Source: Opitutales bacterium (GTDB lineage: Bacteria; Verrucomicrobiota; Verrucomicrobiia; Opitutales; Seribacteraceae). Taken from it: a stretch of DNA of 44,388 bases. The stretch's first letter is position 1. Every line of letters starts with the position of its first letter. Of this stretch, positions 1 through 44,388 are shown one piece after another. The notes beneath the pieces were generated by a model, which saw nothing but the letters and a program-made list of their open reading frames with translations, did not search any database and was not told where the DNA came from. A program made the translations under genes and the position numbers. The DNA lies in the NCBI GenBank assembly GCA_029251885.1, contig JAQXCL010000162.1, positions 1 through 44,388 of the forward strand. Reading direction: 5' to 3'.

Positions 1-67
1 GGATACGCCTAGCAATTACCTGGGTATATTGTGAACCGAAATCGAGAACCAAAATGGTTTGAGGCAT
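1..67 (-). CDS. guaA: GMP synthase (glutamine-hydrolysing), N-terminal fragment, cut by window edge
   Basis: Reading down from the ATG at 67, the 22 visible codons give MPQTILVLDFGSQYTQVIAR and two more residues. This is the opening beta strand and loop of the class I glutamine amidotransferase domain of GMP synthase, whose hallmark is the LDFGSQYTQ-ARR start. The enzyme converts XMP to GMP with glutamine and ATP in purine synthesis. The rest lies beyond base 1. It follows rplQ on the same strand after a 161-base gap, so it may be read from its own promoter or by read-through. No Shine-Dalgarno sequence is seen before the ATG. Too short for further checks, but the motif is very characteristic. 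Confidence 0.85.
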   Translation of the reverse strand, partial: MPQTILVLDFGSQYTQVIARRI

Positions 68-139
68 GTTTAAAAGGGGGTTAAATAACAAAAGGGATGA
101 TTGATAAGATTAATCCCAAGAACCTGCAATCCCTATTCT

Positions 140-173
140 AAACTGATCAATGTCTCAAACTGATAATTGATCA
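140..173. repeat. Inverted and direct repeat in the rplQ-guaA gap
   Basis: Arms TGATCAAT (144-151) and ATTGATCA (166-173) are perfect 8-base inverted repeats separated by 14 bases. AAACTGAT also occurs twice in direct orientation (140-147 and 157-164). No T-run follows on the minus strand, so a classical terminator is unlikely. It could be an operator or a leader hairpin for guaA. A second, weaker hairpin with a 5-base stem (GGGAT/ATCCC, about 95-118) followed by a T-rich tract on the minus strand lies closer to guaA and might serve as a poor terminator after rplQ. No gene is seen in 68-228. Confidence 0.4.
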
Positions 174-228
174 AAAGTTACACTGATGCCACTGTATTGA
201 AAAAATGGTGACCTAATAAATTAAAATT

Positions 229-915
229 CTATTTTTCCGCAGATGAATCATCTGCAGTATCATCTTTGCTTTCTTTCCCTGAACTATCTTTTGCTGAGGT
301 AGAAGCTTCTTCTGACTTATTACCTGCTTTTTTAGTTGGAGACTTGGCTTTCTTTTTAGACTTACCTGCTTCTTCAATATTTGAGGCGGTTTCGGAAGTT
401 TCAACAGGAGTGTTCTCTGTTGTGTCGTCTACTGTTTTAGCTTCTTTTTCAGAAGTATCTTTTTCAATAATACTTTCTTGAGGCTCTTTCGTTTTTGAAG
501 GTGCTTTCTTTTTCTTAGACTTTTTCTTTGGTGCTTCCTCAACAAACTCAATAAGTGCCATATCCGCAGCATCACCAAGACGAGGTAAGGCTAATTTATA
601 GATACGAGTGTAACCTCCTTTACGAGCAACGAATTGGTTAACCAACTCGTCAAACAACTTAGCTACAGCTTTTTTATTACGCAGACGTGCAATCGCAAGC
701 CTACGGAAGTGCATTTTTCGGGCAGAATCTTCAGAACCGTGAGCCTTCTTGGCCAAGGTAATTAGTTTTTCGACTGCAGGACGTAATGCCCTAGCTTTAG
801 CTAAAGTGGTTTTGATGCGTCCATGCTCAATGAGCGAGCAAGATAAATTGGCCACCAATGAAACTCGGTGGGCTGATTTGACGCCCAACTGATGATTGTG
901 CTTGCGATGTCTCAT
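229..915 (-). CDS. rplQ: 50S ribosomal protein L17 with a long charged C-terminal tail
   Basis: Large-subunit protein near the exit of the peptide tunnel. Residues 1-127 are a full L17: MRHRKHNHQLGVKSAHR at the start, the HGRIKTTLAKA segment, and the conserved KGGYTRIYKL near 99-108. The family normally stops near 120-130 residues, but this protein has 228. The extra hundred residues begin with a lysine patch (129-138) and continue as alternating Glu/Asp/Ser/Thr-rich and Lys-rich stretches with no predicted fold, including a second lysine cluster near 185-200. The tail is in frame and keeps the same strand and base composition, so it is not a frameshift artefact. It is the last ribosomal gene of the block, 25 bases after rpoA. 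No Shine-Dalgarno sequence precedes the ATG. Confidence 0.97.
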   Translation of the reverse strand: MRHRKHNHQLGVKSAHRVSLVANLSCSLIEHGRIKTTLAKARALRPAVEKLITLAKKAHGSEDSARKMHFRRLAIARLRNKKAVAKLFDELVNQFVARKGGYTRIYKLALPRLGDAADMALIEFVEEAPKKKSKKKKAPSKTKEPQESIIEKDTSEKEAKTVDDTTENTPVETSETASNIEEAGKSKKKAKSPTKKAGNKSEEASTSAKDSSGKESKDDTADDSSAEK

Positions 916-940
916 GGGGAATAACTACGGGAGAAGTTGA

Positions 941-1939
941 TTAATTGGTTGCAGGTTCTAAAAGACGATTCTCAAACTTCATGCCAAGAGATAGTCCGAG
1001 TTGTTCAAGTTTGGCTTTGATCTCGTTAAGAGACTTTTTACCAAAGTTTCGATATTTTAACATTTCAGGCTCAGATTTTGTTGCTAGTTCACCAACGGTT
1101 ACAATGTTAGCATTGTTAAGGCAATTGGCAGCACGAACAGATAGCTCAATCTCATTAACACTCATACCAAGCAAGTTCTTCAACCTATTTTGTTCCTCGC
1201 TCACTTGTTTCGTATTACTCTCAAATTCAATTTGCTCTTCGCTTATTTGGTCAAATACATCCAAGTGATGACGAAGTATGGCAGCAGATTGCTTAAGTGC
1301 ATCGTCTGGAGAAATTCTACCATCAGTATGAATCTCAAGGATTAACTTATCATAATCAGTCATTTGACCGACCCGAGTGTTTTGCACATCGTATTTTACT
1401 AGTTTAACAGGACTGTAAAGCGCATCCACATTGATCACACCAATTGGTTGGTTATCCTCTTTACTATCTTCACCTAAGCAAAAACCGCGACCAACAGTTA
1501 CATTCAACTCAGCAAATACTTTTTGTTTGCGGTCGGTGGTCAGAATTATTTGTTCTGGGTTTATAATCTCAATGCCTTCGATTGGAGCAATATCGCCAGC
1601 TGTAACTACGCCTTCTTTTTCAACATCTAGTGTGATGACTACAGATTCTGCCTTGTGACTTATGATAAGTACTTTTTTAAGATTGAGCACGATGTCAGTT
1701 ACATCTTCAACGACACCATCAACACTTTGGAACTCATGTTGAACTCCATCCATCTTTATTGAAGAGATGGCGGCACCTTCTATTGAACTAAGAAGAACGC
1801 GACGGAAGGCATTACCTACGGTATGTCCGTAGCCAGTTTCGAAAGGATCAGCAATAAACTTTGCAAACTTATCTGTCGCAGTTTCTTCCTCTTTGATTAA
1901 ACGGTTTGGTAGTTCGAATTTTCCAAGTCTTGTAGCCAT
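941..1939 (-). CDS. rpoA: RNA polymerase alpha subunit
   Basis: Alpha subunit (332 residues, usual length) that dimerises to nucleate assembly of core RNA polymerase. The N-terminal domain carries the conserved dimer and assembly segment GNAFRRVLLSSIEG near residues 42-55. After a linker the C-terminal domain is intact from about 255: LLGMSVNEIELSVRAANCL contains the arginine that contacts UP-element DNA and activators, followed by a helix-hairpin-helix ending near residue 320. It sits between rpsD and rplQ, the classic alpha-operon order. The upstream bases (ATTACC before ATG) carry no Shine-Dalgarno sequence. Confidence 0.98.
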   Translation of the reverse strand: MATRLGKFELPNRLIKEEETATDKFAKFIADPFETGYGHTVGNAFRRVLLSSIEGAAISSIKMDGVQHEFQSVDGVVEDVTDIVLNLKKVLIISHKAESVVITLDVEKEGVVTAGDIAPIEGIEIINPEQIILTTDRKQKVFAELNVTVGRGFCLGEDSKEDNQPIGVINVDALYSPVKLVKYDVQNTRVGQMTDYDKLILEIHTDGRISPDDALKQSAAILRHHLDVFDQISEEQIEFESNTKQVSEEQNRLKNLLGMSVNEIELSVRAANCLNNANIVTVGELATKSEPEMLKYRNFGKKSLNEIKAKLEQLGLSLGMKFENRLLEPATN

Positions 1940-1971
1940 GGTAATAGTCGGTTTTGGGTATTGTTAAAAAA

Positions 1972-2580
1972 TTAGCGACTGTAGAACTCAACGACGAGTT
2001 GTACATTAATACTTTGTTCAAGTTCATCAGGCTGAGGCAGCCTAGACACCGTGCAATGCAAGGAGTCAGATTTGACCTCTAGCCATGGTGGGGTGTTATT
2101 ATATTGTGAACCATCCAAGTTACGGGTTGCTACTTGGCGAGAGGAAGTTTTTTCCCGGACGGTCAAAACATCACCAACAGAAACGACATAACTTGCAATA
2201 TCTACTTTTCTACCATTCACTAGTAAGTGACCGTGGTTTACAAATTGACGAGCTGCTTGGCGAGTCTTGGCAAAACCAGATCGGTATACCACATTATCGA
2301 GTCGCGTTTCCAAATAAGTAAGAAAGTTTTCACTGGTTATACCAGGCCTTCTTTTTGCTTTTTGAAAAAGATTACGGAATTGCTTTTCAGTAAGGCCGTA
2401 CATCATGCGCAACTTTTGCTTTTCCAAAAGTCTGGCACTGTAATCGCTAGCTTTTCTGCGGAAACTAGCTCCGTGTTGTCCAGGAGGGTAAGTACGGCGC
2501 TCAAAAGATTTATTCGCAGGAAAGATCGCCATTCCAAAACGGCGATTTATGCGTGTGGTAGGTCCTGTATATCGTGACAT
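1972..2580 (-). CDS. rpsD: 30S ribosomal protein S4, zinc-free form
   Basis: Primary 16S-binding protein that starts assembly of the small-subunit body; in E. coli it also represses the alpha operon. Length 202 is normal. The S4 RNA-binding domain is clear from about residue 92 (ETRLDNVVYRSGFAKTRQAA ... NGRKVDIASYVV). The N-terminal knuckle lacks the four cysteines of the zinc (C+) form: after MSRYTGPTTRINRR there is no CxxC pair. It is therefore the C- type. Located between rpsK and rpoA. The pyrimidine-rich leader before the ATG has no Shine-Dalgarno match. Confidence 0.97.
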   Translation of the reverse strand: MSRYTGPTTRINRRFGMAIFPANKSFERRTYPPGQHGASFRRKASDYSARLLEKQKLRMMYGLTEKQFRNLFQKAKRRPGITSENFLTYLETRLDNVVYRSGFAKTRQAARQFVNHGHLLVNGRKVDIASYVVSVGDVLTVREKTSSRQVATRNLDGSQYNNTPPWLEVKSDSLHCTVSRLPQPDELEQSINVQLVVEFYSR

Positions 2581-2607
2581 TTTTAAATAAGGTAGATAGG
2601 GGGAAAA

Positions 2608-3162
2608 TTAAACCCGACGCCTTTTGGGTGGCCGACAGCCGTTATGGGGAACAGGAGTTACATCAATAATAGCGGAAACATTAAAACCTAAACTTTGCAA
2701 AGCTCTTATTGCAGAATCTCGACCCATACCTGGACCTTTAACCTTTACTAAAACTTCTTTCATTCCATGAGACATTGCAACTTTTCCAGCATCCTGAGTT
2801 ACAATTTGAGCTGCGTATGCGGTAGATTTTCTTGAGCCTCTAAAATTGCATTTTCCAGAGCTTGACCAAGAAATTACATTACCCTTTATGTCAGTAAAAG
2901 AAACCTTGGTATTATTAAATGTAGCAACAACATAACATATTCCAGAAGTTATGTTCTTACTACCTTTAGCCTTTCGTATCTTTACCTGTTCTATATTGGC
3001 ACCAAGCAAATCTGCAGCAGATTCCTCCTTTTTTTCAGGTTTTGCTTCTTTAGTTTGGTCTGAAGGGGAACTGGTACTATCAGTAGCTGTTTTGGCTGAC
3101 TTTTCGGCAGTTACAGGAATGTCCTGTTCCTCTTTAATTACTTTTTTTTCGTCTTCGGTCAT
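2608..3162 (-). CDS. rpsK: 30S ribosomal protein S11 with acidic N-terminal extension
   Basis: Small-subunit platform protein near the mRNA exit and the anti-Shine-Dalgarno end of 16S rRNA. The S11 core runs from about residue 62 to 184: [20 protein letters not shown], the [20 protein letters not shown] segment, [14 protein letters not shown] and the basic end [11 protein letters not shown]. Typical S11 has about 129 residues; this one has 184 because of about 55 extra residues rich in Glu, Lys, Ser and Thr, with no cysteine or hydrophobic segment. There is no good internal start near the core, so the extension is likely translated. It follows rpsM by 21 bases. Confidence 0.97.
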
Positions 3163-3183
3163 GGAAATTGGGGTTGAAAAGGT

Positions 3184-3558
3184 TTAGCTCTTACGGACTA
3201 CGCCAACAGTTTTGCGGCCACCTTTGCGAGTTCTTGCATTGGTTATTGTACGCTGTCCACGAACAGGTAAACCTCTTTGGTGCCTGAGTCCGCGGTAGCT
3301 ACGAATGCTTTGTAAACGCTTGAGATTATTGGTGATTTGGCGACGAAGGTCACCTTCAACCATAACTTTATTATCAATTATATAATTGCTTATAAGACTA
3401 AGGTCTTGTTCCGATAACTCTTGAGTTCGTTTATCAGGATCGATTCCTGTTTCCTCAAGAATTTTAAGTGCTCTGGTTGGTCCAATTCCGTAAACATACC
3501 GCAATGAGTATGCAATTTTTTTACGGTTTGGAATATCTACTCCTAATAATCTGGCCAT
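3184..3558 (-). CDS. rpsM: 30S ribosomal protein S13
   Basis: Small-subunit head protein that contacts the P-site tRNA and forms bridges to L5 of the large subunit. The 124 residues contain the expected signatures: MARLLGVDIPNRKKI at the start, YGIGPTRALKIL, RSYRGLRHQRGLPVRGQRT and a basic tail ending in RKGGRKTVGVVRKS. It directly follows secY (29-base gap); the usual intervening infA and rpmJ, and the adk/map genes, are missing. Upstream sequence is A/T-only and carries no Shine-Dalgarno match. Confidence 0.98.
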   Translation of the reverse strand: MARLLGVDIPNRKKIAYSLRYVYGIGPTRALKILEETGIDPDKRTQELSEQDLSLISNYIIDNKVMVEGDLRRQITNNLKRLQSIRSYRGLRHQRGLPVRGQRTITNARTRKGGRKTVGVVRKS

Positions 3559-3587
3559 AATTTTATATTTTTTAAAGATTACAAATT

Positions 3588-5144
3588 TTAGACTCCCTTA
3601 AAAAAGTAAGCGAGCAACCCAAATGCAAACAGTGCAATCGAAATGATAATGAGAGGTCTCCATTGAGCTTCAAAGTCTTTTAATTCAAGAGATTCAATAC
3701 CTCTGTTCGAAGTGGCCGAACGGCCACGTATTCTTCCTTTACGAAGGAATCCATCATAATGTCTCTGTAGCAAAAATGTCTCTATTTGACGCATAGTATC
3801 AAGCACTACACCAACAATAATTAACATTCCAGTACCTCCAAAAAAAGTGGCTACATTGTAAGAAACATTGGCTGTCTTAAATATAAAGTCAGGAAAAACG
3901 GCAATAATAGTTAGGAAAATTGCACCAGCCAAAGTAAGCCGAGTCATCACAAAATCCAAGAACTTTGCAGTATGCTCACCTGGCCTTACGCCAGGAACAT
4001 AACCACCGTTCTTCTTTAAATCATCAGCAATCTGTACGGGTTTGAACATTATTGATACCCAAAAGTAACTGAACACAAGTATCAGACCACCATAAACTAA
4101 GTAATAAAACCAACCACGGCCAGCAAACGCATTTGCTAAATCAATTGCCCAATTTGTTTCATTAGGTGAATCAGCGATTGCTGCACCTAATGTTCTTAGA
4201 AGTTGTGCTGGAAACATAAGAATAGCACTAGCAAAGATTACAGGCATCACACCTGCGTAATTAACTTTTAAAGGCAGAAAAGAACTTTGCCCGCCAAAGA
4301 CCTTTCTTCCAACCATTCGTTTAGCGTATTGTACTGGTATTTTCCGTTGCGCCTGTGTAACCGCAATAATTCCACCTACAACCAAAAGAAACAATCCAAT
4401 CATAAGTGCCGCTTTTACAATAACCATATTGTCTTCTGCGGGTGCAAGAAAAACTAATGAATATGCGTCTGCTAAAGCTTTGGGAAGATCAGCAAGAATA
4501 CCAACGGTTATCAGTAAAGATATTCCATTTCCGATACCTCTTTGTGTAATTTGTTCGCCTAACCACATAAGGATGAGAGAACCAGTTGTAAGAAAGATGA
4601 TGGTATTGATCAGAAAGAGGCTTTGAGAAGAAGCGACCACAATATGACCAAGGGGTTGGCCGTCTAAACCAATTTCAGAAGGATTAAAGCCTGTTATCAA
4701 ACTCCCGGGACTATCTCGTAAAGCAACAGCTAAAAGACCACCTTGAACAAGGCAGATTAAAATTGTGAGATATCTTGTATATTGGGAAATCTTTTGTCTG
4801 CCTGGCTCACCCTCCTGTTGCAACCTAGCAAGGTGTGGGAATACCGCTCCCATAAGTTGCATAATAATCGAGGCACTTATGTAGGGCATGATACCTAAGG
4901 CAAAAAGGGCACCATTGAGAAGCGCTCCACCAGTAAACATATTGTAAAAACCTAATATATCGTTTCCACCGGTGTCACTACGAGTTTGCTCCCTAAGTTC
5001 AAAAAACTCCTTTATCGGAGAGGGATCAACTCCAGGTAAAGGTATATTTGCTCCAACTCTCGCAATGAACAACAAAGCTAAAGTGAAGAAAATCTTCTGC
5101 CTAAGCTCAGGTATTTTTAAAGAATTGGTGAAAGCAGAGAGCAT
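3588..5144 (-). CDS. secY: Protein translocase subunit SecY
   Basis: Channel-forming subunit of the Sec translocon in the inner membrane. Ten membrane segments are recognisable, beginning with the cytoplasmic helix KIPELRQKIFFTLALLF and the plug-region sequence GVDPSPIKEFFELRE; the conserved IGNGISLLI segment and the cytoplasmic loop QRKIPVQYAKR are present, and the C-terminal loop GEHTAKFLDFV and MRQIETFLLQRHYDGFL are intact. At 518 residues it is longer than the 440-residue E. coli protein, with insertions around the second and third membrane segments and a longer C terminus. Seven bases after rplO, so probably translationally linked. Confidence 0.97.
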   Translation of the reverse strand: MLSAFTNSLKIPELRQKIFFTLALLFIARVGANIPLPGVDPSPIKEFFELREQTRSDTGGNDILGFYNMFTGGALLNGALFALGIMPYISASIIMQLMGAVFPHLARLQQEGEPGRQKISQYTRYLTILICLVQGGLLAVALRDSPGSLITGFNPSEIGLDGQPLGHIVVASSQSLFLINTIIFLTTGSLILMWLGEQITQRGIGNGISLLITVGILADLPKALADAYSLVFLAPAEDNMVIVKAALMIGLFLLVVGGIIAVTQAQRKIPVQYAKRMVGRKVFGGQSSFLPLKVNYAGVMPVIFASAILMFPAQLLRTLGAAIADSPNETNWAIDLANAFAGRGWFYYLVYGGLILVFSYFWVSIMFKPVQIADDLKKNGGYVPGVRPGEHTAKFLDFVMTRLTLAGAIFLTIIAVFPDFIFKTANVSYNVATFFGGTGMLIIVGVVLDTMRQIETFLLQRHYDGFLRKGRIRGRSATSNRGIESLELKDFEAQWRPLIIISIALFAFGLLAYFFKGV

Positions 5145-5151
5145 CTTGAAA

Positions 5152-5586
5152 TTAGGCTAAGGTCACACTACCGCCAGCAGCTTCAATTTTCTTGGTAGCT
5201 GAACCAGAGGCAAAATTCACTTCTACTTGTAAAGCTTTTGAAATGTCTCCAGTTCCGAGAATTTTAACAAACTTAGCATTCGAACGAACTAGACCTGCGG
5301 CTTTAAGAGTTTCAATATTAACCTTGTCCGAGTTTAAATCAGAAAGTTTACTAAGGTTTACAACAGCTATATCGGTTTGAAAACGAGCTCGATTGAATCC
5401 TCTCTGAGGAAGTTTCCTATACAAAGGCATTTGCCCTCCCTCAAATCCTGCTCGAAGAGAATAGCCAGAGCGAGCTCCAGCACCTTTATGACCACGGCAA
5501 CAAGTTTTCCCGTGTCCATTACCTTCACCCCTGCCCAATCTTCTTTTGTTGCGATTTGCACCAGATGGTAAGTTATGTTCTTTCAT
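5152..5586 (-). CDS. rplO: 50S ribosomal protein L15
   Basis: Late-assembling large-subunit protein. It has the glycine- and arginine-rich N terminus typical of the family (NKRRLGRGEGNGHGKTCCRG, then SGYSLRAGFEGGQMPLYRKLPQRGF) followed by the compact C-terminal domain to residue 144. Length is normal. It follows rpsE by 20 bases; the L30 gene rpmD, which usually sits between rpsE and rplO, is not present here in any frame. No Shine-Dalgarno sequence before the ATG. Confidence 0.97.
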   Translation of the reverse strand: MKEHNLPSGANRNKRRLGRGEGNGHGKTCCRGHKGAGARSGYSLRAGFEGGQMPLYRKLPQRGFNRARFQTDIAVVNLSKLSDLNSDKVNIETLKAAGLVRSNAKFVKILGTGDISKALQVEVNFASGSATKKIEAAGGSVTLA

Positions 5587-5606
5587 AAAAATATAAACAG
5601 AAAAGA

Positions 5607-6179
5607 TTAGGAGCTGGCTGGCAGAACAGGAATTTCAACTTCACTTGTAAATGAAGGTCCTTTAACTGTCTCGCCTCTGATTAAAGAAATTTGTTCAGCA
5701 GTCCGTAAGTCTCGTAAGCCCTTCATGGTAGCCGCAACAACAGATAATGGATTGTTTGAACCGAGTGATTTTGATAAAATGTTCTTAACGCCAGCAGCTT
5801 CAAGGACAGCACGAACTCCACCACCTGCAATGATACCGGTTCCTTTTCTAGCAGGCTTTAGGAGAACTTTACCGCCATCGAAATTAGATAGTATGGAATG
5901 AGGTATCGTTTCACCTGTAAGTGAAACTGACTGCATTGACTTTTTTGCTTGCTCAGTACCTTTGCGAATAGCATCTGGAACCATCTGAGCTTTTCCATAA
6001 CCGTAACCGACATTACCCTTTTGGTCGCCGACTACAACCAGTGCAGCAAAGCTAAACCTGCGGCCACCCTTTACGACTTTTGCACAACGATTTACGTGCA
6101 CTACTTTTTCAAAAAGTTCATCCTCCTCCGAAACAACTTTATCCGGGGACTTACGAGATTTATTTCTTTTATCAGCCAT
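5607..6179 (-). CDS. rpsE: 30S ribosomal protein S5
   Basis: Small-subunit protein at the mRNA entry side, involved in decoding fidelity. The double-stranded RNA-binding-like N domain is clear ([20 protein letters not shown], then [20 protein letters not shown]) and the C domain contains [20 protein letters not shown] and [15 protein letters not shown]. The 190 residues include about 20 extra charged residues at the N terminus relative to E. coli S5. A GGAG lies 11 bases before the ATG, too far for a strong ribosome site. Five bases separate it from rplR. Confidence 0.97.
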
Positions 6180-6184
6180 TACAA

Positions 6185-6541
6185 TTAAAACTCCAATCCT
6201 GCTTTACGAACCGTATCAGCAAAAACTTTAACACAACCATGATATTTTCTTCCCGAGCGGTCAAAAACAAGAGTTTTATAACCAGCATCCTTAAGGCGTT
6301 TACCAATGACAGCACCCACCTTTTCGGATCCAGATAAATTGGGTAAACAACTTTTCAACTCTTTTTCATTAGTTGATACAGCGAGCAAAGTATTCGAGGA
6401 TTCATCATCAATACATTGAGCATGAATATTTTTATTGGTAAATCGGACGGATAAACGTGGACGATTTTGAGTACCAACAATTTTCTTGCGAATGCGCCAC
6501 TTTCTTTTCTGTAAAAGTTCTCTTTTTTTTCCTAAATTCAT
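6185..6541 (-). CDS. rplR: 50S ribosomal protein L18
   Basis: Binds 5S rRNA and takes part in the central protuberance. The 118-residue protein starts [20 protein letters not shown] and contains [20 protein letters not shown] and the conserved end [20 protein letters not shown]. Length and order (rplF, rplR, rpsE) are standard for the spc cluster. The start context is TATATTATG without Shine-Dalgarno sequence, the same A/T pattern seen at several neighbours. Confidence 0.97.
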
Positions 6542-6551
6542 AATATACTAG

Positions 6552-7088
6552 TTAAGCTGATTTCTTACCTTCTTTACGACGGACATAGTCCCCAACAATA
6601 CGAACACCTTTTCCTTTATAAGGTTCGACAGGATAGTAGTTTTTAATTTCCGCAGCCAATTGACCTACCTTTTGTTTGTCAGAACCTTCTACATGAATCT
6701 TGACGTTATCAGCTACAGTGACACTAACACCTTCCGGGATTGAATGATTAATGGGGTGGGAGTAACCAAGTTCTAGGCCAACTTCAGTACCCTTAACTGC
6801 TGCTCGAAAACCAACACCTTCGATTAATAAATCCTTACTGTAAGGTGTGACTACTCCTGTGACCATATTGGCTATTAAAGAACGTATTGTTCCTTGGAGA
6901 GCGCGAGTTCCTCTATTTTGATCCTTAGGTATAACAATGATTTCCTGTTCGGAGATGTCCAAGCTTACTGAATCATTGAGGTCCTGCTCTAATTCCCCCT
7001 TTGGCCCTTTAACTTTAACAACTTTATTGTCCGTAGTAACACTAACTCCTGATGGAATTTGTATGGGTAAATTTCCTATTCTGCTCAT
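6552..7088 (-). CDS. rplF: 50S ribosomal protein L6
   Basis: Large-subunit protein beside the sarcin-ricin loop and factor-binding site. I start it at the ATG at 7088 (178 residues, MSRIGNLPIQIPSGV) instead of an in-frame TTG six codons upstream, because AGGAGA sits seven bases before this ATG and MSRIG is the family start. Two L6 folds are visible, with the signature PVEPYKGKGVRIVGDYVRRK near the C terminus. This is one of the few genes in the block with a real Shine-Dalgarno sequence. It starts 11 bases after the rpsH stop. Confidence 0.97.
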   Translation of the reverse strand: MSRIGNLPIQIPSGVSVTTDNKVVKVKGPKGELEQDLNDSVSLDISEQEIIVIPKDQNRGTRALQGTIRSLIANMVTGVVTPYSKDLLIEGVGFRAAVKGTEVGLELGYSHPINHSIPEGVSVTVADNVKIHVEGSDKQKVGQLAAEIKNYYPVEPYKGKGVRIVGDYVRRKEGKKSA

Positions 7089-7099
7089 ATTAAAATCTC

Positions 7100-7498
7100 C
7101 TACCAAACGCTACAAAGTAGCTCGCCGCCGAGTTTTTCATTCCGAGCAGTACGATTATCAATAATTCCTTGTGGTGTGCTGATAATAGAGATGCCAAGAC
7201 CGCCTAAAACGCTAGGAATGTCCCTGTACCCACAATACGATCTGCGACCTGGTGTACTGATTCGTTTAATGCCTTTTATTGCATGTGTACCTGAGACATA
7301 TTTTAACTGGATCTCGATCGACTTGAACCCTTTCTCATTTGCAGTTTCACTGCAATCAGCAACAAATCCTCGGTCCTTAAGAACCTTGGCCAATCCTGCT
7401 CGAAGATTAGAATGCGGGTAAGAACAACTAGATTTTCCTGCTAACCCAGCATTTCTAATTACTGTAATGAAATCTCCTATGGTATCGTGAACGGACAT
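7100..7498 (-). CDS. rpsH: 30S ribosomal protein S8
   Basis: Binds the central domain of 16S rRNA and, in E. coli, represses the spc operon. The 132 residues include MSVHDTIGDFITVIRNA at the start and the C-terminal signature RSYCGYRDIPSVLGGLGISIISTPQGI, ending GELLCSVW. Length is normal. Between rpsN and rplF in the usual order. The start context ATATATTATG has no Shine-Dalgarno match. The gap before rplE is occupied by rpsN as usual, leaving no room for an E. coli-like S8 operator at rplE. Confidence 0.97.
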   Translation of the reverse strand: MSVHDTIGDFITVIRNAGLAGKSSCSYPHSNLRAGLAKVLKDRGFVADCSETANEKGFKSIEIQLKYVSGTHAIKGIKRISTPGRRSYCGYRDIPSVLGGLGISIISTPQGIIDNRTARNEKLGGELLCSVW

Positions 7499-7520
7499 AA
7501 TATATAAAAATAATTAGGGG

Positions 7521-7826
7521 TTACCAAGAAGCTTTAATCACACCAGGAACTTTTCCTTGAAGTGCAAGTTCACGAAAGGAAATACGAGATAGTCCAAACT
7601 TGCGTAATACCGCTCTGGACCTGCCAGTAAGAGAACAACGGTTAACCAAACGCACGGGTGATGAGTTCTTTGGAAGTTTGGTTAACTTAGCCTGAGCAAT
7701 GTAAAAATCTTCTTCACTTGTATCAGGATTAGATAAAACCTTTTTCAAAGCCTCACGTTTTGCAGAATAACGAGCGACCATTTTAGCCCGCTTCACATTT
7801 CTTTGTATTGCTGATTTCTTAGCCAT
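7521..7826 (-). CDS. rpsN: 30S ribosomal protein S14, long zinc-free form
   Basis: Head-domain protein of the small subunit. The 101-residue length and the sequence ([20 protein letters not shown], then [20 protein letters not shown] and [14 protein letters not shown]) identify the long C- type. Only one cysteine is present, so the CxxC...CxxC zinc site of the short 61-residue form is missing. This matters because S4 in the same cluster is also zinc-free. The gene lies between rplE and rpsH; no Shine-Dalgarno sequence is seen. Confidence 0.97.
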
Positions 7827-7844
7827 AGTAGTAAAATTTGTAGT

Positions 7845-8414
7845 TTAAGCAGCTTTTTCAGTGGATTGAGATGCCTGTTTACGAAAAGGCATGCCAAGAA
7901 GTTGAAGGAGTTCCATACCTTCCTCATCATTTTTTGCAGTCGTTGTAATGCAAATATCTAAGCCTACATTGACTCGTTGTCTCTCAACATTAATTTCAGG
8001 GAAAATACTGTGATCAGTAACACCTAAGGAATAATTTCCATTACCGTCTAGTTTTGCACGAACTCCACGAAAATCACGGATGTTAGGTAAAGAAATGGCA
8101 ATGAGGCGGTAAAGAAACTCCCACATTTGATTCCCCCTTAAGGTTACCTTTACCCCGACTGGCATTCCTTGCCGTAACTTAAAGTTAGATACACTAATTT
8201 TTGCTTTAACAACAACTGGAGCCTGTCCAGATATATTGGCAATGTCATTTTTAAGGTCCTTAACTCCATTTTTATCCATTTCAGCACCAAATGAGGAATT
8301 GAGCACAATCTTTTCGATTTTAGGTACTTGGTGCACATTTACAAAACCCAACTTTTTCATTAAAGCTGGAACGACAGTTTTGGTGTAAACTTCTTTTAAT
8401 TCTGGAGTATTCAT
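7845..8414 (-). CDS. rplE: 50S ribosomal protein L5
   Basis: Binds 5S rRNA and contacts the P-site tRNA and S13. Signatures: PKIEKIVLNSSFGAEMDKNG near 29-48, the segment SVSNFKLRQGMPVGVKVTLRG, and DIRDFRGV-like NIRDFRGVRAKLDGNGNYSLG, then GLDICITTTAKNDEEGMELLQ near the end. At 189 residues it is about ten longer than usual because of a short polar tail (KQASQSTEKAA). It follows rplX by 18 bases with no Shine-Dalgarno match. Confidence 0.97.
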   Translation of the reverse strand: MNTPELKEVYTKTVVPALMKKLGFVNVHQVPKIEKIVLNSSFGAEMDKNGVKDLKNDIANISGQAPVVVKAKISVSNFKLRQGMPVGVKVTLRGNQMWEFLYRLIAISLPNIRDFRGVRAKLDGNGNYSLGVTDHSIFPEINVERQRVNVGLDICITTTAKNDEEGMELLQLLGMPFRKQASQSTEKAA

Positions 8415-8432
8415 GACTGATTTGACGGTAGA

Positions 8433-8657
8433 TCAGCTTGCCTTTTTGACATTTGATAAATGGATAGATGCCTCTCTCTCGACAATCGAACCTTGGGGGT
8501 TATCTTGAGTTTTTCTTTCGTGCTTCTTTACGAGGTTAACTCCCTCAACTAAAACACGATTTTTTTCACGAAGTACTTCAAGGATTTTTCCCTTGCTGCC
8601 TTTGTGGTCGCCAGCAATTACGACGACTTCGTTACCTTTTTTTAATTTGTTAGCCAT
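8433..8657 (-). CDS. rplX: 50S ribosomal protein L24
   Basis: Assembly-initiating protein of the large subunit that sits at the tunnel exit. The KOW motif is plain at the N terminus ([20 protein letters not shown]), followed by [18 protein letters not shown] and a short end that includes [14 protein letters not shown]. The 74 residues are somewhat fewer than the usual 100, consistent with bacterial short forms lacking the C-terminal extension. Only two bases separate its start from the rplN stop. Start context AAAAATG, no Shine-Dalgarno sequence. Confidence 0.96.
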
Positions 8658-8659
8658 TT

Positions 8660-9022
8660 TTAAAGTACTTCGGGTGCAAGAGATATGATTTTCATAAACT
8701 TTTGACGTAGTTCTCTTGCTACAGGGCCAAATATACGGGTTCCTTTAGGTGATCCATCGTTGTTGACAATAACACATGCATTTTCGTCAAACCGAAGGTA
8801 ACTACCATCGCGACGCCTCATGGGAGATTTCGTGCGGACAACAACAGCTCGTACAACACTACCTTTTTTAACCGAAGCATCCACGGAACTCTCTTTTACA
8901 TGACAAACGATTATGTCACCAACACCGGCTGTATTCTTAAGTTGACCAAGGCGGCGAATCATACGGACTTGTTTGGCACCAGTATTGTCGGCCACTTGTA
9001 ATCTGCTAAGTAATTGAATCAT
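8660..9022 (-). CDS. rplN: 50S ribosomal protein L14
   Basis: Large-subunit protein at the subunit interface, contacting helix 44 region of 16S rRNA. The 120-residue sequence is strongly conserved: [20 protein letters not shown] at the start, [20 protein letters not shown], then [13 protein letters not shown] and the end [12 protein letters not shown]. Normal length. Standard position between rpsQ and rplX; nine bases after rpsQ. ATG in a CACC context without Shine-Dalgarno sequence. Confidence 0.98.
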
Positions 9023-9031
9023 GGTGATGCT

Positions 9032-9304
9032 TTAGATAGTGGGTGCTTTTTCAATCAATTCCAATACACGCCAACGCTTAAGTTTGCTCAAAGGGCGGGA
9101 AGAAACAATTCGTACCTTGTCACCCACATTTGAAAGATTTTCTTCATCATGAGCATGAACAGTTGTTTTCCGACGAATTTCTTTTTTGTACAAGGGGTGG
9201 GGGGTTTTGTATTCATAAACCACCTTGATGGACTTATCACCCGTCTTTGAACGAACAATTCCGATCAACTGCTTGCGATCGTTTCTTTTTGTATTTTCAG
9301 TCAT
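9032..9304 (-). CDS. rpsQ: 30S ribosomal protein S17
   Basis: Primary 16S rRNA binding protein of the small-subunit body. The OB fold shows the usual signatures: LIGIVRSKTGDKSIKVVYEY, HPLYKKEIRRKTTVHAHDEE and the conserved GDKVRIVSSRPLSKLKRWRV near the C terminus. At 90 residues it is normal in size. It lies between rpmC and rplN with nine-base gaps on both sides. No Shine-Dalgarno match. Confidence 0.97.
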   Translation of the reverse strand: MTENTKRNDRKQLIGIVRSKTGDKSIKVVYEYKTPHPLYKKEIRRKTTVHAHDEENLSNVGDKVRIVSSRPLSKLKRWRVLELIEKAPTI

Positions 9305-9313
9305 TTAAAGTCT

Positions 9314-9511
9314 CTAAGTTGTTTGTTTTTTAGCAACTTGAAGTTGTGTTAACAGTCTAGCACGATCTCTTCTAATAGATTTGATCATATGAGGTTTCTC
9401 AACCTGTCCAGTTTGTTTGCGTACTTGAAGTTGGAGAAGCTCCTCACCGAGTTCCCTAATTTTCTTTTCAATTTCCTGTGAGGAAAGATCTATAATTTCA
9501 GACATTTTCAT
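9314..9511 (-). CDS. rpmC: 50S ribosomal protein L29
   Basis: Small two-helix protein of the large subunit next to the tunnel exit, a docking site for nascent-chain factors. I place the start at the ATG at 9511 (MKMSEIIDLSSQEIEKK, 65 residues), seven bases after the rplP stop, because the family starts MKxxEL. A GTG eight codons upstream would overlap rplP and add a non-family peptide; an ATG at 9505 is the other choice. The second helix has HMIKSIRRDRARLLT. No Shine-Dalgarno sequence supports any of the starts. Confidence 0.93.
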   Translation of the reverse strand: MKMSEIIDLSSQEIEKKIRELGEELLQLQVRKQTGQVEKPHMIKSIRRDRARLLTQLQVAKKQTT

Positions 9512-9518
9512 ACTTAAT

Positions 9519-9941
9519 CTAGTAGGAGCGTGCACGAGTTACTAAACGGCAACGAAAGGGAAGTTTCGCATCTGCTAATCCCAACGCTTCACGGGCTAAA
9601 GTAAGCGAGCAACCTGCAATTTCAAAAAGAACATGACCGGGTCTGATAACAGCAACCCAATGATCAACTGGACCTTTACCTTTACCTTGGCGTGTTTCTG
9701 CAGGTTTTTTGGTAACAGGTTTATGAGGGAATACCCTAATCCAAACTTTTCCTTTACGCTTTAGGTGGCGGTTAATGGTCACACGGGCAGCCTCAATTTG
9801 ATTAGATGTCATTCTTCCACGTGAAAGCGATTGGATTCCAAATTCGCCAAAAGCAACTGTGTTGCCTCTTGAAGCAGAACCACGAATTCTGCCTCTGTGG
9901 ACTTTTCTGTATTTTGTACGTGATGGTAAGAGTTTAGGCAT
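9519..9941 (-). CDS. rplP: 50S ribosomal protein L16
   Basis: Large-subunit protein that helps organise the A-site region of the peptidyl transferase centre. It starts [20 protein letters not shown] and contains [40 protein letters not shown], and [17 protein letters not shown], with the expected C-terminal segment through 140. The arginine corresponding to the hydroxylation site of E. coli L16 (in the RVFPHKP...R region) lies in a conserved context. Twelve bases after rpsC; no Shine-Dalgarno sequence. Confidence 0.97.
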
Positions 9942-9953
9942 AAGACAATTGGT

Positions 9954-10589
9954 TTAGAAAATTTTATCTTCGTCCTTAAGGCATATCCAGCATTTGATAC
10001 CAATAATACCGTATACTGTATTTGCTTCGACTAATCCGTAATCAATATTCTCGCGTAAAGTATGTAAAGGTACTCGCCCTTCACGCTGTTGTTCGGTTCT
10101 AGCAATATCAGCACCAGCTAGGCGGCCTGCACATTGAATCCTAATTCCTTCTGCACCCATTGACATAGTCGTTTGTACAGCTTTTTTCATCGCTCTTCGA
10201 AAAGCAATTCTACGCTCAAGTTGAAGAGCGACACTCTCAGCTACTAAAGAAGCTACTAAATCTGGTTTCTTTACTTCTTGAATTTCTAAGCGTACTTCTT
10301 TTCCAACTGTACGATTTAAGGAATCCCTAAGAGAATCAAGTTCTTGACCTTTCCTGCCGATCACGATACCGGGGCGAGCAGACCAAATAGTAACACGAGT
10401 CCGAGTAGATGCTCTTTCGATTACAATACGAGGAACAGAAGCATAACGGAGTTTCTTTTCTAAAAACCCGCGAATAGCATTATCTTCTTTCATAAAAGAA
10501 GCGTACTCGAACTTATTGGCGTACCAACGAGCACTCCAATTTCTACGAACGCTTAATCTAAAACCGATAGGATTTACTTTTTGTCCCAT
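9954..10589 (-). CDS. rpsC: 30S ribosomal protein S3
   Basis: Head protein at the mRNA entry tunnel, part of the ribosomal helicase. MGQKVNPIGFRLSVRRNW opens it; a KH domain follows with the GxxG-type loop in GIVIGRKGQELDSLRD, and the C domain has KKAVQTTMSMGAEGIRIQCA, GRLAGADIARTEQQREGRVP and YGLVEANTVYGIIGIKCWI. The 211 residues are a little fewer than the E. coli 233 because the C-terminal tail is short. Three bases from rplV, so translational coupling is likely. Confidence 0.97.
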   Translation of the reverse strand: MGQKVNPIGFRLSVRRNWSARWYANKFEYASFMKEDNAIRGFLEKKLRYASVPRIVIERASTRTRVTIWSARPGIVIGRKGQELDSLRDSLNRTVGKEVRLEIQEVKKPDLVASLVAESVALQLERRIAFRRAMKKAVQTTMSMGAEGIRIQCAGRLAGADIARTEQQREGRVPLHTLRENIDYGLVEANTVYGIIGIKCWICLKDEDKIF

Positions 10590-10592
10590 ATC

Positions 10593-10931
10593 TTAAATTT
10601 TCTCGTCAGTTAAAGTTATACGCAAATGACTCATGCGTTTTTTGTATGGATGCGCGGAACCTCTTGCACATGGGCGGAAACGTTTTAATGCAGGTCCCTC
10701 CTCGACTATTGCTTCGCTAATAAAAAGATCATCCGCATTTAAGTTGGCATTGTTTTCGGCATTAGCCATAGCAGATTTCAAAGTTTTATCGAGCATACGA
10801 GCAGCTTTACGGGGAATGTATTTCAAAAGAGACAAACCCTCAGTTGCTTTGCGACCAGGTAATACTCTGGCAACTTCACGAGCTTTCTTAGGAGAAATCC
10901 TCATATATTTGGAGTATGATTTTATTTCCAT
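10593..10931 (-). CDS. rplV: 50S ribosomal protein L22
   Basis: Lines the narrow part of the peptide exit tunnel with its long hairpin. The 112 residues show YMRISPKKAREVARVLPGRK, then LKSAMANAENNANLN and the hairpin and end region GPALKRFRPCARGSAHPYKK, RMSHLRITLTDEKI. Length is normal. It starts two bases after the rpsS stop, giving a tight coupling. No Shine-Dalgarno sequence at the ATG. Confidence 0.97.
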   Translation of the reverse strand: MEIKSYSKYMRISPKKAREVARVLPGRKATEGLSLLKYIPRKAARMLDKTLKSAMANAENNANLNADDLFISEAIVEEGPALKRFRPCARGSAHPYKKRMSHLRITLTDEKI

Positions 10932-10933
10932 AT

Positions 10934-11203
10934 CTACTTTTGTGTATGAGGATTATGAGACTTAAAGGTACGTGTAGCGGAAAACTCACCCAACTTGTGA
11001 CCAACCATGTTTTCAGAAACATAAACAGGTAAAAAGTTCTTACCATTGTGCACAGTGAAATTAAGCCCTACAAAGTCTGGAGTAATTGTGGAACGGCGAG
11101 ACCATGTTTTGATCGGTTTGCGATCACCACTATCTTGGGCTTTTTGAACCTTCTTAATAAGATGAGGATCAACGAAGAAACCTTTTTTAATAGATCTTGT
11201 CAT
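10934..11203 (-). CDS. rpsS: 30S ribosomal protein S19
   Basis: Head protein that forms a complex with S13 and contacts the large subunit in the A-site finger bridge. The 89-residue sequence is almost a textbook S19: [59 protein letters not shown] and [12 protein letters not shown]. Start context is AATTTATTATG, the same as before rplK and rpsG, with no Shine-Dalgarno match. Six bases after rplB. Confidence 0.98.
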
Positions 11204-11209
11204 AATAAA

Positions 11210-12049
11210 TTATTTTACCCGGCGACCATTTCTGCGAGTAATGATCATTGAATTAGATTGTTTAGACTTCTTTCGGGTCGGAAACCCTTTAGAAAGTTGA
11301 CCCCATGGAGAAGATGGATGACCACCACCGGAAGTCTTACCTTCACCACCACCCATAGGGTGATCAACGGGATTCATAGCAACACCACGAACTCTAGGAC
11401 GACGACCCTTCCAGCGGTTTCTACCCGCTTTGCCGATTGTAGCTTTTTGGTGATTGCTGTTGCCCACAGCACCGATTGTAGCTCGGCAATTTGACTTAAC
11501 TAAACGAATTTCACCGCTGGGAATTTTTAATGAAGCAGAATCTCCATCGATAGAAATTAAACGAGCTTCGCTTCCTGCGGACCTACAAATTTTTGCACCA
11601 GCACCTGGAAGCATTTCTACGCAATGAACTTTCGTACCCATGGGCAAGAATTTTAAGGGCATAGCATTACCTGTATTGAACTCAATACTATCATTAGAAC
11701 TCAATAATACATGCCCGACCTCTACTTGTTCAGGAGCTAAAATGTAGGCTTTTTCACCATCATTGTACTGAATAAGTGCAAGGTTAGCGGTACGATTAGG
11801 GTCGTATTCAATAGCGATAACTTCACAAGGTTGATCAACGCGATTTCTACGAAAATCTATTTGACGATAAAGGCGTTTGTGCCCACCACCTCTACGTCTG
11901 CTTGTGATACGGCCGTAACTGTTTCTACCCTTTTTTCTATGGTGTCCAGAAGTAAGTGATTTTTCAGGTCTTTTCTTTGAAAGTTCCTGTTTATTTTTAA
12001 GGTAAAATCGACCGCTAGGGGTAACGGGTTTTTGTTGTAAAATAGCCAT
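11210..12049 (-). CDS. rplB: 50S ribosomal protein L2
   Basis: Large-subunit protein needed for peptidyl transfer and subunit association. The 279 residues carry the RNA-binding N domain (SGRFYLKNKQELSKKRPEKS, HHRKKGRNSYGRITSRRRGG) and the SH3-like C domain, with the signature KAGRNRWKGRRPRVRGVAMN and the segment NPVDHPMGGGEGKTSGGGH. In E. coli that segment is DHPHGGGEG: the first histidine (His229) is kept but the second is methionine here. It has a proper Shine-Dalgarno sequence, AGGAGA about nine bases before the ATG, unlike most neighbours. Confidence 0.98.
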   Translation of the reverse strand: MAILQQKPVTPSGRFYLKNKQELSKKRPEKSLTSGHHRKKGRNSYGRITSRRRGGGHKRLYRQIDFRRNRVDQPCEVIAIEYDPNRTANLALIQYNDGEKAYILAPEQVEVGHVLLSSNDSIEFNTGNAMPLKFLPMGTKVHCVEMLPGAGAKICRSAGSEARLISIDGDSASLKIPSGEIRLVKSNCRATIGAVGNSNHQKATIGKAGRNRWKGRRPRVRGVAMNPVDHPMGGGEGKTSGGGHPSSPWGQLSKGFPTRKKSKQSNSMIITRRNGRRVK

Positions 12050-12064
12050 AATATAATTCTCCTA

Positions 12065-12355
12065 TTAAGCGAGATCAATACTGTCGCCAGCTTTCAAAGT
12101 AATAATAGCCTTCTTACTCAAAGCAGTATAACCAAGTTTTCCTCTGCGCATCCGATCTCGTTTAGTTTTAGGCTTTTGAATCAAAGTATTGACCTTAGTG
12201 ACCTTGACACCAAAAGTCTGTTCAATCGCAGTTTTGACATTAGTCTTAGTAGCCTGTGGATAAACAGTAAACACATACTGATTTAAATTTGCCGATAGCA
12301 TGGTAGCTTTTTCTGTCAGCAAAGCTTCTTTGAGGATAGTTACAGGCTCTTTCAT
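12065..12355 (-). CDS. rplW: 50S ribosomal protein L23
   Basis: Tunnel-exit protein and docking site for trigger factor and SRP. The 96-residue sequence has LTEKATMLSANLNQYVFTVY, the conserved segment QATKTNVKTAIEQTFGVKVT and the lysine-rich hairpin after it. The glutamate of the trigger-factor docking motif is not examined further. Its ATG overlaps the rplD stop by four bases (ATGA), so it is translationally coupled to rplD. Normal size. Confidence 0.96.
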   Translation of the reverse strand: MKEPVTILKEALLTEKATMLSANLNQYVFTVYPQATKTNVKTAIEQTFGVKVTKVNTLIQKPKTKRDRMRRGKLGYTALSKKAIITLKAGDSIDLA

Positions 12356-12996
12356 GAATTATCGCTTTGAGAGTTAGATATTTTAGCAACTAAAGAATTA
12401 ATTCCTTGCAAGCTTGCAACAACTTGCTTGGTTCCAACCAAGTCGAGTGCATTTACATCAATCGCTTTGCTAAGCTTAATTTTTGGTAAGTTTCGTGCGG
12501 CTAAACTAAGATTCTTTTCAAAGCTTTCATCAATGATAAGTGTTTTGCCATCGGTACCAATCGTTTTGAGAAGACTAGCAAAATCCTTGGTTTTGTGTGA
12601 CTTTACAGACCAATCTTCAATAAGGGAAATCGAACCCTCAGAAGCAAGATCGACCAAAGCACGAGTTAGCGCTAGCTTACGTACTTTACCATTAACTTTC
12701 TGGGAGTAAGAGCGAGGCTTAGGACCAAAAGCAACTCCACCACCTCTACGTTGGATAGCGTTTTTGTCACCAGCACGACCTGTACCGAGACCTTTTTGAC
12801 GGTAGATTTTTTTGCCAGAACCAGCAACTTCAGCGCGCGTCTTCGTAGATGCATTCCCTTGTCGTAGGTTAGCCCTGACTGCTAGTACACATTGTCGCAA
12901 TGCATCAACACCTTTTCCGTCTTCTAGAGAGGGGAAATTTTCAATAGTCGTTTCTTTTGATGAAGAACCGTCTGATTTAAACAATTTTAATTTCAT
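12352..12996 (-). CDS. rplD: 50S ribosomal protein L4
   Basis: Large-subunit protein that reaches into the exit tunnel; in E. coli it represses the S10 operon. At 214 residues it is normal. The conserved loop is clear: REGNASTKTRAEVAGSGKK-like RQGNASTKTRAEVAGSGKKI, YRQKGLGTGRAGDKNAIQRR and GGGVAFGPKPRSYSQKVN. This loop region is the part that touches the tunnel and can bind leader RNA. The gene lies nine bases after rplC and overlaps rplW. A hairpin in the rpsJ-rplC gap (13655-13700) is a possible target if autogenous control exists; this is inference only. Confidence 0.97.
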   Translation of the reverse strand: MKLKLFKSDGSSSKETTIENFPSLEDGKGVDALRQCVLAVRANLRQGNASTKTRAEVAGSGKKIYRQKGLGTGRAGDKNAIQRRGGGVAFGPKPRSYSQKVNGKVRKLALTRALVDLASEGSISLIEDWSVKSHKTKDFASLLKTIGTDGKTLIIDESFEKNLSLAARNLPKIKLSKAIDVNALDLVGTKQVVASLQGINSLVAKISNSQSDNS

Positions 12997-13005
12997 CTTA
13001 AAATT

Positions 13006-13653
13006 CTACTTGGAAGTCTTGAGTTTTTTAGCCACTCGTATGGATAAAATTCCGCCCTTATGACCAGGAATACTACCCTTGATTAAAATTAAGTTTTTCT
13101 CAGGTATAGTTTTTACTACCTTAAGGTTTTGAGTAGTGCGCTGCACATCACCCATGTGACCAGGCATTTTCTTATTCTTAAAAACACGACCAGGCCATTG
13201 GCAAAGTCCATAAGATCCACCACGACGATGAAACATAGAACCATGAGAAGCAGGGCCACCTCCGAAATTCCATCTTTTAACCACGCCCTGAAAACCTTTT
13301 CCCTTGGTCGTTGATACAACATCAACCATTGAAATATCAGCAAAATCAGTGACTGTTATAGAGTTACCTGCCTCAAACTGATGATCAGTTGGGAGACGAA
13401 ACTCCTTAGATATCTGCTGAGGCTCAGCGTTTGCTTTGGCGGCATGTCCCTTAGTTGCACGGTTTACCTTGTTAGGGCTCTTACCCTTTGGGTTGTAACC
13501 AATTTGTACAGAGGCATAACCATCTGTTTCAACTGTCTTCACTTGAAGCACTGGACAAGGTCCAGCTTCAATAATGGTAACAGGGACAAGATTATTGTCT
13601 TCGTCGTAGACTTGGGACATCCCAAGCTTTTTTCCTAAAAGTTCAAGTTTCAT
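13006..13653 (-). CDS. rplC: 50S ribosomal protein L3
   Basis: Early assembly protein whose long loop reaches the peptidyl transferase centre. The 215-residue protein opens MKLELLGKKLGMSQVYDED and carries the conserved loop FGGGPASHGSMFHRRGGSYG, LCQWPGRVFKNKKMPGHMG. The glutamine in LCQWPG aligns with the E. coli Gln150 that PrmB methylates. The 85-base gap ahead of it holds a hairpin whose 3' arm abuts the start codon, so initiation may depend on unfolding of that structure. No Shine-Dalgarno sequence is seen. Confidence 0.98.
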   Translation of the reverse strand: MKLELLGKKLGMSQVYDEDNNLVPVTIIEAGPCPVLQVKTVETDGYASVQIGYNPKGKSPNKVNRATKGHAAKANAEPQQISKEFRLPTDHQFEAGNSITVTDFADISMVDVVSTTKGKGFQGVVKRWNFGGGPASHGSMFHRRGGSYGLCQWPGRVFKNKKMPGHMGDVQRTTQNLKVVKTIPEKNLILIKGSIPGHKGGILSIRVAKKLKTSK

Positions 13654-13654
13654 T

Positions 13655-13700
13655 CTTTAAGCGGCAGGCGAACTAAAGTTCTTTTGGACCTGCTTTAAAG
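13655..13700 (-). promoter_or_regulatory. Hairpin next to the rplC start codon
   Basis: In the 85-base rpsJ-rplC gap, on the mRNA strand, CTTTAA (arm at 13695-13700 read from the minus strand) pairs with its partner at 13655-13660, GCAGG/CCTGC (13664-13668 with 13689-13693) forms a second helix, and GAAC/GTTC (13670-13673 with 13678-13681) closes an inner hairpin. The last arm ends one base before the rplC ATG, where a ribosome would bind. No Shine-Dalgarno sequence is left outside it. I infer a translational control structure for the S10-type genes. The pairing is seen in the sequence; the function is not. Confidence 0.45.
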
Positions 13701-13738
13701 GGGTTTAGAGTTAATTAATTAGATAGAGAGGAGAGTGA

Positions 13739-14047
13739 TTAAACGTTAATGCTAATTTCAACGCCTGCAGGTAAGTTCAACTTTTTAAGTTCGTCAACAG
13801 TCTGGACTGTCGGCTCGATTATATCGATGAGTCTTTTGTGAGTACGAAGCTCAAATTGATCCATAGACTTTTTATCAACATGAGGCGAGCGATTAACTGT
13901 GTACCGTTCGATTCTTGTTGGCATAGGAATAGGTCCGGCAACGCGTGCACCAGTTCTTTTTGCCGTGTCTACAATATCGGATGCTGATTGATCAATTACA
14001 CGGTAATCGAAACCTTTTAATTTAATGCGTATTTTGTGTCCGTTCAT
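13739..14047 (-). CDS. rpsJ: 30S ribosomal protein S10
   Basis: Small-subunit head protein, also NusE, a partner of NusB and NusG in transcription antitermination. The 102-residue protein shows [40 protein letters not shown] and [20 protein letters not shown] with the usual C terminus. Order fusA-rpsJ-rplC is that of a joined str and S10 cluster. It follows fusA by three bases, so the S10 genes are not cut off by a large regulatory leader as in E. coli. Confidence 0.98.
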
Positions 14048-14050
14048 AAT

Positions 14051-16207
14051 TTAGCTTCTTGCTGGTTCGCGAGAAGAGGTTTCAACAATATTCTGAATTA
14101 AGCTTTGTGGTACCTGATCAAAGTGCGATGGAGTCATAGAGTAATCCGCTCTTCCGGAAGATAGTGATCTCATGTCTGTTGAATATCCAAACATGTTTTC
14201 AAGTGGTACAAAAGCATCAATAATACAAACTGTACCACGAGATTCCATACCTTGGATCTGCCCACGACGGCGATTTAAATCACCAATTAATTCACCTTGA
14301 TATTCATCAGGTGTGGAAACTTCAACTTTCATAATGGGTTCTAAAAGAATTGGTGTAGCCTTCTTCATGGCATCCTTGAAAGCAAAAATGCCTGCCATCT
14401 TAAAAGCCATTTCAGATGAGTCAACATCGTGAAAGGATCCATCAACAAGTGAAACCTTAAAATCGATAACAGGGTACCCAGCAATGACACCTCCTTGTGC
14501 AGCTTCTTTTATTCCATCTAAGGTAGGCTTAATAAACTCTTTAGGAATAGAACCACCAACGATCTTATTTTCCAACTCTATACCTTTACCCTTTTCCAAA
14601 CTCTCGATTCGAATAACTGCATGGCCATACTGTCCTCGACCACCTGATTGGCGAACAAACTTACCAACACCCTCGGATGAGGAAGTAATTGTTTCACGAT
14701 ATGCGATCTGAGGTTTGCCGGCAGTAGCTTCAACCTTGAATTCGCGGAATAAGCGATCCCTAATAATATCAAGGTGCAATTCACCCATACCCGCAATAAT
14801 CGTTTGACCAGTTTCTTCATTACTTGAAAGACCAAATGTAGGATCTTCTTCGGAAAGCCTCTGCAGTCCAATTGACATTTTTTCTTGGTCTGCCTTGGTT
14901 GCTGGCTCAATAGACATAGAAATCACTGGCTCAGGAAAAGTTGGGGGTTCGAGCCGAAGGTCTAACGATTTGTCACAAAGTGTATCACCAGTAACAACAT
15001 CCTTGACTCCGATTAAAGCACAAATGTCTCCTGAATAAGCGACATCAATATCTTCGCGTGCATCAGCTTTCATAATCATAAGCCTTGAAACACGTTCTGA
15101 TTTACGAGTACGAGGATTATAAAGTGTTGAACCTTTTTTTAATGAACCTTGATAAACACGGTAAAACACTAACTTTCCAACGAATGGATCAGTCATGAGC
15201 TTAAAGGCAAGCCCAGCAACCTGCTTAGAGTCGTCAGGTGCGACTTCGACAGGGTTTTCGTCAGAATCCTCACCTTTCATTGGTGGTAAATCTAAAGGGC
15301 AGGGTAGGTAGTCAACAACTGCGTCCATCAACATTTGAACACCTTTATTCTTAAATGCACTGCCAGGAATTACCCCAACGAACTTGATTGAAACAGTAGC
15401 CTTACGAATTGCTAGGCGCAGTTCATCTTCAGCAATGTCTTCACCTTCAAGGTACTTGTTGGCAATATCGTCATCAAAGTCAGATACAGCCCCAATTAAT
15501 GATTCACGATACTCGTTAGCCTGATCGATTTGATCGGACGGAATCTCAACAGTATCAAACTTGACTCCACTTTCATCCGTTTCGTCGTAAATGTAGGCAA
15601 CCATTTTCACAAGATCGATTAAACCCTTAAAGTTTTCCTCAGCACCTATTGAAAGAAAAAGTGGATGGGCATTTGCACCAAGCTTATCTCGCATGGTCTG
15701 GAGAGCAGACAAAAAGTCAGACCCCATACGGTCCATTTTGTTAATAAAAGCAAGACGAGGAACATGGTACTTGTCCATTTGCCGCCAAACAGTTTCAGAC
15801 TGAGGCTGAACGCCTTCCACAGATGTAAACACTGCTACGGCACCATCCAGAACTCTTAAAGATCTCTCAACTTCTGCTGTAAAATCTACGTGACCTGGAG
15901 TATCTATTATGTTGATGCGGTGATCGATTCCAGCAAACGGTCCCTCGGATGTAGTCCAACCACAAGAAATAGCAGCAGATGTAATCGTAATTCCACGCTC
16001 TCTTTCTTGCTCCATCCAATCAGTTGTAGCGTTACCCTCATGGACCTCTCCGATTTTATGTACAACACCTGAATAAAACAAAACTCTTTCAGTACATGTG
16101 GTTTTCCCAGCATCAATGTGTGCCGCAATTCCAATGTTACGAGTGTGCTCTAGGATTGTATTACGAATCGAAGAATTAGCTGGAGACGGTTCTAGTACAG
16201 CAGTCAT
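14051..16207 (-). CDS. fusA: Translation elongation factor G
   Basis: GTPase that drives tRNA-mRNA translocation and, with RRF, ribosome recycling. I start it at the ATG at 16207 (718 residues, MTAVLEPSP), eight bases after the rpsG stop; an in-frame TTG at 16222 would overlap rpsG. G motifs: AHIDAGKTT (about 30-38), DTPGHVDF and FINKMDRMGSDF. Domains II to V follow, ending with the domain V region near GYSTDMRSLSSGRADYSM. The gene sits after rpsG as in the str operon, but no second tuf follows it; rpsJ comes next. Confidence 0.98.
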   Translation of the reverse strand: MTAVLEPSPANSSIRNTILEHTRNIGIAAHIDAGKTTCTERVLFYSGVVHKIGEVHEGNATTDWMEQERERGITITSAAISCGWTTSEGPFAGIDHRINIIDTPGHVDFTAEVERSLRVLDGAVAVFTSVEGVQPQSETVWRQMDKYHVPRLAFINKMDRMGSDFLSALQTMRDKLGANAHPLFLSIGAEENFKGLIDLVKMVAYIYDETDESGVKFDTVEIPSDQIDQANEYRESLIGAVSDFDDDIANKYLEGEDIAEDELRLAIRKATVSIKFVGVIPGSAFKNKGVQMLMDAVVDYLPCPLDLPPMKGEDSDENPVEVAPDDSKQVAGLAFKLMTDPFVGKLVFYRVYQGSLKKGSTLYNPRTRKSERVSRLMIMKADAREDIDVAYSGDICALIGVKDVVTGDTLCDKSLDLRLEPPTFPEPVISMSIEPATKADQEKMSIGLQRLSEEDPTFGLSSNEETGQTIIAGMGELHLDIIRDRLFREFKVEATAGKPQIAYRETITSSSEGVGKFVRQSGGRGQYGHAVIRIESLEKGKGIELENKIVGGSIPKEFIKPTLDGIKEAAQGGVIAGYPVIDFKVSLVDGSFHDVDSSEMAFKMAGIFAFKDAMKKATPILLEPIMKVEVSTPDEYQGELIGDLNRRRGQIQGMESRGTVCIIDAFVPLENMFGYSTDMRSLSSGRADYSMTPSHFDQVPQSLIQNIVETSSREPARS

Positions 16208-16215
16208 AGTAAAAA

Positions 16216-16689
16216 TTACCAACGCAAATGAGCAAAAGCACGATTAGCCTGAGCCATCTTGTGTGTTTCCTCACGTTTTTTAACAACAGAGCCAGTGTTA
16301 TTGTAAGCATCAATAAGTTCGCTAGCTAGGGCTTCAGCCATTGGAGTACCCTTGCGACCTGAAGCAGCATTTACAACCCAGCGGAATGCAAGGCTTTGTT
16401 GGCGTTCAAATGCAACCTCTATTGGAACTTGATAGGTCGCACCACCAACTCGGCGACTTTTGACCTCGATTTTTGGGCGAATATTTTCAAGTGCACCCAA
16501 AACTAGATCAACAGGGTTTCCTTTTTCTAATTTCTCGGCCATCTTTTCGATAGCGGTGTAAACAACACGTTGAGCAACAGACTTTTTCCCGCTAAACATA
16601 ACCATGTTTATCAAAGAACTGATTAAAGTACTTCCGTGGCGGGGGTCAGGGAGCACAGGGCGCTTATTAGCTTGACGACGACGAGACAT
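16216..16689 (-). CDS. rpsG: 30S ribosomal protein S7
   Basis: Head nucleation protein at the E site. The 157-residue sequence starts MSRRRQANKRPVLPDPRHGS and contains RRVGGATYQVPIEVAFERQQ, AFRWVVNAASGRKGTPMAEA and the C-terminal signature KREETHKMAQANRAFAHLRW. Normal length. In the order rpsL, rpsG, fusA; six bases after rpsL. Start context AATTTATTATG, shared with rplK and rpsS, without a Shine-Dalgarno sequence. Confidence 0.98.
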   Translation of the reverse strand: MSRRRQANKRPVLPDPRHGSTLISSLINMVMFSGKKSVAQRVVYTAIEKMAEKLEKGNPVDLVLGALENIRPKIEVKSRRVGGATYQVPIEVAFERQQSLAFRWVVNAASGRKGTPMAEALASELIDAYNNTGSVVKKREETHKMAQANRAFAHLRW

Positions 16690-16695
16690 AATAAA

Positions 16696-17070
16696 TTAGC
16701 TTTTAGGTTTTTTAACTCCGTACTTCGAACGGCTGCGGCGTCTTTTCTCAACACCTTGACAGTCTAGAGTGCCACGAACAATGTGATAGCGAACACCATT
16801 TAGGTCCTTCACTCTTCCTCCGCGAAGCAAAACAATACTGTGCTCTTGCAAGTTGTGACCTTCATCTGGAATGTAAGCAATAACTTCATAACCAGTAGTC
16901 AAGCGGACTTTAGCAACTTTTCGTACAGCCGAATTTGGTTTCTTTGGAGTACGTGTAGTTACTTGAACACAAACACCCCTACGAAAAGGACAAGCCTTTA
17001 AAGCAGGAGATTTCGTCTTAGATTTTTGCAGGCGACGATTTTTTCGAACCAATTGATTGATCGTGGGCAT
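16696..17070 (-). CDS. rpsL: 30S ribosomal protein S12
   Basis: Decoding-centre protein. At 124 residues it has [39 protein letters not shown] and [40 protein letters not shown]. The two lysines whose changes give streptomycin resistance in E. coli (in KKPNSA and RVKDL) are wild type. The aspartate of the KDL motif is also kept. It lies 78 bases after rpoC, a gap in which I see no convincing promoter. No Shine-Dalgarno sequence before ATG. Confidence 0.98.
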
Positions 17071-17148
17071 AGTGGATATTTCAGGGTAAAGGATCTAAAG
17101 TAAATTTTATTTCAATAAGATCAAGCTATAAATGAATGGTGTGTGAAA

Positions 17149-20100
17149 TTAGGCAGTCATCGATTCAGTGGCAGCAGCACCAAGTGTATCTACTTTCAAG
17201 CGTCTCCATTTCGGCAAGCCTGTACCAGCTGGGATCAAATGCCCCATTATCACATTCTCTTTAAACCCGTTCAAATCGTCAACTTTTCCAAGAGTTGCTG
17301 CATTAGTTAACACTTTAGTCGTTTCTTGAAACGATGCGGCAGAAATAAAACTGTCTGTTTCTAGTGATGCTTTAGTAATTCCAAGTAGTATTGGTTCGGC
17401 TTCAGCAGGCTTACCACCTTTTTGAGCAATAGATTCATTTGTATCCAAGAAAGCGAATCTATCCACTTGATCGCCCCAGAACAATTCTGCATCACCCGGA
17501 TCAGTGATACGAATTTTAAAGAGCATACGTGAAATGATAACTTCCAAATGTTTGTCATTAATTGTAACACCTTGCAAACGATAGACCTTTTGAATCTCTT
17601 CAATCAAGTACTCCTGAACTGCAGAAGGTCCTAAAATCTCAAGTATCTCATGTGGATCCTTTGCTCCCTCAGTAATTAATTGACCCTTATGAACCATGTC
17701 ACCGTGTTGAACTAAAACATGCTTACCGTGCGGGATTAGATGTTCTTCAACTTGACCGGTATCTTCATTGGTAACTAATAGACGCTTTTTGGAGCGCAAA
17801 GTACCTGCTTCAGTAATAATACCATCAATCTTCGCCATTTGACCAACATTTGCTTCTTTCGGCCTGCGGGCTTCGAATAGTTCAGCCACACGCGGTAAAC
17901 CACCTGTGATATCTTGGGTTTTGGAAGCTTGACGAGGAGTCTTAGCGATAATAGAGCCCGCATCAATACGCGTACCCTCATCAACGGCAACTTGTGCTCC
18001 AGTTGGTACCGAATAAGTTGCGATTGCTTTACCTGAAGAATCTTTGACTATGATCTGGGGATTCAAATCTTCCTTGTGCTCAATCACAACCATTGATTTA
18101 CCCCCTGAAGCATCCTTTTCAACTTTAGTGGTTACACCAGGTAGCATATCTTCAAAACCAATCATTCCTTTCTTCTCAGAAAGAATAGGGATATTGTATG
18201 GATCCCATTGAGCAAGTAGTGTGGATTCTGCTACATCTTCATTATCCTTAAAATGAAGAAGTGCTCCGGCAGGAACAGGATAGTCATCTACAATCCGTCC
18301 GTCAGGGTCTAAAATTTGAATAGATCCAGTTTTATTAAGAGTTACCTGCTGACCATTAGCCAAAGTTACCAATCGTAAACCGACAAACTTAAGTTTTCCG
18401 GCTTTTCTGATGTGAATAACAGGTTCCTCTCTTCCAGCACTTGCAATTCCCCCGATATGGAAGGTACGCATCGTTAACTGAGTTCCAGGTTCTCCGATAG
18501 ATTGTGCAGCAATAATTCCTACAGCTGAACCTTCTTTAACCAATGCATTTGTGGAGGGATCAATCCCATATTCCAGAGAAGTCATCCCGTTTTTAATACG
18601 GGTTGATAGAGGAGACATTACTCGGACCCGAGTGATTCCAGAAGCGTCCAAATTATCTGCGATTTCTTCAGATATTAGAGATCCGGAAGAAACTAAAATT
18701 TCGCTAGGATTAGAAGGATTAGCAATATCTTCGGAAGAGTAACGTCCAATGACTCGATCTCGTAACGGGACAATTTCATTGTCACCTTCCATAATCGCTT
18801 TCTTTACAACGCCATCTCTCCGACCATCGTCCTTCATGGCAATAACACAATCCATTGCCACATCACAAAGTTTCCTAGTGAGATATCCAGCGTCTGCAGT
18901 CTTAAGGGCAGTATCAGCTAGACCCTTTCGAGCTCCGTGAGTGGACATGAAATATTCAAGAACCGAAAGTCCTTCACGAAATGATGATAAAATTGGTTGT
19001 TCAATAATCTCACCAGATGGTTTAGCCATTAATCCACGCATTCCACAAAGCTGACGAACCTGCTGCCTGTTTCCACGAGCACCCGAATCCATCATTAGGT
19101 ATACAGGGTTTATGGTATCTTTGCCCAGGTTGTCTTCAAGGGAAGTAAATACATTCTTTGCAATGTCATCCGTCGCAGTTGTCCAAACATCAATAATCTT
19201 ATTATGTCTTTCGCCACGGGTGATAATGCCTTTCCTAAATTGATCTTCAATTTTATCAATTTCTTTTCTTGCTACAACAATACGGTCTTTTTTCTCATCT
19301 GGTATTATCATATCAAAGATTCCGATGGAAATACCCGCTTTAGTAGCCATCTCAAAACCCATTTCTTTGAGTTTATCCAGAGCATTTATTGTGCTTTGTT
19401 TTCCGGTTAAACGATAGGTTTCTAAGATTAAATCTCCTAAGTCACCTTTAAGTGCAGGTTTGTTAAAAAATCCAAGTTCTTCAGGCCAAATTGTGTTGAA
19501 AAGTACTCGACCAACAGTTGACCTAACTACGCTCCTTCCAGGAATTCCGAAATGCGTCGTCTTTCCTTGGTCGGGATTTTGCAGATCAATCCAATCGTGA
19601 AGGTTTAGAGCTCCATCCTGCAAAGCACACAGCGCTTCTTCGAGAGATCCAATTATAGGAACTCGTACATCTTCCGCAGGCATCTCTTTCTTGGGGTTCA
19701 TGGTAAGAAAGTACGATCCTAGTACAATATCCTGAGAAGGAGTAAGAATCGGTTTACCACTGGATGGAGAAAAGATGTTGTGGGATGCCATCATTAACAA
19801 TTTAGCCTCCATGACTGCTTCAACTGAAAGAGGCACATGTACGGCCATCTGATCTCCATCAAAATCGGCATTATATGCTGTACAAACCAACGGGTGAACA
19901 CGGATGGCATTACCCTCGATTAAAACTGGTTCGAAAGCTTGAATCGAAAGCCGGTGAAGGGTAGGGGCACGATTTAGTAAAACGGGGTGACCTTTGGTAA
20001 CCTCCTCCAGTATATCCCATACTTCAGGTGAACGTGTTTCGATCATTTTACGAGCACCACGCACCGTATGAACAAAGCCAAGTTCTTTGAGCCGCCGAAT

Positions 20101-21243
20101 AATAAAGGGCTCGAATAAAATAAGTGCCATTTTCTTGGGTAATCCGCATTGATGCAATTTAAGCTCGGGCCCAATTACAATCACGGATCTTCCAGAGTAA
20201 TCTACACGTTTTCCTAAGAGATTTTGGCGAAAACGTCCCTGTTTTCCTTTGAGCATGTCACTCAATGATTTTAATGGACGATTACCAGATCCAGTTATAG
20301 CACGACCATGCCTTCCATTGTCGAATAATGCATCAACGGCTTCTTGAAGCATTCTTTTTTCGTTATGGATAATAACATCAGGTGTCTTAAGCTGTAAAAG
20401 ATTCTTTAGACGATTATTACGGTTAATAACCCTGCGGTAGAGATCATTCAAATCACTTGTTGCAAATCTCCCACCTTCAAGTGGTACGAGCGGACGAAGG
20501 TCTGGTGGAATGACTGGAATAGATTCAAGAACCATCCATTCAGGAGAAGCTTCAGATTGGAGAAAGCCTTTTATCACTCGCAGACGACTGGCGAGCTTTT
20601 TCTTCATTTGCTTGGACTTAGTATCGTGAATTTGGTCATACAACTCATCCAATTCATCTTGAAGATCAAGACGACTTAGAACATCACGAACTGCTTCTGC
20701 TCCCATTTTCGCCTCAAATTCGTCACCATATTCATCAACAGCTTCACGATATTCTTTGTCTGATAATAGTTGCCTGTCTTCCAGTGGCGTGTTGCCCGGA
20801 TCAGTTACAAGATATTGCTCATAATAAAGAACGCGCTCTAAACTTTTAGCGGTCATATTCATGAGTAGCCCCAAGCGACTGGGCATACTCTTTAAGAACC
20901 ATATGTGTGAAACTGGTACTGCGAGATCTATGTGTCCCATTCTGTCTCGACGCACCCTTGATACAGTAACCTCAACACCACAACGGTCGCATACAACACC
21001 TTTGTACTTTATCCTTTTATATTTACCGCATGCACATTCGTAATCTCGGACGGGTCCGAAAATCTTTTGACAAAATAATCCACCTGGTTCCGGCTTAAAT
21101 GTACGATAATTTATGGTTTCAGGGTTCTTAACTTCACCCTTAGACCAAGAACGAATAATGTCAGGATCTGCAACAGTTATGGATACTCGATCCGTTGGTC
21201 CGACATCTACTCCAAGTGCTTCGTTTAATGCTTCTACGCTCAT
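17149..21243 (-). CDS. rpoC: RNA polymerase beta' subunit, lacking the second zinc site
   Basis: Catalytic subunit of RNA polymerase. Residues line up with E. coli numbering: zinc ribbon cysteines C70, C72, C85, C88; catalytic NADFDGD at 458-464; bridge-helix/trigger-loop region from about 770 and the segment [20 protein letters not shown]. Total 1364 residues. The second zinc site, normally one Cys in a DDCGT context (E. coli 814) and three in a CxxxxxxCxxC (888, 895, 898), is absent: the sequence has KDDGRRD and then T881, T888 and E891 at the three later positions. No cysteine occurs after residue 799. Follows rpoB by 51 bases. Confidence 0.98.
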
Positions 21244-21294
21244 AATATATACTGCTTAAAATTTAAATTTGGGATATTCTTTTGCTTAGTAAAC

Positions 21295-24200
21295 TTACAA
21301 ACCATCTTCCCCACGTACGCGAATGTCTAAGCAAAGGCTTTGCATTTCCTTCATAAGAACATTGAAGGACTGTGGCGTACCAGCTTGTAAGGAATTATCC
21401 CCTTTTACTAGGGATTCATAGATTTTGGTTCTGCCAAGAACATCATCGGATTTGACCGTTAGAATTTCCTGCAATGTATAAGCTGCTCCATAAGCCTCTA
21501 ATGCCCAAACTTCCATTTCACCAAACCTTTGTCCACCGTATTGAGCTTTTCCTCCAAGAGGTTGTTGCGTGATAAGACTGTAAGGACCGACTGCACGAGC
21601 ATGTATCTTACTTGTTACAAGGTGGTTAAGCTTAAGCATGTACATATAACCAACCACGATCTGTTGATAAAAAGCTTCGCCTGTACAACCGTCATAGAGA
21701 GTAGACTTACCATTTTCTGGAAGTTCTGCCTCTTTGAGGTACTCTTGAATCTTAGATTCAGGCATACCATCGAAGATTGGAGTCGCAACTTTAAGTCCAA
21801 GTTTTTTACAAGCCCAACCGAGGTGAGTTTCTAAAACCTGTCCAACATTCATCCGACTTGGTACACCTAACGGATTAAGACAAATTTCTATCGGCGTTCC
21901 ATCCGGAAGAAATGGCATATCTTCCTCGGGGACAATTTTAGCAACTACGCCCTTATTTCCATGACGACCGGCCATTTTATCTCCAACTCGCATTTTTTGC
22001 TTTTTGGCGACAAACACACGAACATTTTTAATTGCACCTTGATCAATCGAATCGCCTTGCTCAATAGCCTCTACTTTGCGCTCCCTGTCATCTTCTAGAT
22101 CTTGGAACTTGGATTCGTAACTTTCAATAATTTCGAAAACCTTAATCCTAACTGGCGAAGGGGGAATATCGATAAAACGATGTACGGAAGACAGCCTACG
22201 CAATAGGGTTTTTGTAATCTTGCGATTTGCTGGGATAATTATGTCTCCCGTTTCTGAGTTTGTTACATTTAAGGGTATTTTTTCTCCCAGTAAAATGTTA
22301 GACAACGATTCAGTCAATTGAGCCCGTAAGTCTTCTGTTTGATTTCTGAAATCTTCCTTAATTTGCTTTAATTGACGACGGAAATCAGATGGAGATAATT
22401 TCTCTTGCTCGGCATCTGTGCGACTGGATATTTTTATATCCATGACGATTCCTTGAGTTCCAGAAGGAACCCTGAGGGAACTATCCTTAACATCTGCAGC
22501 TTTTTCTCCAAAAATAGCACGAAGTAATTTTTCCTCTGGTGCCAAATCCGTTTCGCTTTTGGGAGTGATTTTGCCAACCAGAATATCACTCGGTTTTACT
22601 TCAGCACCAATTCGGACTATACCCAAGTGATCCAGATTGCGTAATGCTTCTTCTCCAGCGTTAGGGATATCACGTGTAATTTCTTCTGGTCCTAGTTTAG
22701 TATCTCTAGCGGTAACTTCGAATTCTTCAATGTGTATTGAAGTGTAGATGTCGTCTTTAACGATTTTTTCTGAGATTAGGATAGCATCTTCGAAATTATA
22801 CCCTTTCCATGGCATGAATGCGACGAGGATATTTCGTCCTATTGCTAATTCTCCGTTATCAGTACTTGCTCCATCTGCTAAAGCTTGTCCAAGAATTACC
22901 TTATCTCCCTTTCGGACAATCGGCTTTTGATTAAAGCAAGTCCCAGAGTTTGAGCGAAGATACTTCCGAAGGTCATAACAATAAATTCCTCTCTTATGAT
23001 CGCTTCTTGGTTCCTTGAGAAAACGTGGTGGTAAAGTTCCATCATCAGATACAACAATACGATTACCGTCAGCCATCGCGACAACTCCTTCAGATTCTGA
23101 TACGGTAACAGTTTTCGAGTCTTCAGCTACTTTACTTTCAATACCCGTTCCAACAAAAGGTGCCTCAGTTTTTAATAAAGGAACCGCTTGACGTTGCATG
23201 TTTGCTCCCATTAAAGCACGGTTCGCATCATCATGCTCAATAAAAGGAATGAGCCCAGCAGCTACAGAGACTACCTGCTTTGGGGATACATCCATGAAGT
23301 TTATATCCTCTCGATCATATTCCTGAACTTGATCGCGGTAGCGACATGTCGGTCTACCCTGTAACTTTAGTGTTTTGGCATCTATTTCACTATTAGCCTG
23401 TGCAATTATATACTTTTCTTCCTCAAAAGCGTTTAAATAAACTACATTTTTAGGATTTTTGTCTACAACACCTTTGCTGACCCGGTGATAAGGAGATTGA
23501 AGAAATCCAAATTGATCTATTTTTGCATATGTAGAAAGGGTATTAATCAATCCAATATTAGGTCCTTCAGGGGTCTCAATTGGACAAATTCGTCCATAAT
23601 GAGTAGGATGAACATCACGGACTTCAAAACCAGCTCTTTCCCGATTAAGTCCACCTGGCCCTAACGCTGAGAGCCTTCTTTTGTGGGTCATCTCAGCTAA
23701 CGGATTAATTTGGTCCATAAACTGACTGAGCTGACTGCGTGCAAAAAAGTCTCTAATTACAGTGGTTAAAGCTTTTGGATTTATGAGCTTGCCTGGTGAT
23801 AAACTTTCAACTCCTTGGTCATAAAGAGTCATGCGTTCTCTAACGACTCTCTCGGTACGAGCTAGTCCACTACGGCAAACATTAGCAAGTAATTCACCAA
23901 CAGTACGGACACGACGATTTCCCAAGTGGTCAATGTCGTCTATCCCCATATCGAAAATAGAACCAGCATCTTCACGTGCCATTTGTTCATCAGATTTACC
24001 CCGTTTTAGATCGGTAAGCTTTCGGGTTGCTGCTACTAAATCTTCTACAGTTGTAACTCTTACCTCCAGCGGTGAATCAAGGCCTAACTTCAAGTTAAGC
24101 ATATGCCTACCCACTTTGGCTAAATCATATCTTTTTGTATCAAGAAAGAGTCTATTAATCAAGGCCTCAGCATTAGCTTTGTGCGGTGGCTCGCCTGGGC

Positions 24201-25161
24201 GGAGTTTTTTATAAATTTCTTTAAGCGCCTCTTCTTTATTTTTGGAAGTATCTTTCTTTAAACAACGAATAATAGCACCGTCATCAACACTAGTATCGAT
24301 AGCTTGAAGAGATTTCTCACCAGCCTTCATGAAAGCGCGAAGATAGGTCTTAGTTAAAGGCTCGAAAGCTTTGGCTAGAACAACTCCTTTAGCACGATCG
24401 AACATAGGTTCAATCAGCACATAATTAGAAACATTTTCTTTCTTAACGAGATCTTCGATAGATAAAGTTTCTATATTATAAAAGAGGTCTATAATTTTGT
24501 GATCCGAATCCTTGTCTTTTTCTGGATCCCAGTCCATCAGTGCTCGAAGAAAAGTTGTAATTAAAAACTTTCTACGTCTTCTTCTGCGGTCGAGGTAAAC
24601 ATAAAGCAATTCGTGCTGATCAAATTGTGCCTCTATCCATGTGCCTCTATCCGGTATTATGCGGAAACCATGCAAAGTTTTACCACTTGTATGAACAGAT
24701 TCTTCAAAGCTCACCCCCGGTGAACGGTGAAGCTGGCTAACAACTACCCGTTCGGCACCATTAATAATGAATGAACCACGTTCTGTGATGATGGGCAATT
24801 CGCCCATAAAAATTTCTTCTTCGCTGTAAAAGGGTTTATTTTGACCTTCTACTTCTAATCTAAGCCTGAGTTTTACTTGTAAAGGTGCTGAGTATGTACT
24901 TTTTTGATCGATACACTCAACCTCTGTAAGTTTTGACTCTCCAATCGTATAACTAACATATTCAAGCCTTGATTTTTCATCATAGCTTAAAATAGGAAAA
25001 ATCTCCCTAAACACTGCCTCAAGACCATCATGCTGGCGGTGGGTAGCAGGTACTTGCCGCTGCAAAAAGTTATGAAATGAATCTACTTGATTTTGGATGA
25101 GATTAGGCGGGTCAATGACTTCCTGTAATTTTCCGAAGTTTTGTCTTTTCGATGATTCCAT
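21295..25161 (-). CDS. rpoB: RNA polymerase beta subunit
   Basis: Second-largest subunit (1288 residues) forming much of the active-site channel. The rifampicin region reads SQLSQFMDQINPLAEMTHKR then RLSALGPGGLNRERAGFEVR; the positions most often changed in resistance (E. coli D516, H526, S531) are wild type. Also present: the segment PTHYGRICPIETPEGPNIGL and the C-terminal RFGEMEVWALEAYGAAYTLQ, MKEMQSLCLDIRV. It is preceded by a terminator-like hairpin in the rplL gap, and the bases before its ATG are pyrimidine-rich with no Shine-Dalgarno sequence. rpoC follows. Confidence 0.98.
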   Translation of the reverse strand: MESSKRQNFGKLQEVIDPPNLIQNQVDSFHNFLQRQVPATHRQHDGLEAVFREIFPILSYDEKSRLEYVSYTIGESKLTEVECIDQKSTYSAPLQVKLRLRLEVEGQNKPFYSEEEIFMGELPIITERGSFIINGAERVVVSQLHRSPGVSFEESVHTSGKTLHGFRIIPDRGTWIEAQFDQHELLYVYLDRRRRRRKFLITTFLRALMDWDPEKDKDSDHKIIDLFYNIETLSIEDLVKKENVSNYVLIEPMFDRAKGVVLAKAFEPLTKTYLRAFMKAGEKSLQAIDTSVDDGAIIRCLKKDTSKNKEEALKEIYKKLRPGEPPHKANAEALINRLFLDTKRYDLAKVGRHMLNLKLGLDSPLEVRVTTVEDLVAATRKLTDLKRGKSDEQMAREDAGSIFDMGIDDIDHLGNRRVRTVGELLANVCRSGLARTERVVRERMTLYDQGVESLSPGKLINPKALTTVIRDFFARSQLSQFMDQINPLAEMTHKRRLSALGPGGLNRERAGFEVRDVHPTHYGRICPIETPEGPNIGLINTLSTYAKIDQFGFLQSPYHRVSKGVVDKNPKNVVYLNAFEEEKYIIAQANSEIDAKTLKLQGRPTCRYRDQVQEYDREDINFMDVSPKQVVSVAAGLIPFIEHDDANRALMGANMQRQAVPLLKTEAPFVGTGIESKVAEDSKTVTVSESEGVVAMADGNRIVVSDDGTLPPRFLKEPRSDHKRGIYCYDLRKYLRSNSGTCFNQKPIVRKGDKVILGQALADGASTDNGELAIGRNILVAFMPWKGYNFEDAILISEKIVKDDIYTSIHIEEFEVTARDTKLGPEEITRDIPNAGEEALRNLDHLGIVRIGAEVKPSDILVGKITPKSETDLAPEEKLLRAIFGEKAADVKDSSLRVPSGTQGIVMDIKISSRTDAEQEKLSPSDFRRQLKQIKEDFRNQTEDLRAQLTESLSNILLGEKIPLNVTNSETGDIIIPANRKITKTLLRRLSSVHRFIDIPPSPVRIKVFEIIESYESKFQDLEDDRERKVEAIEQGDSIDQGAIKNVRVFVAKKQKMRVGDKMAGRHGNKGVVAKIVPEEDMPFLPDGTPIEICLNPLGVPSRMNVGQVLETHLGWACKKLGLKVATPIFDGMPESKIQEYLKEAELPENGKSTLYDGCTGEAFYQQIVVGYMYMLKLNHLVTSKIHARAVGPYSLITQQPLGGKAQYGGQRFGEMEVWALEAYGAAYTLQEILTVKSDDVLGRTKIYESLVKGDNSLQAGTPQSFNVLMKEMQSLCLDIRVRGEDGL

Positions 25162-25199
25162 AACGGGGAGAGGGGCAGAAGGGATTAAGAGAGAAATAT

Positions 25200-25235
25200 A
25201 AAAGGAAAAGCCGCCGGTACGATTACCGGACGGCT
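25200..25235 (-). terminator. Terminator-like attenuator between rplL and rpoB
   Basis: On the minus strand AGCCGTCCGGTA and TACCGGCGGCT pair over about 11 bases with one bulged T around a loop of ATCG, followed directly by TTTTCCTTTTA. This is a GC-rich stem with a U-rich tail, located 32-58 bases after the rplL stop. In E. coli a partial terminator in the same place sets the excess of L7/L12 and L10 over the polymerase subunits; the position suggests the same role here. The stem and tail are visible, the partial nature is inferred. Confidence 0.75.
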
Positions 25236-25266
25236 AAACCAAATTAAATTAAAGCAAGAAAAAACA

Positions 25267-25656
25267 TTACTTGATTTCTGCTTTTGCTCCAGCAGTTACA
25301 AGTTTCTTGGATACTTCTTCAGCTTCGTCTTTAGACACACCTTCCTTGACAGGCTTAGGTGCACCTTCAACCAATTCTTTGGCTTCTTTTAAACCAAGTC
25401 CGGTGATAGCTCGGACTTCTTTGATGACTGCAATTTTATTACCTCCCATTTCGGTAAGGATAACATCGAACTCAGTCTTCTCTTCAGCAGCGTCACCGTC
25501 TCCATCACCTCCGGCAGGAGCAGCAACGGCTATAGCTGCAGGAGCAGCAGCACTAACTCCCCACTTTTCTTCGAGCTCTTTGACGAGATCGGCAATTTCA
25601 ATTACTGACTGGCCACTAAGCCAATCGATTACTTGTTCTTTGGATATATCTGACAT
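25267..25656 (-). CDS. rplL: 50S ribosomal protein L7/L12
   Basis: Stalk protein present in several copies per ribosome; recruits translation factors. The N domain (residues 1-35, [31 protein letters not shown]) is followed by an Ala/Gly-rich hinge with a short Asp/Gly insertion and the C domain [40 protein letters not shown]. It has 129 residues, slightly above normal. It has by far the best ribosome-binding site in the window, AAGGAGGT ending eight bases before the ATG (25665-25672), fitting the need for extra copies. Confidence 0.98.
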
Positions 25657-25664
25657 AATTAGTT

Positions 25665-25672
25665 ACCTCCTT
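25665..25672 (-). promoter_or_regulatory. Full-length Shine-Dalgarno sequence of rplL
   Basis: Read on the minus strand this is AAGGAGGT, a complete match to the 16S anti-Shine-Dalgarno, ending eight bases before the rplL ATG. It stands out because nearly all other genes in the block have none. It suggests high, independent initiation for the multi-copy stalk protein. Confidence 0.85.
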
Positions 25673-25755
25673 GCCTGAATAGCATTAGTACCATTTCGGC
25701 GTTTAAGAGCTGTGCTCCTAATATCTTCTAGGTTGGTGGTTAACGGTTGATGGTG

Positions 25756-25781
25756 AAAATGGGTCTAATAGAAGAGACCCA
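25756..25781 (-). terminator. Hairpin with short U-tail directly after rplJ
   Basis: On the minus strand TGGGTCT (25775-25781) pairs perfectly with AGACCCA (25760-25766) around an eight-base loop, followed by TTTTC. The stem starts four bases after the rplJ stop. It may be a weak attenuator or an RNA processing or stability element between rplJ and rplL. The rest of the 128-base gap contains no second strong stem and ends with the rplL Shine-Dalgarno sequence. Confidence 0.5.
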
Positions 25782-25784
25782 AAA

Positions 25785-26294
25785 TTAAGAATCTTTGCTT
25801 TTTGCTTGCAGCACATTAAGTAAACCGCGGGCTGGTTGATTTAAAATAGAAACAACTTGAGTAGCTGGAGTGTTTATTAGTGAAAGGAGTTGAGCTCGTA
25901 TTATTTCTAAACTGGGAAGTTGAGCTAATTTCTTTACCTCTTGAGCGTTTAAGGCACGGTCTCCTAGTAATCCTGCTTTGACGGAAACTTTTTGCCTAGA
26001 TTTAAAATATTTACCAAGATCTTTAGCAACACCAGATGCATCATCACCACCTACAACGATGGCTGTGTGTCCAGATAAAAATTCATCAAAATCTGGAAGG
26101 TTTTTTTCTTTAGCAGCAAGCCTTAAAGATGTGTTCTTTATAACATGAAATTCAGCCCCACGCTCTGCCAGTTTTGCTCTTAACTCAGAGGTTTCTTCTG
26201 AATTAATACCTTTATAATCGGTAAGGAAGAAAAAAGTAGATTTTTCTAAGTGATCGCTAGCTTCTTTGATAAGATATTCTTTTTCGGGTCTCAT
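25785..26294 (-). CDS. rplJ: 50S ribosomal protein L10
   Basis: Stalk base that binds 23S rRNA and anchors L7/L12 dimers. The 169-residue protein has MRPEKEYLIKEASDHLEKST, the conserved segment FFLTDYKGINSEETSELRAK, KNTSLRLAAKE, and the C-terminal helix from about 130 that holds L7/L12 dimers. Only 17 bases separate it from rplA, leaving no room for the long L10 leader seen in E. coli, so if autogenous control exists it must work elsewhere. AAGGA lies ten bases ahead of the ATG, a weak ribosome site. Confidence 0.97.
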   Translation of the reverse strand: MRPEKEYLIKEASDHLEKSTFFFLTDYKGINSEETSELRAKLAERGAEFHVIKNTSLRLAAKEKNLPDFDEFLSGHTAIVVGGDDASGVAKDLGKYFKSRQKVSVKAGLLGDRALNAQEVKKLAQLPSLEIIRAQLLSLINTPATQVVSILNQPARGLLNVLQAKSKDS

Positions 26295-26311
26295 TTATGT
26301 ATTTCCTTAAA

Positions 26312-26986
26312 TTAGTTGAGATCAATGGCTAAACTCGGGCTCATCGTGCTACTTATGTGAACATTCTTTATAAATTTACCTTTAAAACCTTCGGGCCTTG
26401 ATGAACTAACTGCGTCGATAGCAGCCTGTGCATTTTCAAGTAATTTGGGGTGATCGAAAGAACGCTTTCCAACAAGAACGGCCAGGGCACCTGTTTTATC
26501 CATCTTAAACTCAACACGGCCAGATTTAACATCCTTTACTGCAGTTGCAAGGTCATCAGTTACAGTTCCTGCTTTAGGTGTGGGCATCAATCCGCGTGGA
26601 CCAAGTACTCTAGCTACTGAGCGAACTTCCTTCATCGCACTAGTTGTGGATAGAGCAACATCAAAGCCTACCCAACCCTCTTTTACCTTCTTAATCATAT
26701 CATCAAGTCCGGCAAAATCAGCACCTGCAGACAAAGCTTCATCTGCGTTGTCTGTGAAGACCAAAACTTTGATGTCCTTACCACTACCATGAGGCAAGTT
26801 TACCGTTCCACGAACAGCTTGCGAACTCTGCTTAGGATCAACTCCTAAGGAAACTGAGACTTCAATTGATTCATCAAACTTCACTGGATCAAACTTTTGT
26901 AAAGCAACAAGGGCGTCGCTCAAGTTATTGGTCTCGGAAGTGATGCTGCTAGCTGAACTCTTATATCTTTTACTTCGGGATTTCAT
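26312..26986 (-). CDS. rplA: 50S ribosomal protein L1
   Basis: Mobile L1 stalk protein that handles E-site tRNA, and in E. coli represses its own operon. The 224 residues contain FDESIEVSVSLGVDPKQSSQ, RGTVNLPHGSGKDIKVLVF and VLGPRGLMPTPKAGTVTDD, the latter being the most conserved L1 signature, then GRVEFKMDKTGALAVLVGK. Slightly divergent N terminus (lysine- and serine-rich) but normal overall length. Seventeen bases after rplK; no Shine-Dalgarno sequence. Confidence 0.97.
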   Translation of the reverse strand: MKSRSKRYKSSASSITSETNNLSDALVALQKFDPVKFDESIEVSVSLGVDPKQSSQAVRGTVNLPHGSGKDIKVLVFTDNADEALSAGADFAGLDDMIKKVKEGWVGFDVALSTTSAMKEVRSVARVLGPRGLMPTPKAGTVTDDLATAVKDVKSGRVEFKMDKTGALAVLVGKRSFDHPKLLENAQAAIDAVSSSRPEGFKGKFIKNVHISSTMSPSLAIDLN

Positions 26987-27003
26987 ATGGTGTTCCGTGA
27001 GGG

Positions 27004-27426
27004 CTAAATTATTTCTATACCCATACTGCGGGCAGTTCCTTCAATGATTCGACACGCAGCATCATCACTGTTGGCATTAAGATCTTCTTTTTTGGTATTA
27101 ACAATTTCGAGAACTTGCTCGCGAGTAACCTTCCCAACCTTATCACGATTAGGGATAGATGACCCTTTTGCTAAACCAGCAGCCTTTTTGAGAAGGACAG
27201 ATGCTGGAGGAGATTTTAAAATAAAACTAAAAGAGCGATCTGCGTATACAGTTATTACCACTGGCAAGATTAACCCAGCTTTATCCTTGGTTTTGGCGTT
27301 AAATTCTTTGCAAAAACCCATGATGTTTACACCTTGGGCACCTAGAGCAGGTCCAACAGGTGGTGCCGGGTTTGCGGCACCGGCAGGTAATTGCAATTTG
27401 ATTAGTCCGACAGCTTTTTTTGACAT
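27004..27426 (-). CDS. rplK: 50S ribosomal protein L11
   Basis: GTPase-associated centre protein, needed for RelA activation and target of thiopeptides. The 140 residues include [37 protein letters not shown] and [37 protein letters not shown], all standard for L11. The proline-rich loop that contacts thiostrepton is unchanged. Six bases after nusG. Start context AATTTATTATG without Shine-Dalgarno sequence. Confidence 0.98.
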
Positions 27427-27432
27427 AATAAA

Positions 27433-28011
27433 TTATTCCTCTTCAGCTTTTTCTACTTGCCAAAATTCGAGTTCTACAGGCGTAAATCTTCCAAAAATAG
27501 AAACTGAAACCTTCAAGGTTCCTTTGGTAGGATCAATTTCATCAATATCACCTGTTAAATTAAGGAAAGGTCCATCTAATATTTTGACGACCTCTCCAAC
27601 GGTAAATTGAACTTTGGGAACCTCTTTACCAGCAGCATCTTGGACTTGGCGTAAAATTCTACCAATTTCGTCTTTAGAGAGGGCAGTAGGGTTATCCTTT
27701 CCGATGAAATTAATTACACCATCAGTTCCCTTAATTTTATACCAGGGATCCTTAAGAAGCATACCATGACGATCAAAAAGCTTCATTTCCACAAAAACAT
27801 AACCGGGATAAAACTTTCTATCCCGTTGCATTTTTTTACCATTTTTTACTTCAGAAACAGTTTCAATAGGAACCAGAACTTCTTTAAGGCATTGTGCAAA
27901 ATCTTCGCTTTCCTCCTTATATTTAGCTAGGTATCTACGTACTTTGTCTTCATGGTTAGACAAACATTGTAGAGCATACCATTGGTATTCGGATATTGTA
28001 ATTTCGCTCAT
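27433..28011 (-). CDS. nusG: Transcription elongation factor NusG
   Basis: Binds RNA polymerase at the clamp and links it to Rho and to the leading ribosome via S10. The NGN domain opens with YQWYALQCLSNHEDKVRRYL and has FYPGYVFVEMKLFDR; the C-terminal KOW domain is VGEVVKILDGPFLNLTGDID followed by VSVSIFGRFTPVELEFWQVE. The 192-residue length fits ordinary NusG. It lies between secE and rplK, 16 bases after secE, in the classic secE-nusG-rplK order. Confidence 0.97.
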   Translation of the reverse strand: MSEITISEYQWYALQCLSNHEDKVRRYLAKYKEESEDFAQCLKEVLVPIETVSEVKNGKKMQRDRKFYPGYVFVEMKLFDRHGMLLKDPWYKIKGTDGVINFIGKDNPTALSKDEIGRILRQVQDAAGKEVPKVQFTVGEVVKILDGPFLNLTGDIDEIDPTKGTLKVSVSIFGRFTPVELEFWQVEKAEEE

Positions 28012-28027
28012 GAATATAACAACAAGA

Positions 28028-28234
28028 CTAGTTAGATCTTAAAAGAAGGGTCGCGTACTCTATCCAATTAGAAAGTGAGAAGTCTGCAACAGAGATGAAT
28101 AACCCAAGTATAAAAACACCAGCAACGACTACAGCTGTTGACCCACGCAATTCAGCGAAATCAGGCCAAGTAGCTTTTTTAAGCTCAGCAATGGTTTCCT
28201 TGTAAAAGGTTCTGAATTTGGAAAAAGGGTTCAA
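28028..28234 (-). CDS. secE: Protein translocase subunit SecE
   Basis: Small clamp subunit of the SecYEG channel. The 68-residue protein has the conserved amphipathic segment FYKETIAELKKATWPDFAEL and one membrane helix STAVVVAGVFILGLFISVAD, the minimal single-span form. The only possible start is TTG at 28234: upstream the frame runs into a stop within five codons and no methionine occurs later in the protein. The gene starts 27 bases after tRNA-Trp, without Shine-Dalgarno sequence. Confidence 0.93.
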   Translation of the reverse strand: MNPFSKFRTFYKETIAELKKATWPDFAELRGSTAVVVAGVFILGLFISVADFSLSNWIEYATLLLRSN

Positions 28235-28261
28235 AGTTTGAGAATGTTATAAATGATTTGG

Positions 28262-28337
28262 TGGCGGGAGAAGAGGGACTCGAACCCACAGCCTACGGTT
28301 TTGGAGACCGGTGCTCTACCAGTTGAGCTATTCTCCC
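28262..28337 (-). tRNA. tRNA-Trp (CCA anticodon)
   Basis: A full cloverleaf on the minus strand: acceptor GGGAGAA pairs with TTCTCCC, D arm AGCTCAACTGGTAGAGC, anticodon stem and loop CGGTC TCCAAAA CCG with CCA, and the T arm GTGGGTTCGAGTCCCTC. Discriminator G and an encoded CCA end (28262-28264) are present. It stands between tuf (23 bases upstream) and secE (27 bases downstream), so it is part of the tuf-secE-nusG transcript and its excision would cut that RNA. Confidence 0.97.
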
Positions 28338-28360
28338 AACGCAACCAAAATAGGAATAAT

Positions 28361-29560
28361 TTAGGCTATTTCAGATATGTTGCCTGCACCGATCGTTTTA
28401 CCACCCTCGCGAATGGCAAAACGCTGACCTGGTTCCATTGCGATCGCCTTTTGCAACTCAATGTTTACCGCCAGGTTGTCACCTGGCATAACCATCTCAA
28501 CGCCATCGGGTAATTCAACTATTCCTGTTACGTCGGCAGTTCCAAAGAAAAACTGTGGGCGATAACCCTTAAAGAAAGGAGTATGTCTTCCACCTTCTTC
28601 TTTGTTGAGGACATAAATTTGTGCTTTCGCTTTAGTGTGAGGCTTAATACTTCCTGGCTTTGCAAGAACATGTCCACGTTGGATTTCATCCTTGTCAATT
28701 CCACGTATAAGAATTCCGACATTATCTCCTGCTTGGCCTTGACCCAATTCTTTACGGAACATTTCAACTCCAGTGCAGATTGTTTTTTTGGATTCGCCTA
28801 AACCGACAATTTCAATTTCTTCTCCAACCTTGACAACACCTCTCTCAATACGACCAGTAGCAACTGTACCACGGCCAGTAATTGAAAAGACATCTTCAAC
28901 TGACATCAAGAAGGGCTTTTCGTTATCACGAACAGGTTCTTGAACCACGGAGTCAATAGCCTCCATCAATTTTTGGATAGATCCTAAACCTAAGTCACTC
29001 TCCTCATTATCAAGAGCTTTTGTAGCCGAACCACGTATAATTTGTGCGTTGTCACCGTCAAATTCATACTTGCTAAGCAAATCACGAATTTCCATGTCTA
29101 CCAACTCGAGTAACTCTTCATCATCGCCGGTCATCAAATCGCACTTGTTCAAGAAGACAACCAGATATGGAACATCAACCTGCCGGGCGAGCAAGATGTG
29201 CTCACGAGTTTGAGGCATTGGACCCGTAGTAGCGTCTACAACAAGAATGGCTCCGTCCATTTGGGCTGCACCAGTAATCATGTTTTTAACGAAGTCCGCG
29301 TGACCAGGACAATCAACATGAGCGTAATGGCGAGCATCTGACTCGTACTCAACATGAGAAACGGCGATTGTTACTATCTTAGAGGCATCACGTACTGTTC
29401 CACCTTTAGCAATATCTGCATAGGTTTTAACCTCCGCTAATCCTTTTCTTGCCTGAGCATGAAGAATAGCTGTGGTTAAGGTGGTTTTACCATGATCGAC
29501 GTGACCTATGGTACCGACATTGACGTGAGGTTTATTGCGTTCGAACTGTTCTTTGGCCAT
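28361..29560 (-). CDS. tuf: Translation elongation factor Tu
   Basis: GTPase that brings aminoacyl-tRNA to the ribosome. The 399-residue protein starts [21 protein letters not shown]1 GHVDHGKTT (about 19-27), DCPGHADF and NKCD are all present, with domains II and III following through the standard C terminus ending GAGNISEIA. It is the only tuf in this window. Because tRNA-Thr lies just ahead and tRNA-Trp just behind it, the arrangement matches tufB-type loci; the str cluster further on has no second copy. Confidence 0.98.
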
Positions 29561-29589
29561 TGGTTTGACTAGTTATGAATGATTTGTGA

Positions 29590-29665
<76 letters not shown>

Positions 29666-29704
29666 GGGAAATCGTAGTGGGGTGGATTTGTGAGAAAAGG
29701 ATTT

Positions 29705-29732
29705 AAAATAGATTGTAGAACCTTTCTGTCAA
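29705..29732 (-). promoter_or_regulatory. Promoter of tRNA-Thr, tuf and the downstream block
   Basis: On the minus strand TTGACA (29727-29732), a perfect -35, is followed after 16 bases by TATTTT (29705-29710), four of six -10 bases. Transcription would begin near 29698, about 33 bases before tRNA-Thr. The next good signal upstream belongs to tRNA-Gly on the other strand. If correct, this is the main promoter of the tRNA-tuf-secE-nusG part, and read-through could supply the whole block. Confidence 0.6.
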
Positions 29733-29762
29733 GTAAAGACTACTTTGCATTTATCAATCGAT

Positions 29763-29791
29763 TTGGCTTGAATAAGAATACATATTATAAT
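29763..29791 (+). promoter_or_regulatory. Promoter of tRNA-Gly
   Basis: TTGGCT (29763-29768) and TATAAT (29786-29791) are separated by exactly 17 bases. The start of transcription would fall near 29798, ten bases before the tRNA. The two divergent promoters of tRNA-Gly and tRNA-Thr share a 143-base gap with no other gene. Confidence 0.6.
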
Positions 29792-29808
29792 TTTATGTTT
29801 GAATCGTT

Positions 29809-29884
<76 letters not shown>

Positions 29885-29886
29885 TT

Positions 29887-30633
29887 TTAGATTATCGCAT
29901 CAAAAATTTCTTTTTTTCCTGCCATAATATCTGAAAAATTTTCTTCATCCCCAAGTTGTTCAATTCTCATTCCTGCTCCGAGAAGAATAGGGATTAGTGG
30001 AAGAATGTCATAAGGTTTTAGTCCTGTATCAACCATTAAATCAGCTTCACCTAAGCACAATAAATAGTATCCATAGCAATCACCCCATGTTCTTGCAATA
30101 GCTCCAAGAGTAATTGCTTTTTGCCAGTATTTGTTAATAGGAGAATTAATTATTGTTTGCTGGTCAGTGGTTAAAATTAAAGAGTCCTTCATTCCCGAAA
30201 AAGCCTTTGGATTAAGAGACTTTCCATTAATAATCGACTGTTTGCAGTCACCCGATATCCAAGTGTCGTTAATCATTGGCAATCGAAGAAATCCATACAT
30301 AGGCCTTCCTTTGTAAGTAAGTCCTATTAAATTTCCAAACAGTGGAACTCCTTTCGAGAAACCAAATGTTCCATCGATAGGATCAAGCACCCAAACAAAA
30401 TCAGCATTTGGATTTATTGGTTCTCTTTCTTCACCCGATATTCCATGATTTGGATAAGCACTTGTAATTTGCTCTCGTAATTTGTCTTCAATTAGAAAAT
30501 CAACTTCAGTTACCCTCGTTCCATCTTGTTTAAAACTCCAAGAAGTTTTCCCAGATTGATGGTCTTGCAATTTACTGATAACAAAGTCAGTACAAATTAC
30601 ACAGAACTGGCTAAATTCGTTAAATGAAATCAT
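29887..30633 (-). CDS. Inositol-monophosphatase-family phosphatase, probably histidinol-phosphatase
   Basis: A metal-dependent sugar/amino-alcohol phosphate hydrolase of 248 residues. The family metal sites are clear: TEVDFLIE (about 42-49), GISGEERE (64-71), and WVLDPIDGTFGF (81-92), followed by TWGDCYGYYLL and VDTGLKPYDILPLIPILLG. The last two motifs resemble the histidinol-phosphatase (HisN/HISN7) branch more than plain inositol monophosphatase, so histidine synthesis is the likeliest role, but substrate is inferred. Its ATG lies inside the start of a divergent gene: the two overlap by ten bases at their 5' ends. Ends 3 bases from tRNA-Gly. Confidence 0.85.
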   Translation of the reverse strand: MISFNEFSQFCVICTDFVISKLQDHQSGKTSWSFKQDGTRVTEVDFLIEDKLREQITSAYPNHGISGEEREPINPNADFVWVLDPIDGTFGFSKGVPLFGNLIGLTYKGRPMYGFLRLPMINDTWISGDCKQSIINGKSLNPKAFSGMKDSLILTTDQQTIINSPINKYWQKAITLGAIARTWGDCYGYYLLCLGEADLMVDTGLKPYDILPLIPILLGAGMRIEQLGDEENFSDIMAGKKEIFDAII

Positions 30634-31145
30634 TGAAAGAAAAATTTGGTCGAGTAATAGACTTTGAAGGTTCTAGAAAATCAGGAATTCAGCAAGCTTC
30701 TATCATCGATTTCAGAAGTTTTTCGGTTATTAGATCCCATGAATATTTAAAAGGCGATGGAGTCTTTAATGATTGGATTTTAAATTTAATAAATAAAACT
30801 CCCAATGATTTTTGGGTATCCCACAACATTTCCATTGAGAAAAACCTTCTTACATCTCAAATGCCCTATTTGATAAAAACTTCTTACAATAAGGATAATA
30901 TTTTTTGGGGTCCCTGGCTTGACTCACTAAAGGTATACAAAAAGCTTTATCCAAACTTAACTGATTACAATTTAAGAAATTTATGCGATATCTTTCTGAC
31001 AAAAGAAGAAATTGCAGTTCTTACCAAGGCGTATTGCAAAAGGTCGAAGAAAGCCTATCACCAATCTACCTTTGATTGTTTAGTAACATTTAAGCTAATT
31101 GAAAGATTGAAGGATAAAGTAGACTTAGCTTTCTTCTTGGAATGA
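30624..31145 (+). CDS. Small DEDDh-type 3'-5' exonuclease
   Basis: A 173-residue DnaQ-like protein. Exo I is IDFEG (D13, E15); Exo II is WVSHNISIEKNLL with N68 and E72; a WLDSLKVYKKLYPNLTDYNL segment follows and fits the usual D-L-x-K-L-P-x-L stretch; Exo III is H146xxxxD151. The fourth acid matches, so it is probably active. No fused domain is present, so polymerase proofreading is not shown; RNA or DNA as the substrate is unknown. It overlaps the divergent phosphatase by ten bases at the 5' end and gyrA by 21 bases at the 3' end. No Shine-Dalgarno sequence. Confidence 0.82.
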   Translation: MKSLKEKFGRVIDFEGSRKSGIQQASIIDFRSFSVIRSHEYLKGDGVFNDWILNLINKTPNDFWVSHNISIEKNLLTSQMPYLIKTSYNKDNIFWGPWLDSLKVYKKLYPNLTDYNLRNLCDIFLTKEEIAVLTKAYCKRSKKAYHQSTFDCLVTFKLIERLKDKVDLAFFLE

Positions 31146-33623
31146 ATCTTGATCAGGAGATGATAAAGAGTCCGCTTCAACAGTTACTACTTCATCCCCT
31201 TCATCCAACTTTACAACTTCTGATACTCCGACAAGATGGTCCTTATCTGCTAGATCTACAAGTTTAACACCCTTTGAGCCTCTACTGGTTTCACGTATAT
31301 TAGTCACTTCGCAACGCACGGCTTGCCCTTTTTTAGTTAACAATAATATTTCACTATCCTGAGCTACACTTAATGCATCACAAACACCGTCGGTGTTCAT
31401 TGCTGTGACGCCCTGACCACCTCGTTTTCGGGGTGTTGTATCTTCAGGGCCCTCAGCACCTCCGTTTGGCAGAAAAGCGGAAAATTTTGTTCTTATCCCT
31501 AAACCATTTTTTCCACAAATAAGGAGTAAGCGTGCATCATCTACGACCAACATGTTAACCACTTTATCATTACCTTTAAGCCTGATTCCGCGAACCCCTC
31601 TAGTTGCTCGACCTTGATCTCTTAGCTGACTAGAAGCAAAACGAAGTCCTTTTCCATTTTTTGTTAAAACCAACAAATGAGCATCTGCTTTGGCAAGCAT
31701 TGCTTTAAGAACTCGATCGCCCTCATCGATATTAATTCCTTTAAGCCCCCCCTTACGGTGGTTTCTGTATTCCTTAATAAGACTCTTCTTTACAACCCCA
31801 TTTTGAGTACAAAGAATAATCGAGTCATCAGATTCAAATGAGTCCATACTTAAGACTGCAGCTATTTTTTCATTTTTTTGAAGATTTAGCAGATTTACGA
31901 TATTTCTACCTTTCGAAGTCCGTGCTGCTTCTGGAATTTCATAAGTCTTTTCCACATAGACTCTTCCATTAGTCATAATAAACATTAAAGTATCATGGGC
32001 GTTGCAAGTATGAAGAACATCTATGGGGTCTTCATCTTTTTGACCGCTACCAATGACTCCTTTTCCACCTCGGTGCTGAACCTTAAATTCCTCAACAGAT
32101 GTTCTTTTTATGAAGCCTGTTTTGGTTACTGTTACAACACAACCATCGTTCGGGATAAGATCTTCCATACGAACATCTCCATCGAATTCAGAGATTTCAC
32201 ACCTTCGATCATCTGCATATGAATTTCTTAATTCATTGAGTTCACTTTTGATTAATTCGAGTAGAATACTTTCATTATCAATGATATTGCGAAGGTCCTT
32301 TATAATATTCATCAATTCTGCGTGCTCCGCATCAATTTTTTCACGCTCCATACCAGTGAGTTGGTATAATCGAAGATCTAATATTGCATTAGCTTGTCTT
32401 TCGCTGAGAGAATATTTTGTGCTTAATTTTTCTTTAGCCTCGAGACGATTTGAGGAAGCACGTATTGTACGCACAAAATCGTCTAAATTATCTAATGCAA
32501 TTTTATAACCCTCTAAAATATGAGCACGGTCTTCCGCTTTTCTTAAACGAAACTGCGTACGTCTCAGTGTTACTGTACGCCTGTGTTCAATATAGCATTC
32601 AATAGCTTCTTTAATGTTTAATTGCCTAGGCCTCATCCTGTCTAGAGCAAGTAAAATTACCCCAAAACTACTTTCAAGGGCAGTTAGCTTGTAAATTTTA
32701 TTTATAGTAACTCTTTCAATTTCACCAAGTTTGAGCTCAATGACAATTCTAGTCTGCTCAGTAGATTCATCCCTTAGATCACTTACACCGTCTAATATCT
32801 TTTCCTTCACAAGATCAGCAATGCGTGTAACTAAAGTAGCACGATTTGTATTATATGGAAGGTGGGTGATGACGAGCTGCTGTTTTCCGCTAGGTAATTC
32901 CTCAATATCTAAAGAGCCTCTAGTTCTAACAATTCCCCTACCGGTTTTCATGTAAGATTCAATACCAGATTTTCCAGAAATACTTCCTCCAGAGGGAAAA
33001 TCAGGACCGGGCAGGATTTGCATAATGTTATCAATCGAAATCGAAGGATCATCTATAATAGCGCAAACAGCATCGATGAGTTCGCCAAGATTATGAGGAG
33101 GTATATTTGTAGCCATGCCTACAGCAATTCCTGTTGACCCATTCATAAGCAAGCTAGGCAAGGCGCTAGGTAGTACTGTAGGTTCTGTGGAGCTTTCCTT
33201 GTAGTTCGGAGCAAAGTCAACCGTATCTTCGTCGATATCTTTTAAAAGCTCTTCAGATAATTTAGTTAATTTACACTCTGTATACCTGTATGCAGCAGCT
33301 GAATCACCATCAACGGAACCAAAGTTACCTTGACCATCAACTAAAGGATATCTCATTACCCAAGGCTGTGCCATCCTGACTAAAGTATCATAGACCGAAC
33401 TATCGCCATGTGGGTGATAATTTTTTAGAACTTCACCAACAACACCAGCACACTTGTCATAAGCTCGGTTGTGTAGCAAACCTTCTCTAAGCATTGCATA
33501 TAAAACTCGTCTCTGAACAGGCTTAAAGCCATCTCTTACATCAGGAAGGGCTCGACTTACAATTACAGACATCGAATAATCGATGTATGCTTTTTGCATG
33601 ATATCTGTAATATTTTCTTTCAT
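31125..33623 (-). CDS. gyrA: DNA gyrase subunit A
   Basis: Breakage-reunion subunit of gyrase. The 832 residues start MKENITDIMQKAYIDYSMSV and contain SRALPDVRDGFKPVQRRVLY, HPHGDSSVYDTLVRMAQPW (quinolone-region serine and aspartate at positions 83 and 87 equivalents unchanged) and the catalytic tyrosine context AAAYRYTECKL. The C-terminal domain has a near-canonical GyrA box, QHRGGKG instead of QRRGGKG, which supports gyrase rather than topoisomerase IV. The acidic tail (DEGDEVVTV to the end) is usual in many gyrases. Second gene of gyrB-gyrA, 26 bases behind gyrB. Confidence 0.97.
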   Translation of the reverse strand: MKENITDIMQKAYIDYSMSVIVSRALPDVRDGFKPVQRRVLYAMLREGLLHNRAYDKCAGVVGEVLKNYHPHGDSSVYDTLVRMAQPWVMRYPLVDGQGNFGSVDGDSAAAYRYTECKLTKLSEELLKDIDEDTVDFAPNYKESSTEPTVLPSALPSLLMNGSTGIAVGMATNIPPHNLGELIDAVCAIIDDPSISIDNIMQILPGPDFPSGGSISGKSGIESYMKTGRGIVRTRGSLDIEELPSGKQQLVITHLPYNTNRATLVTRIADLVKEKILDGVSDLRDESTEQTRIVIELKLGEIERVTINKIYKLTALESSFGVILLALDRMRPRQLNIKEAIECYIEHRRTVTLRRTQFRLRKAEDRAHILEGYKIALDNLDDFVRTIRASSNRLEAKEKLSTKYSLSERQANAILDLRLYQLTGMEREKIDAEHAELMNIIKDLRNIIDNESILLELIKSELNELRNSYADDRRCEISEFDGDVRMEDLIPNDGCVVTVTKTGFIKRTSVEEFKVQHRGGKGVIGSGQKDEDPIDVLHTCNAHDTLMFIMTNGRVYVEKTYEIPEAARTSKGRNIVNLLNLQKNEKIAAVLSMDSFESDDSIILCTQNGVVKKSLIKEYRNHRKGGLKGINIDEGDRVLKAMLAKADAHLLVLTKNGKGLRFASSQLRDQGRATRGVRGIRLKGNDKVVNMLVVDDARLLLICGKNGLGIRTKFSAFLPNGGAEGPEDTTPRKRGGQGVTAMNTDGVCDALSVAQDSEILLLTKKGQAVRCEVTNIRETSRGSKGVKLVDLADKDHLVGVSEVVKLDEGDEVVTVEADSLSSPDQDSFQEES

Positions 33624-33649
33624 ATGAAAAACGATTTAACTGTATTTTA

Positions 33650-36599
<2,950 letters not shown>

Positions 36600-38453
36600 T
36601 TAAGGAAACAGATTCCAATAAAAACCAACCAGTAAAATAGTGCCAATAAAGTAAATGAGCATTGGCCATATTCCGAATTTAGCAAAGTCTTTGAATCTGT
36701 ATCCACCAACGGTATAAACAAAGGTGTTTGTTTGATAACCTATGGGCGTAATAAAACTAGCAGAGGCGGCAATACAACTTGTTAAAACAAAGGCTCTAGC
36801 CACTTCGGTGGAAACTCCAAATTGATATGCAACACCGAGAGCAACCGGAGTCATGATTGCGATCGTAGCATTATTTGAAAGTAATTCTGTCAAAACAGCG
36901 GTAAAGAGATAAATCGCCACTAAAGCTCCAATAATTTGCCAATCTTCACCAAGACCCTGAGTACACACTTTTTTTATTAAATCTGCCATTAAGGCAGAAG
37001 CTCCACTTTTCTCCATTACAATTCCAAGAGCAAGCATGGCATAAATTAGCAAAAGTAAATTCCACTCTACTGCCTTAAAAGCCTCCTTAAGATTTATACA
37101 ATTGCCTAACATTAAAAAGCCGGCACCTAGCAAGGCAGCCAAGTAAAGGGGGATAATAGCCATAGAAGCAGATACAATAATAGCCGCCAAAACTGCAATA
37201 GAGAGAATTGTCTTTGCAGCTTTCTTATCTACATTAATCGGCGGTTTGTCTAACAAGACCGCTTCGCCAGATTCTCTGAGTTCTTCAACCCCAGAGTCTG
37301 TACCGAGCAATAATAGTGTATCACCCACCTTTAATTTAAGGGCATTTAAACTAAGGTGAAGGTTTTTTCCTTTTCGGTGTAATGCAACTACTGATAAGTT
37401 GAAACGGCCGCGAAAGTTAGCCTCTTCTAGTGAACATGACAGCAAACTTGACGAAGGTTTAATCATAGCCTCAACCATAATTGCCTCAGAGGTATTGATT
37501 GGTTCCATACCGAAGAAAGATTGATCAAAGAATTTGAATCCTTGAACTTCCCGAACTTCGATTAATCCCTGAGGCTTGCAAGACAGAATAAGCCTATCTC
37601 CTGATTGTAGTACTTTTTCATCTATCGGAGTTGTAAGGCTTTTTCCTCCCCTAACAGCATCTATTAAACGGACTCCTTCGATCATCGAAATCGGTGAGTC
37701 TTTAATTGTTTTGCCTAGCAGTGGAGAGTCATGGATCAAAATTGCTTCTGTTAAAAACTCTTTTCTTTCTATTTCTGAAAGAATTTTGCTTAATGCCTCG
37801 CGTTCGGGTAGCAACCTCCTTCCAAAAATAATCAGAAATGCAAGACCGAATAACATCAATGGCAGCCCAATTTTCGAAAGTTCGAACATATTCATAGGGC
37901 TCATATCCGGATAATGACTGGAGTTAGCCATAAAACCGCTTGCTAGGATATTTGTACTTGTACCAATAAGAGTACAGCATCCCCCAAAAATCGATGCATA
38001 AGATAAAGGAATTAACAATTTAGACGAAGGCACCCCAAGAGAACCGGAAAGACCAATCGCCACAGGTAAAAGAATAACAACGACAGGGGTGTTATTAATA
38101 AAAGCAGAAAAGAAGGCTACTGAGAAAAGGAGAATGAACAGAAAAGGCCTGTAACCCAGACGGGTAAGTTGCTGTAAATTAGTCGTGAGTCTTTCAATGA
38201 CACCCTGCCTACTGAGTGCCCCGCTGACCATGAACATAGCAATTATAGCCAAAGGTGCTTCACTTGAAAAAACCATGATCAATTCCTGACTCGTGGGCCA
38301 GTTTTCAAAACCAAATGAGGTAAATAGCAAAATTACCCCATACAAACACACGGCTGTTATCTCTATCCTAACTTTTTCCATGGCGAACGAGGTAACCGCA
38401 CAAAGCAAAAGTAAAATAGCGAATATTATTTCGATTTGAAAATAAGTTTCCAA
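36600..38453 (-). CDS. SLC13/DASS-family transporter with two TrkA-C domains
   Basis: A membrane transporter of 617 residues related to divalent-anion/sodium symporters (SLC13). The signature near 120-180 reads NNTPVVVILLPVAIGLSGSL and then LLIPLSYASIFGGCCTLIGT, STNILASGF, and the second repeat has ELLSNNATIAIMTPVALGVA and TSCIAASASFITPIGYQTNT. Two TrkA-C (RCK_C) regulatory domains sit between the two halves, about 235-300 and 325-400. Substrate is unknown: sulfate, phosphate or dicarboxylates are all possible. The start is TTG at 38453, with AAGG eight bases before it; the next in-frame ATG would remove the first helix. Divergent from hemB. Confidence 0.88.
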   Translation of the reverse strand: METYFQIEIIFAILLLLCAVTSFAMEKVRIEITAVCLYGVILLFTSFGFENWPTSQELIMVFSSEAPLAIIAMFMVSGALSRQGVIERLTTNLQQLTRLGYRPFLFILLFSVAFFSAFINNTPVVVILLPVAIGLSGSLGVPSSKLLIPLSYASIFGGCCTLIGTSTNILASGFMANSSHYPDMSPMNMFELSKIGLPLMLFGLAFLIIFGRRLLPEREALSKILSEIERKEFLTEAILIHDSPLLGKTIKDSPISMIEGVRLIDAVRGGKSLTTPIDEKVLQSGDRLILSCKPQGLIEVREVQGFKFFDQSFFGMEPINTSEAIMVEAMIKPSSSLLSCSLEEANFRGRFNLSVVALHRKGKNLHLSLNALKLKVGDTLLLLGTDSGVEELRESGEAVLLDKPPINVDKKAAKTILSIAVLAAIIVSASMAIIPLYLAALLGAGFLMLGNCINLKEAFKAVEWNLLLLIYAMLALGIVMEKSGASALMADLIKKVCTQGLGEDWQIIGALVAIYLFTAVLTELLSNNATIAIMTPVALGVAYQFGVSTEVARAFVLTSCIAASASFITPIGYQTNTFVYTVGGYRFKDFAKFGIWPMLIYFIGTILLVGFYWNLFP

Positions 38454-38554
38454 GCCGTCTACCTTAGGGATTAGTGATTAAGTTTGCGAAAATAATAATT
38501 TTTCAAATCATTAATAACAGTCTTCGTGCTGTCGAACTTTTCCTGATTCTTAAA

Positions 38555-39538
38555 ATGACCTATCAGTTTTTACATCGTCCACGCCGTTTGCGAACGAATC
38601 CAATCATACGATCCTTAGTTGAGGAAAACTACCTCAAGGCATCGGATTTTGTTTTGCCCGTTTTTATTAGCGAGGAAGAAGAACCTTCGGAAGTGCCAAG
38701 TATGCCAGGCGTCTTTCGCTGGCCAATCTCTAATCTTTGCGAACAGATAAAGGATTGGCATCAAAAAGGCTTAAAAGCTTTTGCTCTATTTCCCAAAATA
38801 TGTCCTGAGTTGAAAAACGAAGGGGGAAACGAAATCCTGAACCCCAACAACTTAGTTTGTCGTGCTGCCGCTGCCATAAAGCAACTTGATTTGGATGTTG
38901 TGCTAATTGCAGACTTAGCACTTGACCCCTACACATCACACGGACAAGACGGTATCGTTGATTCAAAAGGGGAAGTTGATAATGATTCAACAGTCGAAAT
39001 TCTTGCAAAGGCCTCTATTGTTTATGCTAATGCTGGTCTTGATTGGGTTGCTCCATCAGACATGATGGATGGTCGCATAAAAATAATTCGAGAAGCACTG
39101 GAAAGAAATTCTTTCCATAATACCGGTATAATTTCTTACTCTGCAAAGTTTTCTTCTTCTTATTATGGCCCCTTTAGGTCAGCTATTGGTTCATCCGTGG
39201 ATTCAGTTATCATCGATAAAAGTACCTACCAACTAAATCCTGCCAATTTACTTGAGGCACAAAGAGAGTTGGCTCTAGATGCCGAAGAGGGAGCTGACAT
39301 TTTGATGGTCAAGCCGGCAGAGCCTTTTCTTGATGTAATCAAGCAGGCTAGATCTCAATCAAATTTACCTATCGCTGCTTACCAAGTCTCCGGAGAATAC
39401 TCGAGAATTATGGCCGCAAATCAATTGGGTTGGCTTGACTGGAAAAGTTGTGCCCTGGAATCACTTATTGGAATAAAGCGGGCAGGGGCCAACATCATAT
39501 TCAGTTATTTTGCTGACCGACTAGCCAAGGACCTGTAG
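38555..39538 (+). CDS. hemB: Delta-aminolevulinic acid dehydratase (porphobilinogen synthase), zinc-free type
   Basis: Joins two 5-aminolevulinate molecules to porphobilinogen in heme synthesis. I start it at the ATG at 38555 (MTYQFLHRPRRLRTNP, 327 residues, family length); an in-frame GTG at 38474 adds 27 hydrophobic non-family residues. Both catalytic lysines are present: SYSAKFSSSYYGPF and DILMVKPAEPFLDV. The metal-site segment reads DLALDPYTSHGQDG, the aspartate-rich type, not the cysteine-rich zinc type, so this is a magnesium-type enzyme. APSDMMDGR is intact. It converges on the next gene with a 22-base gap. No Shine-Dalgarno sequence. Confidence 0.96.
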   Translation: MTYQFLHRPRRLRTNPIIRSLVEENYLKASDFVLPVFISEEEEPSEVPSMPGVFRWPISNLCEQIKDWHQKGLKAFALFPKICPELKNEGGNEILNPNNLVCRAAAAIKQLDLDVVLIADLALDPYTSHGQDGIVDSKGEVDNDSTVEILAKASIVYANAGLDWVAPSDMMDGRIKIIREALERNSFHNTGIISYSAKFSSSYYGPFRSAIGSSVDSVIIDKSTYQLNPANLLEAQRELALDAEEGADILMVKPAEPFLDVIKQARSQSNLPIAAYQVSGEYSRIMAANQLGWLDWKSCALESLIGIKRAGANIIFSYFADRLAKDL

Positions 39539-39560
39539 GGGATAAATTAACCTTTGAATA

Positions 39561-40304
39561 TTAGGGCTTTTTTTCGTCATCAGGTGCTCCCCCTTGGTAA
39601 GGAGTAGCCTCTTTCTCTCGGTTTTCGTCCTCATCCCATTTCAAATCTTCATCGGGTAGAAGCTTTTCCTCTTTGTCAGATACTTCCACAAGGTGAGTGT
39701 CGAGATCAGAATAGTCCTCCTCGCCTTTCTTGTCTGCATCTTTTTCATCATCGAGATCAGAATCAATTTCAAATCCATCAGGAACAAATTCTAAAATAGA
39801 AACTAGTTCGTCGCTAAAGTGACTTCTACGCCCTTCTAAAAAATCATTGTTTTGTTTTTCAGAAAGAACTTCTTCCATTTCTTCAATAGTATATGGTTCA
39901 GCGAATTCAATAAGATCATTTAGCATGGCAACCCGAACTTGGGTCACATGGTTCATAAAGTCTGCATAAGGGCCTTTTTCTTCATCTAAAACATCAGGCA
40001 AAGCAAACAACATGTCTTCAGCTTTCAATAAAGAGTCTCTAACTCTTTCCAATTTAACTTTCTTGCCGGGAACTTCTTCAGAAATTTCAAAAGTAAAAAA
40101 AGCTTCATCAACCATTTGAGATTGTAAACCAAATTCAGTCATAGAATCCAGTAGTTCATTCATATGGATGAATTGCTTTGGATCAATGATTCCAAGGTTT
40201 TCAATGTCCCAATTTTCCTCATCGCTTATAGAATCTACCCACCATTTGTTGTCTTCATTACAACGAACTATACACCAATCTAGGCTCGGACTTGTTTTTT
40301 TCAT
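39561..40304 (-). CDS. Acidic protein of unknown function
   Basis: I do not recognise a family. The 247-residue protein has a compact N-terminal part (about 1-170: starts MKKTSPSLDWCIVRCNEDNK, includes KWWVDSIS and a helical acidic middle) and then a very acidic, Asp/Glu-rich disordered tail from about 180 (for example DSDLDDEKDADKKGEEDYSD) ending in PDDEKKP. There is no signal peptide or membrane segment. It is flanked by convergent hemB and divergent pyrD. A TATAAT at 40329-40334 lies about 25 bases ahead of the ATG, possibly its -10. AAGG is nine bases ahead of the ATG. Function unknown. Confidence 0.8.
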   Translation of the reverse strand: MKKTSPSLDWCIVRCNEDNKWWVDSISDEENWDIENLGIIDPKQFIHMNELLDSMTEFGLQSQMVDEAFFTFEISEEVPGKKVKLERVRDSLLKAEDMLFALPDVLDEEKGPYADFMNHVTQVRVAMLNDLIEFAEPYTIEEMEEVLSEKQNNDFLEGRRSHFSDELVSILEFVPDGFEIDSDLDDEKDADKKGEEDYSDLDTHLVEVSDKEEKLLPDEDLKWDEDENREKEATPYQGGAPDDEKKP

Positions 40305-40427
40305 TCGATTGCCTTAAGAGGAGTTCAAATTATATGTCAACCAATACTGACTTTTTTTTTAATTCTTTTAAAAATTTTGAAAGCAATTTCTTGCATAATC
40401 TACTCAAATTTCTTCTGATTTAGCAAC

Positions 40428-41483
40428 ATGATCTATAAAAATTTACTAAGGCCAATTCTATTTTCGCTTGAAGCTGAACGGGCTCACGAAATTGGCAGTG
40501 CTTCCCTTAGGGTTTTAAGTAAGTTTCCTCCAATTCTTAGTTTACTGAGAAATTTGACGCAAGGCACACAAAAACCTGTTGAAGCTTTTGGTCTGCAGTT
40601 TCCCAATGCCATAGGACAAGCGGCTGGTCTTGATAAAGATGGAATGTTTCCAATTGCATCAGAAGCCTTAGGTTTCGGACACATCGAAGTTGGGACCGTT
40701 ACTCCTTTGCCTCAGCCTGGAAACGAAAAACCTAGGCTTTTTCGATTTCCAAATGATTCAGCTTTGGTAAATCGGATGGGTTTTAACAACTTTGGTGCTG
40801 AAGCTCTTCATCATAAAATTTCTAAATCCTTTCCGAAAAGCAATCGACATGTTCCACTCGGGGTAAACTTAGGAAAAGGCAAGCATACTGCGATTGACGA
40901 TGCTCTTATTGACTATTGCAAAGGATTTGATGTCCTTGCCGCTGATGCAGACTACATAACCATCAACATTAGCTCTCCCAACACCCCAAATTTGAGAAAG
41001 CTTCAAGAATCTGAATACCTTGAACCATTGTTGGTCGGAATAAAGAATCACAGGTCAGAATGGTCTAAATTTAATAATGTACCCTCTCCGCCATGTTTAT
41101 TAAAAATTTCTCCTGATGAATCCTACAAGTCCCTTGAGACAATTGTCGCTAAAGCGATGGAAAATAGTTTTGATGGACTAATTGCATGTAACACCTCAAT
41201 CACTCCACCAGCATCAATGTTATCCCAGTCTCTTCCACAAGGGGGAATTAGTGGGAAACCAATAGAAAAAAAGTCAAATGATATGATTAAATTCATTGGC
41301 AAACTTACTGACAATAAATTTCCCGTAATCGGGTCTGGAGGAATATACGATTACGACAGTGCCCAACGAAAGCTCGATGCTGGTGCCGTTCTTTTGCAAA
41401 TTTATACCTCATTTATTTACGAAGGACCGACTTGGCCATATCGTCTTGCAAAGCGAATGCCTCTTGCAAAAGGTTGGTCATAA
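40428..41483 (+). CDS. pyrD: Dihydroorotate dehydrogenase (quinone), class 2
   Basis: Fourth step of UMP synthesis, using FMN and membrane quinone. The 351 residues have the class 2 N-terminal helix region (MIYKNLLRPILFSLEAERAH), then QAAGLDKDGMFP, GTVTPLPQPGNEKPRLFRFP, NRMGFNNFGAEAL and the catalytic serine context INISSPNTPNLRKLQ. FMN-binding GSGGIYDYDSAQRKLDAGA and VLLQIYTSFIYEGPTW complete it. No Shine-Dalgarno sequence. It lies near the pyrC-like gene but on the other strand. Confidence 0.97.
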   Translation: MIYKNLLRPILFSLEAERAHEIGSASLRVLSKFPPILSLLRNLTQGTQKPVEAFGLQFPNAIGQAAGLDKDGMFPIASEALGFGHIEVGTVTPLPQPGNEKPRLFRFPNDSALVNRMGFNNFGAEALHHKISKSFPKSNRHVPLGVNLGKGKHTAIDDALIDYCKGFDVLAADADYITINISSPNTPNLRKLQESEYLEPLLVGIKNHRSEWSKFNNVPSPPCLLKISPDESYKSLETIVAKAMENSFDGLIACNTSITPPASMLSQSLPQGGISGKPIEKKSNDMIKFIGKLTDNKFPVIGSGGIYDYDSAQRKLDAGAVLLQIYTSFIYEGPTWPYRLAKRMPLAKGWS

Positions 41484-41514
41484 AAAGTATCTTTAAACAT
41501 CTGGGTCTTTTTTT

Positions 41515-42486
41515 GTGAAAACATTCTTTTTAATTACTTTTAGCGCTTTAGTAGCAACCTTTTGCCTATCATACTTCATCATGTTTGATGGCAATCCAAT
41601 GCAGCTTAAGAGCTGGTGGCAAGAATTGGCTAGAGATAGTGAAAGTCTTCCTTTTGCTCCTTATAAAACGAGAGTTATTGCAAAACCCTCCATTATTACA
41701 AAAGCTGCTAACCAAGTAATATTAGAGGATCAGCACCTATTTTGGAAAGGCTCTGGTGCAGCATTCAAACCAATATTTCAAAAAGATGGTACAGTTAAGA
41801 GGTTTGTTGTTACATCAAAAGGCCTAAATTATTCTGACTTGGTTTATGCGAGAGTAAGCGGAGCAGGTGCCGATCTTTTTAAACTTGGTAAACCAATCAT
41901 ATCCAAAGGTAGGATCGTTTCACTTCCCTTGAAGAAAACATCCTACTGGCATACGGAGCCTGTTGTTTACGCAGAAGGCGATAAATACCCGTTTAGTGGA
42001 GTTGTGATAAATAAATTCCCAAGTGGGCAAATTATTGAACAAGCCCCTTATTTATCCGGAATGTTACACGGAACACTCAAGAGATGGAACGAATATGGAA
42101 TACCGATGTGCTCAGAAGATTACCTTAAAGGTAAGAAACAAGGAACACACATTTATTGGTTTGACCAAGCAAACGATCCAGATGATTACCAACCGACAAA
42201 AACAAAGAACGGTGAAATTATTCCAACCCTCTGGATCAAGACTCGAGAGGAAGCAAAAGATAAATTCAAAGAGAATTTTGGCAGCCATGAAGCGAACGAA
42301 TGGATTATATTTAAGTACCGTAGTCTAGGCGGGGATTTTCCCGTTAGGTTACTGGAACACTGGCAGGACAATGTACGCCATGGCCTCTTTGAAGGTTTTG
42401 ATAAGTTTGGAAACAAAACATTCAAGGACGAATACAAGAGGGGCCTTCGTATAAAACATAGAATCTTCGATAAAACAAAAGGCTAG
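41515..42486 (+). CDS. Exported or membrane-anchored MORN_2-repeat protein
   Basis: The 323-residue protein begins with a single hydrophobic segment (MKTFFLITFSALVATFCLSY) that could be a signal or anchor. Repeats of the MORN_2/YwqK kind, G-x-x-x-x-F-x-x-G-x-x...-GxxHG, are clear at about residues 162-215 (GVVINKFPSGQIIEQAPYLS, GMLHGTLKRWNEYGIPM, GKKQGTHIYWFD) and again near 285-320 (HGLFEGFDKFGNKTFKDEYK, RGLRI). The start is GTG at 41515, with no Shine-Dalgarno sequence. Role is unknown; such proteins are often cell-surface. The stop codon directly abuts the encoded CCA of tRNA-Leu on the other strand. Confidence 0.7.
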   Translation: MKTFFLITFSALVATFCLSYFIMFDGNPMQLKSWWQELARDSESLPFAPYKTRVIAKPSIITKAANQVILEDQHLFWKGSGAAFKPIFQKDGTVKRFVVTSKGLNYSDLVYARVSGAGADLFKLGKPIISKGRIVSLPLKKTSYWHTEPVVYAEGDKYPFSGVVINKFPSGQIIEQAPYLSGMLHGTLKRWNEYGIPMCSEDYLKGKKQGTHIYWFDQANDPDDYQPTKTKNGEIIPTLWIKTREEAKDKFKENFGSHEANEWIIFKYRSLGGDFPVRLLEHWQDNVRHGLFEGFDKFGNKTFKDEYKRGLRIKHRIFDKTKG

Positions 42487-42571
42487 TGGTGCTCAAGGGG
42501 GGACTCGAACCCCCACGCCTTACGGCACTAGATCCTTAGTCTAGCGCGTCTACCAATTCCGCCACCTGAGC
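42487..42571 (-). tRNA. tRNA-Leu with AAG anticodon
   Basis: Class II cloverleaf on the minus strand: acceptor GCTCAGG/CTTGAGC (one G-U), D region with TGGCGGAATTGGTAGACGC, anticodon stem CTAGA/TCTAG with loop CTAAGGA, so positions 34-36 are AAG (codon CUU, and CUC and CUA if A34 becomes inosine). A long variable arm (GCC GTAA GGC) and T arm GGGGGTTCGAGTCCCCC follow, discriminator A, encoded CCA. A34 in a bacterial leucine tRNA is unusual; bacteria usually have GAG. Upstream a TATAGT-like -10 lies near 42593-42598. Confidence 0.93.
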
Positions 42572-42648
42572 AATGTTACAACCTTTAAAGAAACTATATC
42601 ATAATGCAAGATTGGAGTTAGGCAGATATTATGAAATCAAATAATGGT

Positions 42649-43071
42649 TTAAAGTTTCGAAACTTGAATAACCCGACTTTGATCATCGTTGACCCTTATG
42701 GTAATAGATATGTGAACAGCTTCCCGAATAAGTTGAATTGGGCGGACCCACTCCATCAATAAAAGGAACGGGGGATGTAATAGAGGTAATACTTCCTCAT
42801 CGAAAAAATCGTGACTGAATGAATTTCTGTAAAAATCAGAATGAATTACAGTACGACTTCCCTGCTTGAAATTGACAAGACCATAACTAGAACTACAAAG
42901 ATCAAACACATTAAAAAAATTCCCGAAAGAATTACATAAGGAGGTTTTTCCAGCACCCATATTGCCATTTAAGAAAATAATTAGTTTGTCCTTTGCTGTA
43001 TAGTTACAAAAAATGTCTTTTACAATAATTGAATAATCGTCTGTGTAATTTATGAAAGATAAACTATTCAT
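42649..43071 (-). CDS. tsaE: tRNA threonylcarbamoyladenosine biosynthesis ATPase TsaE
   Basis: P-loop ATPase that with TsaB and TsaD makes the t6A modification of ANN-decoding tRNAs. The 140 residues include the Walker A segment FLNGNMGAGKTSLCNSFG (about 33-50), SSSYGLVNFKQ with the family SPT-like switch in altered form, HSDFYR, and the ending box LLMEWVRP (usually EWPE). The SPT-like stretch is divergent, so some change in activity is possible. It overlaps the CPBP gene stop by four bases and lacks its own Shine-Dalgarno sequence, so it is translationally coupled. No tsaB or tsaD is in the window. Confidence 0.85.
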   Translation of the reverse strand: MNSLSFINYTDDYSIIVKDIFCNYTAKDKLIIFLNGNMGAGKTSLCNSFGNFFNVFDLCSSSYGLVNFKQGSRTVIHSDFYRNSFSHDFFDEEVLPLLHPPFLLLMEWVRPIQLIREAVHISITIRVNDDQSRVIQVSKL

Positions 43072-43691
43072 TTCGTTATAATTAAAAATAACATAATAAA
43101 ATTAAAAAGTGAATGAACAATAATGCACAAAGTCACAGATTTTGTAGTTTTGTAAATAATTCCTAAAAGAATACCTAAGACTAGAAGGGTAGGGAAAGAT
43201 AATATATTTAAATGAATTATTGAAAAATAAAAGGAAGAGAAAATAATCGACCAAAAATAACCGATTCGTTCATACAAATCCTCAAGAAGTACTTTTCTGA
43301 AATATAATTCTTCCACAACAGGTGAGAGTACTAAAATTGAAAAGATTTGAGAATAAGAAATATGGACCTCTTCATAAATTGTAGTTACAATTTTTTGCGG
43401 AGAAAACTCATGCAAGAGATGAAAACTCAAAGAATTTATTATTATGATAATTGGTATAAATAATAGAATTATAAATAAAATATTGTATCCTCTATTTAAA
43501 TTAATTTCTAATTTTAACTTTGTCTTGGAGGTAAAGTAAAAAATTAAACAAAATAATAAGGGCTTAAGCTGAGGAAATATAAATAAAAATCCCCCTAAAT
43601 ATTTTCCATAATTAATCCAAGCAGACTCATTAATCCTCATTTTACTTATTTTATAAAATGAACTTAAAAATAGAACTACTAATGAAGTCAA
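43068..43691 (-). CDS. CPBP family intramembrane protease
   Basis: A membrane protein of 207 residues with several hydrophobic helices. The conserved CPBP (ABI/Rce1-like) motifs appear in order: EExxxR in VVEELYFRKVLLEDLY (about 125-140), a conserved histidine in FSIIHLN, and HxxxN in IVHSLFNFIM near the end. These form the metal-free glutamate/histidine active site. Substrate is not known. The start is TTG at 43691, overlapping the pyrC-like stop by four bases; the next choice is ATG at 43640. It is between a pyrC-like gene and tsaE. Confidence 0.85.
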   Translation of the reverse strand: MTSLVVLFLSSFYKISKMRINESAWINYGKYLGGFLFIFPQLKPLLFCLIFYFTSKTKLKLEINLNRGYNILFIILLFIPIIIIINSLSFHLLHEFSPQKIVTTIYEEVHISYSQIFSILVLSPVVEELYFRKVLLEDLYERIGYFWSIIFSSFYFSIIHLNILSFPTLLVLGILLGIIYKTTKSVTLCIIVHSLFNFIMLFLIITK

Positions 43692-44388
43692 TCAATTAGA
43701 CTGGAATCTTCACACCAAGCAATTTTTCCACCGCTAACCGTTAAAATTACTTTGCCAATAAATTTATGGCCATCCAAAGGAGAGTTTCCTGAAAGGCTCA
43801 TTCCACTATCTGTATTGTAAGTCCATTTTTTTGCAGGATTAATAACAACAAAATCTGCAATGTTTCCTTCTTTAAATGATGGCGGGGATAATCCCATAAT
43901 TTGATGAGGGTTAGTCGACATTTTCTCGGCTATTTTAGGAAATGGATCATTTTCTCCAAGTGCCTCTATTACAGCCACTAAAGCTGTTTCTAATCCAATG
44001 ACACCACCAGGTGCTAAATCAAATTCCACTTGCTTCAAGTGTTCCGCGAAAGGTTCGTGGCTAGAGTTACAGGAATCGATCGTCCCATCATTTAATCCTT
44101 CAATTAATGCTAAACGGTCGATTTCTTCTCTTAAAGGGGGAGTTGTTTTTGCTTGTGTCTTATACTCACTGATTGCCTCCTCAGTTAAAAGTAAGTGGTG
44201 TGCTGATACATCCGTAGAAATCTTTGCACCTAACCTTTTTGCTTCTTTTACTAAGTTAACTGATCCAAAAGATGAAATTGAGCTTATATGAATTGGCACC
44301 TTCAAATGTCGAGATAAGGTTATAGCTCGTTGCACAGCTAACTCTTCAGCCATTCGGGGGTTGCCAGTAAGTCCCATTTTTAGACTCA
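43688..44388 (-). CDS. Dihydroorotase-like protein, probably non-catalytic, cut by window edge
   Basis: C-terminal part, at least 232 residues, of a class I dihydroorotase-like amidohydrolase (open to the right edge). Order of visible signatures: HISSISSFGSVNLVKEAKRL, STDVSAHHLLLTEEAI, KTTPPLREEIDRLALIEGL, then GTIDSCNSSHEPFAEHLKQV and GGVIGLETALVAV. Compared with active enzymes, the beta-5 zinc histidine (H-V-S-T) is a serine, the catalytic aspartate of DHAPH is a serine (SHEPF) and its last histidine is phenylalanine. So it resembles the inactive PyrC'-type partner that supports aspartate transcarbamoylase. pyrB upstream, outside the window, is expected but unseen. Confidence 0.85.
   Translation of the reverse strand, partial: SLKMGLTGNPRMAEELAVQRAITLSRHLKVPIHISSISSFGSVNLVKEAKRLGAKISTDVSAHHLLLTEEAISEYKTQAKTTPPLREEIDRLALIEGLNDGTIDSCNSSHEPFAEHLKQVEFDLAPGGVIGLETALVAVIEALGENDPFPKIAEKMSTNPHQIMGLSPPSFKEGNIADFVVINPAKKWTYNTDSGMSLSGNSPLDGHKFIGKVILTVSGGKIAWCEDSSLID

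Follow-up and report, generated by a model that had tools for sequence, protein, structure and literature searches.

The window, i.e., the whole 44,388-nucleotide stretch that was analysed (contig JAQXCL010000162.1 of the Opitutales bacterium assembly GCA_029251885.1), contains four tRNA genes called by ARAGORN, and one of these is a tRNA-Leu gene with anticodon AAG on the reverse strand at 42487-42571. The gene is 85 nucleotides long with its CCA end encoded, folds into a cloverleaf with a long variable arm, and matches the Rfam tRNA model RF00005 with 56.7 bits at a cut-off of 29. The anticodon arm, CTAGA-CTAAGGA-TCTAG (42528-42544, reverse strand), as given by the sequence and by comparison with relatives, consists of the stem CTAGA/TCTAG and the seven-nucleotide loop CTAAGGA at 42533-42539. 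This loop places A34, A35 and G36 at 42537-42535, with A34 as the complement of the T at 42537. The coordinates, stem, loop and A34 that a first-pass annotation had proposed are thus correct, and the one-base shift in folding that it had considered is unneeded, the seven-nucleotide loop fitting as it stands. On one side of the tRNA lie, on the forward strand, a gene at 40428-41483, which from its sequence we take to be pyrD-like and whose homologue adjoins tRNA-Leu(GAG) in sister lineages, and a gene at 41515-42486 for a conserved protein of 323 amino acids, for which a Pfam search gave no match. On the other side lies a TsaE-family gene on the reverse strand at 42649-43071 (PF02367, 51.8 bits).

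The tRNA-Leu(AAG) is a genuine tRNA, ordinary in form and of a known kind. When 38 genomes were searched with the tRNA itself, the 85-nucleotide gene was found 100% identical in six genomes besides that of the window. The anticodon stem has undergone compensatory changes among relatives, and the loop core is fixed. In an alignment of 25 AAG tRNAs (24 distinct) from many groups, all 552 of 552 stem cells are paired, and 17 of 23 pairs have changed on both sides, compared with a mean of 11.7 after shuffling. The loop core UAAGG is invariant in the same 25 tRNAs, but since the patterns used to choose the rows prescribe part of the D arm and of the loop, the invariance of these columns is partly a result of the choice, which leaves the stem covariation unaffected. 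From the identical copies in six genomes, together with the paired and covarying stems, it follows that the gene is not a chance match.

The assembly to which the window belongs as one contig has 2.18 Mb, 167 contigs, a completeness of 94% and 31 tRNAs; the 27 outside the window were also run through ARAGORN. A34 occurs in only two of the 31, namely tRNA-Arg(ACG) and tRNA-Leu(AAG). The other leucine genes are one with anticodon CAA and one odd, UAA-like gene, and ARAGORN found neither GAG, UAG nor CAG among the 31 tRNAs of this 94%-complete assembly. Since UAG and CAG both occur in relatives, their lack is probably an assembly gap, and since they are missing together with GAG, the absence of GAG from this assembly carries by itself little weight. 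The UAA-like gene (L026, contig C115, 7920-8000) has only six nucleotides (CTAAAA) in its anticodon loop, its D loop is short, and its CCA end is not encoded. No amino acid was assigned to it by ARAGORN, and it may be a pseudogene, a sequence error or an odd tRNA.

The weight of the argument is therefore carried by the relatives. One could suppose that the genome has a tRNA-Leu(GAG) gene in a part missing from the assembly, AAG being an extra isoacceptor, as the fragmented assembly and its missing UAG and CAG genes would allow. Against this stands a survey of 372 genomes of the order with one pattern for AAG and one accepting A or G. In the family of the window (f1), AAG was matched in 29 of 42 genomes and GAG in none, the remaining 13 with neither being uninformative; in a second family (f10) the corresponding numbers are 34 and none of 43, with nine genomes without a match. 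Two further families are mixed. One of the three f18 genomes, all of a single genus, has AAG (G058) and the other two have GAG, and of the seven f28 genomes one has AAG (G165), four have GAG and two have no match. The other 277 genomes of the order gave no further match to the AAG pattern, many of them being known only as positive for the A-or-G pattern and negative for the AAG pattern. Two matches to the AAG pattern (G095 and G262:C2) are not tRNA-like and were judged by eye to be due to chance. ARAGORN called AAG at 20 loci of f1 genomes obtained in the tRNA search, and two further f1 loci (L049, L053) are UAG, in genomes without an AAG match. The better-assembled f1 relatives G015 and G023 have AAG, UAG, CAG and CAA; G007 has AAG, UAG and CAG; and G011 has AAG, with two matches in the tRNA search, together with UAG, CAG, CAA and UAA. 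The single-contig genome G027, from another family of the order, has GAG, UAG, CAG, UAA and CAA. The first-pass annotation had suggested checking that GAG is absent, and at the level of the family, 13 uninformative genomes of 42 notwithstanding, tRNA-Leu(AAG) replaces tRNA-Leu(GAG).

The replacement is also seen in the position of the gene. Downstream of pyrD in the window come the gene for the 323-residue protein and then the tRNA, and the same order of tRNA, 323-residue-protein gene and pyrD is found in G023, which has AAG; G011 keeps the 323-residue-protein gene near its tRNA. A tRNA-Leu gene immediately adjoins pyrD in G076 and G090, where it is GAG, in G058 of the same genus, where it is AAG, and in G027, where it is GAG. 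At the other 12 of 18 loci examined, none of these neighbours was found. Among 80 listed AAG loci from named genomes (of at least 119), eight keep both pyrD and the 323-residue-protein gene, and at a ninth, L236, only pyrD is kept; the titles of these nine, among the matches listed, are Opitutales, Opitutia, Opitutae or Verrucomicrobia. In these lineages the AAG and GAG genes thus share a common place and differ at base 34, and with AAG occupying the position of the GAG gene of sister lineages, a GAG gene hidden in the gaps of the assembly is very improbable.

To see what the replacement would mean for decoding, consider a cell in which the usual tRNA-Leu(GAG) had become tRNA-Leu(AAG) by a change in place from G34 to A34. 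A34 would then be converted to inosine by the single TadA of the cell, the usual substrate of which, tRNA-Arg(ACG), is also present. I34 would read CUU, CUC and CUA, the last of these read also by the separate UAG tRNA of the family, and CUG would be left for the CAG and UAG tRNAs. In most bacteria, A34 of tRNA-Arg(ACG) is edited by TadA, and tRNA-Arg(ACG) and tRNA-Leu(AAG) have U33, A34 and G36 in common, so that nucleotide 35 is the one anticodon nucleotide by which they differ. Replacement in place, with A34 most likely deaminated by the only TadA and with decoding by I34, is the best overall explanation of the AAG gene, the absence of GAG from the family, the position shared with sister GAG genes, the single TadA and the tRNA-Arg(ACG), and we consider it highly probable, the editing and the decoding being the parts that we infer. 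The first-pass annotation was right that an A34 tRNA-Leu calls for either an editing enzyme of wider specificity or decoding of CUU only. Editing is not automatic, since tRNA-Leu(AAG) is reported to be edited by the TadA of S. pyogenes and left unedited by that of E. coli (PMC11472039); a C-terminal extension is there proposed to help the S. pyogenes enzyme. For O. oeni, I34 is reported in the leucine tRNA (PMC8072771).

Suppose instead that A34 stays unedited, so that CUU is read well and CUC, by A:C pairing, weakly, with a U34 tRNA helping on CUC. A modest ability to pair with C is ascribed to unmodified A34 (PMC11066159), the deaminase is described as dispensable in Bacillus subtilis (PMC10454642), and the A34 tRNAs for Thr and Ser of O. 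oeni are reported as unedited (PMC8072771). Among the 1160 leucine codons in the 37 open reading frames of the window, moreover, CUU is the commonest with 352, the others being UUA (343), UUG (180), CUA (116), CUC (107) and CUG (62). CUC is thus in use here, with 107 of 1160, in the absence of a GAG tRNA, and in G125 (completeness 100, two contigs), which by pattern has AAG and no GAG, it is the commonest leucine codon of rpoB (53 of 121). Since an unedited A34 is expected to be poor on CUC, the codon usage of G125 speaks most strongly, if indirectly, for I34. That whole families retain AAG alone, and that the tRNA-Leu(AAG) cases described in the publications at hand (PMC13249217, PMC11472039, PMC8072771) are edited ones, also speaks against an unedited A34, which we regard as unlikely. 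As a sign of I34 decoding, a comparison of rpoB codon usage between AAG and GAG lineages was tried and rejected, the two being alike: in 39 genomes there is no difference in the CUY share (p = 0.79; p = 0.33 after correction for GC3) or in the CUC share against control boxes (p = 0.88). The leucine recoding of the Lactobacillales type, in which CUU and CUC rise with AAG, was not seen in rpoB of these 39 genomes.

The genome of the window encodes one TadA of 168 amino acids, with a single match to PF14437 of 133.1 bits at a cut-off of 27. The N42, HAE and PCxxC motifs are present, with N42, H53 and E55 kept, and the closest solved structures are TadAs; against the TadA equivalog model NF008113 of NCBIfam the protein scores 149.1 bits, 0.9 below the curated cut-off of 150. 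A C-terminal extension of the S. pyogenes type was not found, the protein ending one residue past its alignment with 1Z3A (E. coli TadA) and five residues past that with 2B3J. It may be asked whether a second, dedicated deaminase edits tRNA-Leu(AAG) in place of TadA, and further deaminase-like matches do occur in some AAG genomes outside the family (e.g., G643, G573). The TadA query, however, gives a single match in the genome of the window and in eight of the nine other family members tested, and the second match in the ninth, G014, is weak (E 2e-4), which makes a second enzyme scarcely credible.

Some features of these enzymes were noted in passing. Most TadAs of the order (L286-L328), from AAG and GAG genomes alike, have an N-terminal CPF-K--PS-L motif and a KMG-LGGA loop, unlike the TadAs of E. 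coli and S. aureus. All four TadAs from the small-genome family f28 (L332, L333, L334, L343) have HGE for HAE at the zinc and catalytic motif. Two TadAs of the AAG family f56, L348 (G491) and L351 (G435), are without the stretch that holds N123-H124; N123 of the S. aureus enzyme is reported to contact the 32-38 pair.

If the single TadA has gained tRNA-Leu(AAG) as a substrate, its residues near nucleotide 35 are of particular concern. In S. aureus TadA, residues 44 and 45 are reported to contact the phosphate and ribose of nucleotide 35, and R149 the base G36 (PMC7713142; further contacts are covered in PMC8216470, PMC9643335 and PMC11802342), and the alignment of the protein of the window with the solved S. 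aureus enzyme is gapless between N42 and H53. TadAs were compared from 78 genomes (80 searched, 79 matched, G617 dropped because its match resembles another deaminase). Within the order, T or S at position 44 followed by R45 occurs in eight of ten f1 and ten of ten f10 TadAs, and in none of 25 from lineages without AAG. A pattern search of 80 more genomes, 61 of which matched, gave 18 of 18, 21 of 21 and, for the others, 0 of 22, eight of the f1 and f10 genomes in this search having no AAG match of their own. Pooled over the order, T/S44-R45 is present in 57 of 59 TadAs from f1 and f10 and in none of the 47 others, which come from GAG-type lineages. T44-E45 is the pair in two f1 genomes, both of genus g2. 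In the mixed families, G058 (AAG) has V44-N45 and its GAG sister V44-D45, and G165 (AAG) has V44-R45, as have its GAG relatives. A scan of all 241 variable columns, in which 22 TadAs with AAG were compared with 25 without, puts column 44 first and column 45 second; its p-values take no account of kinship. When each lineage is represented by a single genome (5 against 21, 134 columns, three choices), second place goes to column 45 every time, column 44 comes eleventh, eighth and ninth, and column 34, for which we know of no RNA contact, is first. A TadA tree built without columns 42-48 places f10 together (support 100/99) and f1 together with g2 (87/78), its deep branches remaining open, and gives no sign of a gene shared between the two families.

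R45 does not serve as a general marker of AAG, and beyond the order the link breaks down. The Akkermansiaceae-type family f29, and f33 as well, have AAG with V44-E45, and Lactobacillaceae, Nannocystis and Hydrogenedentota have AAG with R44-E45; conversely, three GAG genomes of f28 and G098 (f27) have R45, and the GAG genome G450 has T44-R45. The TadA structure 2A8N also has T-R at residues 44-45, and its chain is presumably that of Agrobacterium, which we take to carry GAG. As other AAG lineages lack the change and some GAG genomes possess it, the link of T/S44-R45 to AAG is put forward as a hypothesis, and the change may be a local adaptation, not a requirement. Our tentative proposal, to which we give less than an even chance, is that the broadening of TadA to tRNA-Leu has evolved repeatedly in bacteria, in f1 and f10 by one and the same change, from V-E/D to T/S-R, at residues 44-45 of the loop that holds nucleotide 35, and in other lineages, such as the Akkermansiaceae type and Lactobacillaceae, by another route. 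If this is true, the order offers ready-made pairs of enzymes and substrates for working out the specificity of TadA.

Across the phylum, the AAG pattern was matched in at least 50 of 387 genomes, the 50 being the genome of the window, eight of f10, 36 of f29 (same class; probably Akkermansiaceae, to judge by the titles of named genomes) and five of f56. Family f33 also has AAG, in G430, and since the stricter pattern missed it, the counts for the phylum are lower bounds. Among named GTDB genomes, a narrower pattern matched at least 119 stretches, of which 80 loci were taken; ARAGORN called tRNA-Leu(aag) in 79 of these, the remaining match, L223, sitting at a contig end. The matches listed carry titles such as Akkermansiaceae, Roseibacillus, Luteolibacter and Opitutales, and also Synergistaceae, Dethiosulfovibrio, Lacticaseibacillus, Lapidilactobacillus, Myxococcales, Nannocystis, Micavibrio, Planctomycetota, Hydrogenedentota and a Fibrobacter metagenome-assembled genome (MAG). 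Many of the listed genomes are MAGs and may be mis-binned. A Myxococcales MAG (G699) has AAG and a possible GAG gene cut at the contig start, so that either both genes coexist or the bin may be mixed. In the Fibrobacter succinogenes MAG (L201) there are two tandem tRNA-Leu(AAG) genes, 136 bases from start to start. Leucine-like pattern matches that ARAGORN did not call as tRNA (three in G384, one each in G573 and G671, two in G698) were set aside. The expectation of the first-pass annotation that such a tRNA is uncommon outside Firmicutes does not hold, AAG being the usual state in whole Verrucomicrobiota families and present in named genomes of several other phyla.

Within the order, tRNA-Leu(AAG) is found in four families (f1, f10, f18, f28). 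A tree of rpoB was built from 39 genomes: of 45 queried, 41 gave a match, and G643 and G076 were removed because theirs were broken or partial. In this tree, f10 groups with the GAG family f2 (support 97/96), and f1 groups with G058 (91/96), which belongs to the mixed family f18. The distribution of AAG on this tree needs four changes, well supported branches also force four, and the mixed genus g21 adds one more. AAG thus seems to have arisen several times in the order, although fewer gains with losses may also account for the pattern. Our literature search, outside which lay the Rafels-Ybern surveys (2018, 2019), found no report of tRNA-Leu(AAG) in Verrucomicrobia or Akkermansia; the 2018 title of Rafels-Ybern and colleagues reportedly speaks of two bacterial phyla, so that other phyla may have been noticed before. 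According to PMC13249217, almost all bacterial tRNA-Leu(AAG) genes in GtRNAdb belong to Bacilli, Mycoplasma and Prochlorococcus being named besides, and its main text mentions neither Verrucomicrobia nor Akkermansia. The spread is far wider than stated in such literature as was found, and as far as these searches show, the repeated replacement of GAG by AAG across Verrucomicrobiota and the presence of AAG in other phyla are new. With large families in which AAG is usual and with closely related AAG and GAG species (genus g21), there is a natural experiment in which the co-evolution of TadA is testable, and therefore a direct test of how an editing enzyme with one substrate gains a second and of whether recoding follows.

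The closest known systems are the tRNA-Leu(IAG) of Streptococcus, Lactobacillaceae and Oenococcus (PMC13249217, PMC11472039, PMC8072771), the Firmicutes precedent to which the first-pass annotation had rightly pointed. There, as here, AAG replaces GAG, UAG is kept (in the present case with CAG, in relatives), the loop core is U-A-A-G-G and TadA is present. The systems differ in that editing has been published for Streptococcus and Oenococcus and the present case is known from its genes, in that the Verrucomicrobiota order has no shift in rpoB codon usage like the recoding of Lactobacillales, and in that the TadA of the window is without the long C-terminal extension of the S. pyogenes enzyme. 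As the phylum is Verrucomicrobiota, the origin is probably independent of that in Bacilli. Compared with the tRNA-Arg(ACG)/TadA pair of most bacteria, both partners of which the genome has, tRNA-Leu(AAG) has A instead of C at nucleotide 35, and E. coli TadA, as reported, left the S. pyogenes tRNA-Leu(AAG) unmodified (PMC11472039). The likeness to the eukaryotic ADAT2/3, which has reportedly lost residues that contact the loop, among them the ones at 44 and 45 (PMC7713142), would lie in a broadened range of A34 substrates; ADAT2/3 serves several A34 tRNAs, whereas here one TadA gene would serve a single extra one.
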